A stretch of 64,000 nucleotides of DNA, taken from NCBI RefSeq assembly GCF_011250645.1, contig NZ_JAANNO010000015.1, positions 1-64,000 on the forward strand, given 5' to 3'. Each line of letters begins with the position of its first letter. The stretch's first letter is position 1. The notes beneath the pieces were generated by a model. The model was given only the letters and a program-made list of their open reading frames with translations, did not search any database and had not been told where the DNA came from. The stretch comes from Motilibacter aurantiacus. GTDB lineage: Bacteria > Actinomycetota > Actinomycetes > Motilibacterales > Motilibacteraceae. The translations under genes were made by a program, and so were the position numbers. Shown here piece after piece: positions 1 to 64,000 of the stretch.

Positions 1-1
1 C

Positions 2-343
2 GCGACCTACATCTCCTCCGAGGCCGTGACGGTCGAGGTCGACGTCGTGGACGTGCGGTACTTCGCGAAGATCCGCGCGGCGGTGAACGCCTACGTCGCC
101 GACGGCACCACGAGCGCGAAGACCGCGGCCAACGTTCTCGAGCGGCTCGACCGCGCCGAGACAGCGGCGCGGGCCGGGAGCGAGGAGCGGGCGATCGGGT
201 TCCTCGAGCAGTTCATCGCCCGGGTCGAGAACCAGGTGAAGGGCGACGCCGCAGACGTCGCTGCGCGCAACGCCCTGACGGCCGACGCGGCGCTCCTCCT
301 GGCGTACTACCAGGCGATGGAGGACGCCGAGAACGTCGCGTGA
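2..343 (+). CDS. C-terminal end of a secreted protein with a FIMAH domain (5' partial)
   Basis: The reading frame is open from base 2, so this is the tail of a longer protein cut by the window edge. The GTG at 26 is probably internal. The about 80 residues seen match the FIMAH pattern: an all-helical module with a variable AYVADG segment, LLxRLDxAE-like and FxxxVxNQV-like repeats (here VLERLDRAETAA and LEQFIARVENQV) and an alanine-rich end. FIMAH domains usually close large extracellular enzymes or adhesins of Gram-positive bacteria, so the missing part is probably a secreted enzyme or surface protein. A strong terminator follows directly. The family assignment is from pattern memory; the full function cannot be known here. 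Confidence 0.6.
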   Translation, partial: ATYISSEAVTVEVDVVDVRYFAKIRAAVNAYVADGTTSAKTAANVLERLDRAETAARAGSEERAIGFLEQFIARVENQVKGDAADVAARNALTADAALLLAYYQAMEDAENVA

Positions 344-361
344 CCCACTGAGGGCCACGGG

Positions 362-394
362 GGAAGGGCCGCCGGCACCGCCGGCGGCCCTTCC
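362..394 (+). terminator. Rho-independent-type terminator hairpin
   Basis: A perfect 14-bp GC-rich stem (362-375 with 381-394) closes a 5-nt loop 18 nt after the stop of the FIMAH-domain gene. There is no long U tract, as usual in high-GC actinobacteria. Confidence 0.75.
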
Positions 395-423
395 GTCGTC
401 CCCTGCACGTCCCGGAAAAACCA

Positions 424-452
424 AAGACAGCGACAACCGTTTCCATTAGGCT
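424..452 (+). promoter_or_regulatory. Promoter with Zur-type operator
   Basis: The sequence CGACAACCGTTTCCATTA (431-448) resembles the actinobacterial Zur palindrome (TGAAAATnATTTTCA family) and nearly equals the box at 14921. It lies in the 17-bp spacer between AAGACA (424-429, -35-like) and TAGGCT (447-452, -10-like), so a bound repressor would block RNA polymerase. The gene start is 39 nt downstream. Assignment to Zur is inferred from similarity and from the zinc-related neighbours. Confidence 0.6.
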
Positions 453-490
453 CGGCCACTGGCAGGACGGCCCCGAGGAGAGGACCCACC

Positions 491-2533
491 GTGCGGCGAG
501 AGCGCCTGACGCGCCGGCTCATCGGCCTTGCACTGGCTCTGACCGGCTTGTCGGCCGGGCTCCAGTCGGCTGCATCGGCCGCGGAGGACGCGCCGCTCCT
601 GCTGCACAGGGGTCACATCGACCTCTTCGACGTGACCTACGACGCCGAGGCGCGCAACCTCGACCTCCGGGTCAAGGACGACACCAAGCTGTACGCCGAG
701 ACCGCCGTGCTGCGCGAGCCCGAGGACGTCGTGATCCCGGTCGACCCCGCCATCACCACGACCACCGTCCCCGTCGACCCCGACTACGGCTTCCTGGGCG
801 CCGCGGGCCAGCCGATCTACGTGCTGCAGCAGAACGGGCGCAACGCCGACGGCATCCGCCAGCCGTGGCCGGGCTGGGGCGCCGAGACGGTGCCGGGCGG
901 GCTGCTGCAGGACGATTTCGTCGTGCTCGACGTGGACGTCGAGGGCCCGGGCAAGCTGTTCGCGTACTCCAGCGGCGCCGGCGCCCCCCGGGTGTACGTC
1001 GACGGCAACTTCGACTGGCCGGACGACATCGAGACGAACGTCGGCTCACACGTGCACACGAACTGGGCCTTCACCTCCCAGGGCACCTACACCCTGCGGG
1101 TCAGGGCCAAGGCGACCACGGTGGACGGGCGGGCGCTCGTCAGCCCCACCTCGACGTACACCTTCGTCGTGGGAACGCCCGCCGAGCAGCCCCCGCCGCC
1201 CCCGACGACGCTCTCGATCGCCGGGGCGGGCGTGACCTACGCACCGGGCGACCAGGTCGCGCTCGAGGCGCTGCAGCAGCCCGCCACCGAGCTGACCGAG
1301 TACATGTGGGAGTCGCGCCGGCCCGGCGCCGCCGACTTCTCCTCGGTGCTGCTCAGCGGTTCCGGGACGTACGGCTTCCCCGCGCGGCTCGCCGACGACG
1401 GCACGCAGTACCGGGTCTCGCTGCTCGACCGGCACCGTGACGTGGTGGCCGTGTCGGCGCCGGTCAACGTCCGGGTCCGCGAGCCCGGCTCCGGGCAGGT
1501 GCCCGCGGGTGACGCCTGTGCCCAGGACGGCGTCGAGGTGATGACGGAGGGCCATGCCGACCTCGCCCTTCGGCTCCGGGACGACGGAGAGCTCGTCGCC
1601 CAGGTGAAGGACGGGCGAGCCGTCCCCGCGGTGTGGCGTGGCCCGTCACAGGTGGCCTTCAGACTCGACGCGGCGGCGCGCGGGACGGTGTCCCCCCGTG
1701 CCTCCCTGTCCTTCCTCGGCCGTCCCGGCGACCCGGTGTGGACGATCGGCCAAACCCAGCAGGCGGGCGTCCCCTGGCTGGGGTGGAGCACGGACGACGT
1801 CACGTTGACCGACGCCGTCGGCGACGAGATCGGCTGGCGGATGGACCGGGCGCGTGTGACGGGCCCCGGGGACGTCTACCTCTTCCAGTCCGACGCCTTC
1901 GGCAGCGTGCTGCCGCTGCTCGGCACGGGCGCCGGCTGGCCCGCGACGACGACGATCTCGCGCGCCACGCACTCGCACGGCACGTGGGCCTTCACGGCTC
2001 CCGGCCGCTACTCGGTGCCGTTCACCTACACGGCGACGTCCTACGGCCGTGAGACCTCGACCTCGGCCACCCTCACCTTCCTCGTCGGGCCGTGCGCTTC
2101 CGCCACCCCGTCCCCGCAGCCCGGCCCGGGAGCCTCGACCCCGCCGCCGCCCCCTGCCCCTGCGGTGGCCGGGTCCCCGCCGGCACCTCCGTCCCCGGCG
2201 CCCGCCGTCACCCCGCCGCCGGTGACCGTGCAGGACCGCGAGCCGCGCCCGGCCGTGCTGGCTCGCGCCCGGCTGACCGGGACGCCCGTCGTCGGGTCCC
2301 GTCTGACGTGCCGGCCCGCCTTCTCCGGCGGCACCGTGCGCTCCTACCGCTGGCTGCGTGACGGCAGGGCCGTCCAGGGGCGGTCTTCGGCACGCCGGCT
2401 GGTGGCCGCCGACGCAGGGCACCGCATCCGCTGCCGAGTGGTCGTGGCCAACGCGGCCGGCACCGCGTCCTCCCTGTCGCCCACCCGGACGGTGAAGCCG
2501 CGTCCCGAGCGTGCACGGACACGCGTCGGCTGA
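491..2533 (+). CDS. Secreted protein with two choice-of-anchor M (TIGR03769-like) domains and Ig-like domains
   Basis: 680 residues from a GTG start after a GAGGAG ribosome site. Residues 1-31 form a Sec signal peptide (arginines, LIGLALALTGL core, ASA-A cleavage). The first domain (about 38-230) starts with HRGHIDLFDVTYD and contains HVHTNWAF. A linker and Ig-like domain follow (about 235-335). A second domain copy (about 350-545) starts with TEGHADLALRL and contains HSHGTWAF. A Pro-rich linker and a final Ig-like domain (about 590-670) end the protein. Such domains occur in actinobacterial surface proteins encoded with metal-uptake ABC systems, often under Zur. No LPXTG or terminal membrane anchor is visible, so it is probably released or held non-covalently. 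The paired His motifs are candidate zinc ligands (inference). Confidence 0.75.
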   Translation: MRRERLTRRLIGLALALTGLSAGLQSAASAAEDAPLLLHRGHIDLFDVTYDAEARNLDLRVKDDTKLYAETAVLREPEDVVIPVDPAITTTTVPVDPDYGFLGAAGQPIYVLQQNGRNADGIRQPWPGWGAETVPGGLLQDDFVVLDVDVEGPGKLFAYSSGAGAPRVYVDGNFDWPDDIETNVGSHVHTNWAFTSQGTYTLRVRAKATTVDGRALVSPTSTYTFVVGTPAEQPPPPPTTLSIAGAGVTYAPGDQVALEALQQPATELTEYMWESRRPGAADFSSVLLSGSGTYGFPARLADDGTQYRVSLLDRHRDVVAVSAPVNVRVREPGSGQVPAGDACAQDGVEVMTEGHADLALRLRDDGELVAQVKDGRAVPAVWRGPSQVAFRLDAAARGTVSPRASLSFLGRPGDPVWTIGQTQQAGVPWLGWSTDDVTLTDAVGDEIGWRMDRARVTGPGDVYLFQSDAFGSVLPLLGTGAGWPATTTISRATHSHGTWAFTAPGRYSVPFTYTATSYGRETSTSATLTFLVGPCASATPSPQPGPGASTPPPPPAPAVAGSPPAPPSPAPAVTPPPVTVQDREPRPAVLARARLTGTPVVGSRLTCRPAFSGGTVRSYRWLRDGRAVQGRSSARRLVAADAGHRIRCRVVVANAAGTASSLSPTRTVKPRPERARTRVG

Positions 2534-2560
2534 AGCGTGATACCTGAAGAGCGCATTGCT

Positions 2561-2572
2561 GCACGATCGTGC
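2561..2572. promoter_or_regulatory. 12-bp perfect palindrome upstream of the MFS gene
   Basis: GCACGATCGTGC lies in the 149-nt gap between the surface-protein gene and the MFS gene. It does not look like the Zur boxes. It could be a regulator site or a short hairpin; no strong terminator is seen in this gap, so read-through from the upstream Zur-type promoter is possible. Confidence 0.25.
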
Positions 2573-2682
2573 GTGCTTCGGTCCGCGCGTCTCCTCCCGG
2601 GCCCGGCCGCCCCGTACGATGCGGGGACGGCGGGCCGGTCGACGAGGGCAGGGCCGGCACGGAGCGGGCAGAAGGAGCGCGT

Positions 2683-3966
2683 GTGACGGCTGCCCGGCGG
2701 ACGAGCGCGGCGCCGGCAGGGCTGGCCCGATGGGGCATCGTCCGCGAGCTGCGCGCGGCCGAGCCCGTGGTGCGCCTCCTGGTGCTCACCCAGCTGGCGT
2801 TCAACGTCGGCTTCTTCATGGTCCTGCCGTACCTCTCGGTCCACCTCAGCGACGACCTGGGGCTGGCGGCCGCGTCCGTCGGGCTCGCGCTCGGCCTTCG
2901 GACCTTCAGCCAGCAGGGGCTCTTCGTCGTCGGAGGCACGCTCGCGGACAGGTACGGCGTGAAGCCGGTCGTGCTGGTCGGATGCGGCCTGCGGGTGGCC
3001 GGTTTCGCCGGGCTCGCGGCCGCCGACTCGGCACCGGCCGTCTTCGCCGCGACGGCCCTGACCGGGTTCGCCGCCGCGCTGTTCTCGCCCGCGGTGGAGT
3101 CCGCGCTCGCCCTGGAGAGCGGCAAGGCGGAGGCCGCGGGGGGCACCTCCCGGGTCGACGCCTTCGCGCTGTTCTCGGTGGGTGGGCAGATCGGCGCTTT
3201 CACGGGGCCGCTGCTGGGGACCGTGCTGCTCCTCGTGGACTTCCGGGCGGCCTGCGCCGTCGCCGCCTGCGTCTTCGTCCTCATCCTGCTGGCCCACGCG
3301 CGCTGGCTCCCGGCCGCCCCGCCGGCCCACGAGGGCGAGCGCCTGCTCGACGGGTGGGGCGAGGTGCTCGCCAATCGCGCGTTCCTGCTCTTCGCGCTGG
3401 CGTACAGCACCCAGCTCGTGGCGTACAACCAGCTCTACCTGCTCCTCCCGCTCGAGGTCGACCGGGCGTGGGGCTCGCAGGCGCCCCTCGGGTGGCTGTT
3501 CGCCGCGTCCTCGGTGCTCGTGGTCCTCGCACAGCTGCCGGTGACGGCCTGGTGCCGCAGCCGGCCCCTCGGCCGCGTCCTGCCCGGCGGGTTCCTGCTC
3601 ATGGCGGCCGCGTTCGCAGTCGTCGCGGCGACGGTGTCCGCGCAGCGGCAGGGCTGGGTGGGCCTGCTGCCGGCGGCCGCGTTCGTCGTGCTGCTCACGG
3701 TCGGGGAGATGGTCGCGCTGCCGTTCGCCCGGGACCTGGTCCCCCGGCTGGCCGCGGAGCGCCGGCTGGGAACGTACTTCGGCGTCCTGTCCTCGCTGTC
3801 CGGCGTGGCGGTGCTCGGGGCGAGCACGGGGATCGGTGCGCTCGTGCAGTCGACGGACGGGGGCCCGTGGAGCCCGGTTCCCTGGCTGGTCGCCGGCGCC
3901 CTGCCGCTGGTCAGCGCGCTGGCGCTGTCACGGCTGCTGCGGTCCCTGGAGCTCGGCACCCGCTGA
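2683..3966 (+). CDS. MFS drug:H+ antiporter-family exporter (MdtH/CntE-like)
   Basis: 427 residues with about 12 hydrophobic segments. The loop-2/3 motif is recognisable in GGTLADRYGVKP (about residues 85-97). The GTG at 2683 is preferred over the upstream ATG-like starts because AAGGAG lies just upstream and the upstream 38 residues are Arg/Pro/Gly rich without structure. The protein resembles the DHA1-type single-polypeptide exporters found in metallophore (staphylopine-type) clusters. Its 3' end overlaps the convergent permease gene by 39 bp. Next to a Zur-controlled importer, export of a metallophore is an attractive guess, but drug export or import of another solute is possible. Confidence 0.7.
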   Translation: MTAARRTSAAPAGLARWGIVRELRAAEPVVRLLVLTQLAFNVGFFMVLPYLSVHLSDDLGLAAASVGLALGLRTFSQQGLFVVGGTLADRYGVKPVVLVGCGLRVAGFAGLAAADSAPAVFAATALTGFAAALFSPAVESALALESGKAEAAGGTSRVDAFALFSVGGQIGAFTGPLLGTVLLLVDFRAACAVAACVFVLILLAHARWLPAAPPAHEGERLLDGWGEVLANRAFLLFALAYSTQLVAYNQLYLLLPLEVDRAWGSQAPLGWLFAASSVLVVLAQLPVTAWCRSRPLGRVLPGGFLLMAAAFAVVAATVSAQRQGWVGLLPAAAFVVLLTVGEMVALPFARDLVPRLAAERRLGTYFGVLSSLSGVAVLGASTGIGALVQSTDGGPWSPVPWLVAGALPLVSALALSRLLRSLELGTR

Positions 3967-5781
3967 GCGGGAGCGCCAGCGGCGAGGAAGGCCCGGTGCC
4001 AGGGCGGAGGCGCTCACCGCCAGGACCGACAGGGCGACGAGCGACAGGGCCGGCGCGACCACCACCCACGGAGCCCGCTCGACGTAGGGCATGCCCTCGG
4101 CGAGCACCAGGCCCCAGTCCGGGGTGGGGGGTTGCGGGCCCAGCCCCAGGAACCCCAGCCCGGCGAGCGCGAGCGCGACGCCCGGCAGGCGCAGGAAGGC
4201 GTTGCGCAGCACCGGCCCGGCCACCATCGGCAGCACGTGGGCCAACAGCACCCGCATCCTGCCGACTCCCAGCACGGGGAGCACGCGCACGTGCGGCTGC
4301 GCGACGGCCTCGGCGACGAGCGCGCCCGTGTGCGAGGCCAGGGGCGCCCAGCTGACCAGCAGCACGGCCACCGCCGCGCCGGTGGACGACGGCCCGGTCA
4401 GCGCGGCGACGAACAGCCCGGCGAGGACCGGGGGCGCGGCGTTGGCGACCTCGACCGGCCCGGCGGTGACGTTCGGCAGCAGGCCCGCGAGCAGCCCCAC
4501 GACGTACGCCGCGAGGCACACGGCGACGGCGGTGGCGATGGTGGAGCCCGCCCCCTGCCCCAGCCGGGCCAGCAGGTCCCGTCCCGACGCGTCCGCCCCC
4601 AGCAGGAGGTCGCCCGACGGGCCGGCCAGCCGGCCGCGGTCAGCGGCGTAGGGGTCGCCGGCCAGCCCGCCGAGGACCAGGGCGGCCAGCAGCAGCAGCG
4701 CGGTCAGCGGGACGAGCCGGTCACGGCGGCGGACGACGTGGCCGGAGGAGGGGATGACCAGCCCGCCCGCCCGGGCCGCTCGGCCCAGCACCGCCCGACG
4801 GGTCACGTCGGTCGCGACACCGAGCAGGGCGCCGAGGGCGATGAGCAGGAGCATCCCGGCCTGCAGCACCGGCAGGTCCTGGGTCTGGGCCGCGCCCAGG
4901 GTGGCGCGCCCCAGCCCCGGGATGGCGAACACCCGCTCGACGGCGACCGCTCCACCTACCAGCCCGACGACCACCAGCCCGACCTGAGGGAGGACGGGGG
5001 GGACGGCGCGCAGCAGCAGCCCGCGGGCCAGCGCCGCCCGCGGCGCTCCTGCCGCCGTCCAGGTGGTCACCCACGTCTCGGCGCCGCTGGTCGCGACCGC
5101 GTCCGCGACCAGCCGCCCGACCAGGCCGCCCGCAGGCAGGCCCATCGCCAGCGCGGGCAGGACGGCGCTCGACGGCCCGTCCCAGCCGTACGGGGGCAGC
5201 AGCCCCAGCCAGACGGACACCCCGACGAGCAACGCCGTGGCCAGCAGGAACTCCGGCAGCGCTGTCAGCGCGGCGGCGACGGCACCGGAGGTGCGGCGAG
5301 GCGCGCCCCGCAGGACGCCGCGCAGGGAGGGCACGACCAGCAGCGCCGCGACGGCGAGGACGACCACGAAGGAGAAGGCCATGAGCGTGACCGACACGCC
5401 GAGGGCGGAGAGCGCTCCCGGCAGCACCTGCGCCCCGCTGACCCAGGACGTGCCGAAGTCGCCGCGCAGCACGTCGGAGGCCCAACGCCCGAGCAGGGCG
5501 AGCGGCCCGTCCGCGAGCCCGAGCTGCTCCCGCACGGCCGCGAGCGCCTCGGGCGTGGCCTCCTGGTCCGCGGAGCGCCCGCGCAGCACGGTCAGGGCCG
5601 GGTCGCGTCCGGAGAGCCAGGGCAGCAGCCCGACGACGGCGACGACGGCGAGGACCGTCAGCACCCGGGACAGCAGCCGGACCGCCGACGCGGCCCGTCG
5701 CTCGCGTCGGCGCGGCTGCATCGTCCGGGACGGGGGGCTCGCCGCGGGAGGCAGCGTGACCGCGGGCACCGTGGGGGTCAC
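3928..5781 (-). CDS. Fused double permease of a peptide/nickel-type ABC importer (DppB-DppC fusion)
   Basis: 617 residues, about twice the normal permease length. The N-terminal half (about 35-335) has the DppB layout: one early membrane helix, an extracellular stretch with GDFGTSWVSG, then helices ending in a permease loop near AAGAPRAALARGLLLRAVPP. The C-terminal half (about 350-600) has the DppC layout with GDPYAADR, LLGADASGRDLLARL and the second permease loop around VLPVLGVGRMRVLLAHVLP, followed by LAGLGFLGLGP. Fusion of the two subunits into one chain is uncommon. Its GTG start overlaps the stop of the binding-protein gene (GTGA), so the two are translationally coupled. Confidence 0.85.
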   Translation of the reverse strand: MTPTVPAVTLPPAASPPSRTMQPRRRERRAASAVRLLSRVLTVLAVVAVVGLLPWLSGRDPALTVLRGRSADQEATPEALAAVREQLGLADGPLALLGRWASDVLRGDFGTSWVSGAQVLPGALSALGVSVTLMAFSFVVVLAVAALLVVPSLRGVLRGAPRRTSGAVAAALTALPEFLLATALLVGVSVWLGLLPPYGWDGPSSAVLPALAMGLPAGGLVGRLVADAVATSGAETWVTTWTAAGAPRAALARGLLLRAVPPVLPQVGLVVVGLVGGAVAVERVFAIPGLGRATLGAAQTQDLPVLQAGMLLLIALGALLGVATDVTRRAVLGRAARAGGLVIPSSGHVVRRRDRLVPLTALLLLAALVLGGLAGDPYAADRGRLAGPSGDLLLGADASGRDLLARLGQGAGSTIATAVAVCLAAYVVGLLAGLLPNVTAGPVEVANAAPPVLAGLFVAALTGPSSTGAAVAVLLVSWAPLASHTGALVAEAVAQPHVRVLPVLGVGRMRVLLAHVLPMVAGPVLRNAFLRLPGVALALAGLGFLGLGPQPPTPDWGLVLAEGMPYVERAPWVVVAPALSLVALSVLAVSASALAPGLPRRWRSRSAGAELQGPQQP

Positions 5782-7286
5782 CCTGCGGTGGTCTCGGCCG
5801 TGATGAGCTGGCGCTCGCGCGGGTCACGGGCGACGCCGGAGAAGTCGCCGGACTCGCCCTGGATGACCCGTTCGTGCAGCATCGGGATCGCGGCGTCGGA
5901 CTCGAGGATCAGCCGCTCGGCCTCCAGGGTGGCCGCCCGGCGCGCGTCGCCCGTACCGGCGGCCGACGCCTTGCGCAGCGCGGCATCGATCTCGGGGTCG
6001 CACAGCTGGGCGATGTTGAAGGAGCCGTCGCAGGCGAAGTCGGAGTACATGTACGCGACGGGGTCGCCGGAGTCCAGCACGGTGGCCCGGGACAGGATGA
6101 ACGCGTCGAAGTCGCCGGCCAGCGCGTCGGCCTCGATCTGGGCGTACTCGCGCACCTCCTGGCGCACCCGGAAGCCGGCGGCCTCCAGCTGCTGCTCCAG
6201 CTGCACGGCGACCTCCGGCAGCTCCGCCCGGTCGGTGAAGGTGGCGAGGACGATCTCGGCGCCGGCCGGGTCGGCGGCGGGCCGCTCGCTGCGCGCGGGC
6301 CGCCCCTCGGCAGCCCACGGCAGCGCCGGCCCCAGCAGCCCCTCGGCCACGTCGGCGCGGCCCTCGTACACGTTCTCCACGATCGTCTCGCGCTGCACGG
6401 CGCCCCGGGCAGCGGCGCGCATCCCGGCGTCCGCGAAGACGCCCCGCTCGGTGTTGAGGTACAGCGTGTTGGTCCGGGGCATCGGCACCTCGAACACCTG
6501 CTCGGGCTCGAGCAGCGACGCCTGCGAGACCGGGACCGCCTCGACCACGTCCGCGGCCCCCGTCCGCAGTGCTGCGGCGCGCGCCGTGCCGTCCGGCACG
6601 AAGTCGACGTCGATGCCCGCGACCCTGGCCCGCTCGCCCCAGTAGCCGTCGAACCGGTTGAGCGTCGCGCCCACGGTCCCGTCGACGGCCACCAGCTCGA
6701 AGGGCCCGGTCCCGTGGCCGACCGGGTCGACGGTGCCGTCCGGCCCGTACGCGGCGGCCGCCAGGATCGACAGCTGGGGGCTGGACATCCGCTGCGGCAC
6801 CAACGGGTCGGCATCGCCGGTGCGGACGAGCACCGCCTCGCCCGGCGCGGCGGGGTCGGGCTGCGCCGTGAGCTCGACACCGTCGAGGATGCGCGGCTTG
6901 GGGCTCGCCTTCGTCGCGGCGGTGAGCACGGCGGCGACGTGTTCTGCCGTCAGGGGCGTCCCGTCGTGGAAGGTCACGCCCTGGCGCACCTCGAAGCGCC
7001 ACGTACGGGGGTCGACCTGCTCCCACGCGGTCGCGAGCGCGGGCTGCGCGTCCCCGGCCTCGTCGAGGACGACGAGCGTCTCGGCGGTGGACCAGCGGGA
7101 GAGCTTGAACGCGTCGTCGCTGAACGGGGTGAGCCCGGAGCGGGGCGGCTGCAGCATGGCGACACTGATGCGCTCGCCCGACGCGGTGGGAGCGGCGCCG
7201 TCGGGCTCGTCCGCCGAGGAGGAGAAGCAGCCGCTGAGGAGCAGGGCGGTCATGCCGATCGCGGGCAGGGCGTAGCGGGAGTTCAC
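5778..7286 (-). CDS. Solute-binding lipoprotein, family 5 (peptide/nickel/metallophore type)
   Basis: 502 residues from a GTG start. A lipoprotein signal ends in the lipobox LLSG-C with Cys20. The mature protein has SBP family 5 hallmarks: WRFEVRQGVTFHDGTPLTAEHV (about 105-126), GTGPFELV and a late MYSDFACDGS segment. Family members bind peptides, nickel-heme, or opine metallophores such as staphylopine. In this operon (two ATPases, this protein, a fused permease) behind a Zur-type box, a zinc complex or zincophore is the most likely ligand. The gene is followed directly by the permease with a 4-nt overlap. The ligand cannot be read from sequence alone. Confidence 0.85.
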   Translation of the reverse strand: MNSRYALPAIGMTALLLSGCFSSSADEPDGAAPTASGERISVAMLQPPRSGLTPFSDDAFKLSRWSTAETLVVLDEAGDAQPALATAWEQVDPRTWRFEVRQGVTFHDGTPLTAEHVAAVLTAATKASPKPRILDGVELTAQPDPAAPGEAVLVRTGDADPLVPQRMSSPQLSILAAAAYGPDGTVDPVGHGTGPFELVAVDGTVGATLNRFDGYWGERARVAGIDVDFVPDGTARAAALRTGAADVVEAVPVSQASLLEPEQVFEVPMPRTNTLYLNTERGVFADAGMRAAARGAVQRETIVENVYEGRADVAEGLLGPALPWAAEGRPARSERPAADPAGAEIVLATFTDRAELPEVAVQLEQQLEAAGFRVRQEVREYAQIEADALAGDFDAFILSRATVLDSGDPVAYMYSDFACDGSFNIAQLCDPEIDAALRKASAAGTGDARRAATLEAERLILESDAAIPMLHERVIQGESGDFSGVARDPRERQLITAETTAG

Positions 7287-7323
7287 GGAGTCCTCCGGAC
7301 GAGGGGGAGCGGGTGGGGCGAGC

Positions 7324-8064
7324 TCAGGGCAGGGCGGGCAGGGCCGTGACCAGAGCTCTGGACGACGGGTGCTGCGGGGCGCGGAGCAGCTGCCGGGTGG
7401 GCGCGTCCTCGACGACCCGGCCCTCGGCGAGCACGACGGTGCGGGCGCAGAGCGCGGCGACTGCTGCCACGTCGTGGGACACGAGCACCAGGGCGGTGCC
7501 CTGACGCTCGAACGCCGCGCGCAGGGAGGCCAGGACCTGGGCCCGCAGGGGCAGGTCAAGGCCGCTCACCGGCTCGTCGGCCAGCAGCAGGGAGGGCCGG
7601 AGGACCAGTGCCCGGGCGAGGGCCACCCGCTGCGCCTGGCCGCCGGACAGCTGGGGAGCGCGGGCGTCGCGCAGGCCGCCCGGGAGGTCGACGGCGTCGA
7701 GCGCGTCGTCGACGAGAGCGCGCTCACGCCGGCGCTCGTCAGGGGTGCCCAGGCGTCGCACGGGCAGCGCGACGAGCTCGCGGACCGTTCTGCGCGGGTC
7801 GAGCGTGGAGGCGGGGTCCTGCGGCACGTACTGGACGAGGCGGCGGAACCAGCCCAGCCGGCGCGGGGAGCCGGGGCGGACCTGCCGCCCGTGGCACGTC
7901 ACGGTGCCGGCGTCGGGCGGCTCGAGGGCGAGCAGGGTGCGCAGCAGCGTCGTCTTCCCCGCGCCGGACTCGCCGACGACGCCGAGGCGCTCTCCGTCGG
8001 CCACGGCCAGGTCGACGTCGCGCAGCAGCCGCAGCGACAGGCCCTCGCAGCGCAGCAGCGTCAT
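7324..8064 (-). CDS. ABC importer ATPase (DppF-type)
   Basis: 246 residues with Walker A GESGAGKT (31-38), Q-loop region QYVPQDPASTLDP, signature LSGGQ (139-143), Walker B LLLADEP (159-165) and the switch His in LVSHDV. It lacks the C-terminal oligopeptide-transporter extension with conserved cysteines that is seen in the second transporter of this window. The ATG start overlaps the stop of the first ATPase (ATGA), so both subunits are likely made in equal amounts to form the heterodimer driving the fused permease. Confidence 0.85.
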   Translation of the reverse strand: MTLLRCEGLSLRLLRDVDLAVADGERLGVVGESGAGKTTLLRTLLALEPPDAGTVTCHGRQVRPGSPRRLGWFRRLVQYVPQDPASTLDPRRTVRELVALPVRRLGTPDERRRERALVDDALDAVDLPGGLRDARAPQLSGGQAQRVALARALVLRPSLLLADEPVSGLDLPLRAQVLASLRAAFERQGTALVLVSHDVAAVAALCARTVVLAEGRVVEDAPTRQLLRAPQHPSSRALVTALPALP

Positions 8065-8846
8065 CGCGCCTCCGCCGCCGCGTACAGGTGGGCCCCGACC
8101 GTTCGGGCAGCGGCGACCAGCTCGCGCGTGCGCTCGTGGCGGGGGCTCGCGAGAACGTCCTCGACCGGCGCGTGCTCCACGACGCGGCCGTCGGAGAGGA
8201 CGACGAGCTCCTCGCAGAGGCTCGCGGCGACGGCGACGTCGTGGGTGACGAAGAGCAGGGCCCGGCCGGTGCCGCGCCCCGTCCGCTCGCGGAGCAGGCT
8301 CACGACGCCCGCCTGGGTGACCACGTCGAGCGCGGTCGTCGGCTCGTCCGCCACGAGCAGCGGCGAGGGGGTCATCAGGGCCAGGGCGAGGCACACGCGC
8401 TGCCGCATGCCGCCCGACAGCTCCGACGGCAGCGCCTCCGCGACGCGTCCGGGGTCGCGGAAGCCCAGGGACCCGAGGGCGTCGAGGACGCGGGCGCGGG
8501 CGGAGGCACGGGTGCCGCCCAGGGGCAGGGCCAGCTGGCGGCCGACGGGCTGGAGCGGGTGCAGGGCCCCGGCGGAGTCCTGACGCACCACACCCGGGCG
8601 GGCGTCCGGCGGGCGCCGGGCCGCGGGGAGCCCCAGGATCTCGGCGCCGGCCAGCCGCACGCTGCCGGTGGCCCGGAGGGCGGGTGGCAGCAGCCCGAGG
8701 ACCGCCGCGACGGTCAGGGACTTGCCCGACCCGGAGGCGCCGAGGACGCCGACCCGGCGCTCGGGCTCGACCACGAGGTCGACCCCGTGCAGCAGACGGC
8801 CGTCGGCGCTGTCGACGCGGAGTGCGCGGACGTCGAGGAGGGGCAC
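8061..8846 (-). CDS. ABC importer ATPase (DppD-type), first gene of the Zur-type operon
   Basis: 261 residues with Walker A GASGSGKS (36-43), signature LSGGM (143-147), Walker B LLVADEP (163-169) and switch His in VTHDV. I chose the GTG at 8846 because GGAGGAGGG sits about 8 nt upstream. An ATG at 8885 would overlap the promoter -10. The gene opens the operon 8846-3928 (ATPase, ATPase, binding protein, fused permease). Confidence 0.85.
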   Translation of the reverse strand: MPLLDVRALRVDSADGRLLHGVDLVVEPERRVGVLGASGSGKSLTVAAVLGLLPPALRATGSVRLAGAEILGLPAARRPPDARPGVVRQDSAGALHPLQPVGRQLALPLGGTRASARARVLDALGSLGFRDPGRVAEALPSELSGGMRQRVCLALALMTPSPLLVADEPTTALDVVTQAGVVSLLRERTGRGTGRALLFVTHDVAVAASLCEELVVLSDGRVVEHAPVEDVLASPRHERTRELVAAARTVGAHLYAAAEAR

Positions 8847-8883
8847 GTCCTGATCCCTCCTCCTTCGGCCGATGACACCGAGC

Positions 8884-8912
8884 ACTGTAGACGAGAACGA
8901 TTACGGTTTCAT
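8884..8912 (-). promoter_or_regulatory. Promoter with Zur-type operator for the ABC importer
   Basis: On the minus strand an ATGAAA -35 (8912-8907), a 17-bp spacer and a TACAGT -10 (8889-8884) are seen. The Zur-like palindrome GAGAACGATTACGGTTTCAT (8893-8912) covers the -35 and most of the spacer. The expected leader before the GTG at 8846 is about 30 nt. The same layout occurs at 424-452 and 12775-12803. Confidence 0.65.
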
Positions 8913-9016
8913 TCAGCAGGGGAGAGGGCCGGCGGATGCGGCCGACCCGCCGCGGATGCACGATGGTGCGGGCAACGAGGCGCTGCGCGAGGCGCAGCCG
9001 GGAGTGGAGGTCGGCA

Positions 9017-9310
9017 GTGGCACTGCCTTTCGGAGCAGGCGTCGTACGCAAGGGCGTCGGGGCCGTCGTGACCGGGGTGGTCGGCGTCGCCGTCGTGCGC
9101 CTCGCCGAGCGCCGTGGTGCCCCGGCCGCTCGCCGGGTCGCCGTCGAGGTGACGAAGGCCGGCATTCGTGGCGGGCGTGCCCTGGGCGAGGGCGTGGAGC
9201 GCACCCGGCTCGCGGCCGGCGACGTGGCGGCGCAGGCTCGGGAGGAGATGGGCGAGCAGGCACCGGTGCCCGGCACCTCCGCGACCGGGCACGACGGTCA
9301 CCAGCACTGA
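9017..9310 (+). CDS. PacL-like (DUF1490) partner of a metal P-type ATPase
   Basis: 97 residues from a GTG preceded by GGAGG. The N-terminal half has a membrane segment (GVGAVVTGVVGVAVV, about residues 13-27) followed by basic, helical sequence as in DUF1490 proteins. The C-terminus GHDGHQH is His/Asp rich, like the metal-binding tail of mycobacterial PacL proteins. In mycobacteria these small membrane proteins scaffold the P-ATPases CtpC or CtpG and bind zinc. Here the gene lies 19 nt upstream of a CtpC-like ATPase gene, which strongly supports the assignment. Confidence 0.8.
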   Translation: MALPFGAGVVRKGVGAVVTGVVGVAVVRLAERRGAPAARRVAVEVTKAGIRGGRALGEGVERTRLAAGDVAAQAREEMGEQAPVPGTSATGHDGHQH

Positions 9311-9329
9311 CGAGCGGAAGGGGCCGACG

Positions 9330-11492
9330 GTGACGGCGACCGTGCAGGAGCAGCAGGATTCAGGAACTGTACGTGTGGTGTCCGACGCCGCCGGCCGGAT
9401 GCGCGTGGAGGCGGACCTGCTCCGCGGGTCGACGGCGCGGTCGGTGGCGCTCGAGGACCTGCTCGACGGGACGCCCGGGGTGCTGGCCTGCCGGGCCTAC
9501 CCGCGCACGGGCAACGTGCTGGTCTGGTACGACCCCGAGCTGCTCGGGGCCGAGACGGTCCTGGCTGCGGTCGAGTCGGTTCAGCAGGTCGACGCGCTGG
9601 CCGTGGCTCCGCGCCAGGCCCGCTCCGCGGAGGTCCCGGACGGCGACGTCCTCCGGCTGGTGGCCGGTGCCGCCGCGCTCGTCCTGCTGGGCGGGCGCCG
9701 GTACGTCCTGCGCCGGCCGCCACTGCTCGGGCCGCAGGCCCGCGGCGTCACGGCGGGCGTCGCCGTCTTCACCGGCTACCCGTTCTTCCGGGGAGCGGTG
9801 AGGAGCCTCGCCGGTGAGCGGGCCGCCGGCACCGACGCGCTCGTCACGTCGGCGACCGTGGCGAGCCTGCTGCTCCGGGAGAACGTCGTCGCGCTGACCG
9901 TGCTGTGGCTGCTCAACATCGGCGAGCTCCTGCAGGACCTCACGCTGCGCCGTACCCGCAAGGCCATCTCCGAGCTGCTGGCCGGGACCGTGACGACCGC
10001 GTGGGTCCGTCACGACGGGGTGGAGCAGCAGCTGCCCATCGACCGGCTGCGGGTGGGCCACGAGGTCGTGGTCCACGAGCAGGCGACGATCCCGGTCGAC
10101 GGCGTGGTCGTCGACGGGCAGGGCGTGGTGGACCAGGCCGCCATCACGGGCGAGAGCCTCCCGGTCTCCCTGGCGACGGGTGACACCGTCCACGCCGGCA
10201 GCGTGAACCTGCGGGGGCGGCTCGTGGTCCGCGCCACGGCCACCGGGCGCGACACCGCCGTCGGCCGGATCATCGCGCGAGTCGAGCAGGCGCAGGAGGA
10301 CCGCGCCCCCGTCCAGACGGTGGGCGAGCGGTTCTCGCGCCGGTTCGTGCCGGCGTCGTTCGCGCTGGCGGGGGCGACCCTGCTCGTCACCCGGGACGTA
10401 CGCCGGGCGATGACCATGCTGCTCGTCGCCTGCCCGTGCGCAGTGGGGCTGTCCACCCCGACCGCGATCAGCGCCGCGATCGGCAACGGCGCACGGCGCG
10501 GGATCCTCATCAAGGGCGGGTCGCACCTCGAGGCCGCCGGGCGGATGGACGCGCTCGTCATCGACAAGACGGGGACGCTGACCCTCGGCAAGGCGGTGGT
10601 CACGAACGTCATCTCGTTCGCGGAGGACTGGGACCCGATGCAGGTCCTGGCCTACGCCGCCAGCTCCGAGATCCACTCCCGGCACCCGCTGGCGCAGGCC
10701 GTCATCCGCAACGCCGAGGAGCGCCGGCTGGAGATCCCGCCGCACGAGGAGTGCGAGGTGCTGCTCGGGCTCGGGATGCGGACGGAGGCCGACGGGCGCG
10801 TGCTGCTGCTCGGCTCGCTGGCGCTCATGGAGCGGCAGGGCGTGGACGTGGGCGGTGAGGCCCGCCAGTGGCTGGACCGGCTGCAGCACGCGGCCGAGAC
10901 CCCGCTCCTGCTCGCGGTGGACGGCCGGCTGGTCGGCCTCGTGAGCTTGAAGGACGCCGTCCGCCCCGACGCCCGGGAGGCGCTGGACCGGCTTCGCGCC
11001 ACCGGTGTGCGCCGCGTCGTGATGCTGACCGGTGACTCGCCGGCCACGGCGGCCGCCGTCGCCGCGGAGCTCGGCATCGTGGAGTGGTCGGCCGAGGCGA
11101 TGCCGGAGACGAAGCAGGACGTCGTCCGCGCGCTGCAGGCCGAGGGCTACGTCGTCGGGATGGTCGGTGACGGCACGAACGACGCGCCCGCGCTCGCCCT
11201 CGCCGACATCGGGATCGCGATGGGCGTCTCGGGGACCGACGTCGCCCTGGAGACGGCCGATGTCGCGCTGATGGGCGAGGACCTGACCCGCCTGCTCGAC
11301 CTGCGCGACCTCGGCGGCCGGACGCTGGGCGTCATCCGGCAGAACTACGGCATGAGCATCGCGGTCAACGGGCTCGGGCTGCTCGTCGGCGCCGGCGGCG
11401 CGCTGTCCCCGGTCGCGGCGGCGATCCTGCACAACGCCTCGTCGATCGCCGTCGCGGGCAACAGCACCAGGTTGGTCCGCTACCGCGTCTGA
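9330..11492 (+). CDS. ctpC: P1B-type metal-transporting ATPase, CtpC-like
   Basis: 720 residues from a GTG with GCGGAAGGGG upstream. An N-terminal about 90-residue metal-binding-like fold is followed by membrane helices, actuator TGES (273-276), the ion-path motif ACPCAVGLSTPTA with CPC at 368-370, phosphorylation site DKTGT (412-416), the HP motif in SRHPLA (about 452) and the hinge GDGTND (613-618). The sequence through the CPC and the C-terminal NYGMSIAVNG segment closely follows mycobacterial CtpC, for which Zn/Mn efflux or Mn metallation roles have been proposed. The pair PacL-CtpC forms an operon transcribed away from the Zur-type importer. A strong terminator follows. Confidence 0.88.
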   Translation: MTATVQEQQDSGTVRVVSDAAGRMRVEADLLRGSTARSVALEDLLDGTPGVLACRAYPRTGNVLVWYDPELLGAETVLAAVESVQQVDALAVAPRQARSAEVPDGDVLRLVAGAAALVLLGGRRYVLRRPPLLGPQARGVTAGVAVFTGYPFFRGAVRSLAGERAAGTDALVTSATVASLLLRENVVALTVLWLLNIGELLQDLTLRRTRKAISELLAGTVTTAWVRHDGVEQQLPIDRLRVGHEVVVHEQATIPVDGVVVDGQGVVDQAAITGESLPVSLATGDTVHAGSVNLRGRLVVRATATGRDTAVGRIIARVEQAQEDRAPVQTVGERFSRRFVPASFALAGATLLVTRDVRRAMTMLLVACPCAVGLSTPTAISAAIGNGARRGILIKGGSHLEAAGRMDALVIDKTGTLTLGKAVVTNVISFAEDWDPMQVLAYAASSEIHSRHPLAQAVIRNAEERRLEIPPHEECEVLLGLGMRTEADGRVLLLGSLALMERQGVDVGGEARQWLDRLQHAAETPLLLAVDGRLVGLVSLKDAVRPDAREALDRLRATGVRRVVMLTGDSPATAAAVAAELGIVEWSAEAMPETKQDVVRALQAEGYVVGMVGDGTNDAPALALADIGIAMGVSGTDVALETADVALMGEDLTRLLDLRDLGGRTLGVIRQNYGMSIAVNGLGLLVGAGGALSPVAAAILHNASSIAVAGNSTRLVRYRV

Positions 11493-11507
11493 GTGGCGAG
11501 CTCCGAC

Positions 11508-11543
11508 GCACAAGGGCGGTGGAGTACTCCACCGCCCTTGTGC
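11508..11543. terminator. Bidirectional terminator, 36-nt perfect palindrome
   Basis: An uninterrupted palindrome of 36 nt lies between the convergent ctpC and HAF-repeat genes, 15 nt after the ctpC stop and 22 nt from the other stop. It would serve both strands. Confidence 0.8.
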
Positions 11544-11565
11544 ATCGCTCGGCGCGCTCCTCGGG

Positions 11566-12678
11566 TCAGCCCTTGTACGGGGTCAGCAGGAACGCGCGGG
11601 TCTGCCCGTTCACCGTCGCGTACCCGGCGATCTGCCCCTTGCCGCTGACGCTCTCCGCGGTACGCAGTACCCAACCCGTCGGGAGGCCCACGACGAGGTC
11701 GTTGAGGTCGTAGCCCGCGGAGCCTCGCCACAGCACCGCGGTGCCGTCGATCGTGGGGAAGTTGTAGAAGCCGGACGCGTGACCGACGACGTCCCCGGCG
11801 TCGTTGACCGCGGCCGCGCGGCTGTTGCGCAGCCCGTCGACGGTGCCGAGGTCACGCGCCGTCCCTCCGCTCCACACCGTGGCGTGGTAGATCGGCGTGC
11901 CCGTGGCGGTCTCGCCGACGACCGACTCGCCCACAGCGGTCTGCAGCTTGTTGACGTCGAGCGCCTCGCTGTACCGGCCCGGGACCAGCGCGCCCAGCAC
12001 CACGGGCTCCTTGCCCGCGCGCCAGAGGATCGCCTGGGAGACGCCACCGGGAACCGGAGCGCGGCCGACGATGTGGTTGCCGTCGCTGACGGCGGTGGCC
12101 CGGCTCGCCCCCGTCAGCCCGGGGAAAGGCAGCGGGAGGGCCGTCATCGCCCGGCGGTGGCCGGTGCGGAAGGCCCGGCTCGCGCCCGCCGCGGTGGACG
12201 CGGAGCCGACCACGGTGCCTTCGTCGTTGAGGTCGTTCGCGACCGCGGACGCACCCCCGAGGGTGCCCAGGTCCGTCAGCTTCCCGCTCGCGTCCCAGAA
12301 GACCGCGCGCGACACCTCCGGCGACGCGGTGGAAGCCTCGCCGACCGCCTCCCCGCGCACGTTGACCTCGAAGGCGCGGCTGAAGGTGCTGCCCGGCAGG
12401 GTGCCGAGGCTCGAGACCGTGCCGCCTGTCGCGCGGAAGGCGATCTGAGGGCGGCTCTCGGTCGTGGTGCGGGAGGTGCCGACCACCACCCCGCGGTTGT
12501 TGACGCCGAGCCCGAAGGCCGCGGTGCCGCCGAGGGGCCCGAGGTCGACGAGGGAGTAGCGCGGCTGCTCCGGGGCCGCCTCGGCCGGAGCGCTCAGCGG
12601 CGCGCCGGCCACCGCGGCGGAGACGGCCAGTGCCGCCGCCACGGGACAGGCGACGGATCGATGGCGGGTGGGGGGCAT
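11566..12678 (-). CDS. Secreted HAF-repeat protein, probably Zur-controlled
   Basis: 370 residues. A Sec signal (about 1-34, ending in PAEAAP) is followed by repeated units of the HAF type such as LGPLGGTAAFGLGVNNRGVV, DLGTLGGASAVANDLNDEG and DLGTVDGLRNSRAAAVNDAG, which should build a beta-propeller-like extracellular fold. The repeats cover most of residues 40-365. The ATG at 12678 has AGGAG upstream. No enzyme motif is visible. Its promoter carries the most symmetric Zur-type box of the window, so zinc starvation probably induces it. Its biochemical role is unknown. Confidence 0.75.
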   Translation of the reverse strand: MPPTRHRSVACPVAAALAVSAAVAGAPLSAPAEAAPEQPRYSLVDLGPLGGTAAFGLGVNNRGVVVGTSRTTTESRPQIAFRATGGTVSSLGTLPGSTFSRAFEVNVRGEAVGEASTASPEVSRAVFWDASGKLTDLGTLGGASAVANDLNDEGTVVGSASTAAGASRAFRTGHRRAMTALPLPFPGLTGASRATAVSDGNHIVGRAPVPGGVSQAILWRAGKEPVVLGALVPGRYSEALDVNKLQTAVGESVVGETATGTPIYHATVWSGGTARDLGTVDGLRNSRAAAVNDAGDVVGHASGFYNFPTIDGTAVLWRGSAGYDLNDLVVGLPTGWVLRTAESVSGKGQIAGYATVNGQTRAFLLTPYKG

Positions 12679-12774
12679 GCGGGCTCCTGTCGACGTCGTG
12701 GTGGCCCGTTGTCCGGGCGTCGCGCGCGGGTCGCCGGCCGTTGTCTGGCGTCAGTGTCGGCCGAGCGCCGCTGG

Positions 12775-12803
12775 ACCGTAACGACAACCATTGTCGATGT
12801 CCA
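12775..12803 (-). promoter_or_regulatory. Promoter with Zur-type operator for the HAF-repeat gene
   Basis: Minus-strand TGGACA (-35, 12803-12798), 17-bp spacer and TACGGT (-10, 12780-12775). The perfect palindrome CGACAACCATTGTCG (12782-12796) lies inside the spacer. It predicts a leader of about 90 nt before the ATG at 12678. Confidence 0.7.
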
Positions 12804-12876
12804 GGGCGGGGCCGCCTCCGAGGACGGCATCGGGGCGCCGCACCGCGAGCGTCCTCTGCTGCGGGCGAATGCCCGC

Positions 12877-13245
12877 TCACCCGCCGGGCACGACCGACTC
12901 GGCCAGGACGCCCGGCAGCCGGGGGAGGACGGGACCGGCCACCGACGCGCCCGTCACCCATCGCACCAGTGCTGCCCGCCGCTCGTCGCCCTGCACGCAG
13001 GCGAGCCACGTGCCGACCTGCCCTGCGGAGCCGCGTGCCCCGACCAGGCCGACCGCGCCGTACGCGCAGAGCCCGGGGCAGTCGAGGCGCAGGAGCACGG
13101 CTCCGGACGAGCGGCGGACCGCGTCCCCCAACCCGACCAGCGGGTCCTCCGACGCCAGGCCGCGCAGCGCCCGGCACCGGTGGCCGTCGCAGATGCCGAC
13201 GACGAGACGGGCGCCGCCCGTCCCGGTCCGGGCGCTTCGGCTCAC
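12877..13245 (-). CDS. Small thioredoxin-like [2Fe-2S] ferredoxin-type protein
   Basis: 122 residues from a GTG that overlaps the stop of the COG0523 gene (GTGA). Cysteines at 19, 24, 56 and 60 (patterns CDGHRC and CPGLC), plus Cys83, follow the thioredoxin-like 2Fe-2S ferredoxin layout. The first stretch RLVVGICDGHRC looks like the first beta strand and cluster loop. It is the third gene of the zinc-starvation operon L31-COG0523-ferredoxin. A role in electron transfer or metal handling is plausible; the cluster type is inferred from spacing only. Confidence 0.6.
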   Translation of the reverse strand: MSRSARTGTGGARLVVGICDGHRCRALRGLASEDPLVGLGDAVRRSSGAVLLRLDCPGLCAYGAVGLVGARGSAGQVGTWLACVQGDERRAALVRWVTGASVAGPVLPRLPGVLAESVVPGG

Positions 13246-14339
13246 GCCACCCCTTCCAGCGGGCCGAGCCAGGCGTCGAAGCCGTCGTCGCGCCCCACCC
13301 AGCGCTCGAGCCCCGACGCCAGCTCCGCGTCGGTCATGAGGGCGGTGTCGAACGCTCGTCGCAGCAGGGCCGGGTCGTGGTCGACCGCGGTGACGAGCAG
13401 CCGGGTCTCCCGCTCGGCCGTCGGCCCTGCGTGCGTCGGCGAGGACCAACTGCCGATGCCCCCGATGCTGAGCTGCCCGCCGGCGCCGTCCCAGGCGACG
13501 ACCACGTCGGGCCGCGTCGGCAGCCAGAGGCAGCCGCGCCCGCGCAGGGGGCCCGCTCCCAACGCCTCGATCTCCTCGAGCAGCCGGGCCGGGTGGAGGG
13601 GGCGCCACGACCTCAGGTCGAGCGTCCACACCCCGGCCCGGTCGTCGGGGGCCCGGGAGGGCAGGCAGCGCGGGTCGCCGCGGCGCAACAGCTCCTCGCG
13701 TCGGGCCCGCCGGGCCGCCACGTCCTCGGCCAGCGCGCTGCCGGACAGCCCGTTGGCGTGGAGCAGGCAGTGCCGCGCCCCCGCCGGCGCGAGGTGCTCG
13801 AGCAGCGCTGTGGCCTGCGCGGGGGCGAACCCGGGCAGCAGCAGCACGTCGGCGAGCTCGAGCTGGTGCGCCAGCGCTTCACCGACAGCACGGTTGTCCT
13901 CGGAGGTCAGTGCGAGGCCGCGCTCGCTCAGCAGGTCGTCACCGAGCAGGTCGTCCACCGCGGACAGGCCGTCGAGCACGCTGACCAGGGGCCCGAGGCG
14001 CACCCGGGCGCGGACGAGCGCGTGCACCACCGGCAGCGGCTCGGCCGAGACCGGCAGGGCGAGGACGACGGCCGGCGTTCCGTTGCCCGTGGCCAGCGCC
14101 CGCCGCACGGCCGGCAGGACGTCCTCGCGCAGCGCGCACGAGAGGCAGGCGTGCTCGAGCGGGACCCAGACGTCCTCGCGGACGCCGTCGCTGCCGTAGA
14201 CCACGCGGCGCAGCCCGTCGGGCAGCAGGTCGTGCTGCACGACGAGCGCCCCGGGCAGGTCGCACAGGAGGTCAGCGGCCGCCACCCCCCGAAGCACCGG
14301 GTCGATCGAGGACAGGACCACGACGGCCGGGGAGCTCAT
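13242..14339 (-). CDS. COG0523/CobW-family protein without a Walker A motif
   Basis: 365 residues. The middle and C-terminal parts follow the COG0523 zinc metallochaperone family, including a [12 protein letters not shown] segment (the family's CxCC-type region, here CxxC) and a CobW C-terminal domain (about 270-360). The expected N-terminal GxxGxGKT nucleotide loop is missing: the start reads [20 protein letters not shown]. Similar loop-less copies are known to me from actinobacterial zinc-starvation loci. Loss of GTP hydrolysis is therefore likely, unless the nucleotide binds differently. ATG overlaps the L31 stop (ATGA). Confidence 0.75.
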
Positions 14340-14605
14340 CGGGGCGTGCCCTTCGCGGTGCCCGAGGCCCCGTAGCGCCGGTTGAAGCGCTCCACCCGTC
14401 CCTCGCTGTCCAGCACGCTCGCACGCCCGGTCCAGAAGGGATGGCTGGCGGAGGAGACGTCGACGTCGATCACCGGGTAGGCGTGGCCGTCGTCCCACAT
14501 CACCGTCTGGCGGCTCGTCGCCGTGGACCGGGTCAGGAACGACATGCCCGCCGCCCGGTCCCGGAAGACGACGGGGTGGTAGTCGGGGTGGATGTCTCGC
14601 TTCAC
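14336..14605 (-). CDS. rpmE2: 50S ribosomal protein L31 type B, zinc-independent
   Basis: 89 residues starting [14 protein letters not shown], ending with a basic tail. No cysteine is present, so this is the C-minus L31 that replaces zinc-binding L31 when zinc is scarce. Starts at a GTG behind GAGGAGG. It is the first gene of a three-gene overlapping operon and faces the rpmG gene across a Zur-type box, the classical arrangement of a Zur-controlled ribosomal zinc-sparing locus. Confidence 0.92.
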
Positions 14606-14628
14606 GGGGCCTCCTCGAGCAGTACGCT

Positions 14629-14646
14629 AACGACAATCATTATCGA
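14629..14646. promoter_or_regulatory. Zur-type operator between rpmE2 and rpmG
   Basis: ACGACAATCATTATCGA is an imperfect palindrome matching the Zur consensus in core and arms. It lies in the divergent 53-nt region between the L31 start and the 13-codon leader ORF, so it can repress both directions. Clear -10/-35 hexamers could not be fixed here. Confidence 0.65.
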
Positions 14647-14658
14647 CAGGAGGCGGAG

Positions 14659-14700
14659 ATGCAAAGCACGCGTGGTGGTCGGCCGGGGACGTGGGGCTGA
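14659..14700 (+). CDS. 13-codon leader ORF coupled to rpmG
   Basis: ATG at 14659 lies 6 nt after a near-ideal AGGAGG and is followed by 13 sense codons ([13 protein letters not shown]) and a TGA that shares one base with the rpmG start (TGATG). rpmG has only a weak GTGGGG site of its own. Translation of this mini-ORF could therefore drive rpmG by reinitiation. It could also be what remains of an rpmB-like gene that often precedes rpmG, but the peptide does not resemble L28. Confidence 0.45.
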
Positions 14701-14867
14701 TGGCGCGCGCCACCGGCCTGCGGCCCGTCGTGAAGCTGCGCTCGACGGCGGGGACGGGCTACGCGTACGTCACCCGCAAGAGCCGGCGCAACGACCCCGG
14801 GCGGATGGCGCTGCGCAAGTACGACCCGGTCGTCCGGCGGCACGTGGAGTTCAGGGAGGAGCGCTGA
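14700..14867 (+). CDS. rpmG: 50S ribosomal protein L33, zinc-independent
   Basis: 55 residues with the L33 core [20 protein letters not shown] and a C-terminal [15 protein letters not shown]. The four zinc-binding cysteines of C-plus L33 are absent, so this is the zinc-free paralogue expected in a Zur regulon. ATG overlaps the leader ORF stop. The usual companions rpmB and rpsN are missing from this locus. Confidence 0.92.
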
Positions 14868-14879
14868 CGGGAGCAGTGC

Positions 14880-14938
14880 TTGCCGTCCATCGCCCCACCC
14901 GCTAGTGTCGGTGGGGCAGATGAAAACCGTTTCCATGA
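14880..14938 (+). promoter_or_regulatory. Promoter followed by a Zur-type operator, upstream of the aldehyde dehydrogenase
   Basis: TTGCCG (14880-14885), a 17-bp spacer and TAGTGT (14903-14908) form a good sigma-70-type promoter. The Zur-like box TGAAAACCGTTTCCATGA (14921-14938) lies just after the expected start site, a blocking position. The next plus-strand gene begins at 15192, giving an about 275-nt leader. The 324-nt gap 14868-15191 holds no gene that I trust. A loose 8-bp inverted repeat (14892-14899/14910-14917) overlaps the promoter. Confidence 0.5.
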
Positions 14939-15191
14939 GGCGGGGCGTCAAACGGTGCCCCGAAGCTCAGGATTCGCCGCAAGGTCCGCTCGGCTGGTCC
15001 TCGAATCGGGGTCTCCTTACCGGCTGCCATGAGCGTTCCTGCGTCCCGCCTCGGAAACGGGCCCCGATCGCACTGCCGCCACTGTCGACAGATGTCCGAC
15101 GGTGGTGCGAGCTTCTGCGTCCGCGGTCGGTGGACCACGGGTCGAGCGGTTGCGAGGATGCGCTGCGCCGCTTCCCGGAAGGACGTGCCGC

Positions 15192-16556
15192 GTGACCGTG
15201 ATCAGCCGTTCGCCGCAGGACCCCGACGACGTCGTGCTCGAGACCGGCGCTGCCGGCCGGGAGGCGGTGCTCGCCGCGGCGGAGCGGGCCCGCACGGCGT
15301 ACGCGTCGTGGGCCGCGACCCCGGCGAGCGCTCGCGGGGCCGCTCTCACCGCCGCCGCGACCGCCGTCGAGGCCGTCGCCGACGAGCTGGCCGCGCTGGT
15401 CGTGCGGGAGGTCGGCAAGCCGGTCGTCGAGGCGCGCGGCGAGGTCGCCCGGGCCGTCGGCATCCTGCGCTACTACGCGCAGGCCGCCCTGCTGCCCGAG
15501 GGCGACGTGCTGCCCGCTCCCGACGGCCGGTCGCTCCTGCACACCCGTCGCCGGCCCCGGGGCGTGGCCGGGCTGCTGACGCCCTGGAACTTCCCGCTCG
15601 CCATCCCGGTCTGGAAGGCGGCCCCCGCCCTCGCGTACGGCAACACCGTGCTGCTCAAGCCGGCGGAGGAGGCGCCCGCCTGCGCCGAGCGGCTGGCCGA
15701 GCTGCTCGCCGCGTCGCTGCCCGCCGACGTCCTCACCGTCCTGCAGGGCGGTGGCGAGACGGGTGCCGCGGTCGTGGGCGTCGCCGACGTGGTCTCCTTC
15801 ACCGGCTCCGAGGCGGTCGGGGCGGTCGTGCGGCGCGCGGCGGCCGAGCGCGGCGTCCCGGCCCAGTGCGAGATGGGCGGGCAGAACGCGTCCGTCGTCC
15901 TGCCCGACGCCGACCTCGACGCGGCGGCGGCGGCGATCGCGGGCGCGGCCATGGGCTACGCGGGGCAGAAGTGCACGGCCACGAGCCGGGTGGTCGTCGT
16001 CGGGGACGCCGAGGCCTTCGCGGAGCGGCTGGCCACCGCCGTCGAGGCGCTCGGCTTCGGCGACCCGGCGGAGGCCGGCACGGCCCTCGGGCCGGTGATC
16101 TCCCCGCAGGCGCGCGACGCCGTGGTCGGCGCGGTCGCCGAGGCCGAGAAGGCGGGCGCGCGGGTGCTCACGGGCGGCACGGCCTCCGGGCCGGGCTGGG
16201 CAGTGGCCCCCGCGGTCGTGGCGCGCGTGCCCGACGGGCACCGGCTGCTGCGCGAGGAGGTCTTCGGCCCGGTGTGCGCCGTCGTCGGCGCCCCCGACGT
16301 CGACGCCGCGGTCGCCGAGGCCAACGCCGTACGCCACGGGCTGGTCGCCGCGGTCTTCACCCGCGACCTCGCGCGCGGCCTGGAGCTGCCCGCCCGGCTG
16401 CGCACCGGCATGGTCAAGGTGAACGCACCGACGTCCGGCGTCGACTTCCACGCCCCGTTCGGCGGGACGAAGAGCTCGAGCTACGGCCCCCGGGAGCAGG
16501 GCCTGGCCGCGAAGGAGCTCTACACCGAGACCGCGACGGTCACGATCACGCCCTGA
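15192..16556 (+). CDS. NAD(P)-dependent aldehyde dehydrogenase, 2,5-dioxovalerate (alpha-ketoglutarate semialdehyde) type
   Basis: 454 residues, the normal length. The family motifs are all there: LTPWNFPLA (about 129-137), FTGSEAVG (203-210), general base Glu227 in EMGGQN, catalytic Cys261 in GQKCTATS, and EEVFGPV. The C-terminal run VNAPTSGVDFHAPFGG then SSYGPREQG resembles enzymes of the sugar-acid pathway that oxidise 2,5-dioxopentanoate to 2-oxoglutarate. The GTG at 15192 has GGAAGG upstream. The following LacI regulator fits a sugar-acid role, while a Zur-type box upstream hints at zinc control. Substrate is inferred. Confidence 0.75.
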   Translation: MTVISRSPQDPDDVVLETGAAGREAVLAAAERARTAYASWAATPASARGAALTAAATAVEAVADELAALVVREVGKPVVEARGEVARAVGILRYYAQAALLPEGDVLPAPDGRSLLHTRRRPRGVAGLLTPWNFPLAIPVWKAAPALAYGNTVLLKPAEEAPACAERLAELLAASLPADVLTVLQGGGETGAAVVGVADVVSFTGSEAVGAVVRRAAAERGVPAQCEMGGQNASVVLPDADLDAAAAAIAGAAMGYAGQKCTATSRVVVVGDAEAFAERLATAVEALGFGDPAEAGTALGPVISPQARDAVVGAVAEAEKAGARVLTGGTASGPGWAVAPAVVARVPDGHRLLREEVFGPVCAVVGAPDVDAAVAEANAVRHGLVAAVFTRDLARGLELPARLRTGMVKVNAPTSGVDFHAPFGGTKSSSYGPREQGLAAKELYTETATVTITP

Positions 16557-16751
16557 CGCCCCGGGTCGGTCACGGCCAGAGGCGTCGCTCCGCCGCGCCC
16601 AGCCCGCCGGGTCGTCGCTGGGCGGATACGTCTTTCATGCGCTGGTCTGCCGGATGAGGGCGCGCAGCTCGGGCAGCCCCCTCGCGATCGCGCCGAGCGC
16701 CCGGGGAAGCCACAGCCCATGACGTGCGCAGGAGCCGCCGCCCCCGCGGGT

Positions 16752-16763
16752 TGATACGTTTCA
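16752..16763. promoter_or_regulatory. LacI-family operator
   Basis: TGATACGTTTCA is a one-mismatch copy of the LacI/GalR-type palindrome TGAAACGTTTCA. It lies 79 nt before the lacI-type gene. A looser relative (GATACGTCTTTCATG) is near 16625. Autoregulation by the downstream repressor is likely. Confidence 0.55.
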
Positions 16764-16841
16764 GAACGCGCCGGCCTGCACGAGCCCGCATTCGTCGAAC
16801 CGCTGCCCCACCGGATCGCACAGAGAGTCATGGGGAGGGCC

Positions 16842-17870
16842 ATGTCCACCACCAGCATCAAGCAGGTCGCCCAGCACGCCGGTGTCTCGGTGGGCACGGT
16901 CAGCAACGTCCTGAACCGGCCGGAGGTGGTCGCCGCCACCACCCGGCAGAAGGTCCAGGCGGCCATCCGGGAGCTGGGCTTCGTCCGCAACGAGTCGGCG
17001 CGCGCGCTGCGGTCCGGCCGCAGCCGGACCGTCGGCCTCGTGGTCCTCGACGTGGCCAACCCGTTCTTCACCGACGTCGCCCGCGGCGCCGAGGCAGTGG
17101 CCGACGAGCAGGGCAGCGTCGTCTCGCTGTGCAACAGCGGTGACGACCCCGAGCGCGAGCGGCGCCACCTCGAGCGCCTGGAGGAGCAACGCGTGCAGGG
17201 GCTGCTCGTCACCCCGGTGGACGCGACCAGCCCGCGGCTCGACCAGTTGGTCGAGCGCGGCATGCGGGTGGTCCTGGTGGACCGCGGCCCGGCCGGCGAC
17301 GACCGTTGCTCGGTGGCGGTCGACGACGTCGAGGGTGGTCGCCTGGCCGCCACGCACCTCGCCGAGCAGGGCCACCGCCGCATCGCGTTCGTCGGAGGCC
17401 CTGCCGGCATCCGGCAGGTCGCCGACCGGCTCGAGGGGGCGACAAAGGCGGCCGCGGATGCCGACGTCGCGCTGCGGGTGCTCGAGACCCCCAGCCTGAC
17501 CGTCACGGCCGGGCGGGCCGCGGGGGAGCGGATCGCCGAGCTTCCCGCGTCCCAGCGGCCCACCGGGGTCACCTGCGCCAACGACTTGCTCGCGCTCGGG
17601 GTCCTGCAGGAGATGACGCGCCGCGGGCTGCGGGTCCCCCAGGACGTCGCGATCGTGGGCTACGACGACATCGACTACGCGGCGGCCGCCGCCGTCCCGC
17701 TGTCCTCGGTCCGACAGCCGCGCGACCTGCTCGGACGTACGGCCGCCGAGCTGCTCTTCGAGGAGATCAACGACCCGGAGGCCCACGAGCACCGGCAGGT
17801 GGTCTTCGAGCCGGAGCTCGCCGTCCGGGAGTCCAGCATCCACCGCCGGCGCCGCCGGTCGAACGGATGA
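16842..17870 (+). CDS. LacI-family transcriptional repressor
   Basis: 342 residues. The N-terminal helix-turn-helix with hinge is clear: TSIKQVAQHAGVSVGTVSNVLNRPEVV (residues 4-30) and GFVRNESARALRSGRS near 49-64. The rest is a periplasmic-binding-protein-like sensor domain with DVANPFFTDVARGAE and GYDDIDYAAAAAVPLSSVRQP. The ATG at 16842 is preferred over 16830 because GGGGAGGG sits right before it. It lies between the aldehyde dehydrogenase and a dipeptide-type transporter and probably controls one or both; the effector is unknown. Confidence 0.88.
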   Translation: MSTTSIKQVAQHAGVSVGTVSNVLNRPEVVAATTRQKVQAAIRELGFVRNESARALRSGRSRTVGLVVLDVANPFFTDVARGAEAVADEQGSVVSLCNSGDDPERERRHLERLEEQRVQGLLVTPVDATSPRLDQLVERGMRVVLVDRGPAGDDRCSVAVDDVEGGRLAATHLAEQGHRRIAFVGGPAGIRQVADRLEGATKAAADADVALRVLETPSLTVTAGRAAGERIAELPASQRPTGVTCANDLLALGVLQEMTRRGLRVPQDVAIVGYDDIDYAAAAAVPLSSVRQPRDLLGRTAAELLFEEINDPEAHEHRQVVFEPELAVRESSIHRRRRRSNG

Positions 17871-17878
17871 CCCGTAAC

Positions 17879-17900
17879 GCTGAGCGTCGCCGCGCTCAGC
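17879..17900. terminator. Short bidirectional hairpin between lacI-type and oppF-type genes
   Basis: 8-bp stem GCTGAGCG/CGCTCAGC with a 6-nt loop. It begins 8 nt after the lacI-type stop and contains the stop codon of the convergent ATPase gene. Confidence 0.5.
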
Positions 17901-19176
17901 CGCGGGCCTCCTCGCTGAGCGGGCTGAGCTCCGGGTCGAACAGGTGGCACTCGACGCGGGACGTGCCCACCGCGAGGGGTACAGGGTCGACCTGGTCGCG
18001 GAAGTCCACCACCACCGCCCCCGCGTCCTCGCGGACCGCCCTCACGCCCCGCCAGACCCGGTCCTCCGCTGCTCCCGACCGCATGCCCTCGAGCAGCGCG
18101 AGCAGCTCGCTGCCCTTGCCCGACGCCGGCCGGATGCGGACGGACGGGCCCGGCGCGTCCAGCTCCTTGAGGTCGGCGAAGAGCGCGCTCTCCTCCCGGT
18201 ACGCCGCCGCGTCCAGCCGGGACCAGCGGTCCTCCAGCGTGGACCGGAGGTCGCGGGCCTCCCAGCCGCAGGGCGCGAACGCCGCGGGGCAGCGCGGGTG
18301 GAACGAGCAGCCGGCCGGGGGGCGTACGGCGTCCGGCACCTCGCCGCGCGGGAGGTCGTGCGGCACGTCGCGGATGAGCCCGGGCGTCGGGACCGCCCGC
18401 AGCAGTGCCTTGGTGTAGGGGTGGCGCGGGTTGTCGAAGATCTCCTCCGACGTCCCGATCTCGACGATGCGGCCGAGGTACATGATCGCGACGCGGTCGC
18501 AGAAGAGCTTCGCCGTCGCGAGGTCGTGCGTGATGTAGACGTAGGTGAGGCCCAGCCGCTCGCCGAGGTCCATCATCAGCTGCAGGATCTTGGCCCGCAC
18601 GCTCATGTCCAGCATGGACACCGGCTCGTCGGCGACGAGCAGATCCGGCTCGAGCACGATCGCCCGGGCGATCACCGCACGCTGCTTCTGCCCGCCGGAC
18701 AGGTCCGACGGGTACATCGGCATGAAGCGCTCTGCCGGGGCCAGCCCGACGGTCTCGAGCGCCTGCCGGACCAGCGCCCGGCGCTCCTCCTCGTTCGCTC
18801 CGATGCCGTGCACGCGCAGCGGGTCGCCCACCGCCGTGCCGATGTCCATGGACGGGTTGAGCGAGGCGTGCGGGTCCTGGAAGACCATCTGCAGCTTGCG
18901 GCGCAGCGGCCGGAGCCGGCTCTCGGGCAGGCCGACGATCTCCTGGTCCCGGTAGCGGATGCTGCCCCCGGTCGCGGGGACCAGCCCCAGCAGGGCCCGC
19001 CCGAGGGTCGTCTTGCCGCTGCCGGACTCCCCGACGAGGCCCAGCACCTCACCGCGGCGCAGGGTGAGGTCGATCCCGTCGACGGCCTTCACCGCCGGAG
19101 GCGTCCGGCCGAGCACGCGGGACAACGCCCCGGCGCGCAGCTGGTAGTGGACCTGCAGGCCTTCGACGGTCAGCAT
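17896..19176 (-). CDS. Oligopeptide/dipeptide ABC transporter ATPase (OppF/DppF-type)
   Basis: 426 residues from the ATG at 19176, which has GGAGG upstream and begins right at the conserved [10 protein letters not shown] strand. A TTG at 19239 that overlaps the previous gene is an alternative. Walker A GESGSGKT, signature LSGGQ, Walker B LLVADEP, switch His ITHDLA. After the C-terminal oligopeptide extension with CSFHPRCP there is an about 90-residue tail (from about residue 330) that is longer than in most DppF proteins and ends in acidic sequence. Last gene of the five-gene operon 23999-17896. Confidence 0.85.
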
Positions 19177-19222
19177 CGCCTCCGGCTCGCCGCCGGCGGC
19201 GCCGGCCTGGGAGAACGCGAGG

Positions 19223-20281
19223 TCAGGCTTCGTCGGCAACGCTGATCTCCTCGCGCTGGAGCGGCGCACGGTCGGCCGCGGAGAGCTCGTCGAGGCGGTG
19301 CAGCCAGCAGCTCACCCGCTGGCCGCCCTCGGCGACCGCGTCGCCCGGGTCGCGGGCGGGGCAGACCTGCATGGCGTCGGGGCACCGCGGGTGGAACCGG
19401 CAGCCGGTGGGCGGGTTGGCGAGGTCCGGCGGGGCGCCCGGGATGGAGGTCAGCTCGGTGGTCTCCAGCGAGATCGTCGAGGCCAGGAGCGACCGCGTGT
19501 AGGGATGGGCCGGGTCGTTGAAGACCTGCCGTGCGTCGCCCTGCTCGACGATCTTGCCGGCGTACATGACGGCGACCCGGTCGCAGGCCTCCGCCACGAT
19601 CCCGAGGTTGTGGGTGATGAGCAGCAGCGCGGTGTCGGAGGTCTTGCGCAGGTCCGACAGCAGCGCCAGCACCTGTGCCTCGACGAGGACGTCGAGGGCG
19701 GTCGTCGGCTCGTCCGCGACGATCAGCGCCGGCTTCAGCACAAGGGTCAGCGCGATCATGATGCGCTGCCGCATGCCGCCGGAGAACTCGTGGGGGAACT
19801 GCTTGTGCCGGGACGGCGGGATGCCGGTGGCCCGCAGCGCCTCCAGGGCGCGCTCCTCCCGCTGCGCCTTCGACAGCGACGGCTCGTGGGTGCGCAGCAG
19901 CTCGTCGAAGTGGTCGCTCACCCGCATGAGCGGGTTGAGCCGGGTCATCGGCTCCTGGAACACGAGCCCGAGCTCGCTGCCGCGCATGGCCCGCAGCCGG
20001 TCCGGAGGGAGGGCGACGACGTCCTCCCCGCGCAGCAGGGCCTTGCCGGTCATCCGGGCGCCCTCGGGCAGCAGCCCGAGCAGTCCGCGGCCGAGCGTGG
20101 ACTTGCCGCACCCGGACTCGCCGACCAGCCCGACGGACTCCCCGGCGTTGATGACGAGGTCGACGTCGTCCACGGCCTTGACGGGGCCGCGCGGGCTGCC
20201 GTACCAGATGCGCAGCCCGTCGACGGAGATGACGGGGCCTGCGTGCTGGGGCGCCGGCGAGGCGTCGAGGAGCGCGCTCAC
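19223..20281 (-). CDS. Oligopeptide/dipeptide ABC transporter ATPase (OppD/DppD-type)
   Basis: 352 residues. Walker A GESGCGKS, Q-loop FQEPMTRLNPL, signature FSGGM, Walker B LIVADEP, ITHNLG switch, then the oligopeptide C-terminal extension with GCRFHPRCPDAMQVC whose cysteines often hold an iron-sulfur cluster or structural metal. GTG start overlaps the upstream permease stop (GTGA). Confidence 0.9.
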   Translation of the reverse strand: MSALLDASPAPQHAGPVISVDGLRIWYGSPRGPVKAVDDVDLVINAGESVGLVGESGCGKSTLGRGLLGLLPEGARMTGKALLRGEDVVALPPDRLRAMRGSELGLVFQEPMTRLNPLMRVSDHFDELLRTHEPSLSKAQREERALEALRATGIPPSRHKQFPHEFSGGMRQRIMIALTLVLKPALIVADEPTTALDVLVEAQVLALLSDLRKTSDTALLLITHNLGIVAEACDRVAVMYAGKIVEQGDARQVFNDPAHPYTRSLLASTISLETTELTSIPGAPPDLANPPTGCRFHPRCPDAMQVCPARDPGDAVAEGGQRVSCWLHRLDELSAADRAPLQREEISVADEA

Positions 20282-21303
20282 GGGCCGACCTCCTCGGTTG
20301 TGCGTCGTGTCGGTGTGGACCCGTCGTCGGTGTCGTCCGGCATCATCACGGTGGTGACGATGCGCCGCCGCAGGGTCGGGTTGATGATCTCGTTCAGGCC
20401 CTCGCCCACGAGCGTGAGCGCGACGACCAGGACAGTGATCGCGAGTCCCGGGAAGAGCGCCGTCCACCAGATGCCCGCGCCCGCGTCCGAGATGGCCCGC
20501 TGCAGGTCGTAGCCCCACTCGGCGGCCTCGGTCGGCTGGATGCCGTAGCCCAGGAAGCCGAGCCCGGCCAGCGTGAGGATCGCGTCGGCGGCGTTCAACG
20601 TCGCGATGACCGGCACGCTGTGCACGACGTTGGAGAACAGGTAGCGCATCACGATGGTGCGCGGCTTCGCGCCGATCGCGCGTGCCGCCTCGACGTACGT
20701 CGCCTCCCGCGCGCTGAGCGTGCTCGCCCGCACCACTCGGAAGTACTGCGGGATGTAGACGGCGGTGATCGCTATCGCAGCGGTCCAGACGCCGCCGCCG
20801 ATCCACGTGTCGGACAGGATGAAGGCGATGACGATCGCGAGCAGGAGATAGGGAAAGGCGAAGAGCGCATCCATGAAGAGGACGAGCACGCGGTCGAGCC
20901 AGCCGCCGCGGTAGCCGGAGATGAGCCCGAGCGGCACGCCGACCACGACCGAGAAGACGACCGCGAGGGCGACCACCTCGAGTGCGGTGCGTGCGCCGTA
21001 CACGGTGCGCGACAGCACGTCCAGCGACTGCACCGTGGTCCCGAACAGGTGCGTGCCGTCGGGTCCCTCGAGCTTGGGGAAGCGCGCGTCCGCGTCGCGG
21101 TACTGGTCGAAGTCGTACGGCGCGATCCAGGGCGCGAGGAGGGCGAGCACCACGAAGAACGCGGTGACCGTGATGCCGCCGATCAGCAGCCAGCGGGGCA
21201 CGCCGCGTGCGCGTCGGAGCGGGGCAAGGACGCGGCCGCGCCGCTTCGCCGACGGGGCGGGAGGTGTCGTGGGCGCCTGGAGGGCCAGGGGGTCGGCGGC
21301 CAT
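20278..21303 (-). CDS. Dipeptide-type ABC transporter permease (OppC/DppC)
   Basis: 341 residues. About 40 polar N-terminal residues, first membrane helix at about 39-61, then a periplasmic loop with HLFGTTVQSLDVLSR and five more helices. The EAA-type coupling loop is VEAARAIGAKPRTIVMRYLF, followed by LAGLGFLGYGIQP. The ATG shares one base with the stop of the partner permease (TGATG). Confidence 0.9.
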   Translation of the reverse strand: MAADPLALQAPTTPPAPSAKRRGRVLAPLRRARGVPRWLLIGGITVTAFFVVLALLAPWIAPYDFDQYRDADARFPKLEGPDGTHLFGTTVQSLDVLSRTVYGARTALEVVALAVVFSVVVGVPLGLISGYRGGWLDRVLVLFMDALFAFPYLLLAIVIAFILSDTWIGGGVWTAAIAITAVYIPQYFRVVRASTLSAREATYVEAARAIGAKPRTIVMRYLFSNVVHSVPVIATLNAADAILTLAGLGFLGYGIQPTEAAEWGYDLQRAISDAGAGIWWTALFPGLAITVLVVALTLVGEGLNEIINPTLRRRIVTTVMMPDDTDDGSTPTRRTTEEVGP

Positions 21304-22319
21304 CAGTAGCGGATCCTCGGGTCGACCAGTGCGTTGACGATGTCGATGAGCAGGCTCACTCCGACGACGATGAGCGCGAACATCGTGATGATGCCCTGCA
21401 CCGCGGTGTAGTCGCGGTCGTTGAGGTAGCCGACGAGCTCGTTGCCGATCCCGGGCCAGTTGAAGGTCTGCTCGGTGAGCACCGCGCCGCCGAGCAGGGC
21501 GGCGACCTGCAGGCCCATGACCGTGATGACGGGCACCAGGGCGTTGCGCAGTGCGTGCTTGCGGACGACCCGTCCCTCGGCGATGCCACGGGCGCGGGCC
21601 GCTTCCACGTAGTCGCTCTGCAGCGTCTGGATGATGTTGACCCGAACGAGACGGATGAGGACGCCGACGACGAGCAGCCCGAGCGTCACGGCCGGCAGGA
21701 CGAGGTGGTGCAGCGCGTCGCGGAAGGCCGTCATGTCCCCGGCCAGCAGGGCGTCGACGAGCAGGATGTGGGTCTTCTCCGGGATCGAGGCCTGGATGCG
21801 CGGGCTCGCCTGCCCCGAGGTCGGGAACCAGCCGAGGCTCTTGCCGAAGAAGAGCTGGAAGAGCAGCCCCACGAAGAAGACCGGCGCGGCGAAGGTGACG
21901 ATGCCGAAGAGGCGGATGCCGACGTCGTCGAGCCGGTCGCGGCGACGGCCGGACCACAGGCCCAGCGGCAGGCCGACCAGGAACGCGACGATGACGGCTG
22001 CGACCGTCAGGGTCAGCGTGGCGCCGCCGTTGTCGACGACGATCTCGCTGACGGCCCGGTTGTCGGTGATCGTGCGCCCGAAGTCCAGCTGCACCACCTG
22101 TCCGAGGTAGTCGACGTACTGCCGCCAGACCGGCACGTCAAAGCCCGCCGCGGCCCGTCGCTCGGCCAGCTCCTCGGCGGAGAGCCGGCCGCCGAGCGCG
22201 CTGCTGACCGGGTCTCCGGGCGCCACGCGCATGAGCAGGAAGACGACGCTGAGCAGGATCAGCACCATCGGGACGACGAGCAGCAGCCGTACGCCGACAT
22301 AGCGCGCCAGCGAGCCCAC
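21303..22319 (-). CDS. Dipeptide-type ABC transporter permease (OppB/DppB)
   Basis: 338 residues from GTG. Typical first segment RYVGVRLLLVVPMVLILLSV, then APGDPV, LDFGRTITDNRAV and the coupling loop YVEAARARGIAEGRVVRKHA. Ends with EQTFNWPGIGNELVGYLNDRD-like and IVNALVDPRIRY motifs of the family. Located after a hairpin that separates it from the binding-protein gene. Confidence 0.9.
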   Translation of the reverse strand: MGSLARYVGVRLLLVVPMVLILLSVVFLLMRVAPGDPVSSALGGRLSAEELAERRAAAGFDVPVWRQYVDYLGQVVQLDFGRTITDNRAVSEIVVDNGGATLTLTVAAVIVAFLVGLPLGLWSGRRRDRLDDVGIRLFGIVTFAAPVFFVGLLFQLFFGKSLGWFPTSGQASPRIQASIPEKTHILLVDALLAGDMTAFRDALHHLVLPAVTLGLLVVGVLIRLVRVNIIQTLQSDYVEAARARGIAEGRVVRKHALRNALVPVITVMGLQVAALLGGAVLTEQTFNWPGIGNELVGYLNDRDYTAVQGIITMFALIVVGVSLLIDIVNALVDPRIRY

Positions 22320-22347
22320 ACGAACTCCTTCGACGAGAAAGACAGAA

Positions 22348-22378
22348 GGGGAGGCGCGGGAAACCCCCGCGCCTCCCC
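22348..22378 (-). terminator. Intra-operon hairpin between binding-protein and permease genes
   Basis: Perfect 13-bp stem (22348-22360 with 22366-22378) and 5-nt loop, 10 nt after the binding-protein stop and 29 nt before the permease start. Such hairpins commonly stabilise the binding-protein mRNA or attenuate the permease part. Confidence 0.7.
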
Positions 22379-22388
22379 CGTGCGGGCG

Positions 22389-23999
22389 TCAGCCCTGCTT
22401 GCTCACCAGCCAGAAGCGGAAGGTGAAGGACGGGTCGAAGGTGTCCTGGACACCGGTCACGCCGTCGCGGACCGCCGCGATCTGCTTGCCCTGCCAGACC
22501 GGCAGGACGGGGACGTCCTCGGCGGTGATCTCCTGGATCTCGGCGAACGCCGCCTCACGCTCGGCGTCGTCGGTGCTGCCCTGCTCCTGCGCGATCAGCT
22601 CGGTCAGGCGCGGGTTCTCGTACCCGTTGTTGAAGTAGCCGCCCTTGCCGTCGAGGAAGGGAGCCGAGTAGTTGTCCGGGTCCGGGAAGTCCGGGAACCA
22701 GCCGAGCTGGTACAGCGGGTAGGTGCCCGCCTTGTAGTCGGTCTGGTACTGCTGCCACTCGGTGTTCTCGATCGTCACCTTGAACAGGCCGCTCTCCTCG
22801 AGCTGGCGCTGGATCTCGGTGATCTCGTCGGCGGCGTTGGGGCCGTAGTGGGTGGGGGTGTACCAGAGCGTCACGTCGACCGGCGTGCTGACGCCACCGA
22901 GCAGCGCCTTGGCCTTCTCCACGTCGGGCTCGCCGTACTTCTCCTGGAAGGCCTCGGTGTGGTAGTCCAGGCCCTGCGGGATCATGGAGTAGAGCGGGGT
23001 GACGGTGCCGTCGTAGGCCTGCTCCGCGATCGCCTGCCGGTCGATCAGCTGCGCGATGGCCTGACGCACCGCCTTGTTGTTCGAGGGCGCCTGGTCCGTC
23101 TGGAACGTGAGGTAGCGGATCTCGGTGCCGTTGCCCTCGACGACCTGGACGCCCTGGCCGGACTCGCCCCGCAGGTCCTCGATGTCGGTCGGCGCGAGGC
23201 TGCGGTAGGCGACGTCGACGTCGCCCTCCTCGATCGCGAGCTTCAGTGCCGAGGCCTCGGTGTAGTACTGGACGATGAAGCCGTTGTTCTTGAGCTCGAC
23301 GTCGCCGGTGTAGCTCTCGTTGGGCTCGAAGACCGCCTGCTGACCGGACTGGAAGCTGGCCAGCTTGTACGGGCCGGACCCCACCGCCTGCTCGCTCGGG
23401 AGCAGCGAGTCGGCCGGGTAGACCTCGGAGTCGACGATGGCGCCGGCGCCGGTCGTGAGCACGAAGGGCCAGGTGGCGTCGGGGTTGTTGAGCGTCATCG
23501 TGACGGTCGTCGGGTCCGGCGCGGCGGTGGACTTGAGGTTGGCGAAGAGCGAGGACGGGCCAGAGTCGTCCTCGATCGCGACCATGCGGTCGAAGGAGGC
23601 CTTGACGTCCTCGGAGGTGAGGTCGCTGCCGTTCGAGAACTTCAGCCCCGACTTCAGGGTGCAGGTGTAGGTCGTCGGGTTGGTGAAGTCGCAGCTCTCG
23701 GCCGCGTCCGGGACGGGGGTCGCGGAGCCGGGCTGGATCTTCATCAGGTTCTGGTACATGTTGTAGATCAGCGTCCACGAGCCGAGGTCGTAGGCCCCGG
23801 CCGGGTCGGTGCTGGTCACCGTGTCGGTGGTGCCGAGGACGACGGACTCGCTCGACGAGCCGCCCGCGCTCGACTGCGGCGTCGCCGCCGCGCCGTCCGT
23901 GCCGCTCTCGTCGTCGTCGCCCCCGCCGCAGGCGGTCAGCCCGAGGCTCGCGACGAGCCCAGCTGCCACAGCGGCCGATCTCCAGGCCCTGCTCCGCAT
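22389..23999 (-). CDS. Solute-binding lipoprotein, family 5 (dipeptide type)
   Basis: 536 residues. Lipoprotein signal with lipobox LTA-C, Cys24, followed by a GGGDDDES linker. Family 5 features are YTCTLKSGLKFSNGSDLTSE-like (about 120-140), VGSGPYKLASF, AVRQAIAQLIDRQAIAE and a late WFPDFPDPDNYSAPFL segment common to peptide-binding members. The ATG at 23999 begins directly at the basic n-region; an upstream ATG would add 17 residues without a clear role. It heads the operon SBP-OppB-OppC-OppD-OppF. The neighbouring LacI regulator suggests the ligand could be an oligosaccharide or sugar-acid conjugate instead of a peptide. Confidence 0.85.
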   Translation of the reverse strand: MRSRAWRSAAVAAGLVASLGLTACGGGDDDESGTDGAAATPQSSAGGSSSESVVLGTTDTVTSTDPAGAYDLGSWTLIYNMYQNLMKIQPGSATPVPDAAESCDFTNPTTYTCTLKSGLKFSNGSDLTSEDVKASFDRMVAIEDDSGPSSLFANLKSTAAPDPTTVTMTLNNPDATWPFVLTTGAGAIVDSEVYPADSLLPSEQAVGSGPYKLASFQSGQQAVFEPNESYTGDVELKNNGFIVQYYTEASALKLAIEEGDVDVAYRSLAPTDIEDLRGESGQGVQVVEGNGTEIRYLTFQTDQAPSNNKAVRQAIAQLIDRQAIAEQAYDGTVTPLYSMIPQGLDYHTEAFQEKYGEPDVEKAKALLGGVSTPVDVTLWYTPTHYGPNAADEITEIQRQLEESGLFKVTIENTEWQQYQTDYKAGTYPLYQLGWFPDFPDPDNYSAPFLDGKGGYFNNGYENPRLTELIAQEQGSTDDAEREAAFAEIQEITAEDVPVLPVWQGKQIAAVRDGVTGVQDTFDPSFTFRFWLVSKQG

Positions 24000-24227
24000 C
24001 CTGTGTCCTCGATCCGTGAAGTTCGTCGGAATGTCCACTTCGCGTCGCACTCTAGGGAGCCGACCGCCGGTGGGTCGCCGGAACCGTACGTTCGTCGGGT
24101 CTCAGCTCGGTTACGGCGAGTTCCGCGTATGTTAAGGAGCCGCCGAGCCGGCGCGCATCCTACAGTTGTCGGAGCGAATCTCCTGCAGGCGCTGCAGCTG
24201 ACGTCGGGAACGTGCACGGACAACAGA

Positions 24228-24257
24228 ACGGCGGGCCCTCCGGAGAGAGCCCGCCGT
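24228..24257 (-). terminator. Terminator hairpin after the DUF3618 gene
   Basis: 9-bp stem ACGGCGGGC/GCCCGCCGT with a 12-nt loop, about 40 nt beyond the minus-strand stop at 24298. The rest of the gap 24000-24297 shows no gene; it should contain the promoter of the binding-protein operon, not recognised. Confidence 0.55.
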
Positions 24258-24297
24258 CCTGCTGCGGAGCGGGATGCGCGCCGCGGTGCGCAGGAGA

Positions 24298-24963
24298 TCA
24301 ACGCGTGGCGTTGGACTGCACCGTCTCCTTCGCCTGCATGGCGGAGTCCTGCACGTCGGACGTGGCCGACTGGGCCTCGTCCTTGACGCTGGCCACCGCG
24401 TCCTGCGCAGTGGACTTCAGCGATTGCACGGCGTCCTGCGCGGGGCCGCGCAGCGTGTCCTGCACCTCGTGCGCCGCGTCGGTCAGCTTCTGCTTGACCG
24501 GCCCGCTGGTGGCCTTCTCCTTGAGGGAGGACGCGGCCTGCTGCTCCTTGCTCGACGCGGGCAGCAGCGAGGAGACGAGCCAGCCGGCGCCGAAGGCGAT
24601 CAGGCCCGCAGCCAGCGGGTTGCCCTGGGCCTGCTGCCGGACGGCGCCCGGAGCCTGCTGCACGGCACCCTGGGCGCTCGAGACGGCGGAGGACGCACGC
24701 TCTCCGATTCCGGGACCGGAGTTCGTGTACGGGTCGTCGGACGAGTGCAGCCCGGGGGTGCGCTCCTGCACCGCGGTCTTCGCGTCCGAGGCCTTGCCCA
24801 TGACCTTCTCCTTCACACCCGTCAGGGTGCTCCTGGCGCTCTCGACCTGGCGGTGCGCGATGGAGGACGGGCTCACCTTGTCGGCGAGCGCGTCGACGTC
24901 GGAGCTCAGCTCCGCGCGCGTCCGCTCGATGTCCTGGCGGATCTTGTCGGGGTCGTCACTCAT
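24298..24963 (-). CDS. DUF3618-family membrane-associated protein
   Basis: 221 residues. The N-terminus SDDPDKIRQDIERTRAELSS DVDALADKV-like segment (residues 2-29) is the DUF3618 signature. A single membrane helix lies near NPLAAGLIAFGAGWLVSSLLP (about 120-140). The C-terminal 80 residues are Ala/Gln-rich, helical and repeat-like, similar to LEA-type stress proteins. The ATG at 24963 follows AAGGAGGAATT. Last of three co-directed envelope genes. Function unknown; envelope stress is a guess. Confidence 0.8.
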   Translation of the reverse strand: MSDDPDKIRQDIERTRAELSSDVDALADKVSPSSIAHRQVESARSTLTGVKEKVMGKASDAKTAVQERTPGLHSSDDPYTNSGPGIGERASSAVSSAQGAVQQAPGAVRQQAQGNPLAAGLIAFGAGWLVSSLLPASSKEQQAASSLKEKATSGPVKQKLTDAAHEVQDTLRGPAQDAVQSLKSTAQDAVASVKDEAQSATSDVQDSAMQAKETVQSNATR

Positions 24964-25008
24964 CGGGAATTCCTCCTTGGCCATTCGGCCGGCGTGGTGG
25001 TCGGCGGC

Positions 25009-25458
25009 CTAGCGGCCGGTGTTCGGCTTCAACGCGGGCGGCACCTCTTTGACGGTCTCCATCGTCTGCTCCGGCCCGCGCACCTTCTTCATCTGCGCGC
25101 GGCCGAGGACGAAGAGGACGGCGCCGATGACCGCCCAGAGGACGGCGACGATGAGCGCGGCGAGCGAGGTGTCCATGACGTTGTCCAGCGCCCACAGCAG
25201 GGTGATGGACAGGAAGAGCAGGACCATGTAGCCGGCGAAGCCGGCCGCGCCGAGCATGCCGGCGCCCTTGCCCGCCTTCGTGGCCTCCTGCTTCATCTCG
25301 GCCTTGGCGAGCGCCACCTCCTGGCGCATGAGCGTCGAGAGGTCCTTGGTCACCTCGCCGAGCAGCTCGCCGAGGGACGACGTCGTCTGCACCTGGGGCC
25401 GGTCGTCGCCGTAGGCGGCCGACGCGCCGCCACCCGGCATGCCGGGCGCGGTCGTCAC
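25009..25458 (-). CDS. Actinobacterial Holin-X/phage-holin-family membrane protein
   Basis: 149 residues with an amphipathic stretch LGELLGEVTKDLSTLMRQEV ALAKAEM (about 29-55) then two membrane helices (about 68-90 and 95-118), the layout of the putative Holin-X superfamily. GTG start overlaps the previous stop by 4 nt. In actinobacteria such genes stand next to DUF3618 genes, as here. Despite the name there is no phage context. Confidence 0.8.
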   Translation of the reverse strand: MTTAPGMPGGGASAAYGDDRPQVQTTSSLGELLGEVTKDLSTLMRQEVALAKAEMKQEATKAGKGAGMLGAAGFAGYMVLLFLSITLLWALDNVMDTSLAALIVAVLWAVIGAVLFVLGRAQMKKVRGPEQTMETVKEVPPALKPNTGR

Positions 25459-26384
25459 GGCCGGGCCTCGGTCGTGGACGGGCGGACGTCGATCGTGTCG
25501 GGGTCGACGAGCGAGCCCGGTGCCGTCCCGAGGTCGGTGTAGGTCGAGCCGAGGTCGGCACTGCCCGCGGAGGCGGCCGGGATGCCGGCGTCGTGCGCGC
25601 CGTAGGCCTCGCTCATCTCGTCCGCGATCGGCGTGCCGCTGCCGAGCTCGCTGCCGGCGGCGTACGTCGCACCGGCGCCTGCGCCCGCCGCGGTGGCGGC
25701 GGTGGTTGCGTACCCGGTGCCGGTCGTCGCGCCTGTCGTCGTGCCGGCGTAGCCGGTCCCGCTCTCCGTGGCGTAGCTCGTGCCGTAGCCCGTGCCGTAG
25801 CTCTCGGGCTCGGCGTCGAGCAGGGCGGCGGGCGCCTGCTGGCCGGAGGAGGGGCTGCCGCTCTCGTCGTGCGCCGCGGCGACCGCGCCGCGCGTGAGAC
25901 GTCCGGCGACGACGCCCGCGAGGGCCGCGCCGAGCAGGAACGTGCCCGTGCGGCGGCGCGCGAAGTCGCGCACCTCCTCGAGCAGGTCACCCGGCTCCCG
26001 GCTCTCGATCCAGTCGGCGACCTCGTGGGCGCGGCTGGAGGCCTGTCGGGCCAGCTCGGTGGCGACACCGCTCTGCCCGCCGCCCTCGGCCATGCTGCCG
26101 AGCTCGTCGGCGAGGGCGCGCAGCCCCCCGACGGCCTTGTCCTTCTGGGCCATCCCCTGGGCGCTGGCCTGGGTACGGGCCTCGCCCAGCAGGTCGCGCG
26201 CCTGGGCCTTCGCCTCGGCCGCGACCTGCTTGCCCTGCTCGACCGCGGTTGTCGCGACCTGGGTGCCGGCGTCCTTGGCGGTGGTGCCGACCTCGGCCGC
26301 CGAGTCCTTGGCGACCCCGGCCACCTCGCCTGCCCGGGATGCAACCTGGCCGGGCGTACTGCCCGAGCTGCTCGCGTCGGTCAT
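25455..26384 (-). CDS. Ala/Thr/Gly-rich membrane-associated helical protein
   Basis: 309 residues. Residues 1-110 are LEA-like Ala/Lys/Gln helices with TTAKDAGTQVATTAVEQGKQ repeats. About 130-165 includes LLEEVRDFARRRTGTFLLGA ALAGVVAGRLTRG, a basic segment followed by a glycine-rich membrane helix. The C-terminal 120 residues are low-complexity Gly/Tyr/Thr/Ala (GTGYGTSYATESGTGY). It opens the three-gene operon ending at 24298. No family name can be given with certainty. Confidence 0.7.
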   Translation of the reverse strand: MTDASSSGSTPGQVASRAGEVAGVAKDSAAEVGTTAKDAGTQVATTAVEQGKQVAAEAKAQARDLLGEARTQASAQGMAQKDKAVGGLRALADELGSMAEGGGQSGVATELARQASSRAHEVADWIESREPGDLLEEVRDFARRRTGTFLLGAALAGVVAGRLTRGAVAAAHDESGSPSSGQQAPAALLDAEPESYGTGYGTSYATESGTGYAGTTTGATTGTGYATTAATAAGAGAGATYAAGSELGSGTPIADEMSEAYGAHDAGIPAASAGSADLGSTYTDLGTAPGSLVDPDTIDVRPSTTEARP

Positions 26385-26547
26385 GGTCTTCCTTCCGTGA
26401 GCGCGCCACCCGTGTGCGCTAATCTGCGGTTCCGGTGGCGCCCTGTCGTCTGGTCGGGAGCGGAAGTACCCGCTGCCATGCCCGGCATGCCTGTTCTGGG
26501 CGATCTCTATCGATCGGTGCGGCCCCGGGGCCGGGAGGGAACGACCC

Positions 26548-27429
26548 GTGGGCGACGCGCTACGCCACGTGCACAGCGGCAAGGTCCGTGACCTCTACGC
26601 CCTCGACGACGGCCGTCTCGTGGTCGTCGCCAGTGACCGGGTCTCCGCGTACGACCACGTGCTCGAGACCCCGGTGCCGGACAAGGGTCGCGTCCTCACC
26701 CAGCTGTCGCTGTGGTGGTTCGAGCGGCTCGCGGACGTGGTCCCGAACCACCTGCTGACGACCGACCTGCCGGCCGAGGCCCCGCCCGAGTGGGCCGGCC
26801 GCGCCATGGTCTGCGAGCGGCTGCAGATGTTCCCGGTCGAGTGCGTCGCGCGCGGCTACCTCACCGGCTCCGGCCTCGCCGACTACCGGGCGACGGGACA
26901 GGTCTGCGGCAACCCCCTGCCGCCGGGGCTCGAGGACGGGAGCGCGCTGCCCGAGCCGATCTTCACTCCCGCGACGAAGGCCGCCGTCGGCGAGCACGAC
27001 GAGAACGTGTCGTTCGAGGCGGTCGAGCGCGCGATCGGCGCGCCCGTCGCGGCGGAGCTGCGCCGGCTGACGCTCGCGGTCTACCGCGTCGGCGAGCAGA
27101 TCGCTCGTGAGCGCGGCATCGTGCTCGCCGACACCAAGCTGGAGTTCGGCGCTCGCCCTGACGGCACCGTGGTGCTGGGCGACGAGGTGCTGACGCCGGA
27201 CAGCTCGCGCTTCTGGCCGGCGGACAGCTGGCAGCCGGGCCGGCCCCAGCGGTCCTTCGACAAGCAGTACGTCCGCGACTGGCTCACCTCCCCGGCCTCG
27301 GGCTGGCGGCGTGACAGCGGCGAGCCGCCCCCGCCCCTGCCCGACGACGTCGTGCAGCGGACCCGCGAGCGCTACCTGGAGGCGTACGCGCGCATCACCG
27401 GGAGGCCGCTCGGTACTGTCGCCCCATGA
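26548..27429 (+). CDS. purC: Phosphoribosylaminoimidazole-succinocarboxamide synthase
   Basis: 293 residues. SAICAR synthetase motifs are complete: HSGKVRDLY (9-17), ASDRVSAYDHVLETPVPDKG, ARGYLTGSG, FTPATKA, EHDENVSFE and ADTKLEFG. It joins CAIR with aspartate using ATP in purine synthesis. GTG start preceded by GGAGGGA. Its ATGA stop region overlaps galE, but galE also has its own promoter inside purC. Confidence 0.95.
   Translation: MGDALRHVHSGKVRDLYALDDGRLVVVASDRVSAYDHVLETPVPDKGRVLTQLSLWWFERLADVVPNHLLTTDLPAEAPPEWAGRAMVCERLQMFPVECVARGYLTGSGLADYRATGQVCGNPLPPGLEDGSALPEPIFTPATKAAVGEHDENVSFEAVERAIGAPVAAELRRLTLAVYRVGEQIARERGIVLADTKLEFGARPDGTVVLGDEVLTPDSSRFWPADSWQPGRPQRSFDKQYVRDWLTSPASGWRRDSGEPPPPLPDDVVQRTRERYLEAYARITGRPLGTVAP
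27414..27419 (+). promoter_or_regulatory. -10 hexamer for a leaderless galE transcript
   Basis: TACTGT ends 6 nt before the galE ATG, the spacing typical of leaderless actinobacterial mRNAs. No Shine-Dalgarno sequence precedes galE and no clear -35 is seen. Confidence 0.45.
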
Positions 27430-28403
27430 CGTGGCTGCTGACCGGGGGAGCCGGTTACATCGGGGCACACATCGCGCTGGCCCTGCAGGAGTCGGGGCTC
27501 GGCGCCGTCGTCCTGGACGACCTGTCCACCGGGGTACGCGAGCGACTGGGCCCGGACATCCCGCTGGTCGAGGCGAACGTGCTCGACACCGCTGCCGTGC
27601 GCCGCGCGCTGCGCGAGCACGAAGTGACCGGCGTCGTCCACCTCGCGGCCAAGAAGGCCGTGGGGGAGTCGGTCGAGCGGCCGCTCTTCTACTGGCAGCA
27701 GAACGTCACCGGGCTGCAGAGCCTGCTCAGCGCCATGCACGACGAGGGCGTGGAGCAGCTGGTCTTCTCCTCCAGTTCCTCGGTCTACGGCGAGCCCAAG
27801 ACCGAGGACGTCGTCGAGGACGTCGTCGTCACGGACCCGCAGCGCCCGGTGAGCCCCTACGGCGAGACCAAGCTGGTCGGCGAGTGGGTCATCGAGGACT
27901 TCGGCAAGGCCACCGGCACCCGCTGGGCCAGCCTCCGCTACTTCAACGTTGCGGGGGCGGGCAGCCCGGTGCTCGGTGACACCGGAGTCTTCAACCTCGT
28001 CCCGCTGACGTTCCAGGCCATCACGGAGGGCCGGCGCCCCAAGGTCTTCGGCGACGACTACCCCACACGTGACGGCTCCTGCATCCGCGACTACATCCAC
28101 GTGGTGGACCTGGCCGACGCGCACGTGGCTGCCGCCCGCAAGCTGGCCGAGGGGCCGCTCGCCGAGGCCTACAACATCGGGCGCGGCGAGGGGGCGACGG
28201 TCAAGGAGGTCATGGAGGTGACCCGCAAGGTCACGGGCATCGACTTCGAGTACGACGTGGTGGCGCGCCGCGCCGGCGACCCGGCGCGGGTGGTCGCCCG
28301 CCCGGAGAAGGCGAACGCCGGCCTCGGCTGGCGAGCGCAGCGCGACCTCGAGGACATGATCGCCAGCGCGTGGGAGGCCTGGCAGGCACGGCCGGCGGGC
28401 TGA
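27426..28403 (+). CDS. galE: UDP-glucose 4-epimerase
   Basis: 325 residues, short-chain dehydrogenase fold of the extended type. NAD-binding GGAGYIG (7-13), VVHLAAKKAVGES, catalytic Ser/Tyr/Lys in FSSSSSVYGEP and SPYGETKL, and the substrate region FNVAGAG. It interconverts UDP-glucose and UDP-galactose for cell-wall sugars. ATG overlaps the purC stop. Confidence 0.92.
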   Translation: MTWLLTGGAGYIGAHIALALQESGLGAVVLDDLSTGVRERLGPDIPLVEANVLDTAAVRRALREHEVTGVVHLAAKKAVGESVERPLFYWQQNVTGLQSLLSAMHDEGVEQLVFSSSSSVYGEPKTEDVVEDVVVTDPQRPVSPYGETKLVGEWVIEDFGKATGTRWASLRYFNVAGAGSPVLGDTGVFNLVPLTFQAITEGRRPKVFGDDYPTRDGSCIRDYIHVVDLADAHVAAARKLAEGPLAEAYNIGRGEGATVKEVMEVTRKVTGIDFEYDVVARRAGDPARVVARPEKANAGLGWRAQRDLEDMIASAWEAWQARPAG

Positions 28404-28464
28404 CCGGGCTGACCGGGCTGGCGCTCGCCGACCGCACGGCAGGGCCCGTGCGGGCCCTGGCGCG

Positions 28465-29254
28465 TCAGAGCAGCAGCAGGGCCGGGAGCAGCACCGCGGC
28501 CACGGCCCCGCCGGCGGCCACCACGGCGGCGGTCGCCAGCGTCACCGGCCACCCCAGGGCGCGAGCGACCATGACCATCGACGCCAGGCTGACGGCGGGC
28601 AGCACGATCAGCAGGGCCCCGACCGCGCCGTTGCCGAGCCCTGCCGCGCGCAGGCCCTGCGCGATCGGGATCTCGCCGGCGGTGGGGACCACCAGCAGCG
28701 TCCCGAGCACGACGGCCACCAGGGCTGCGAGGACGCCCCACGAGCGGGCCGACTCCCCGAGCGGGAAGAGCCAGCCGCTGAAGGCCCCCACCGCCAGCAC
28801 GACGACCAGGTACTCGGGGACGGGTCGAGGCGACCGGCGCGGTTCAGCAGCTGCACATCATCGACGGCGTGGACACCAGCCCGCCGACGACGGCGCTCGC
28901 GGCCGGGCTGCGCCGGGACATCGCCCGCAGCAGCCACGCCCGCGGGACCAGGCTCTGGACCGCCGCCGCGATGAGCAGGCCCGCGACCACGGCCTTCCAG
29001 ACGGCGTCGGCGTACGCCCGGGTGAACGACGTCGCCGCGGCCCAGCTCGGTGCCGAGCCCGGCTCCACGCCCGCCGTGGCCAGCAACGACGACCCGGGCC
29101 AGCCTCCCCCCGCGGAGAGCGACTGCGTCTTCGCCACGTACGGCGACCACTTCGCCCACAGCAGCAGGCAGCTGCCCAGCACCACGAACGCCAGGAGCCC
29201 GACGAGCGGGGCGAGCCGCGCGGCCCGCGGCGGGGCGACCGGCTGCGCAGCCAT
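28465..29254 (-). pseudogene. Decayed YraQ/UPF0718-family permease
   Basis: Two matching halves lie in different frames. Residues from the ATG at 29254 give an N-terminal half with membrane helices ending in VGGLVSTPSMMCSC, the motif before the family's first conserved block, then a TGA. After about 45 nt another frame continues to 28465 with the C-terminal half, including VVPTAGEIPIAQGL and LIVLPAVSLASMVMV. The middle, which normally holds the first half's completion and the lumenal block, is missing, so an internal deletion broke the gene. The family exports or imports unknown solutes, sometimes arsenic- or metal-linked. Confidence 0.7.
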
Positions 29255-29354
29255 CGGGTGCTCTCCTCTCCCGCCGGGTGCGGACGGGCCGGCGAGGTCC
29301 CGCGGCGCGGCGTACCCCGGCCCGACCTCCCCAAGCCCGCCCATCGGGGTTAGC

Positions 29355-29374
29355 GTTGCCCGCACTGGGGCAAC
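29355..29374 (+). promoter_or_regulatory. Inverted repeat before the formate dehydrogenase operon
   Basis: GTTGCCC-6nt-GGGCAAC ends 35 nt before the fdnG start. It could be an operator or 5' leader hairpin. Confidence 0.35.
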
Positions 29375-29409
29375 TCCCGCATCCGGGGCGAGCGAAGGAG
29401 GGGGCGGAC

Positions 29410-32400
29410 ATGGGCGTACGCACCTGGATCGAGGGCTGGCCGGTCTACCGCCAGCTCACCGGTCCGGACCCGCTGGGTCGCGGTGCCGCATCCAAGTCGG
29501 CCGGCTCCAAGCGGCTGGTGGCGCGCACGGAGACGGCGGACCGGGTGGCCAGGTCGGTCTGCCCCTACTGCGCGGTCGGCTGCGGCCAGCGTGTCTACGT
29601 CAAGGACGAGCACGTTATCGGCATCGAGGGCGACCCCGACAGCCCGATCTCGCGCGGCCGCCTCTGCCCCAAGGGCGCCGCCAGCGAGAACCTCGTCAAC
29701 AACCCGCTGCGCGAGACCAAGGTGCTCTACCGCCGGCCGTACGCGACCGAGTGGGAGAACCTCGAGCTCGACACCGCGATGGACATGATCGTCGACCGCG
29801 TGATCGACGCCCGGCGGCGCGGCTGGCAGGACACCGACGAGCAGGGGCGCGCGCTGCGCCGCACGATGGGGATCGCGAGCCTCGGAGGGGCAACCCTCGA
29901 CAACGAGGAGAACTACCTCATCAAGAAGCTCTTCACCGCGATGGGCGCCATCCAGGTGGAGAACCAGGCGCGTATTTGACACTCCGCCACCGTCCCCGGT
30001 CTGGGGGCCTCGTTCGGTCGTGGCGGCGCGACGAACTCTCTGCAGGACCTGCAGAATGCCGACTGCATCATCATCGAGGGCTCGAACTTCGCCGAGTGCC
30101 ACCCGGTGGGGTTCCAGTGGGTGATGGAGGCGAAGGCCCGCGGGGCGAAGGTCATCCACATCGACCCGCGCTTCACGCGCACCAGCGCGCACGCCGACAC
30201 GTTCGTGCCGATCCGCTCAGGGACGGACATCGTCTTCCTGGGCGCGATCGTCAACCACGTGCTCTCGAACGACCTGTGGTTCGAGGACTACGTCAAGGCC
30301 TACACGAACGCCTCGTGGATCATCAGCGAGGGCTTCGAGGACACCGAGGACCTCGACGGCCTCTTCTCCGGCTTCGACGACGAGAAGCGGGCCTACGACA
30401 CCTCGTCCTGGCAGTACGCGGGCCAGGAGGGCGACAGCGGCGAGGAGAGTCACGAGACCGACCAGTCGCGTGACTCCGAGCACGGGCAGCGCCTGGGCGG
30501 TGCCGGTGCCGCGCTCGAGCACCACCAGGTGCAGAAGGACGAGACGCTGCAGCACCCGCGGTGCGTCTTCCAGATCCTGAAGCGCCACTTCTCGCGCTAC
30601 ACCCCGGAGCTGGTCGAGGAGGTCTGCGGCATCTCGCCGGACGTCTTCGCCGAGGTCGCGCACGCCTGGGCGTCCAACAGCGGCCGGGACCGGACGACGA
30701 TGCTCGTCTACAGCGTGGGATGGACCCAGCGCGGCACGGGCGTGCAGTACATCCGCACCGGCGCGATCCTGCAGCTGCTGCTCGGCAACGTCGGCCGCCC
30801 CGGTGCGGGCATCCTCGCGCTGCGCGGCCACGCCAGCATCCAGGGCTCGACGGACATCCCGACCCTCTACAACCTGCTGCCCGGCTACCTGGCCATGCCG
30901 CAGGCCGAGCACGACTCCCTGTCGACCTACATCGACGACATCAAGGGCAAGAACCAGAAGGGCTTCTGGGGCAACGCTGACGCCTACATGGTCAGCCTGC
31001 TGAAGTCGTACTGGGGCGACAAGGCGACGCCGGAGAACGACTTCTGCTACGACTACCTGCCCCGCATCAACGGTGACCACGGCACCTACAGCCAGGTCAT
31101 GGACATGATCGAGGGCGGGAAGATCTTCGGCTACTTCCTGCTCGGGCAGAATCCGGCCGTCGGGTCCGCGAACGGCCGGGCCCAGCGGCTCGGGCTGGCC
31201 AACCTCGACTGGGTGGTCGTGCGGGACCTCGTGCAGATCGAGAGCGCGACGTTCTGGAAGAACGCGCCGGAGATCGAGACCGGGGAGATCGTGCCCGAGG
31301 AGTGCCGGACCGAGGTCTTCCTGATGCCGGCGGCCACTCACGTGGAGAAGGAAGGGACCTTCACCCAGACGCAGCGGCTGCTGCAGTGGCGCGAGAAGGC
31401 CCTGGACCCGCCGGGTGACTGCACCTCTGATCTGTGGTTCATCTATCACCTCGGCCGGAAGATGCGGGAGCGGCTGGCGGCGTCGACCGACGAGCGGGAC
31501 CGCCCGCTGCTCGACCTGACGTGGGACTACCCGGTCCACGGCGAGGAGCAGGACCCGGACGCGGACGCCGTCCTGCGCGAGGTCAACGGCTACGAGATCG
31601 CGACCGGGCGCCTGCTCTCGACCTTCAACGAGATGAAGGCCGACGGCACGACGAGCGGCGGATGCTGGATCTACTGCGGCGTCTACAAGGACGGCGTCAA
31701 CCAGGCCGCCCGCCGCAAGCCCGGCAAGGAGCAGAACTGGCTGGCGCCCGAGTGGGGCTGGGCCTGGCCGGCCAACCGCCGCATCCTCTACAACCGGGCG
31801 GCGGCGGACCCGGACGGCAAGCCGTGGAGCGAGCGCAAGGCCCTCGTCTGGTGGGACGAGGGCCAGGCCAAGTGGGTCGGGCACGACGTGCCGGACTTCC
31901 AGGTCGACAAGGCCCCGTCGTTCCGGCCCGACCCCCATGCGTCGGGTCCGGCGGCGCTGGCCGGCGACGACGCGTTCATCATGCAGGCCGACGGCAAGGC
32001 GTGGCTGTTCGCTCCGCGGGGGACGGTCGACGGCCCGCTGCCCGCGCACTACGAGCCGGGCGAGTCCCCGTTCCGCAACGCCGTCTACACCCAGCAGCAG
32101 AACCCGACGCGCGAGATCTATACGAACACCGTCAACGAGATGCACCCGAGCCCTCCGGAGGAGGGCAGCGAGCACTTCCCGTACGTCTGGACGACCTCTC
32201 GGTTGACCGAGCACCACACCGCGGGAGGCATGAGCCGCTACGTGCCGTACCTCGCCGAGCTGCAGCCCGAGCTGTTCATGGAGGTCTCCCCGGAGATGGC
32301 GGCCGAGCGCGGCCTCAAGCACCTGGACTGGGCGCACGTCATCACGGCCCGTGCGGTGATCGAGGCGCGCGTCCTCGTCACCGACCGGCTGACGCCGCTG

Positions 32401-32859
32401 CGCGTGCAGAACAAGGTCGTGCACCAGGTGTGGCTGCCCTACCACTGGGGGCCGGGCGGCCTCACGACCGGCGACGTCGTCAACGACCTGCCGCACCTCA
32501 CACTCGACCCGAACGTGCACATCCAGGAGTGCAAGGCCGGGACGTGCGACGTGCGCTACGGCCGGCGCCCGCGCGGGCACGCCGTGCTGGAGCTCGTCGA
32601 CGACTACCGGAGGCGTGCACACGTGACCCGGGAGACCGGAACCGTGGCTCGTACGTCGGACCTGATCGGGGCGGACCACGACGAGGTGCGCTCCCGTCAC
32701 GCCACGTCGGGCTCGGTGAGCGTCGGCTACGGCGAGTCGGCGGAGACGACCGGGCAGCATGCATCCGCCGAGACGCCGACCGGGCGCGGACAGCGGCCCG
32801 ACGGGCCGGGCCAGGGTGGCCGGGACGCAAGCACCGGACCGGACGGGCAGGAGAGCTGA
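29410..32859 (+). CDS. fdnG: Formate dehydrogenase alpha subunit, selenoprotein
   Basis: 1149 residues when the in-frame TGA at 29977-29979 is read as selenocysteine (residue 190, context NQARI-U-HSATV). This is the place of the molybdenum/tungsten-ligating Sec of FdnG/FdhF enzymes. Cys51, Cys54, Cys58 and Cys86 (CPYCAVGCGQ, LCPKG) bind a 4Fe-4S cluster. The bis-MGD catalytic regions continue past DETLQHPRCV to the C-terminal dinucleotide-binding domain with WLPYHWGPGGL. A 70-residue polar tail ends the protein. No twin-arginine signal is seen. ATG at 29410 follows GGAGGGGG. Oxidises formate to CO2. First gene of fdnG-fdnH-nrfD-like-transporter. Confidence 0.93.
29980..30010 (+). promoter_or_regulatory. 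bSECIS element of fdnG mRNA
   Basis: About 14-17 nt after the Sec TGA a hairpin forms with CCCC (29994-29997), apical loop GGTCT (29998-30002) and GGGG (30003-30006). The GGUCU loop is the same as in the E. coli fdhF element that binds SelB. Confidence 0.8.
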
Positions 32860-32860
32860 G

Positions 32861-33943
32861 ATGGTGTCGAAGAACAGCTTGTACGGCCCGCTGGACCCGG
32901 CGCCCGACGCGGGTTACGAGGACGCTCCACCCCGCGTGGGCTTCTTCACCGACACCTCGGTGTGCATCGGCTGCAAGGCTTGCGAGGTCGCCTGCAAGGA
33001 GTGGAACGCCGTCCCCGAGGACGGGCTGAACCTGCTGGGCTTCTCCTACGACAACACCGGTGGGCTCGGGGCCGACTCGTGGCGTGCGGTGCACTTCATC
33101 GAGCAGCCGTACGGCGTGGGCAACAAGAGCGCGCCGTTCGCGAGCGACAGCACCCCGACCGGCCCGTCGGGCACAGGGCCGGCGTTCGACGTGACGGCCG
33201 CCGGCGTGCGGGCCCTGCCTGAGCAGGACCGGCTGGGCACCGGGGTGGGGTCGAGCCACGAGGTGGCCGAGGCGGCACGGCAGGCGTCCGGGGCGCAGCC
33301 GCAGTTCCTCGGCATGCCGGCCGCCGAGCCGCCGGGCCGCGGGACGGGCGCAGAGAGCCGGACGGACTTCCGCTGGCTCATGATGTCCAACGTCTGCAAG
33401 CACTGCACGCACGCGGCCTGCCTCGACGTCTGCCCCACCGGCTCGCTGTTCCGCACCGAGTTCGGCACGGTCGTGGTGCAGGAGGACATCTGCAACGGCT
33501 GTGGCTACTGCGTCTCGGCGTGCCCCTACGGCGTCATCGACAAGCGCGAGGACGACGGCCGGGCGTGGAAGTGCACGCTCTGCTACGACCGGCTCGGCGC
33601 AGGGATGACCCCGGCCTGCGCGAAGTCCTGCCCCACCGAGTCGATCCAGTTCGGCGAGCTCGACGAGCTGCGCGAGCGTGCGCAGCGCCGGCTCGAGCAG
33701 CTGCACGGCGCCGGTGTCTCGGAGGCGCGGCTCTACGGCAACGACCCCGAGGACGGCGTCGGCGGCGACGGCGCGTTCTTCCTCCTCCTCGACGACCCCG
33801 AGGTCTACGGCCTCCCGCCGGACCCGATCGTCACCACGCGGGACCTGCCGGACATGTGGCGGCACGCCGGCCTGGCCTCGGTGGCGATGGTCGCCGGTGT
33901 GGCGCTGGCCTTCGTCTCCTCGGCCCTCGGGCGCCGGCGGTGA
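32861..33943 (+). CDS. fdnH: Formate dehydrogenase beta (iron-sulfur) subunit
   Basis: 360 residues. Four 4Fe-4S motifs: CIGCKACEVACKEW (about 31-44), CKHCTHAACLDVCP, CNGCGYCVSACP and the CTLCYDR...CAKSCP set. About 50 polar residues are inserted between the first and second cluster blocks. A C-terminal membrane helix (about 333-352) anchors the subunit. It passes electrons from the alpha subunit to the membrane. ATG one base after the alpha stop. Confidence 0.92.
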   Translation: MVSKNSLYGPLDPAPDAGYEDAPPRVGFFTDTSVCIGCKACEVACKEWNAVPEDGLNLLGFSYDNTGGLGADSWRAVHFIEQPYGVGNKSAPFASDSTPTGPSGTGPAFDVTAAGVRALPEQDRLGTGVGSSHEVAEAARQASGAQPQFLGMPAAEPPGRGTGAESRTDFRWLMMSNVCKHCTHAACLDVCPTGSLFRTEFGTVVVQEDICNGCGYCVSACPYGVIDKREDDGRAWKCTLCYDRLGAGMTPACAKSCPTESIQFGELDELRERAQRRLEQLHGAGVSEARLYGNDPEDGVGGDGAFFLLLDDPEVYGLPPDPIVTTRDLPDMWRHAGLASVAMVAGVALAFVSSALGRRR

Positions 33944-35088
33944 CGGGGGAGGGCGTTCCCGCCGAGCGGGAGGTCGGGTCGACGCCACCGGGCGGCGGCC
34001 GCGTCCCGCACGGCGACCAGGCTGCGCTCAGCTGGGAACAGGGCCGCGGCGACGGCCGGCGCAAGCCCCGCGGCGGGGGGAAGCGCGACGAGTCCGTGAT
34101 GGTGCCGGACGCGGCCTTCGAGTCGTACTACGGCCGGGCGGTGCTGAAGGCGCCGGTCTGGACGCACGACATCGCCATCTACCTCTTCACCGGGGGCCTC
34201 GCGGCCGGATCGTCCATGGTGGCGGCGGGCGCGAGCCTGACCGGCGCGGAGACCCTGCGGCGCAACTCGCGCCTCACCTGCCTGGGGGCGCTGGGCGCGA
34301 GCACGTTCTTCCTCATCAAGGACCTCGGCAGGCCCGGGCGCTTCCACCACATGCTGCGGGTCGCGAAGCCCACGTCCCCCATGTCGATGGGCACCTGGAT
34401 CCTCTCCTCGTTCGGCGGCCTGGCCGGGGCCGCGGCCGTGACCGAGGCAGCGCCCCTGCTGCCGCGCACGGGGGTGCTGGGCCTCGGGCGCAGGCTGCTG
34501 CCGGTCGCGGGCTCCGCGTCCGGGCTCGCCGCGGCCGCCGTGGCGCCGGCGCTCGCGACGTACACCGCAGTGCTTTTCGCCGACACCGCGGTGCCGTCCT
34601 GGCACGAGGTCTACCGGGAGCTGCCCTTCATGTTCGGCGGCAGCGCGCTCGCCAGCGGCGCTGGGGCCGGCATGGTCCTCGCGCCCGTGGCGCAGGCGGC
34701 GCCCGCTCGCCGGCTCGCGCTCGTCGGCGCGGCGCTGGAGCTCGCCGCCGGGCACCGGCTGGAGGAGGGGCACGGCCTGCTGAGCGAGCCCTACCGGCAG
34801 GGCCGTCCGGGCACGCTGCTCCGGGCTGCCCGTGCGCTGACGGTCGCCGGCGCCGTGGGCGCCCTGCTGGGCGGGCGCAGCAGGGTCGTCTCCGTCGCGG
34901 GTGGCGCCTGCCTGCTCGCCGGCAGCGTGGCGACCCGCTTCGGGGTGTTCGAGGGCGGCGTGGCGTCGGCGAAGGACCCGAAGTACACCGTCGTGCCGCA
35001 GCGGGAGCGTGTGAACGCCCGGCGCGGGGCCAAGCAGACATCGACCGCACAGCCGGAGGCCGGGCGTGACGACGCGGGGAAGCACTGA
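33940..35088 (+). CDS. NrfD-type membrane subunit of formate dehydrogenase
   Basis: 382 residues from a GTG overlapping the beta stop. About 60 polar N-terminal residues precede a region with PVWTHDIAIYLFTGGLAAGS, LGALGASTFFLIKDLGRPGR and PMSMGTWIL, all typical of NrfD/PsrC quinone-reactive membrane subunits, with about 8 helices. It replaces the cytochrome b gamma subunit of FdnI-type enzymes. The end overlaps the transporter gene by 23 nt. Confidence 0.85.
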   Translation: MTGEGVPAEREVGSTPPGGGRVPHGDQAALSWEQGRGDGRRKPRGGGKRDESVMVPDAAFESYYGRAVLKAPVWTHDIAIYLFTGGLAAGSSMVAAGASLTGAETLRRNSRLTCLGALGASTFFLIKDLGRPGRFHHMLRVAKPTSPMSMGTWILSSFGGLAGAAAVTEAAPLLPRTGVLGLGRRLLPVAGSASGLAAAAVAPALATYTAVLFADTAVPSWHEVYRELPFMFGGSALASGAGAGMVLAPVAQAAPARRLALVGAALELAAGHRLEEGHGLLSEPYRQGRPGTLLRAARALTVAGAVGALLGGRSRVVSVAGGACLLAGSVATRFGVFEGGVASAKDPKYTVVPQRERVNARRGAKQTSTAQPEAGRDDAGKH

Positions 35089-36355
35089 GGCAACGGGGAA
35101 CCGCGCGGCCGGCTCGCCCCCCGGGGGCCGTTGGCTGATCGTCGTCGCTGCGGTCCTCGTCCAGCTGGCGCTAGGTGCCGTGTACGCCTGGAGCGTGTTC
35201 AACAAGCCCCTCCAGACGCAGTTCGACTGGAGCAAGACCGAGGCCGTGCTGCCGTTCGAGGTGGCCATCGGCACGATCTTCATCGGCAGCTTCGTCGGCG
35301 GCCGGATCCAGGACCGGCTCGGCCCGCGCCCCGTCGCGCTCGTGGGCGGCATCCTCTACTCCATCGGCATCATGCTGGCGTCGCTGGTCGATTCCGCGGA
35401 CCAGCTGTGGCTGCTGGTGCTGACGTACGGCGTCCTCGGGGGCATCGGCCTCGGTGCCGCGTACATCACCCCCATCGCGATGCTGGGCAAGTGGTTCCCG
35501 GACAAGCGCGGGCTCATCACCGGGATCGCCGTCGGTGGCTTCGGCTTCGGCGCGGTCATCACCGGCCCGCTCGCCAAGTCGATGCTGGACAACACCGACG
35601 ACAAGACCAGCGTCTTCCTGCCCCTCGGCATCGGCTACCTCGTGGCGGTCCTGCTCGGTGCCTCGTTCTTCCGCAACCCGCCGGCCGGGTACACCGTGCC
35701 GGGGTACGAGCAGGCCGCATCAGGGAAGGCGGCGACCGGCGCCCGGGCGTACGACCTCAAGGAGGCGCTGCGGACCCCGCAGTGGTATCTCCTGACCGCG
35801 ATCCTCGCGCTCAACACCGCGTGCGGCATCGCCTTCGTCTCCCAGGCTTCGGACGCGGCCCAGGAGATCGCCGGCGCCAGCGCCGCCACCGCGTCCTTCT
35901 TCGTCGGCATCATGGGGCTGTTCAACGGTGGCGGGCGCATCCTCTGGGCCGCGACCTCGGACAGGATCGGCCGGATGCAGGCCTTCCTCGGGATGCTCGC
36001 GATCCAGGCGGTCTGCTTCCTGCTCATCCCGCACAGCAGCGCCTTCGCGCTGTTCGCCATCCTCGCGGCGCTGATCTACCTCTGCTACGGCGGCGGATTC
36101 GGGACGATGCCCGCGACCGCTGCGGACTTCTACGGCACGCCCAACGCGGGCGCGATCTACGGCGCGATGCTCGTCGCGTGGAGCATCGGCGGCGTCGCGG
36201 GGCCGCTCATCACCTCGGTGCTCTACGACTCGAGCGACAGCTACACCCTGCCGTTCACCGTCATCGGCGTGCTGGCCCTCGTCTCGCTGGCGCTCCCGCT
36301 CCTCACGCGGGCTCCGGGAGCACGGCAGGCGCCGTCCTCGGTCAGCGCACGATGA
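35066..36355 (+). CDS. OFA-family MFS transporter (oxalate/formate antiporter type)
   Basis: 429 residues with 12 membrane segments. OFA features are LALGAVYAWSVFNKPLQTQF (about 33-52), GGRIQDRLGPRP, and YITPIAMLGKWFPDKRGLITGIAVGGFGFGA split over the loop after helix 4. The gene overlaps the NrfD-like gene, so formate uptake or exchange for the dehydrogenase is a sensible role. Other carboxylates are possible. Confidence 0.85.
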   Translation: MTTRGSTEATGNRAAGSPPGGRWLIVVAAVLVQLALGAVYAWSVFNKPLQTQFDWSKTEAVLPFEVAIGTIFIGSFVGGRIQDRLGPRPVALVGGILYSIGIMLASLVDSADQLWLLVLTYGVLGGIGLGAAYITPIAMLGKWFPDKRGLITGIAVGGFGFGAVITGPLAKSMLDNTDDKTSVFLPLGIGYLVAVLLGASFFRNPPAGYTVPGYEQAASGKAATGARAYDLKEALRTPQWYLLTAILALNTACGIAFVSQASDAAQEIAGASAATASFFVGIMGLFNGGGRILWAATSDRIGRMQAFLGMLAIQAVCFLLIPHSSAFALFAILAALIYLCYGGGFGTMPATAADFYGTPNAGAIYGAMLVAWSIGGVAGPLITSVLYDSSDSYTLPFTVIGVLALVSLALPLLTRAPGARQAPSSVSAR

Positions 36356-37346
36356 CGGTGACCCCTTCGAGGGGGGCGACGAGCTCGCCGACGACGGGGT
36401 AGCCGGGGACCTCCCCGGCCACCAGCAGGCCTCCCGAGGTCTGCGCGTCGGCGAGCAGGAGCGCCTCGTCCTCCGGGACGGCCGACAGGTCCGCGTGCGG
36501 CCGCACCCAGTCCAGGTTGCGGCGCGTGCCGCCGGACACGTGACCGGCGGCGAGCGCGTCGCGGGCGCCGTCGAGGTACGGCACCGCCGCCGCGTCGACG
36601 ACCGCGGTGACCCCGCTGGCGCGGGCGAGCTTGTGCAGGTGGCCGAGCAGCCCGAACCCGGTGACGTCGGTCGCGCAGACCGCACCGGCTGCGAGCGCCC
36701 GCTGCGACGCGTCCCGGTTGAGCGTCGTCATCGCGTCGACCGCCTGCGCGAACCGCTCCCCGGTGGCCTTGTGGCGGCTGTTCAGCACCCCGACACCCAG
36801 CGGCTTGGTGAGCGTGAGCGGCACCCCGGGCCGGCCGGCGTCGTTGCGCAGCAGCCGTTGCGGGTCGGCGAGCCCGGTCACCGCCATGCCGTACTTCGGC
36901 TCGGGGTCGTCGACGCTGTGCCCGCCGGCCACATGGCAGCCCGCGGCGGTCGCCACCTCGAGCCCTCCGCGCAGGACCTCGCGGGCGAGGTCGAAGGGGA
37001 GCACGTCGCGCGGCCATCCCAGCAGGTTGACCGCGACGACCGGGCGCCCGCCCATCGCGTAGACGTCCGAGAGGGCGTTGGCCGCCGCGATCCGGCCCCA
37101 GTCGTAGGCGTCGTCCACAACGGGGGTGAAGAAGTCCGCCGTGGCCACGACGGCCGTGCCCTCCGCTATCCGCACGACCGCGGCGTCGTCGCCGGCCTCC
37201 AGGCCGACCAGCAGCTCGTCCTCGGTGCTGGCCGAGCCGGCCACGAGCCCCGCGACCACGTCCTCGAGCTCGCCGGGCGGGATCTTGCAGGCGCAGCCGC
37301 CGCCGTGGGCGAACTGGGTCAACCGGTACGTCTCGAGAGCCGTCAC
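36342..37346 (-). CDS. selD: Selenide, water dikinase
   Basis: 334 residues from GTG. Catalytic Cys18 and Lys21 lie in GGGCACKIP, with Cys20 beside them; the active site is Cys, not Sec. DFFTPVVDD, ANALSDVYAMGG, GGHSVDDPEPKYG and the C-terminal TSGGLL motif complete the family. Makes selenophosphate for Sec-tRNA. Tail-to-tail overlap of 14 nt with the transporter gene. The tRNA-Sec gene lies 87 nt upstream on the other strand. Confidence 0.95.
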   Translation of the reverse strand: MTALETYRLTQFAHGGGCACKIPPGELEDVVAGLVAGSASTEDELLVGLEAGDDAAVVRIAEGTAVVATADFFTPVVDDAYDWGRIAAANALSDVYAMGGRPVVAVNLLGWPRDVLPFDLAREVLRGGLEVATAAGCHVAGGHSVDDPEPKYGMAVTGLADPQRLLRNDAGRPGVPLTLTKPLGVGVLNSRHKATGERFAQAVDAMTTLNRDASQRALAAGAVCATDVTGFGLLGHLHKLARASGVTAVVDAAAVPYLDGARDALAAGHVSGGTRRNLDWVRPHADLSAVPEDEALLLADAQTSGGLLVAGEVPGYPVVGELVAPLEGVTVIVR

Positions 37347-37433
37347 GCGGGCGAGCCTACGTCCGAGGCACCCAGGGCCTGCGGCTGCGCGGGGTAGGGT
37401 TCCCACCTCGGTGACTCCGCCCGGAGACACCGG

Positions 37434-37526
37434 GGAGGCGTTCGGGGTACTGGTGTCCCCCGCGGTCTTCAAAACCGTTGAGCGGCAGTCTCTGTCGCTG
37501 GTGGGTTCGATTCCCATCCGCCTCCG
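37434..37526 (+). tRNA. selC: tRNA-Sec (anticodon TCA)
   Basis: Acceptor strands GGAGGCG (37434) and CGCCTCC (37519-37525), anticodon arm GCGGT-CTTCAAA-ACCGT with TCA at 37469-37471, a long variable arm (about 37480-37500) and T-arm with GGTTCGATTCCC. The long variable arm and extended acceptor/T stack are typical for tRNA-Sec. The eighth acceptor pair is a mismatch, and no CCA is encoded. Confidence 0.9.
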
Positions 37527-37551
37527 CGCTCGGCTGCCGCGCGCTGTGGCG

Positions 37552-37797
37552 TCAGCAGGACTCGACCACCATCCGGTCGACGTGCTGGGCGAAGGCGTAC
37601 GCCGCGTCGATGACGCGGGGGTCGTCCCCGGCGACCTCGACCCGGAGCAGGTGGTCGAAGCCGTCCCCGCGGCGGGTCTCCACGACGGTCGGCAGGCCGT
37701 GGGCGTCGGCGTGCGAATGCAGCTCCTGGATGCACGCGGGGTCGTCGGACCGGACCTCGATCCAGCCGGCGAAGTTGTAGATCAGCTTCGGTTCCAC
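37552..37797 (-). CDS. Small unknown protein beside selC
   Basis: 81 residues from the GTG at 37797, which follows GGAAGGAG; an ATG at 37815 would add six residues. Sequence KLIYNFAGWIEVRSDDPACI has a beta-hairpin look and the rest predicts an alpha/beta fold (EVAGDDPRVIDAAYAFAQHV). The protein has two cysteines, one near the end. I do not recognise the family. Sitting between selC and selA, a selenium role is possible but not shown. Confidence 0.5.
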   Translation of the reverse strand: MEPKLIYNFAGWIEVRSDDPACIQELHSHADAHGLPTVVETRRGDGFDHLLRVEVAGDDPRVIDAAYAFAQHVDRMVVESC

Positions 37798-37952
37798 CCG
37801 CGATGCTCCTTCCACAGGCCCGGCCCGGCCCCGCTGCCGAACGCCGCCTCGACCGGTCAGTGTGCGGTCTGCCGCGGGTCGGCGGGTAGCCCGGGCGGGG
37901 GCATGTCAGATCACGATCGTGTGAAACCGGGTTCCGGTGGCACCCGCACGGC

Positions 37953-38660
37953 TCAGCGGCCGGTGGAGGAGAAGTGCTGGTAGTCCTTGGAGCTCCGCCA
38001 GCTGCCGCCCCAGCCCCAGCCCCTCGCCGTGAAGGCTTCCACGGCTGGCTCCCCTGCGCGCAGCAGTCCGGCGGCGTCCCGGGAGCGGTCGACGTAGGCT
38101 CGCCCGGCCGCGGGCTGCACGACCCTGCCCTTCACGTACGGGTTCTGCACCGGGTTGACGTCGACCGCACGGCCGTAGGAGTGCTCGGACCAGCGGCCGG
38201 TGCCCGCGACCTTGCGGCAGTTGTAGGCGGAGGTGTTGTTGGCGGCCATCGAGCGGGCGTCCGATCCCGCGTAGGCGTCGACCAGGAGCATCCGCGCGAT
38301 GGGGAAGCGCGCGTCGTACAGCGCGCCGAAGGCCGCCGTGACGTCGGCGGCCACCGAGGCGGCGACGACCAGCTCGCCCGTGTGCGCCTTGCCGTCGAAG
38401 CCGACGTAGCGCAGTGTGACCAGCCGTAGGTCGCGCACCTTGACCGGGCAGCCCGCGCGGTGCGAGTGCTTCATGCGGGCGAGCGTGGCGTTGCTGATGC
38501 GGCTCACCGACGAGCTGTAGCCGGGGAGCGTGTCGCCAGCCGCGGCCGGCCGGCCGGGCGGTGGCGCAGCCCGTGCCACCGGCGTCATCAGGGCCAGCAG
38601 CAGGGCCGCGGCGGTGGCGACGGGCCGGGCGGCGCGGAGGGTGTACCGGGCTCGGCTCAC
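37953..38660 (-). CDS. Secreted M15-type D-Ala-D-Ala carboxypeptidase-like protein
   Basis: 235 residues. A signal peptide (AALLLALMTPVARAAP) is followed by a domain with RMLLVDAYAGSDARSMAANN, SEHSYGRAVDVNP (zinc His and Asp of the M15 motif SxHxxGxAxD) and a late WGGSWRSSKDYQHF with the last zinc His. These are the features of the M15C/VanY-like peptidase family that trims peptidoglycan stems. GTG at 38660 chosen for GGGAG upstream; a TTG at 38678 is possible. It interrupts the selenium genes on the opposite strand. Confidence 0.8.
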   Translation of the reverse strand: MSRARYTLRAARPVATAAALLLALMTPVARAAPPPGRPAAAGDTLPGYSSSVSRISNATLARMKHSHRAGCPVKVRDLRLVTLRYVGFDGKAHTGELVVAASVAADVTAAFGALYDARFPIARMLLVDAYAGSDARSMAANNTSAYNCRKVAGTGRWSEHSYGRAVDVNPVQNPYVKGRVVQPAAGRAYVDRSRDAAGLLRAGEPAVEAFTARGWGWGGSWRSSKDYQHFSSTGR

Positions 38661-38709
38661 GCTCCCATGGTGCCGCAACCCCGGGCTGCCGCGCCCGGCC
38701 CCGCCGACC

Positions 38710-38722
38710 TACAGTGCGCCGG
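38710..38722 (+). promoter_or_regulatory. -10 hexamer for a leaderless selA transcript
   Basis: TACAGT (38710-38715) lies 6 nt before the GTG of selA, with no ribosome site between. This spacing is typical for leaderless mRNA. Confidence 0.45.
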
Positions 38723-40041
38723 TGACGGACTCGCGGCGCGCCATCCCGCGCACGGACGCGGTGCTCGCGGACGGGCGGGTGGCGTCCGCCGTGTCCCGGC
38801 TCGGCCGGGAGACGGTGCGGGACGCGGTCCGCCGGGCGCAGGAGCAGGCCCGTCGGGGGGAGATCGCGCCCGGCGACGTGATCGAAACGGCGCTCGCGGG
38901 GCTGCCGCGCACCGCGACGACCCTCCGCCCGGTGCTCAACGCGACCGGGGTCGTCCTGCACACGAACCTGGGCCGCGCGGCGCTCTCCCCGGCGGCCGTC
39001 GACGCGCTGACCGTGGCGGCCGGCGGCACGGACGTCGAGCTCGACCTGGCGACCGGCCGGCGGGCCCGGCGCGGCCGCGGGGCCATCGAGGCCCTGGCCG
39101 CGGCGGTGCCGGACGCCGAGGCCGTGCACGTGGTCAACAACGGCGCCGCCGCGCTCGTGCTCGCCGCGACGGCCCTCGCGGCCGGGCGCGAGATCGTCGT
39201 CAGCCGCGGGGAGCTGGTGGAGATCGGGGACGGCTTCCGGCTGCCGGACCTGCTGGAATCCACCGGGGCACGGCTGCGTGAAGTAGGAACCACGAATCGC
39301 ACCTCGGTGGCGGACTACCGGGCGGCCGTCGGCCCGGACACCGGCATGGTGCTCAAGGTCCATCCCTCGAACTTCGTGGTCACCGGGTTCACGTCCTCGG
39401 TCCCGGTGGGGGAGCTCGCAGGTCTCGGCGTGCCGGTCGTCGTCGACATCGGCTCCGGCCTGTTGGCTCCCGACCCGCTGCTGCCCGACGAGCCGGACGC
39501 GGCCTCCTCGCTGCGCGCCGGCGCCGCGCTCGTGACGGCGAGCGGCGACAAGCTGCTCGGCGGCCCGCAGGCGGGGCTGCTCCTCGGGACGTCCGGCGTC
39601 GTGGAGGGGCTGCGCCGGCATCCCCTCGCACGCGCCCTGCGGGTCGACAAGCTGACGCTCGCCGCGCTCGAGGCGACCCTGCGCGGTCCCGTCACGCCGA
39701 CCTGGCAGGCGCTGCGGCTGCCCGCCGACCAGCTGCGCGTACGCAGTGCGGAGCTCGCGGCGGGGCTCGTCGCGGCCGGGGTGGCGGCGGAGGTCGTCGA
39801 GTCGACCGCCGTGGTCGGCGGCGGGGGCGCCCCGGGCGTGCAGATCGCGTCGTACGCCGTGCGGCTTCCTCCGGCGTACGCCGAGCCGTTGCGCCTCGGC
39901 GAGCCGGCTGTGGCCGGCCGGGTCGAGCGCGGGGCGCTGCTGCTCGACCTGCGGTGCGTCGACCCCGGCCGCGACGGCGACGTGGCCGCTGCCGTCCTCG
40001 CAGTAGCCGGAAGAGCGGGACAGGAATCGCCGTGCATGTGA
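38722..40041 (+). CDS. selA: L-seryl-tRNA(Sec) selenium transferase
   Basis: 439 residues, PLP enzyme of the fold-type I family. VLNATGVVLHTNLGRA (71-86), VNNGAAALVLA, VGTTNRT, HPSNFVVTGF and the PLP lysine K277 in SGDKLLGGPQAG. Converts Ser-tRNA(Sec) to Sec-tRNA(Sec). GTG start with no Shine-Dalgarno. Overlaps selB. Confidence 0.95.
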   Translation: MTDSRRAIPRTDAVLADGRVASAVSRLGRETVRDAVRRAQEQARRGEIAPGDVIETALAGLPRTATTLRPVLNATGVVLHTNLGRAALSPAAVDALTVAAGGTDVELDLATGRRARRGRGAIEALAAAVPDAEAVHVVNNGAAALVLAATALAAGREIVVSRGELVEIGDGFRLPDLLESTGARLREVGTTNRTSVADYRAAVGPDTGMVLKVHPSNFVVTGFTSSVPVGELAGLGVPVVVDIGSGLLAPDPLLPDEPDAASSLRAGAALVTASGDKLLGGPQAGLLLGTSGVVEGLRRHPLARALRVDKLTLAALEATLRGPVTPTWQALRLPADQLRVRSAELAAGLVAAGVAAEVVESTAVVGGGGAPGVQIASYAVRLPPAYAEPLRLGEPAVAGRVERGALLLDLRCVDPGRDGDVAAAVLAVAGRAGQESPCM

Positions 40042-41801
40042 TCGCCACCGCCGGGCACGTGGACCACGGCAAGTCGACGCTCGTCCGCGCGCTCACCGGC
40101 ATGGAGCCGGACCGGTGGGCCGAGGAGCGGCGCCGGGGCATGACCATCGACCTCGGCTACGCCTGGACCGACCTACCGTCGGGGGCGCAGGTCGCGTTCG
40201 TCGACGTCCCCGGGCACGAGCGCTTCGTTCCCAACATGCTCGCCGGTGTGGGCCCGGTCCCCGCAGCGCTGATCGTCGTGGCCGCCGACGAGGGGTGGAT
40301 GCCGCAGTCGGCCGAGCACCTCGCGGCACTGGACGCGCTCGGGGTGCGGCACGGCTTGCTGGTCGTGGCCCGCAGTGACCTGGCCGCCCCGCAGCGCGCC
40401 CGCGAGGAGGCGCTGGCCGAGATCGCCGCGACGACGCTCGGCGAGGTGGAGTCCGTCGCCGTCAGCGCGGTGACCGGCAGCGGGCTGCCCGACCTCGTCG
40501 CCGCCCTCGAACGGCTGGTGCGCGCGCTGCCCCTGGCCGAGCAGAAAGCACCTGTGCGGTTGTGGGTCGACCGGTCCTTCACCATCAAGGGCAGCGGCAC
40601 CGTCGTCACCGGCACCCTGCCCGCGGGGTCGCTGCGGGTGGGGGACGAGCTCGAGCTCGGGCCCGGCGGGAAGCGCGCCCGCGTGCGCGGGCTGCAGTCC
40701 CTCGGCGCGGCCCGCGAGCAGGTGGACGCCGTGGCGCGGGTGGCGCTGAACCTGCGCGGCGTCGAGCGGGACGACGTCGCCCGCGGTGACGTGCTCGTGA
40801 CGCCCGGCGCCTTCCTGGCCGCAGACGTGGTCGACGTGCGCGTGCGCGGGGTCGTTGCGGCCGAGCTCCCTGCCATGCTCGTCCTGCACGTGGGCTCGGC
40901 GGCCGTGCCGGTGCGCGTGCGACCGCTCGGCCGGGACACCGCCCGGCTGGCGGCCACGGCCGCGCTGCCGCTGCGCATCGGGGACCGCGCCCTGCTGCGC
41001 GACCCGGGGCGACGGGCAGTGGCCGGCGGCGTCACCGTCCTCGACGTACGCCCCCCGGCCCTGCGCCGCCGAGGTGCTGCGGCCGCCCGGGCCGCCGAGC
41101 TCGCCTCGCTCGACGGGCGGCCGGACGAGGCCGGCGAGCTGCGGCGGCGCGGGCTGGTGCGCCGGGGCGACCTCGCTGCGATGGGCGTGCCGGTCACCGG
41201 GCGCCCCGTCGCGGGCGACTGGCTGGCCGACCCGGAGACGTGGCGCGGGCTGCGCGCCCTTCTGGCAGAGGAGGTGCGCCGCTACCTCGCCGACCACCCG
41301 CTCGAGCCGGGCGCGCCGGTCGATGTCGTGCGCCAGCGGCTCGACCTTCCCGACCGCGACCTGGTGGAGGAGCTGGCCGCCGGGCAGCTGCCGGCGCGGA
41401 ACGGGCGCCTGTCCCTCCCGGCCGCTGCCCCGTCGCTCCCGCCCGCTGTGGCCCGTGCGGTGGCCGCGGTCGAGGCCGACCTCGCCGTCGCGCCGTTCCG
41501 GGCGCCCGAGGCCGACCGGCTCGCCCAGCTCGGGCTCGGCGCCCGCGAGCTCGCCGCCGCCGTACGCGTCGGTGCCCTGCTCAAGGTCGCCGACGGGGTC
41601 TACCTGCTGCCCGACGCGCCGGCCCGTGCGGCGGCGGCGCTGGAGCGCCTGCCCGCGCCCTTCACGCTCAGCGAGGCACGGCGGCACCTCGACACCACCC
41701 GCCGCGTCGCGGTCCCGTTCCTCGAGCTGCTGGACCGCAGCGGGGTCACTCAGCGGCTGCCGGACGACCGCCGCCGGCTCCGGGAGAGCGGCACGCCCTG
41801 A
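40032..41801 (+). CDS. selB: Selenocysteine-specific elongation factor SelB
   Basis: 589 residues. G1 GHVDHGKS (8-15), G3 DVPGHERFV, EF-Tu-like domains 2-3 and C-terminal winged helices (about 400-589) that bind the bSECIS, with TLSEARRHLDTTRR-like end. GTG at 40032 has AGGA six nt upstream; GTG at 40038 overlapping the selA stop is an alternative. Delivers Sec-tRNA to the fdnG UGA codon. Confidence 0.95.
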   Translation: MHVIATAGHVDHGKSTLVRALTGMEPDRWAEERRRGMTIDLGYAWTDLPSGAQVAFVDVPGHERFVPNMLAGVGPVPAALIVVAADEGWMPQSAEHLAALDALGVRHGLLVVARSDLAAPQRAREEALAEIAATTLGEVESVAVSAVTGSGLPDLVAALERLVRALPLAEQKAPVRLWVDRSFTIKGSGTVVTGTLPAGSLRVGDELELGPGGKRARVRGLQSLGAAREQVDAVARVALNLRGVERDDVARGDVLVTPGAFLAADVVDVRVRGVVAAELPAMLVLHVGSAAVPVRVRPLGRDTARLAATAALPLRIGDRALLRDPGRRAVAGGVTVLDVRPPALRRRGAAAARAAELASLDGRPDEAGELRRRGLVRRGDLAAMGVPVTGRPVAGDWLADPETWRGLRALLAEEVRRYLADHPLEPGAPVDVVRQRLDLPDRDLVEELAAGQLPARNGRLSLPAAAPSLPPAVARAVAAVEADLAVAPFRAPEADRLAQLGLGARELAAAVRVGALLKVADGVYLLPDAPARAAAALERLPAPFTLSEARRHLDTTRRVAVPFLELLDRSGVTQRLPDDRRRLRESGTP

Positions 41802-41809
41802 GCTGCCGC

Positions 41810-42094
41810 TCAGCGGTCGCGCAGCCTGACCCGCACGGTCACGTCGTCGCCGAGCCGTACGTCCTCGGCCGCGCGCACGGCTTTCGGCAGGGCCACGAAG
41901 TGGCTGCCGTCGCCCGTGGGCATCAGCGAGGTGGGCCACGTCGTCGAGCCGACGGTCGCGGTGACGGCGATGAGGCCGCGGCGGGCGCGGTGGGCGAGGT
42001 CGCCGGACCACTCGCGCGGGGCCCGGACGAAGTGCCATCCGCCCGGGCCGGGGAAGAGCTCGACCTCCCCGGTGACGACAAGGTCCTCGCTCAC
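41810..42094 (-). CDS. DUF1905-domain protein
   Basis: 94 residues of the small beta-barrel DUF1905 family: WHFVRAPRE, SLMPTGDGSHFVALPKAVR and VRLGDDVTVRVRL. GTG start after GGAGGAGGG. Function of the family is not known. Convergent with selB. Confidence 0.85.
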   Translation of the reverse strand: MSEDLVVTGEVELFPGPGGWHFVRAPREWSGDLAHRARRGLIAVTATVGSTTWPTSLMPTGDGSHFVALPKAVRAAEDVRLGDDVTVRVRLRDR

Positions 42095-42285
42095 CGACCC
42101 TCCTCCGGCATCCGCATGGCCGGCGCGGATGCTAGCGGCCGGCCGGCTCCCACGGCTGGGCGACGGCCGGGCCCAACCCCTGTCCTCCGGGCACGGATGC
42201 CCCATGCGGCCCGGAAGTGGCGATATGGGGCGACTGTCGAAAGAAGGCACTGACAGCATCGCCCCACCTGTGCTGGAGTCACCTC

Positions 42286-42939
42286 ATGGAGTGGCCGCTG
42301 CTCGCCAGCCTCAACCCCCAGGAGCGGCGCGAGGTGCTGGCCGCCGCGCGCACACGCTCCTTCGCCCGGCGGGAGGTGCTCTTCCACGCCGGCGACCCCG
42401 GCGACACCCTCTTCCTCATCCGGGCAGGCCACGTGGCCGTGCGGGTCACGACGGAGTACGGCGACACCGTCACGCTCGCGGTGGTCGGGCCGGGGGAGAC
42501 CGTGGGGGAGCTGGCCCTGCTCGGGGAGGTCGGGGAGCGCAGCGCGACGGTCATGGCGCTGGAGGCGACCGAGGCGCTGACCCTGACCAGGGACCAGATC
42601 GCCTCCCTGCGTGCCACCCACCCGCGGGTCGAGCGGCTGCTGCTGGACGTGCTCACCGCCCAGGTACGGCGCCTGACGGGGCACCTGGTCGAGGCGTTGT
42701 ACGTCCCGGTGCGCCACCGCGTCGTCCGCCGGCTGCTGGCCCTCGCCGAGCAGTACGGCGACGGGGCGAAGCCGGTGACGCTCACCGTCACCCAGGACGA
42801 CATCGCGGGCCTGGCGGGGGCTGCGCGCCCGACCGTCAACCAGGTGCTGCGCGCGCTGGAGTCCGACGGGGCCGTCTCGCTGAGCCGGGGGCGCATCGAG
42901 ATCGTCGACCGGGCGCGGCTCGCGAAGCACCGCGGCTGA
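42286..42939 (+). CDS. Crp/Fnr-family transcriptional regulator
   Basis: 217 residues. N-terminal cyclic-nucleotide-binding fold (about 10-120) with GDPGDTLFLIRAGHVAV and GETVGELALLGEVGERSATV. The C-terminal winged helix (about 160-215) has VTQDDIAGLAGAARPTVNQV LRALE. No Fnr-type cysteines are present, so cAMP or another small molecule is a better guess. Located next to the selenium genes, so it might sense redox state, but no site was found. Confidence 0.85.
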   Translation: MEWPLLASLNPQERREVLAAARTRSFARREVLFHAGDPGDTLFLIRAGHVAVRVTTEYGDTVTLAVVGPGETVGELALLGEVGERSATVMALEATEALTLTRDQIASLRATHPRVERLLLDVLTAQVRRLTGHLVEALYVPVRHRVVRRLLALAEQYGDGAKPVTLTVTQDDIAGLAGAARPTVNQVLRALESDGAVSLSRGRIEIVDRARLAKHRG

Positions 42940-42971
42940 CGCCGGCGCGAGCAGGAGGGGGCGCGGCCGGG

Positions 42972-43560
42972 TCAGGTGAGCCGGAGCGGGATGTAGGCGT
43001 TCGAGCCGGCGATGCGGACGGTCATGCCGCTCGCCGCCGAGTCGATGCCGAAGCCCTCGCTGGCGTGGATGCTCGCCAGGCTGCTACACCCACCGGTAGT
43101 TGCAGGGGTGGGGGACGAACCCCCACTTCCAGCAGGTCGACCGCGAGACTACGTGCGCGTCCAGGTCGAGACCGTGGCCGTGCAGGAGAAGCTCGTGCCG
43201 CTGTCGGTCGACAAGCGGAACCGGACGGCGGCCGACCTGCTGCCCGAGGCGTCGTAGCAGCGGTCGATCGTGAAGCCCGTGGACGGCGGGCTGAGCGCGA
43301 TGGGCTTGCCCACGACGGCGAAGCTGACGTTCGAGGGAGCGCTCGCCCCCATCGCGAACGTCGCCGCGACCGCGCGGCCGCCGCCGAGCGTCAGGCTGCC
43401 GGAGCGGTTGAGGTGGAACGCCGTCCTCGAGACCGAGCCGTTGAGCCTGCCGTTGACCGCGACGAAGCCCGGATGGCCGGCGGCGAGCGCCGCGGGAGAA
43501 GGAGAGGCCGGTGGTCGTCAGCCCGGCGCTGGCGTCCAACCGCACCCCGTTGCTGATCAT
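42972..43560 (-). pseudogene. Broken secreted or surface-protein gene
   Basis: Reading left from the ATG at 43560, GVRLDASAGLTTTGLSF continues after a 1-nt shift near 43500 into a good frame (PGFVAVNGRLNGSVSRTAF, then FTIDRCYDASGSRS and a second Cys in SFSCTATVSTWTRT), stops at TAG 43149, and resumes in the same frame to 42972 as IHASEGFGIDSAASGMTVRI. Between them about 70 nt (43080-43150) looks inserted and holds a 6-bp hairpin with a TTCGT loop. The two-cysteine beta-rich character suggests an exported protein. Frameshift, stop and insertion mark a dead gene. Confidence 0.5.
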
Positions 43561-43753
43561 GGAGCCGGAGGCGGCGAGCTCGGAGGCTGACCCTGGGCCC
43601 GCGGCTTCCGTCCGGCCGGCGTGTCCGCCCCGCCGGCGTGTCTGTCCAGCTCGAAGTCACGGCCGGGTGGGGGCCGATGCGTTCGTCGCGTCGGAGCCCC
43701 GCGGGCGACCGGTAGGCTGGGACCCGCCGACCCCCATCCACGCAGGAGCGCTC

Positions 43754-44011
43754 GTGGCCCGCGTCGTCGTCGACGTCATGTTGAAGCCGGAGATTCTCGA
43801 CCCGCAGGGCCAGGCCATCGCCGGCGCCCTGCCCCGACTCGGGTTCGAGGGGGTGGCGAGCGTCCGGCAGGGCAAGCGGTTCGAGCTGGAGCTCGACGGG
43901 CCCCTGACGCCCGACGTCCTCGCGAAGGTCGAGGAGGCGGCGAAGACGCTGCTCTCGAACCCCGTGATCGAGGACTACACGGTGCACCTGCCGGAGGGGG
44001 AGCCCGCGTGA
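43754..44011 (+). CDS. purS: Phosphoribosylformylglycinamidine synthase subunit PurS
   Basis: 85 residues: [39 protein letters not shown] and [12 protein letters not shown]. The small bridging subunit of the three-part FGAM synthase. GTG after CAGGAG. Stop overlaps purQ (GTGA). Confidence 0.93.
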
Positions 44012-44679
44012 GGGTCGGCGTCGTCACCTTCCCCGGCTCGCTCGACGACGGCGACGCCCGCCGGGCCGTACGCATCGCCGGGGCCGAGGCCGTCGCGCTC
44101 TGGCACGGCGACGCCGACCTCAAGTCGGTCGACGCCGTGATCCTGCCCGGAGGCTTCTCCTACGGGGACTACCTGCGCTGCGGCGCCATCGCCCGGTTCG
44201 CACCCGTCATGAGCGAGGTCGTCGCCGGCGCCAGGCGCGGCCTGCCCGTGCTGGGCATCTGCAACGGCTTCCAGATCCTCTGCGAGGCGCACCTGCTGCC
44301 GGGCGCGCTGATTCGCAACGACGTGCGCCGCTTCGTCTGCAAGGACCAGCGGCTGCGCATCGAGAGCGCGTCGACGGCCTGGACCTCGGCGTACTCCGCC
44401 GGGCAGGAGATCGTCGTCCCGCTGAAGAACGGCGAAGGCGGCTTCGTGGCCGACGAGGCGACCCTCGACCGGCTCGAGGGGGAGGGGCGCGTCGTCGCCC
44501 GCTACCTCGGCGACAACCCCAACGGCTCCTACCGCGACATCGCGGGGGTCGCGTCGGAGGACGGCCGCATCGTGGGCCTCATGCCGCACCCCGAGCACGC
44601 GGTCGAGGAGCTGACCGGGCCCACCACCGACGGGCTCGGCTTCTTCACGTCCGTGCTGAAGGAGATGGTGAGCGCGTGA
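44008..44679 (+). CDS. purQ: Phosphoribosylformylglycinamidine synthase subunit PurQ (glutaminase)
   Basis: 223 residues. Class I amidotransferase with [13 protein letters not shown], catalytic Cys in [10 protein letters not shown] and the His-Glu of [10 protein letters not shown]. Releases ammonia from glutamine for purL. Overlaps purS and purL by 4 nt each. Confidence 0.95.
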
Positions 44680-46970
44680 GCGTCGACACCGTCAAGTCCG
44701 CCGAGGACGCGCCGGACGCGCCCCAGCCCTACCGCGAGCTCGGGCTCAAGGACGACGAGTACGCCCGCATCCGCGAGATCCTCGGCCGCCGGCCGACCTC
44801 GAGCGAGCTGGCGATGTACTCGGTCATGTGGAGCGAGCACTGCTCCTACAAGTCCTCCAAGGTCCATCTGCGCCAGTTCGGCGAGAAGGCCCCGAAGACC
44901 GACGCGCTCCTCGTGGGCGTCGGCGAGAACGCCGGCGTCGTGGACATCGGCGGCGGCTGGGCCGCGGTCTTCAAGGTCGAGTCGCACAACCACCCGTCGT
45001 ACGTCGAGCCCTACCAGGGCGCCGCGACCGGGGTCGGGGGCATCGTGCGCGACGTGCTGACGATGGGCGCCCGCCCCATCGGCGTCATGGACCCGCTGCG
45101 CTTCGGCCCCGCCGACGCGCCCGACACCCGAAGGGTGCTTCCGGGGGTCGTCGCCGGGGTCGGCGGCTACGGCAACTGCCTCGGGCTGCCCAACATCGGC
45201 GGCGAGGTCGTGTTCGACCCGACGTACGCCGGCAACCCGCTGGTGAACGCGCTCTGCGTCGGGGTGCTCAAGCCCGGCGAGGACGGCAAGGGCATCAAGC
45301 TCGCGCACGCCTCCGGGCTCGGCAACCTCGTCGTGCTCTTCGGCGCGCGCACCGGCGGCGACGGCATCGGGGGCGTCTCGGTGCTGGCGTCCGAGACGTT
45401 CGAGTCGACCGGCCCGACCAAGCGCCCGGCGGTGCAGGTCGGCGACCCGTTCATGGAGAAGCTGCTCATCGAGTGCTGCCTCGAGCTCTTCGCCGAGGAC
45501 CTCGTCGTCGGCATCCAGGACCTCGGCGGCGCCGGCATCTCCTGCGCGACCTCGGAGCTGGCCAGCGCCGGTGACGGCGGCATGCTCGTCGACCTCGACC
45601 GCGTCCCGCTGCGCGACCCGTCGCTCGCTCCCGAGGAGATCCTCATGAGCGAGTCGCAGGAGCGCATGATGGCCTGCGTCGAGCCGAAGCACATCGAGCG
45701 CTTCCTCGCCGTCTGCGCGAAGTGGGACATCCCCGCAACCGTGATCGGCAGCGTGACCGACACCGGCCGGCTGCAGATCGACTGGCACGGCGAGCGCATC
45801 GTCGACGTGCCGCCGCGCACCGTCGCCCACGAGGGCCCGGTCTACGAGCGCCCGTATGCCCGCCCGGCCGACCAGGACGCGCTGCAGGCCTCCGGGCCCG
45901 AGTCGCTGCCGCGGCCGTCGACCGGCGAGGAGCTCCGGGCCGAGCTGCTCAGGCTCGTCGCCGCCCCCAACGTCGCGTCCAAGGCGTGGGTGACGGACCA
46001 GTACGACCGCTACGTCCTCGGCGGCACCGTGCTGGCCCAGCCCGAGGACTCGGGCATGCTCCGCGTCGACGAGGAGACCGGGCTCGGTATCGCGATCGCG
46101 ACGGACGGCAACGGGCGCTTCGCGCGGCTCGACCCGTACGCCGGTGCCCAGCTCGCGCTGTCCGAGGCGTACCGCAACGTCGCGACGACCGGCGCGAAGC
46201 CGTTGGCCGTCACGAACTGCCTGAACTTCGGTTCCCCCGAGAACCCCGACGTCATGTGGCAGTTCGCCGAGGCCGTGCGCGGGCTGGCGGACGCGTGCCT
46301 CGAGCTCGGGGTGCCCGTCACCGGTGGCAACGTCAGCTTCTACAACTCCACCGCGGACGTCGCGATCCTGCCGACGCCTGTCGTCGGCGTGCTCGGCGTG
46401 ATCGACGACGTGACCCGGCGTACCCCCATCGGCTTCGACGCCGAGGGCGACGTGGTCTACCTGCTGGGCGAGACGCGCGACGAGCTCGGCGGGTCCGAGT
46501 GGGCGCACTCGCTCCACGGCCACCTCGGCGGCCTGCCACCGAAGGTCGACCTCGCGGCGGAGAAGCTGCTCGCCGAGGTGCTGATCAACGCGTCCCGGGA
46601 CGGGCTGCTCGAGGCGGCGCACGACCTGGCCGACGGCGGCCTCGCGGTCGCGCTCGTGGAGATGGCGATCCGCCGCGGGCGGGGGGCGCGGGTCTGGCTG
46701 CCGGAGGGGATCGACCCGTTCGTCGCCCTCTTCAGCGAGTCGGTGGCGCGGGCGATCGTCGTGGTCCCGCGGTCGGAGGAAGTTCGCTTCACCGATATGT
46801 GCATCGCCCGTCGACTCCCGCACGCTCGGATCGGCGTGGTGGACGGGGACTCGCTCGACGTGCAGGGCCAGTTCAGCGTCCCGGTCGAGGAGCTGCGCCG
46901 CGCCCACGCGGAGACGCTGCCGGCGATCTTCGAGCCGGCGCGCGACGCGAGCCCGCTGAACGCGCACTGA
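44676..46970 (+). CDS. purL: Phosphoribosylformylglycinamidine synthase subunit PurL
   Basis: 764 residues. [36 protein letters not shown] and [15 protein letters not shown] are the conserved nucleotide and FGAR sites of small-type PurL. GTG start. Completes the purSQL operon; a terminator follows. Confidence 0.96.
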
Positions 46971-46975
46971 GCGTC

Positions 46976-47014
46976 CCGGGGCGCCCGTACCTCGACCGGG
47001 TGAGGGCGCCCCGG
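46976..47014 (+). terminator. Terminator after purL
   Basis: 11-bp stem CCGGGGCGCCC/GGGCGCCCCGG (46976-46986, 47004-47014) with a 17-nt loop, 6 nt past the purL stop. Confidence 0.6.
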
Positions 47015-47037
47015 TTCGCTTGGCACACTGTTCCGTC

Positions 47038-48327
47038 GTGTCAGCAAGCGGCTTGTCCGGCTACGTCTCCGTCCTTCGCACGGGGCGCGCGGCCCGCCCG
47101 TTCCTCGCCGCGGTCGTCGCCCGGCTGTCGTTGTCGATGGCGCCGCTGTCGGCGGTGCTGCTCGTCAACGAGGTGCGCGGCGACTACGGCGAGGCCGGAC
47201 TCGTCACCGGCGCGTACGCCCTCGGCACCGCGGCCGGGTCGCCACTGTGGGGACGGGCGCTCGACCGGCTCGGCCAAGCGCGGGTCATCGCGCCCACCGG
47301 CGTGGTGTCCGCGCTGCTGCTGGCCGTGCTGGCCCTGACAGCGGCCGCGGACGCGCCGGTCCCGCTGCTGCTCCTGCTCGCGGCGTCGAGCGGAGCCTTC
47401 TTCCCACCGCTCTCCCCGGCGATGCGGGCCGCGTGGCGGGTGATCTTCTCCGACGAGGGCCGGCGCCGGGCGGGCTACGCGCTCGATGCGGTCGCGGTCG
47501 AGACGATCTTCATCGGCGGCCCGCTGCTGCTCTCGCTCCTGCTCACCACCACCGGGCCGGCGGTCCCGCTGATCGTGACGTCCGTGCTGCTGGGGCTCGG
47601 CTCGCTCGCGTACGCGTCGACCGACGCGGCCCGCTCGTGGCGCCCGGTCCCGGCCGAGGAGCAGGTCGCGGCGGCCGGGGGTGACCGTCCCGTCCTGGCC
47701 GTCCCGGGGATGGCGGCGCTGCTCACGGTCGGGGTGTGCCTGGCTCTGCTCTTCGGCTGCGTGGACACGTCGATCGCGTCCACGGCGCGCGACGTCCTCG
47801 ACGACGAGTCGACGCTCGGCCTGCTCTTCGCGGCGATCGCGGGCGGGAGCGCGATCGGCGGGCTGCTCTACGGCGCCCTGGCGGGACACGAGGGCGAGCA
47901 GCGCCGGCTCCCCCTCACCCTCGTGGCCATCGCCTGCGGGCTCGCCGCCGTGGGGCTCGTGCTCCGGGCCGACCCGCCGCCGCTGGCGCCGCTCCTGCTG
48001 CTGCTCTTCGTGTCGGGCCTGTGCATCGCGCCGACCCTGCTCATCCTGCAGAACCTGGTGGACGTCCTGGCCCCCCGCGCGCGGGTCAACGAGGCCCAGG
48101 CCTGGCTGTCGATGAGCAACACCGCCGGAGCAGCGGGCGGAACGGCGATCGCCGGGATCGTGATCGACGCCGGCGGCGTGTCGGTCTCCATGAGCACCGG
48201 CGCGGGCTTCGGTGTGCTGGCCGCCGTCGTGGCGCTGACGGCACAGCGCGCGTGGCGACGGGGTCACGCGGCCGCGACGGGGAACGGGGCGGCGGCCATG
48301 ACCGCGGACCGCCCGCACCCCGGCTGA
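47038..48327 (+). CDS. MFS transporter
   Basis: 429 residues, about 12 hydrophobic segments. GSPLWGRALDRLGQARVIAP has the cytosolic loop-2/3 motif form. A mid-chain loop RSWRPVPAEEQVAAAGGDRP separates the two six-helix halves. GTG start at 47038 with no ribosome site; CACACT nine nt upstream could be the -10 of a leaderless mRNA. Substrate unknown; drug-type export is most common for this shape. Confidence 0.75.
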   Translation: MSASGLSGYVSVLRTGRAARPFLAAVVARLSLSMAPLSAVLLVNEVRGDYGEAGLVTGAYALGTAAGSPLWGRALDRLGQARVIAPTGVVSALLLAVLALTAAADAPVPLLLLLAASSGAFFPPLSPAMRAAWRVIFSDEGRRRAGYALDAVAVETIFIGGPLLLSLLLTTTGPAVPLIVTSVLLGLGSLAYASTDAARSWRPVPAEEQVAAAGGDRPVLAVPGMAALLTVGVCLALLFGCVDTSIASTARDVLDDESTLGLLFAAIAGGSAIGGLLYGALAGHEGEQRRLPLTLVAIACGLAAVGLVLRADPPPLAPLLLLLFVSGLCIAPTLLILQNLVDVLAPRARVNEAQAWLSMSNTAGAAGGTAIAGIVIDAGGVSVSMSTGAGFGVLAAVVALTAQRAWRRGHAAATGNGAAAMTADRPHPG

Positions 48328-48419
48328 GCCGCGGCCCCTCCGACTCCGGGCCCGGAGCCCACAGCCAGCCGGCAGGGACCTTCCAGCCCCCTTCCACGTA
48401 CCCCGGGAACCGTGGAGGG

Positions 48420-48644
48420 ATGACGACAGCAGCGCTCCTGCATGGACCGGACGACCGGCAACGAGCCCAGCGGGGCCGGACGGGACGCCTCGTGACAGGC
48501 CATCGCGGCGCAGCCGTGCTCGCGGTGCCCGTCGCCCTGCTGGCCGTGTGGGCGGTGCTCGGCCCCGCCGCTGCGGCCGTCTGCCTCGGCGCCCTCGCGG
48601 TCGCCTGGCTCACGGTGGCCACCACGACAGGCAAGGGGCTGTGA
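48420..48644 (+). CDS. Small two-helix membrane protein
   Basis: 74 residues from an ATG preceded by GTGGAGGG. A polar Arg-rich N-terminal third is followed by a hydrophobic hairpin (GAAVLAVPVALLAVWAVLG and AVCLGALAVAWLTVA). No family recognised. Ends at a strong bidirectional terminator. Confidence 0.5.
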   Translation: MTTAALLHGPDDRQRAQRGRTGRLVTGHRGAAVLAVPVALLAVWAVLGPAAAAVCLGALAVAWLTVATTTGKGL

Positions 48645-48650
48645 CGCCGG

Positions 48651-48685
48651 CGAGCCGTCGCCCCGGTGCCCGGGGCGACGGCTCG
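48651..48685. terminator. Strong bidirectional terminator
   Basis: 16-bp perfect stem (48651-48666 with 48670-48685) and 3-nt loop between two convergent genes. Confidence 0.85.
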
Positions 48686-48709
48686 CAGCGGCTCGACCGC
48701 GTACGGGTG

Positions 48710-49375
48710 TCAGCTCGTGGTGGCGCCGGCCGACGGGCTGGTCGAGGGGCTGGTCGAGGGGGACGGCGCCGAGGGGGACGTCCCGCTCTTCGGGCCGCCG
48801 CCGAAGCGGTGGCCCCGCCCGCCCGGGCCGCTTAGGGGGCGGGTGCTCGTCACCTGGGCGGTGATCCGTGCCTCCAGGCCCGCGCTGATCGAGTCCGACT
48901 GCGCCTGCGTCAGCCGGCCCGCCGTCACGGCCTCGGCGAGCTCGGCCTTCGCCGCCGCCACCAGCTCGTCCACGAGGGCGTCCTGGCTGATGCCCTTCCC
49001 CTCGGCCACCTGGGCCAGGGTCTTGCCGCTCTCGAGCGCCGTCCGCAGCTCGTCCTCGGTCACGCCGATGACGCTCGCCGCGGTGTCCAGGCCGGCGCCG
49101 AACCGGCCGAAGCCGTGCCCGCCGAAGCCCGGCCCACGCTGGGGCAGCTCGTCCGCGAGAGTGGTCGCGACCTTGTCGGCCTGGGACTGCGTGATCGTGC
49201 CGTCGGTGACGAGGCCGGCGAGGGCCTGCTTGATGGCGGTGACGCGGTCCCCCACCGCCGTCGTGCTGCTGGAGGCGGCGGACGCCGCGGCGGGGCCGAG
49301 CGTCGCCCCCACGCCGACGCCGGCCAGGCCGGTCGTCGCGGCCAGGACCAGGCCGGAGGCCCGGGTGATCTTCAT
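48710..49375 (-). CDS. Secreted helical protein with YckD/DUF2680-like repeats
   Basis: 221 residues. Signal peptide to about ASAAS (35). Then helical modules with ALAGLVTDGTITQSQADKVA (about 50-70), the LysM-like helix pair GVTEDELRTALESGKTLAQV AEGKGIS, and AVTAGRLTQAQSDSISAGLE. A Gly-rich turn and an Ser/Thr/Pro tail end the protein. The pattern is common in exported actinobacterial proteins of unknown role. Confidence 0.7.
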   Translation of the reverse strand: MKITRASGLVLAATTGLAGVGVGATLGPAAASAASSSTTAVGDRVTAIKQALAGLVTDGTITQSQADKVATTLADELPQRGPGFGGHGFGRFGAGLDTAASVIGVTEDELRTALESGKTLAQVAEGKGISQDALVDELVAAAKAELAEAVTAGRLTQAQSDSISAGLEARITAQVTSTRPLSGPGGRGHRFGGGPKSGTSPSAPSPSTSPSTSPSAGATTS

Positions 49376-49586
49376 CGCTGTCTCCTTCGGTCGCACCAGT
49401 GCTTGAGCCTTCAGTTGAGGCGCGGACCCTTGGAGAGCGATAAGACCGGGCTGGGCAGGTGCTAAGGAACTCCTGGCAGGTCGCCGTGGGCACCCGAGCC
49501 CTGCGAAGCGGTTCAGCTGCGGCCGCCGCGTGCCGATACGACCGGTCAGAGCGCGGACCGGCCGCGCAGGGTCAGAAAGAAGCCTG

Positions 49587-51224
49587 ATGAGCAGCTCACC
49601 CGCCGCGGCCGCACCCGCACGCAGACCCTTGACGCGTATCGCCGGGCGCCGGATCGGCACGAAGGTCATGCTCGCCGTCCTCGTCTCCGGGCTGGTGGCC
49701 GTGGTCACCGGTGCCGTCGCCTGGTCGCGCATGGGCACCCTGGACGACGACGTCGACAGCCTGCGCAGCGAGAACATCTCGCGCCTCGGCAACCTGGTCG
49801 AGGTGCAGGGCGCCTTCTCCGACTTCTTCCGTGCCTTGTACCTCATGGAGATCAGCACCGGGGAGGAGAAGGCCGAGTACGCCGCCGCCGTCGAGAAGGC
49901 CGAGGCCGACCTCGACGCCGCCGCCCGGGGGTACGCGACACAGCCCGACGCGAGCGCCGAGTGGAAGCAGCTGGCGGGGCTCTTCGAGGAGAACTGGCCG
50001 GTCTACAAGGCGGTCGTCAACTCCCTCGTCCTCGGCAAGGAGATCCCGGCCGGGATCGACGCGGGCTCCACGCCGCAGGAGCAGATCCAGGTGCTCACCG
50101 CGGCCGAGGAGAACGTCAACAAGGCGATCGACGGCCTCGGCGCCCTCGACGTCGAGCTCGCCGATGCCGCGGCGGCGTCCGCCCACTCCACGGCCACGGG
50201 CGCGCGCACCCTGATCGTCGCCGTGCTCGTCGTCGGGCTGCTGCTGGCGCTCGGCCTCGCCCACCTCATCGGGCGCAGCGTCTCCCGCCGGCTGGGCGCC
50301 GTCCGCGACGTCCTCGGGGCCGTCGCCGACGGCGACCTGACCGTGCGCGCCGAGGCCCAGGGCCAGGACGAGGTATCCGAGATGTCGACGGCCGTCAACG
50401 CAGCTGTCGCCGCCGTGCGCGACACCGTCTCGACCTTGGCCGCCAGCGCGGCCACGCTGTCCGACGCGTCCTCGCGCGCGAGCGGCTCGGCCGAGCAGAT
50501 GGCTGCGGCGTCCGCCGACGCCGCCCAGGAGACCGCGGTGCTCGCCACCACCGCGGACGAGGTCTCGCACAGCGTGCAGACCGTCGCCGCCGGCGCAGAG
50601 CAGATGGGCGCTGCCATCCGCGAGATCGCGCAGTCGGCAGGGGACGCCGCGTCCGTGGCGAGCCGCGCCGTCACCGCCGCGCAGCACACCACCGAGACCG
50701 TCACCAAGCTCGGCGAGTCCAGCGCGGAGATCGGCAACGTGGTCAAGGTCATCACCTCGATCGCCGAGCAGACCAACCTGCTCGCGCTCAACGCCACCAT
50801 CGAGGCCGCGCGGGCCGGTGAGGCCGGCAAGGGCTTCGCGGTCGTCGCGAACGAGGTCAAGGACCTGGCCCAGGAGACCGCCCGCGCGACCGAGGACATC
50901 TCGCGCCGCGTCGAGGCGATCCAGGCCGACACGTCGGGCGCGGTCTCCGCCATCGAGGAGATCAGCGCCATCATCGCCCAGGTGAACGACTACCAGGCGA
51001 CGATCGCGTCAGCCGTCGAGGAGCAGAACGCCACGACGAGCGAGATGAGCCGCAGCATCGCCGAGGCGGCGAACGGAACGTCGCAGATCGCACGCAGCGT
51101 CGGCGGGGTGGCCGCGGCCACCGAGACGACGTCCACCAACGTCGAGCAGACGCGCGAGGCCGCCGTCGGCCTGTCGCAGCTGTCCGGTGAGCTTCAGGCG
51201 GCGGTGTCCCGCTTCCGCATCTGA
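49587..51224 (+). CDS. Methyl-accepting chemotaxis protein
   Basis: 545 residues. First membrane helix about 27-47, an about 160-residue four-helix-bundle sensor (EISTGEEKAEYAAAVEKAEA), second helix near 208-228, HAMP (RRLGAVRDVLGAVADGDLTV) and the signalling hairpin IAEQTNLLALNATIEAARAGE in a long coiled coil. Signals to CheA/CheW. Indicates a motile or surface-sensing organism. ATG has AGAAAGAAG upstream; a terminator follows. Confidence 0.93.
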   Translation: MSSSPAAAAPARRPLTRIAGRRIGTKVMLAVLVSGLVAVVTGAVAWSRMGTLDDDVDSLRSENISRLGNLVEVQGAFSDFFRALYLMEISTGEEKAEYAAAVEKAEADLDAAARGYATQPDASAEWKQLAGLFEENWPVYKAVVNSLVLGKEIPAGIDAGSTPQEQIQVLTAAEENVNKAIDGLGALDVELADAAAASAHSTATGARTLIVAVLVVGLLLALGLAHLIGRSVSRRLGAVRDVLGAVADGDLTVRAEAQGQDEVSEMSTAVNAAVAAVRDTVSTLAASAATLSDASSRASGSAEQMAAASADAAQETAVLATTADEVSHSVQTVAAGAEQMGAAIREIAQSAGDAASVASRAVTAAQHTTETVTKLGESSAEIGNVVKVITSIAEQTNLLALNATIEAARAGEAGKGFAVVANEVKDLAQETARATEDISRRVEAIQADTSGAVSAIEEISAIIAQVNDYQATIASAVEEQNATTSEMSRSIAEAANGTSQIARSVGGVAAATETTSTNVEQTREAAVGLSQLSGELQAAVSRFRI

Positions 51225-51240
51225 GCGCCCGCACCACCGG

Positions 51241-51272
51241 CAGGGCGCCGCCGCAGTCGCGGGGGCGCCCTG
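51241..51272 (+). terminator. Terminator after the chemotaxis gene
   Basis: 9-bp stem CAGGGCGCC/GGCGCCCTG (51241-51249, 51264-51272). Confidence 0.65.
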
Positions 51273-51292
51273 TCGCGTTGCCCCGCCGGGGG

Positions 51293-52105
51293 TCAGGCCA
51301 CCTGGAACGAGCGCTTCGCCAGCCCGAGGAAGAAGCCCTCGACCGTCGTCTCCGGTGCGTCGTCGGCCGCCGTGGCCGTGCCCAGGGTCACGAAGAGCGG
51401 GGCGAAGTGCTCGACGGTCGGGTGGGCGTACGGCATGCCGGGGGCGCGGTCGCGGAACGCCGCCAGCTCGTCGACGTCACCGCGGGCCAGGGCCTCGGCC
51501 GCCCAGGAGTCGAACTCCGCCGACCAGCCGGGCGCGGGCGCGTCGACCCGCCAGTCGCGCAGGAACGGCAGCCCGTGGGTGAGGAAGCCCGAACCGACGA
51601 TCAGGACTCCCTCGTCGCGCAGCGGCCGGAGCCGGCGGCCGAGCTCGAGCAGGCGCTCCGGCTCGAGTGTCGGCAGCGACATCTGCAGAACTGGGATGCG
51701 TGCATCGGGATACATGACCTTGAGTGGCACCCACGCGCCGTGGTCCAGCCCGCGGCTCGCGTGCCGGTGGACCTCGACGGTGACGGGCATGGCGGCGGCG
51801 ACCCGTCGGGCGAGGGCGCTCGCGTCCGGGGTCGCGTACGTCATCCGGTAGTACTTCTCGGCGAACCCGCCGAAGTCGTAGACCAGCGGGGTGCCGGGCG
51901 CGGAGGCGCTGAGGCTGAGGGGTGCCGACTCCCAGTGCGCCGACACGACGAGGATCGCCGCCGGCCGGGGCAGGGCGGCGGACCAGCGGCTGAGCTCGCC
52001 GCACCAGCGCGCGTCGTCCAGCAGCGGCGGGGCGCCGTGGCCGAGGTAGAGCGCCGGCATCCGCGCCCCCACCTCGGCGGTGGTCGTCGTCGACGTGTCG
52101 GTCAC
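51293..52105 (-). CDS. LigB/DODA-type extradiol aromatic ring-opening dioxygenase
   Basis: 270 residues, YgiD-like. Metal ligands His23 (YLGHGAPPLL) and His57 (VVSAHWES), later His in GSGFLTHGLP and AHPTVEHFAPLF. Opens catechol-type rings using Fe or Zn. GTG start; the 32-residue upstream extension is unlikely. Confidence 0.88.
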   Translation of the reverse strand: MTDTSTTTTAEVGARMPALYLGHGAPPLLDDARWCGELSRWSAALPRPAAILVVSAHWESAPLSLSASAPGTPLVYDFGGFAEKYYRMTYATPDASALARRVAAAMPVTVEVHRHASRGLDHGAWVPLKVMYPDARIPVLQMSLPTLEPERLLELGRRLRPLRDEGVLIVGSGFLTHGLPFLRDWRVDAPAPGWSAEFDSWAAEALARGDVDELAAFRDRAPGMPYAHPTVEHFAPLFVTLGTATAADDAPETTVEGFFLGLAKRSFQVA

Positions 52106-52194
52106 CGCTGCCTCCAGAAGTTGAACTCTCAACAACGTAGGCCGCGGGGTTGCGGTCGTCAAGAGCCGGGGGACGGCGCGTAGCCTCGGTCGTC

Positions 52195-52569
52195 GTGCCA
52201 CCGCGTCGCCGAACGGACCCCACCGAGGGACGTGCCGCCGTCGGGCGGGTGCTCGCGGCCGAGGCGCCGGCCGCCACGGACCTGAAGGTGGCCACGCGCT
52301 TCCTGCTCGAGGAGCTCGCCGCCCGGGCGCCCGGCCGGACCGTCGAGGTGCGCGTCCCGCCCTACGGTGCCGTGCAGGCGGTCGAGGGCCCGCGGCACAC
52401 CCGGGGCACGCCGCCCAACGTCGTCGAGACCGACGCCCGCACGTGGGTCGCGCTCGCCACCGGCGGGCTCTCCTGGGCCGACGCGGTGGCCGCCGCGCAG
52501 GTGTCGGCGAGCGGGGAGCGCAGCGACCTCACGCCCTACCTCCCCCTCCTCCGCCCCCCTGGCGCGTGA
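52195..52569 (+). CDS. Sterol-carrier-family (SCP-like) actinobacterial protein
   Basis: 124 residues. [44 protein letters not shown] then [22 protein letters not shown] and [24 protein letters not shown] form the bacterial SCP-like family that carries hydrophobic ligands. GTG at 52195 looks leaderless (TAGCCT 8 nt upstream). The stop codon is inside the following palindromic repeat. Confidence 0.75.
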
Positions 52570-52629
52570 TCATGCCGATGTGGCGGGTTGTCCCCAGCCT
52601 GGGGGCAACCCGCCACGTCGACATGATCA
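52567..52629. repeat. 63-nt near-perfect palindromic repeat element
   Basis: Bases pair as one continuous 30-bp stem with only one mismatch and two G-T pairs around a 3-nt loop (52597-52599). Ends are TGATCATG/CATGATCA. It is far longer and more AT-balanced at the ends than the terminators of this window. Sequence resembles intergenic palindromes seen in several actinobacterial genomes (recollection). It can still act as a bidirectional terminator between the convergent genes. Confidence 0.7.
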
Positions 52630-52654
52630 GCGGGGGAGGGGAGGGGCGGAGGGG

Positions 52655-54964
52655 TCAGGCGCTCACCAGCTCCGGGCCCGGGCGGCTCCCCTCGGGGGCG
52701 AGCGGGCGGACCGGCCGGGCTCCGAGCCAGCGCGGGCCGCCCCAGGCCCGCTCGCCCAGCAGGGCCAGCGCGGCCGGCAGCAGCACCGCGCGCACGATGG
52801 TGGCGTCGATCAGGATCGCCGCGGCCAGTCCGATGCCCAGCTGCTTGAACTCCAGCAGGTGCAGCGTCCCGAAGATCGCGAAGACCGCGATCATGATGGC
52901 CGCCGCGCTGGTGACCACGCCCGCCGTCCGGACGATGCCGGTGCGGACCGCCTCCTGCGCCGAGGCGCCGTGCTGCAGGGCCTCGCGGACCCGGCTGACG
53001 ACGAGGACCGTGTAGTCCATCGACAGTCCGAAGAGGATGACGAAGGAGAACAGCGGCATCCACGAGACGATGGACCCGTTGGAGCGGAAGTCGAGCAGCC
53101 CCTCGGCCCAGGTGTTCTGGAACACCAGGACCAGCAGCCCGTACGCCGCCCCGACCGAGAGCAGGTTCAGCCCGATCGCCACCGCGGCCACGACCGGGGC
53201 CCGGAAGCTCACGACGAGCACGAGGAACGTCAGGGCGAGCACGAAGAGCAGGACGACGGGGAGCCGCTCCTTGAGGACCTCGATGAAGTCGACGGTCCAG
53301 GCGGTGTCGCCGGTGACGCCCCACGTCGTGCCGGCCAGCCCGCCGAGCGCCGCCGGGCCGAGCCGGTCGCGCAGCGCCTCGAGCGTGTCCTTGCCCTCGC
53401 GGTCCTGCGAGCTGCCGCCGATCGGCACGTCGATGCGGGCGACCGTGCCGTCGCGGGAGAGCTCCGGCTCGGGGCGGTCGGCGGCGTCGACAGGGGCGAA
53501 GTCGGGTTCCTGAGACGCGGTGCCGGCGAGCTCGTTCAGGGCGGCCGAGACCGCCGCCTCGTCCAGCGGGGCCCCGTCGGTGCTCGCCACGATGACGGTG
53601 TGCGCGTCGTGCTCGGACGGGAATGCGCCCACGAGCCGGTCGTACGCCCGGACCTCGGCGACCGACCGCGGCAGGTCGTCCATCCCGGTGTTGCCCAGCT
53701 TCAGCCCGAGCACGGGCATCGCGAGCACGAGGAGCGCGCCTCCCGCGGCGACCAGCGCGGCCTTCGGGTGGGCGAGGACGGGGCGGAGCAGGAAGGACCA
53801 GAAGCGGGACTCGCTGTTCCGGCGTGCCTCGATGCGCGCGGCCCGCCCGGCCCGCTTGTGCAGGAAGGGCATGCGCGGCCGGTCGAGCTTGTCCCCGAGC
53901 AGCGCGAGCAGCGCGGGGAGGACGGTGACCGACCCGAGCATCGCGACGGCGACGACGATGATCGTGCCGATGCCGAACGAGACGAACGTGCCGGAGCCGG
54001 AGAGGAAGAGCCCGGCCATCGCCACGATCACCGCGATGCCGGAGACCACGACCGTGTGCCCGGCGGTCTCCGCGGCCCGCTCGATCGCGTCACGCGGCTT
54101 GGCCCCTCGTGCGCGCTCCTCGCGTTCGCGTCGGACGTAGAAGAGCGAGTAGTCGACGCCCACGGCCATGCCGATGAGCAGGATGACGCTGGCGAGCAGG
54201 TCGCCGACGGGGACGATGTGCGACGCGAGTGCGGAGAGCCCGATCGCCGCGCCCACCGCGGAGAGCGCGAGCAGCACCGGGACGGCCGCCGCGACGAGGG
54301 CGCCGAAGACGACGACGAGGATCACCAGCGTCACCGGGATGCTGGTCAGCTCCGCGCGCTTGAAGTCGTCCCCGATCAGCTCGTCCGCGGCGCGGCCCAG
54401 CGAGGCGCCGCCCACCTGCTCCACCCGGACCCCCGGGTGGTCTGCCTGCACCGCCGCGGTCATCGCCTGCACGGCGGGGACGGCGTCGTAGGCGATCTCG
54501 TCCGCCCGCTCGGAGTCGGCGTCCGCGGGAACCGCGAGCACCGCGCGCACGAGCAGGGTCGTGCCGTCGGGGGAGCGGATCGGGCCCTCGACGTCGCTCA
54601 CCTCGGACAGCGCCCCGGCCCGTGACCGCAGGGCCGCGGCGGCCTCCTCGGCCTCGGGGCCGACCTGGCCGCCGTCCGGCTGGGACACCAGCAGGCTCTC
54701 GGTGGGGCGCTCGCCGAAGGACGTGCCCTCGACGATCTTGTCCACGCGCGCGGACTCGCCGCTGCCGTCCTCGGAGCCCTCCAGCGTCTTCGTGCCGGCG
54801 GCACCGCCGAGCACGACGGCCAGGGCGACGAAGACGATCCAGGCGATGAGCGCGGTCTTGCGGTGGGCCGCGCTCCACGCGGCGACCCGGGTCACACGGC
54901 CGCGCGGTGCGCGGGCGGCACGGCGCGAGGGCTGGGCGGGAAGGGTGGGCGTCGTACGTTCCAT
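52655..54964 (-). CDS. MMPL-family RND transporter
   Basis: 769 residues. One N-terminal helix (HRKTALIAWIVFVALAVVLG), two repeats of an extracellular domain plus five or six helices, with GMAVGVDYSLFYVRREREE and GLSMDYTVLVVSRVRE as the conserved proton-relay Asp-Tyr helices. YdfJ/MmpL-like exporters of lipids or drugs. ATG at 54964. Ends near the palindromic repeat. Confidence 0.9.
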   Translation of the reverse strand: MERTTPTLPAQPSRRAARAPRGRVTRVAAWSAAHRKTALIAWIVFVALAVVLGGAAGTKTLEGSEDGSGESARVDKIVEGTSFGERPTESLLVSQPDGGQVGPEAEEAAAALRSRAGALSEVSDVEGPIRSPDGTTLLVRAVLAVPADADSERADEIAYDAVPAVQAMTAAVQADHPGVRVEQVGGASLGRAADELIGDDFKRAELTSIPVTLVILVVVFGALVAAAVPVLLALSAVGAAIGLSALASHIVPVGDLLASVILLIGMAVGVDYSLFYVRREREERARGAKPRDAIERAAETAGHTVVVSGIAVIVAMAGLFLSGSGTFVSFGIGTIIVVAVAMLGSVTVLPALLALLGDKLDRPRMPFLHKRAGRAARIEARRNSESRFWSFLLRPVLAHPKAALVAAGGALLVLAMPVLGLKLGNTGMDDLPRSVAEVRAYDRLVGAFPSEHDAHTVIVASTDGAPLDEAAVSAALNELAGTASQEPDFAPVDAADRPEPELSRDGTVARIDVPIGGSSQDREGKDTLEALRDRLGPAALGGLAGTTWGVTGDTAWTVDFIEVLKERLPVVLLFVLALTFLVLVVSFRAPVVAAVAIGLNLLSVGAAYGLLVLVFQNTWAEGLLDFRSNGSIVSWMPLFSFVILFGLSMDYTVLVVSRVREALQHGASAQEAVRTGIVRTAGVVTSAAAIMIAVFAIFGTLHLLEFKQLGIGLAAAILIDATIVRAVLLPAALALLGERAWGGPRWLGARPVRPLAPEGSRPGPELVSA

Positions 54965-55028
54965 CGGGCGTCTCCGGCGGTTCCCCGGCCGTCGCTGACG
55001 GGCCGGAAGGAGGTGTCGTTCGGACGCC

Positions 55029-55865
55029 TCAACGCTCCCGTGGACGGCGGGCCCGCGTCTCTCCTGCTGACCGCCGAACTCGACGTCCGGCCCTCCTACC
55101 AGCGGGGGGTGGGGTTGTCCCCCGGGCCCGCCTTCCGGAGGAGGGGATGCCCCCGCCGGCCACGTTGGTCCCGTGGCCGTCGGGGGCGTCGAGCAGGCCG
55201 TCCTCGGGGGCGAAGTCCCGGGCGTCCGCCACCGCGCAGGCACCGCCAGGCGCCGAGCAGCTGCCGAACGCACTACGTCGGTAGTCCACCCCGGTGTCGA
55301 GGACGGCGACCGACGTGCCGGCGCCGGTCGCGCCCGCGGCGTGGGCGACAGGCTGCGCGACGAGCGGCAGCGACCGGTCCAGCTGCCGCTCGTACGCCCG
55401 CGGCAGCTGCACGCTCCGGACGCCGCCGGACGCCGCGACGGCGGCCAGTGCTGCGGCGTCGTCCAGGTGGACCAGGTGCACGGGCAGGTGCGGGTAGTCC
55501 CGCACGAGGCGCGCGTCCCCCGGTGCGGCGGCCAGGACGTCCCGCTTGTCCGCGGCGAAGCCGTCCGGCGCGTACGTCACCAGCGCGTCGACCCCGCCGG
55601 GGGACGACGCGGCGAGCGCGGCCGCCGGCGCCACGGACGCCGCGACGGCCGCCGGGCCGGGCGTCACCCGGAGCCGGTCCCCTGCGACGACCGCCGTCCG
55701 GTCCCGGTCTGCGTCGACGAGGCCGCGGAGCAGCGGGCTCCCGGACGCACCCGCGCCGAGGGCGGGGCCCGACGCGGCCGCGCCGGCCGCAGGCACGGCG
55801 AGCGCGGTGCAGAGCAGGCCCACCAGGGTCAGGCGCCGGCGAGCGGCGGAACGACGGTGCACCAC
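55029..55865 (-). pseudogene. Truncated subtilisin-like (S8) protease gene
   Basis: 278 residues remain open. Signal peptide, a pro-region, then the catalytic Asp in SVAVLDTGVDYRRS and His in DGHGTNVAGG. The frame then runs into Arg/Pro-rich sequence without the Asn and Ser parts of the family, so the last two thirds are gone (normal length 400 or more). The region between the His motif (55160) and the MMPL gene is the likely deletion scar. Confidence 0.65.
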
Positions 55866-56067
55866 GAGTCCCCCAGAGCCCGGGCCGGCGCGCTGTCGAC
55901 GCGGCCTCCGAACGGCCTCCGCGGGAGGCGTCCGCGCGTGCCACCACATCGCCCGTCGCGCGGCGCCGGGATCGCCGGCTGGTTTGGCCCGCTCTTCGTC
56001 CGGCGCTCCCCGAGCGTGGGAGCGGCGCGCGCTCGCCGCTCCTGCGGCCAGGCCGTACCGTCGACCC

Positions 56068-56283
56068 GTGAGCATCGTCAGGCGTACGCCCCGCTACGGC
56101 CGCTTCATCTGGACCGGCGTCCTGCTCGGCCTCGTGCTGGCGTTCGTGCTCGCGCTCGCCCGGTCCGGCGAGGGCACGGGCGCGGGGACGGCGCTGATCT
56201 ACCTGGGCGCGCTGCTCGCCACGATCGGAGGGGTGGCCGGGGCGCTGGCCGCGGTCCTGCTGGAGCGCCGCACGGGCGAATGA
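56068..56283 (+). CDS. Small two-helix membrane protein upstream of purF
   Basis: 71 residues from GTG: basic N-terminus (MSIVRRTPRYGRF), two hydrophobic segments (WTGVLLGLVLAFVLALA and ALIYLGALLATIGGVAGALA) and a charged end. Placement just upstream of purF is common in actinobacteria. TACCGT 6 nt before the GTG suggests a leaderless mRNA. Function unknown. Confidence 0.65.
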   Translation: MSIVRRTPRYGRFIWTGVLLGLVLAFVLALARSGEGTGAGTALIYLGALLATIGGVAGALAAVLLERRTGE

Positions 56284-56317
56284 TCCGCTGCCTGGCCCGG
56301 CGTCGGGGCGCTGCCCC

Positions 56318-56323
56318 TAGACT
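56318..56323 (+). promoter_or_regulatory. -10 hexamer for leaderless purF
   Basis: TAGACT ends 6 nt before the purF GTG; no ribosome site is present. Confidence 0.45.
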
Positions 56324-56329
56324 GGCCGG

Positions 56330-57904
56330 GTGGGTCGTGGCGACGGACGGTTGAGCCATGACCTCCTCCCCGGGGAGAAGGGGCCGCAGGACGCGTGCGG
56401 CGTCTTCGGCGTGTGGGCCCCCGGCGAGGAGGTCGCCAAGCTGGCGTACTTCGGGCTCTACGCCCTCCAGCACCGAGGACAGGAGTCGGCGGGCATCGCC
56501 GTGAGCTCCGGGTCCTCCATCGTGGTCCTCAAGGACATGGGCCTGGTGTCGCAGGTCTTCCGCGAGTCCGACCTCGAGACGTTGCGCGGCCACCTCGCGG
56601 TGGGCCACACGCGCTACTCGACGACGGGCGGCAGCACGTGGGCCAACGCCCAGCCGACCTTCCGGTCGACCGCCGACGGCCACCTCGCGCTCGCGCACAA
56701 CGGCAACCTGACCAACACCGCCGACCTCGCGCGCCTGGTGTCGGAGCTGCCGCAGCCCGAGGCGGACCCGCGCCGGCCGGAGAGCGCGATCTCAGCCACC
56801 AACGACACCGACCTCATCGCGGCCCTGCTCGCGTCGCACCCCGACATCCCGCTGGAGGAGGCCGCGGCCCGCGTCTTCCCGCAGCTGCGCGGGGCCTACT
56901 CCCTCGTCTTCATGGACGAGACCACGCTGTACGCCGCGCGCGACCCCCAGGGCATCCGCCCGCTCGTCCTCGGCCGCCTCGACCGCGGCTGGGTCGTCGC
57001 GAGCGAGACCGCCGCGCTCGACATCGTCGGCGCCAGCCTGGTCCGCGAGGTCGAGCCCGGCGAGCTGCTCGTCATCGACGAGCACGGGCTGCGCTCCTCG
57101 CGCTTCGCCCCGGCCGAGCCCAAGGGCTGCGTCTTCGAGTACGTCTACCTCGCCCGCCCGGACACCCGCATCGCCGGCCGCAGCGTGCACGCGGCGCGGG
57201 TCGCGCTCGGCAAGCAGCTGGCCAAGGAAGCTCCGGTCGAGGCCGACCTGGTCATCCCGGTGCCGGAGTCCGGCACGCCCGCCGCGATCGGCTACGCCCA
57301 GGGCAGCGGCATCCCCTACGGCGTCGGCCTGGTCAAGAACTCCTACGTCGGGCGCACCTTCATCCAGCCCAGCCAGACCATCCGCCAGCTCGGCATCCGG
57401 CTCAAGCTCAACCCGCTGCGCGAGGTCATCGCCGGGCAGCGGCTCGTCGTGGTCGACGACTCGATCGTGCGCGGCAACACCCAGCGCGCGCTCGTGCGGA
57501 TGCTGCGCGAGGCCGGCGCCGCCGAAGTGCACGTGCGCATCTCCAGCCCGCCGGTCAAGTGGCCGTGCTTCTACGGCATCGACTTCGCGAGCCCGGCCGA
57601 GCTCGTCGCCAACGGGCTGTCGGTCGACGAGGTGCGCCAGTCGATCGGCGCGGACTCGCTGGGCTACGTCTCGCTCGAGGGGCTCATCGCCGCGTCCGAG
57701 CAGCCGGCCGACAAGCTCTGCACCGCCTGCTTCACCGGCAGCTATCCCGTGGGCCTTCCCGAGGACTCGGGCCTGGGCAAGCACCTGCTCGAGGGGCTCG
57801 CCGGCCGGGTGCGGGCCGAGGGCGGCGCGGGCACGCCGACCGACGTCGAGGGCGTGCCGGTCGGGCTGCCCGGTGGCGCGGCCGACGCGTTGACGCGCCC
57901 GTGA
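56330..57904 (+). CDS. purF: Amidophosphoribosyltransferase
   Basis: 524 residues. The nucleophile Cys23 follows a propeptide (QDACGVFGVWAP). HRGQESAGIA, HTRYSTTG, NGNLTN and the PRPP loop VVVDDSIVRGNT are present. Cysteines in PCFYGIDF and LCTACFTG fit the 4Fe-4S-containing class. First step of purine synthesis. Stop overlaps purM (GTGA). Confidence 0.96.
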   Translation: MGRGDGRLSHDLLPGEKGPQDACGVFGVWAPGEEVAKLAYFGLYALQHRGQESAGIAVSSGSSIVVLKDMGLVSQVFRESDLETLRGHLAVGHTRYSTTGGSTWANAQPTFRSTADGHLALAHNGNLTNTADLARLVSELPQPEADPRRPESAISATNDTDLIAALLASHPDIPLEEAAARVFPQLRGAYSLVFMDETTLYAARDPQGIRPLVLGRLDRGWVVASETAALDIVGASLVREVEPGELLVIDEHGLRSSRFAPAEPKGCVFEYVYLARPDTRIAGRSVHAARVALGKQLAKEAPVEADLVIPVPESGTPAAIGYAQGSGIPYGVGLVKNSYVGRTFIQPSQTIRQLGIRLKLNPLREVIAGQRLVVVDDSIVRGNTQRALVRMLREAGAAEVHVRISSPPVKWPCFYGIDFASPAELVANGLSVDEVRQSIGADSLGYVSLEGLIAASEQPADKLCTACFTGSYPVGLPEDSGLGKHLLEGLAGRVRAEGGAGTPTDVEGVPVGLPGGAADALTRP

Positions 57905-58974
57905 GCGGCTCCACGTACGCCGCGGCAGGCGTCGACATCGAGGCCGGTGACCGCGCGGTCGAGCTCATGCGCGAGTCGGTCGGCCGGGCGAAGCGGCCCG
58001 AGGTGCTCGGGGGCATCGGCGGCTTCGCCGGCCTCTTCGACGCGAGCGCGCTGACGGCGTACGAGCGGCCGCTGCTCGCCACGAGCACCGACGGCGTGGG
58101 CACCAAGGTCGCGATCGCGCAGCGCCTGGACAAGCACGACACGATCGGGCTGGACCTGGTCGCGATGGTCGTCGACGACCTGGTCGTGTGCGGCGCCGAG
58201 CCGCTGTTCATGACCGACTACATCGCCTGCGGCAAGGTCGTGCCCGAGCGCATCGCCGCGATCGTCAAGGGCATCGCCGACGGCTGCGTGCTGGCCGGGT
58301 GCGCCCTGCTCGGGGGCGAGACCGCGGAGCACCCGGGGCTGCTCTCGCCCGACGAGTACGACGTGGCGGGCGCCGCGACCGGCGTGGTCGAGGCCGACGC
58401 CATGCTCGGCGCCGAGCGCGTCCGGGCCGGGGACGCCGTCGTCGCGATCGCGTCGAGCGGGCTGCACTCCAACGGCTACAGCCTCGTGCGCCACGTGTTG
58501 CTCGGCACCGCGGGCCAGGCCGCCGGGCTGACCCTGGAGGGCCACGTGGCCGAGCTCGGCCGCACCCTCGGCGAGGAGCTGCTCGAGCCGACCCGGATCT
58601 ACTCGCTGGACTGCCTGGCGCTGGCGCGGACGCTGCCGGTGCACGCGTACTCCCACGTCACGGGCGGCGGGCTGGCCGCCAACCTCGCGCGGGTGATGCC
58701 GGCCGGGCTCACGGCCCGCCTGGACCGCTCGACCTGGGCGCTGCCGCCGGTCTTCCGGCTGGTCGGCGAGGTCGGCCAGGTGGCGCAGCCCGAGCTCGAG
58801 CGCACCCTGAACGCGGGGGTCGGCATGGTGGCGCTGCTGCCCGAGGGCTCCGCGGACGCGGCGGTCGCGCTACTAGCCGAGCGGGGGGTGCCCGCCTGGG
58901 TCGCCGGTGAGGTCGTGCCCGCCGTGGACGCCGGGGCTCCGCGCGCGGAGCTCGTCGGGGCCTACGCGGGCTGA
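57901..58974 (+). CDS. purM: Phosphoribosylformylglycinamidine cyclo-ligase
   Basis: 357 residues. GGFAGLFD, STDGVGTKVAIA, GLDLVAMVVDDLVVCGAEPL, LLGGETAEHPG and GLHSNGYSLVR. Makes AIR. GTG overlaps the purF stop. Confidence 0.95.
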   Translation: MSGSTYAAAGVDIEAGDRAVELMRESVGRAKRPEVLGGIGGFAGLFDASALTAYERPLLATSTDGVGTKVAIAQRLDKHDTIGLDLVAMVVDDLVVCGAEPLFMTDYIACGKVVPERIAAIVKGIADGCVLAGCALLGGETAEHPGLLSPDEYDVAGAATGVVEADAMLGAERVRAGDAVVAIASSGLHSNGYSLVRHVLLGTAGQAAGLTLEGHVAELGRTLGEELLEPTRIYSLDCLALARTLPVHAYSHVTGGGLAANLARVMPAGLTARLDRSTWALPPVFRLVGEVGQVAQPELERTLNAGVGMVALLPEGSADAAVALLAERGVPAWVAGEVVPAVDAGAPRAELVGAYAG

Positions 58975-59207
58975 CCGCCCCTCGCCCGGACACGCGACGG
59001 GGCTCGACCGGTCCCGGCGCCGCTCACGACCGGGCCCGCCCGTGGGGCGTCCGCGTACCCGCCGGCGGGCGCTCAGGCTCACGCGACGTCGTCCCCGGTG
59101 GGCCCGTGCCCGAGTGGCGGCCGCGAGCCGGCCGAACAGGTGGGCCCCGTCGCAGCAGCGGTGCTGCGGAAGGCCTCGGCCGAGCCATCGCGGGCATGAC
59201 GCACCCG

Positions 59208-59235
59208 GGCCCAGCCCTGGAGTCAGGGCTGGGCC
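59208..59235 (-). terminator. Terminator of the DUF3073 gene
   Basis: Perfect 12-bp stem and 4-nt loop, 13 nt after the minus-strand stop at 59249. The gap 58975-59207 shows no gene. Confidence 0.7.
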
Positions 59236-59248
59236 GGAGGGGGAAGCG

Positions 59249-59446
59249 TCAGCGAGCCGTCGACCAGCGGTCGTCGTCGTACTCGTCGGTGTCGTCGTCC
59301 GGTGCTGCAGCAGGCGGCGCGCTCACACCCGAGGACGGACCACCTGCAAGCTCTCGCTGGAGGGCGTCGTAGTCGGTGTTGGGGCTCGAGTACTTCAGCT
59401 CCCGGGCAACCTTGGTCTGCTTGGCCTTGGCGCGGCCACGCCCCAT
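59249..59446 (-). CDS. DUF3073-family protein
   Basis: 65 residues, MGRGRAKAKQTKVARELKYS followed by PNTDYDALQREL and an acidic tail DDDTDEYDDDRW. A conserved small actinobacterial protein next to purM. Function unknown. Confidence 0.9.
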   Translation of the reverse strand: MGRGRAKAKQTKVARELKYSSPNTDYDALQRELAGGPSSGVSAPPAAAPDDDTDEYDDDRWSTAR

Positions 59447-59623
59447 GGCTCGACCCCCTCATGCGATGGCGGGGCGGCTCCTCCCCGGAGCGGCCCCTGC
59501 AGGTGCGTCTCTGTCGTGCCCTCCACGGTACAGGGCGACCCGCGCCGATAGCGACTCGATCAGCAGTCGACGCGTCGCGCGCGCCCTCTTGCGCGGCCGA
59601 CCCGGCAGGCGCAGGATGCCCGC

Positions 59624-60571
59624 GTGCGCGCCGTCCTCCCTCGAACGGCCGCGTTGCGTGTCTACGAGCCGCTCGCGGGCTTTCCCGAGCCCGAGCGGTC
59701 CCGGTGGGCTGCGTACGCCGACCGCAGCCCGGCTGCCCGCGCCGCGGCCAGCGCCGACGGCCGCCACCTGCGGCTGGCCGGCCTCGCCGCCACGCCCCCG
59801 GTCGTGGTGCCCCCCCGCGAGTCCGACGAGGCCCACGTGCTCGTGCGGTCCGGGGTCGTCCACGTCTGCCCCGAGCAGCCCCGGCTGCGGGCCTGGGAGG
59901 CGCTCGCCGACCTGCGGGCCGAGTACCCCCAGCGGCTGGTCGACGCGTTCGTGCCTCCGGTGGTGCTCGAGCAGGCCGAGCGTGACCATGCCCGCTGGCG
60001 CACGGGCCACCCGGATGTGCGCCCCCACGTCCGCACGGCCGGCTGGCAGGTGCCGCTGGCCTGGCTGGTGCTCCTGGCGGACGCGGAGCGCGAGCTCAGC
60101 CTCGGCGCCGCGCGATACCTGCGCTACCGCACCCCGATGTCCGCGGCCCGCCGCGCCGCCGCCCGTGCGCTGCGGACCCTGCGCCTCACTCCCGACGAGG
60201 TGTGGGCCACCGCGCTGCGCGGCGACGTGGGCGACGGCGGTGGCGACGAGGCCCCGGGGCCGGCCGGGCCCGATGGCCCGGAGGGGCCGGGCGGCCCGCT
60301 GGCGCTGCCCCCCGACGCCGACCTGCTCGACGAGGTCGAGGACGTGGCCCGCTGGCTGGAGGAGTTCCACCCGCGCTCGTGGGTCGAGCTGGACTACTGC
60401 GGGCTGGTGGACCTGCTGCCGCGGCAGACGCTCGAGGACGACCACTCGGCCAGGGACACGGCCGAGGTGCTGGCCCGGCTCGCGTCCGGTGACGGAGCGG
60501 CGGCAGCGGCGGCGTACGCCCGGCTGGAGCGGCGCTGGGAAGCCGTCCAGGCCCTCGAACGAGCGAACTAG
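59624..60571 (+). CDS. Actinobacterial DUF8083-like conserved protein
   Basis: 315 residues, soluble. RVYEPLAGFPEPERSRWAAY near the start, a middle WQVPLAWLVLLADAERELSL, an acidic Gly/Pro linker (about 210-235) and a C-terminal WVELDYCGLVDLLP. These are features I associate with a conserved actinobacterial protein found upstream of bldC. No enzyme motif. Confidence 0.6.
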   Translation: MRAVLPRTAALRVYEPLAGFPEPERSRWAAYADRSPAARAAASADGRHLRLAGLAATPPVVVPPRESDEAHVLVRSGVVHVCPEQPRLRAWEALADLRAEYPQRLVDAFVPPVVLEQAERDHARWRTGHPDVRPHVRTAGWQVPLAWLVLLADAERELSLGAARYLRYRTPMSAARRAAARALRTLRLTPDEVWATALRGDVGDGGGDEAPGPAGPDGPEGPGGPLALPPDADLLDEVEDVARWLEEFHPRSWVELDYCGLVDLLPRQTLEDDHSARDTAEVLARLASGDGAAAAAAYARLERRWEAVQALERAN

Positions 60572-60633
60572 CGGACCTCTTCGGGCGCAGTGCGCGGTAG
60601 CCACTCGATCGGGGTAGCCCGTCGCGTAGTCTT

Positions 60634-60659
60634 CGAAATAGTCCGACCGAGCCATTTCG
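60634..60659. promoter_or_regulatory. Inverted repeat upstream of bldC
   Basis: CGAAAT (60634-60639) and ATTTCG (60654-60659), 14 nt apart, in an AT-richer stretch with TATCTATCTA at about 60681. It is a candidate regulator site or promoter zone. Confidence 0.35.
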
Positions 60660-60731
60660 GACATCCGTCGCGGCGCGCACTATCTATCTAGCGGGCCGAG
60701 CACGTCGGCTCGTGGAAACAGGAGGTCGTGG

Positions 60732-60938
60732 ATGTCCGCTCGCACGCCCGAGTCCGAGCCGTTGCTCACCCCTGCCGAGGTGGCGACGATGTTCCGTGTG
60801 GACCCGAAGACGGTCACGCGCTGGGCCAAGGCCGGCAAGCTCACCTCGATCCGCACCCTCGGCGGCCACCGCCGCTACCGCGAGACCGAGGTCCGGGCGC
60901 TGCTCGGCAGCGTCCCGCAGCCTCGCGCGGAGGGCTGA
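60732..60938 (+). CDS. bldC: BldC, MerR-like developmental regulator
   Basis: 68 residues, LLTPAEVATMFRVDPKTVTRWAKAGKL then IRTLGGHRRYRETEVRALL, essentially the actinobacterial BldC. It is a DNA-binding protein that binds head to tail at direct repeats. ATG follows AGGAGGT. Confidence 0.95.
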   Translation: MSARTPESEPLLTPAEVATMFRVDPKTVTRWAKAGKLTSIRTLGGHRRYRETEVRALLGSVPQPRAEG

Positions 60939-61216
60939 CCCCCTTCTGACGAGCTGCGTGTCGCGCCGCGTCGCCTGACGTGCCCCTGACGGCACGTCGA
61001 GCGGGGCGGCGCTTCCGTCTCCGGGCCGCGGCGGGAAGCCCGCCGCAGCCGTCCCAGCGGCCTCGTCCGGGGCGCCCGTCAGCCGGCTGTCAGTCGCCGG
61101 TCGGTCGGCAGCCGGCTGGCGGTCAGCCGGTCCGGGCCATGGGCCCCCGCCCGCACGGCTCAGCCCCTCGGGCGCGCCCGCCCGCCGCAGCTGTCCGGGT
61201 GCGGCACGATGCCTGC

Positions 61217-62290
61217 GTGGCAGCTCGCACCTCCGGCCCCCGGCCACGGACGGCACGCGGCGCAGGTCGAGGCGCAGGTGAGGCGGAGAAGCCCGCCGCC
61301 GGTGCGCCCGAGCACGGCTCTCCCGGCCCCGGTGCTCCGGCAGGCGTCACGGACGAGGGGGCGACGGCGCCTGAGCAGAAGCTCTCCGTAGCCGCGCAGC
61401 ACCTCTACACGCTGCTTCCGACCGATTTCGTCGCAGCGCGTGACGAAATGATCTCTGCGGCCCGTCGCGACAAAGATCGCGAGCTGGCCCGGCAATTGGC
61501 CGCGCTGCGACGCCCCACCGCCGGGGCCTGGATGGTCAATGCGCTCGCGCGCTGGCGCCCGGACGATCTCGAGGATCTCCTCGCGCTCGGCCCTGCCCTG
61601 CAGGAGGCTGCCGCGACGCTGTCGGCGGAGGGCCTGCGCGCCCTGTCGACGCAGCGCAACCGCGTGCTCGCCGCGCTCGTCGCCCGTGCTTCCCGACTGG
61701 CCGCGGAGGCCGGCCTCCGCGTGGACTCCACCGCTGAGGCCGAGGCGCAGGACACTCTCGCCGCCGCGCTGGCCGAGCCCGCCGCCGCCGAGCGGGTGCG
61801 CACCGGAACCCTCGCCCACGGGCTGCGCCACTCCGGCTTCGGGCCTGCCCCGGAAGAATTATCAGCGTCTGACCCGTCCGGGTGGGGCGCGGCGCCGAAT
61901 TACCCGAATGCCGCGGCCGAGAAGTCCCGGAAAATTGCCCGGAAGGCCGGGGCGAAAGACCCGGGCACGGAGGCGGAAAAGCGCCGGGAGGACGCCAGAA
62001 AGGCGGCCGAGGCGAAGCGCGCGGCGCAGGTGGCCCGGGCCGAGCAGGCGCTGTCGGCCGCGCAGGAGTCGCTCACGGAGCGGGAGCAGGCGGCCGCCGA
62101 CGCCGCAGCCGCCGCGGACGAGCTCGCCGCCGAGCTGGACCGGGCCCGTGAGCAGGTACGCGACCTCGAGCGCCGCTCCGCCGCGGCCGCCCTGGACGGG
62201 CGGGCCGCCGAGTCGGCGGCCCGCGAGGCCCGGACGGCGGTGGGACGCGCGCAGCGCGCGCTCGACCGAGCGCGCGCCGCGCAGGACTGA
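61217..62290 (+). CDS. Actinobacterial coiled-coil protein of unknown function
   Basis: 357 residues. After a Gly/Pro/Ala-rich N-terminus (1-50), AAQHLYTLLPTDFVAARDEM ISAARRDKDRELARQLAALR RPTAGAWMVNAL (about 57-108) is a conserved helical part. The last 130 residues are Ala/Glu/Arg heptads. A TTA codon lies at 61859-61861. GTG appears leaderless (CACGAT 6 nt upstream). Family name not known to me. Confidence 0.6.
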   Translation: MAARTSGPRPRTARGAGRGAGEAEKPAAGAPEHGSPGPGAPAGVTDEGATAPEQKLSVAAQHLYTLLPTDFVAARDEMISAARRDKDRELARQLAALRRPTAGAWMVNALARWRPDDLEDLLALGPALQEAAATLSAEGLRALSTQRNRVLAALVARASRLAAEAGLRVDSTAEAEAQDTLAAALAEPAAAERVRTGTLAHGLRHSGFGPAPEELSASDPSGWGAAPNYPNAAAEKSRKIARKAGAKDPGTEAEKRREDARKAAEAKRAAQVARAEQALSAAQESLTEREQAAADAAAAADELAAELDRAREQVRDLERRSAAAALDGRAAESAAREARTAVGRAQRALDRARAAQD

Positions 62291-62303
62291 CCAGGCCGGC
62301 CCG

Positions 62304-63368
62304 TCAGGCGAGCTTGGCCCGCTCGTACTGCACCGGCCAGGCGACGTCGTCGCCGAGCTCGGCCGCGGCGCGCAGCGGCCAGTGCGGGTCGCGCAGGACG
62401 GCCCGCGCCAGCAGCACGGCGTCCGCGGAGCCCTCGGCGAGCACGGCCTCGGCCTGCGCGGGCTCGGTGATGAGCCCGACCGCCGCCGTGGGCAGGCCGC
62501 TGCCCTCCCGCACGGCGCGGGCGAACGGCACCTGGTAGCCGGGGCCGACCTCGACCCGCTGCTCGGGCGCGAGCCCGCCGCTGGACACGTCCACGAGGTC
62601 CACGCCGTGGCCGGCGAGCTCCTTGGACAGCCGGACCGTCTCCTCGACGGTCCAGCCGCCCGGGGCCCAGTCCGTCGCGGACAGCCGGACCAGCAGCGGG
62701 CGCGACTCGGGCCACACCGAGCGGACCGCGTCGACGGCCTCGACGACGACGCGGGACCGGTTCTCGAAGCTGCCGCCGTACTCGTCGGTGCGGTGGTTGC
62801 TCAGCGGGGACAGGAACTGGTGGAGCAGATAGCCGTGCGCGGCGTGCAGCTCGACGACCTCGAAGCCGGCCTCGTCGGCACGCCGGGCCGCGTCGGCGAA
62901 GGCCTGCACGACCTCGGCGACCTGCGCGCGGGTCAGCTCGCGCGGCACGGGCCAGTCGGCGTACGCGACGGCGGACGGTCCGACGGTCGGCCAGCCGCCG
63001 TCGGCGGGGTCGACGTACGCCCGGCCCGCCCACGGCCGCTGTGTCGAGGCCTTGCGCCCGGCATGCCCCAGCTGGATGCCGGGGACCGCGCCCTGCGAGC
63101 GGACGAAGTCGGTGATCCGCCTCCAGGCGGTGGCCTGCTCGTCGGCCCAGATGCCGGTGTCGGCCGGGGAGATGCGGCCCTCCGGCGTCACGGCGGTCGC
63201 CTCCGAGATCACCAGGCCCGCGCCGCCTCGCGCCAGCCCGCCCAGGTGGACGAGGTGCCAGTCGTTCGGCATGCCCTCGACGGCGGAGTACTGGCACATC
63301 GGGGCGACCCACGCGCGGTTGCGCAGCGTCGTCCCGCGCAGGGTCAGCGGCGAGAGGAGAAGGCTCAT
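62304..63368 (-). CDS. Old Yellow Enzyme family NADH:flavin oxidoreductase (YqjM-like)
   Basis: 354 residues. APMCQYSA with redox Cys25, QLGHAGRKAS, HAAHGYLLHQFLSPLSN HRTDEYGGS and a C-terminal LARAVLRDPHWPL. FMN TIM barrel that reduces activated C=C bonds. ATG at 63368. Confidence 0.93.
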   Translation of the reverse strand: MSLLLSPLTLRGTTLRNRAWVAPMCQYSAVEGMPNDWHLVHLGGLARGGAGLVISEATAVTPEGRISPADTGIWADEQATAWRRITDFVRSQGAVPGIQLGHAGRKASTQRPWAGRAYVDPADGGWPTVGPSAVAYADWPVPRELTRAQVAEVVQAFADAARRADEAGFEVVELHAAHGYLLHQFLSPLSNHRTDEYGGSFENRSRVVVEAVDAVRSVWPESRPLLVRLSATDWAPGGWTVEETVRLSKELAGHGVDLVDVSSGGLAPEQRVEVGPGYQVPFARAVREGSGLPTAAVGLITEPAQAEAVLAEGSADAVLLARAVLRDPHWPLRAAAELGDDVAWPVQYERAKLA

Positions 63369-63417
63369 GCCCGGGGCAACAGGCACGCCGCCGGCCGGGA
63401 TTCCCGGGGAGGAGCGG

Positions 63418-63618
63418 TCAGGCCGGCTCGGCCGTGTGGCGGCCGTCCCCCCGCCAGCTGAAGGTGATGACCCGCATGGTCTCGGCGGTGGCGGCGGGCA
63501 GCGCGGTGACGGACGCGCGGGCCGGGGGCTCCTGCGTCTGGCCGTGCAGAGGCAGGCGGTCGGCGCGGCCGTCCTGCACGAGAACGGCAACCGGGGTGGC
63601 GAAGGTGATCGGCATCAT
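63418..63618 (-). CDS. Small hypothetical protein
   Basis: 66 residues starting MMPITFATPVAVLVQDGRAD. The composition is protein-like, and the frame lies 50 nt upstream of the Old Yellow Enzyme start in the same direction. No family recognised; it may be a beta-rich domain (a similar start occurs in small conserved actinobacterial proteins). Confidence 0.4.
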   Translation of the reverse strand: MMPITFATPVAVLVQDGRADRLPLHGQTQEPPARASVTALPAATAETMRVITFSWRGDGRHTAEPA

Positions 63619-63705
63619 GCCGAGAAGGCTGTCCGCGCGGCCTGAGCCGGAGCTGACGTCCCGCTGCCGGCACGCTGCGCGTTCCCTGGGCGCTCCCTGG
63701 GAGCC

Positions 63706-63999
63706 TCAGCGCGCGTCGGCCGCCTCGACCACCAGGGCGTACCCGTCGGTGTCGCGGTCGGGCAGCGTGGTCTCGACCTGCAGGTGGTGGGCCCCGGAAG
63801 GCAGCAGCCCGGCCCCGCCGAAACGCTCGAGGATCAGCAACTGCACGGCGACGTCCTCGCCCGCGCCGTTGACCCCCAGCTCGCGCCAGAAGCCGTAGCC
63901 CCCGACCGCCCGTAGCGCCTCGGTGCGGAAGAGCACGCAGGCCGCGACCCACGCCACCTTGTACGCCACCCAGCCGCGCTCGGGCACGTCGACCCGCTG
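63706..63999 (-). CDS. C-terminal part of a family 2-type glycosyltransferase (5' partial)
   Basis: 98 residues reach past the window edge. ACVLFRTEALRAVGGYGFWR, then GEDVAVQLLILERFGG AG and a final HHLQVETTLPDRD match the acceptor end of GT-A glycosyltransferases (LFRREALEAVGGFDE...EDxxL pattern). N-terminal half lies beyond 64000. Confidence 0.65.
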   Translation of the reverse strand, partial: QRVDVPERGWVAYKVAWVAACVLFRTEALRAVGGYGFWRELGVNGAGEDVAVQLLILERFGGAGLLPSGAHHLQVETTLPDRDTDGYALVVEAADAR

Positions 64000-64000
64000 C

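Follow-up and report, generated by a model that had tools for sequence, protein, structure and literature searches.

The 64,000-nucleotide window analysed here, from contig NZ_JAANNO010000015.1 of Motilibacter aurantiacus, carries an operon for an ABC importer whose last gene codes for an unusual permease (Table 1). The genes are arranged in the order DppD-like ATPase, DppF-like ATPase, binding lipoprotein and permease. Two of the joins are 4-bp overlaps, and one of these is formed by the GTG start codon of the permease gene and the stop codon of the binding-protein gene. Both ATPases have intact Walker A, signature and Walker B motifs.

Table 1. Features of the importer locus and its surroundings, in window coordinates
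Feature	Position	Strand	Remarks
Choice-of-anchor-M/TIGR03773 surface protein	491-2533		
MFS transporter, MdtH-like	2569..3966	plus	convergent with the permease gene
Fused permease	3928..5781	minus	617 codons, GTG start, frame without internal stop
C half, DppC/NikC-like	3994..4737	minus	residues ~349-596; NCBIfam and fold alignment
C-half coupling loop	4264..4299	minus	alignment of fused proteins
Join of the halves	4728-4767		about residues 339-352
Linker between the halves	4738..4767	minus	~10-15 residues, basic, low confidence in model
B half, DppB/NikB-like	4768..5676	minus	residues ~36-338; NCBIfam and fold alignment
B-half coupling loop	5017..5085	minus	alignment of fused proteins
Solute-binding lipoprotein, family 5	5778..7286	minus	probable GTG start; LSGC lipobox
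ATPase, DppF/NikE-like	7324..8064	minus	ATGA overlap with preceding gene
ATPase, DppD/NikD-like	8061..8846	minus	probable GTG at 8846; ORF extends to 8885
Degenerate Zur-like element	8892..8912	unstranded	ATGAAACCGTAATCGTTCTCG on the minus strand, ~46 bp before first gene
DUF1490 protein, then P1B-type metal ATPase	8936-11492		divergent from the importer operon
MRF-like CobW-family protein	13242-14636		strict Zur box upstream at 14921-14935
Second dipeptide-type transporter, C permease	20278-21957		C lies within this frame
Second dipeptide-type transporter, B permease	21303-22319		

A permease with both halves on one chain

The initial annotation recognized DppB-like and DppC-like halves fused in one frame, and Pfam, NCBIfam and fold alignment all agree with this assignment. 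Two BPD_transp_1 stretches are found by Pfam in the single protein, and NCBIfam assigns residues 36-330 to NikB/Opp1B and residues 364-587 to NikC/Opp2C, near the full length of the models. As N-termini vary between relatives, the true start might be as much as about 35 codons downstream of the GTG. An AlphaFold model built with 24 fused homologues has a mean pLDDT of 77 and a pTM of 0.75, with the C half modelled worse than the B half. Model residues 28-339 align with DppB/OppB chains (Z 21-24) and residues 345-599 with DppC/OppC chains (Z 14-17; Foldseek, VIA-align). Both permease halves are complete by sequence and by fold. The linker that joins them is presumably cytoplasmic because the stretch is basic, and its poor order in the model fits this placement.

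The separate coupling loops described for the two halves could each be located in an alignment of fused proteins. The loop of the B half carries W-x3-W-x3-G in place of the usual A-A-R-x-K/R-G, and the residues concerned (W237, W241 and G245) are invariant among 24 aligned fused proteins.

The name Dpp, which was initially given to the fused halves, is suitable as a class label but not as an identity. B-kind and C-kind BPD_transp_1 halves are present, here on one chain, and the operon supplies an SBP_bac_5 protein and two ABC_tran proteins, which is the composition of the Dpp/Opp/Nik class. However, the nearest NCBIfam models for the halves and for both ATPases are of the Nik, Opp1 and Opp2 kinds, and all matches are far under the equivalog cut-offs. 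NikB scores 141 bits versus a cut-off of 447 and NikC 91.7 versus 358, and the Dpp models are likewise below their cut-offs (DppB, 38.9 versus 590 bits; DppC, 88.7 versus 483 bits).

Separate genes for the B and C subunits are usual in this class, though not strictly defining. Split permeases are indeed the norm among the relatives, as the initial annotation held, and the second dipeptide-type transporter in the window does have the split form. Having the two halves on a single chain fixes their pairing at 1:1, which could be useful for structural work, and it raises the question of why two different ATPases are retained.

Distribution and descent of the fusion

The fusion is not a lone local oddity but belongs to a clade that extends across two phyla and onto plasmids. 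A genome scan yielded 44 loci that encode a full-length or nearly full-length relative (L009-L053 without L052). The matched part is one open frame in 42 of these loci, three of which end at contig ends, and the frame is broken in the other two (L032 and L049). By protein search, 22 of the 296 genomes sampled from the bacterial class contain a full-length match, and the fusion also occurs in Gammaproteobacteria and Alphaproteobacteria. Matches to the permease were found in 509 plasmid records, of which 474 are from Klebsiella. In the three plasmid regions inspected, from Rahnella, Klebsiella and Thioclava, the annotation gives a single CDS of 1.7-1.8 kb.

This distribution bears on the concern, raised when the fusion was first noted, that an assembly or sequencing error had erased a stop codon between two genes. 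Nothing beyond general possibility favours such an artefact, and its chance is negligible, because the join is open in an independent assembly of the nearest relative, Motilibacter deserti (where the homologue is 93% identical and the join itself nearly so), in distant relatives and on finished plasmids.

Half-trees were made separately for B halves and C halves, each from 27 fused and 34 split sequences with midpoint rooting. In both trees, all 27 fused proteins fall on one side of one branch with support of 100/100. A single fusion event is the simplest reading that fits this pattern, with the split side being a limited sample and the root a midpoint root. The proteobacterial members branch from within the actinobacterial part of the group, a pattern suggestive of transfer between phyla.

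The nearest split pairs in the trees (L062 and L067) belong to NikABCDE-like operons that lie by an FAD oxidoreductase, an aldehyde dehydrogenase and a GntR regulator, or by a plain MFS gene. The loci of the nearest split relatives (L094 and L095) have amino-acid-type genes or a plain MFS gene as neighbours.

The order ATPase, ATPase, binding protein and permease recurs in three classes with an MFS gene nearby or inside. This MFS gene is a conserved partner in many relatives, and its position varies: in Rahnella and Klebsiella it is one of the operon's own genes, whereas in a Streptomyces-like locus (L096) it follows the permease gene. No ligand-biosynthesis gene is conserved next to the operon in the relatives. 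Most Lentzea loci and L096 have the binding protein and the permease with no recognizable ATPase nearby. In seven loci (L034, L036-L039, L045 and L096), a Zur-type box precedes an operon that codes for the binding protein and the fused permease but has no recognizable ATPase gene, and the ATPases may be shared or encoded elsewhere; L096 also has an extra GNAT gene at the front of its operon. In Winslowiella (L026), a second permease-like match is located downstream of the operon.

Our literature search, for which subscription papers were largely outside reach, found no description of the fused permease or of its operon. The family is apparently undescribed so far, and the annotation 'ABC transporter permease subunit' hides it.

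Zur-type boxes and zinc-related neighbours

The zinc context is the most informative feature of these loci, and it was absent from the initial annotation. Boxes were scored against consensus sequences that were fixed beforehand, none of them learned from the family loci. For proteobacterial loci we first used a symmetric enteric Zur core, and then the operator of E. coli znuA/znuC as taken from the K-12 sequence. The actinobacterial pattern consisted of the S. coelicolor Zur box and an older actinobacterial box quoted in PMC5472717. The interval scored around the operon start was 280 bp, and p values were derived by comparison with shuffles.

Of the 40 homologous loci that were scored, 30 have an operon-start box with p <= 0.05; many of the loci share a genus and so are not independent. 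The top-scoring box of the entire locus falls in this interval in 21 of 41 loci and, at the genus level, which allows for kinship, in 12 of 23 groups versus about 0.6 expected. In 13 proteobacterial loci, the sequence that best matches the E. coli operator begins 18-55 bp before the first gene, with p <= 0.05 in 11 of them. In Modestobacter, a second box is located after the permease gene, before an ATPase gene and a gene for an ABC-3 (ZnuB-type) permease. On a Klebsiella plasmid (L090 1-11060), a Zur-type box precedes this operon by 44 bp, and a hisI paralogue and a FUR-family gene are located upstream. A 2009 paper reported that the Klebsiella plasmid pLVPK has a Zur-regulated cluster (PMC2770081); the words ABC and permease are absent from its main text.

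A quarter of the tested loci have no significant box, including those of the most divergent fused proteins (L043 and L046). NikR and Fur patterns gave scattered weak matches only, and some of the Fur matches overlap Zur-type boxes. Fur-family boxes resemble each other, so a sensor for another metal might act at these sites. Given that boxes of the Zur type are found at the operon start family-wide, we predict that the operon is under Zur repression. The nearest split relatives carry no Zur box near the operon start, and zinc control therefore appears to go with the fusion.

In the Motilibacter window, the strict Zur pattern is not matched at the importer operon. The best operon-start score is 8/13 against the actinobacterial pattern (p 0.38), and the value for M. 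deserti is comparable (p 0.32). The degenerate element is a candidate operator by its position before the first gene and by its alignment with Quadrisphaera, and the corresponding M. deserti site aligns as well. The strict pattern is matched at three places in the 4.6 Mb genome, compared with 0 in the reversed control: one is at the MRF-like gene of the window and two are on contig 20 near a ZnuA/ZnuB cluster.

The genes around the operon are of zinc-regulon kinds, namely those for the choice-of-anchor-M/TIGR03773 surface protein, the DUF1490 protein with the P1B-type ATPase, and the MRF-like protein. Choice-of-anchor-M/TIGR03773 proteins, one of which is encoded in the window, are of a type linked to anchored-repeat ABC transporters. 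The genes for the DUF1490 protein and the P1B-type ATPase lie next to the operon; in M. smegmatis, the genes that respond to zinc include one for a cadmium-type P-type ATPase that has a small partner gene (PMC7174638). Thus, because of the surrounding zinc-regulon genes and the kinship with the family, the importer operon of Motilibacter is likely to be zinc-controlled, its own operator being degenerate.

Ligand, function and comparison with known systems

In E. coli DppA, R383 and D436 (precursor numbering) bind the carboxylate and the amine of the dipeptide (PMC12136057). The residues that align with them, R341 and D393 in the numbering of the 490-residue translation of 5778-7250, are invariant in all 45 binding proteins from fused operons, so that the pair which holds dipeptide termini in DppABCDF is present here. 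In E. coli NikA, these positions are occupied by Asp and Ala, so that the pair is lacking. The conservation of the pair suggests that the ligand is zwitterionic and resembles a peptide or an amino acid. C407 and C417 are likewise invariant (45 of 45) and absent from NikA, and they might form a disulphide or a metal site. Taking the ligand pair and the predicted zinc control together, a complex of zinc with the ligand would be the most economical cargo, and a plain dipeptide importer induced by zinc shortage is possible.

We consider it probable that the operon codes for a Zur-repressed type I ABC importer of the Dpp/Opp/Nik class, with a fused permease, that takes up zinc with a zwitterionic peptide-like ligand. 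An ancestral fusion would have placed both transmembrane subunits on one chain, which would fold as a built-in B:C pair on the DppD-like and DppF-like ATPases. The lipid-anchored binding protein would hand over the ligand. Zur would repress the operon family-wide, with Motilibacter being the member for which this is least directly indicated, and the importer would be made under zinc shortage. The cargo would most likely be a small zwitterionic peptide- or amino-acid-like ligand carrying zinc, with the MFS partner perhaps acting as exporter of the free ligand. The chances are about even that these importers make up a distinct, uncharacterized family for zinc and a peptide-like ligand, repressed by Zur, fused once, and moved between phyla and onto plasmids, including those of the hundreds of Klebsiella records.

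An ordinary nutritional importer of dipeptides or oligopeptides, for which the fusion would be neutral and the zinc context incidental, is an unlikely explanation, though a more probable one than the other alternatives. It would account for the conserved Arg/Asp pair and for the class membership of the permease and ATPases. However, the Zur-type boxes at operon starts in three classes, with two types of box, would be hard to explain, as would the zinc-regulon neighbours.

An importer for nickel or cobalt of the NikABCDE/Opp1/Opp2 type is quite improbable. The best NCBIfam models (NikB, Opp1B, Opp2C, NikD, NikE and Opp5A_nikA) would suggest it, but every score is far under its equivalog cut-off, the boxes match Zur rather than NikR patterns, and NikA does not have the conserved Arg/Asp pair.

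Slightly less probable still is a system of the Cnt type for an opine metallophore resembling staphylopine or pseudopaline, in which the importer would act with an MFS exporter and synthesis genes. The logic of importer, MFS partner and metal-linked regulator is shared, and Cnt models give weak matches to the binding protein and the ATPases, but the operon has no conserved synthesis gene next to it. The Staph_opine_DH model has 0 matches in the genome of the window and in eight others with the fusion, and it also has 0 in the controls.

Zinc import has mostly been described via ZnuABC and metallophores. If the zinc importer that we favour is real, a Zur-linked importer of the peptide type would represent a second, ligand-based route for zinc.

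Several known systems share some of these characteristics. E. coli DppABCDF (PDB 8Z1V-8Z1Z) also has two differing halves, two differing ATPases and a family 5 binding protein, and it resembles the fused family in the fold of each half and in the ligand pair of DppA. It differs in that its halves are separate genes, whereas the binding protein of the fused family is a lipoprotein and the B-half coupling loop carries the tryptophan motif. NikABCDE and the Opp1/Opp2 nickel and cobalt importers of NCBIfam supply the nearest models for the halves and ATPases, but they differ in the low scores, in binding-site residues, in box type and in having a split permease. E. coli DppABCDF is not known to be under Zur control.

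Permeases with two halves in one chain occur in other type I importers. ThiP is the fused type I permease of a thiamine importer. The alignment of our model with the two-in-one permease FbpB of Thermus (PDB 9J4R) covers 413 residues and extends through both halves (Z 19.5), but FbpB and ThiP belong to another importer family, for ferric ion and thiamine.

The staphylopine system CntABCDF/CntE combines a Nik/Opp-type importer with an MFS transporter and is metal-responsive. It has a split permease and dedicated synthesis genes, unlike the fused-permease operon. ZnuABC is under Zur control, as is predicted for the fused family, and adjoins the fused-permease operon in some relatives; however, its permease is from an unrelated family (ABC-3) and its cargo is free zinc.
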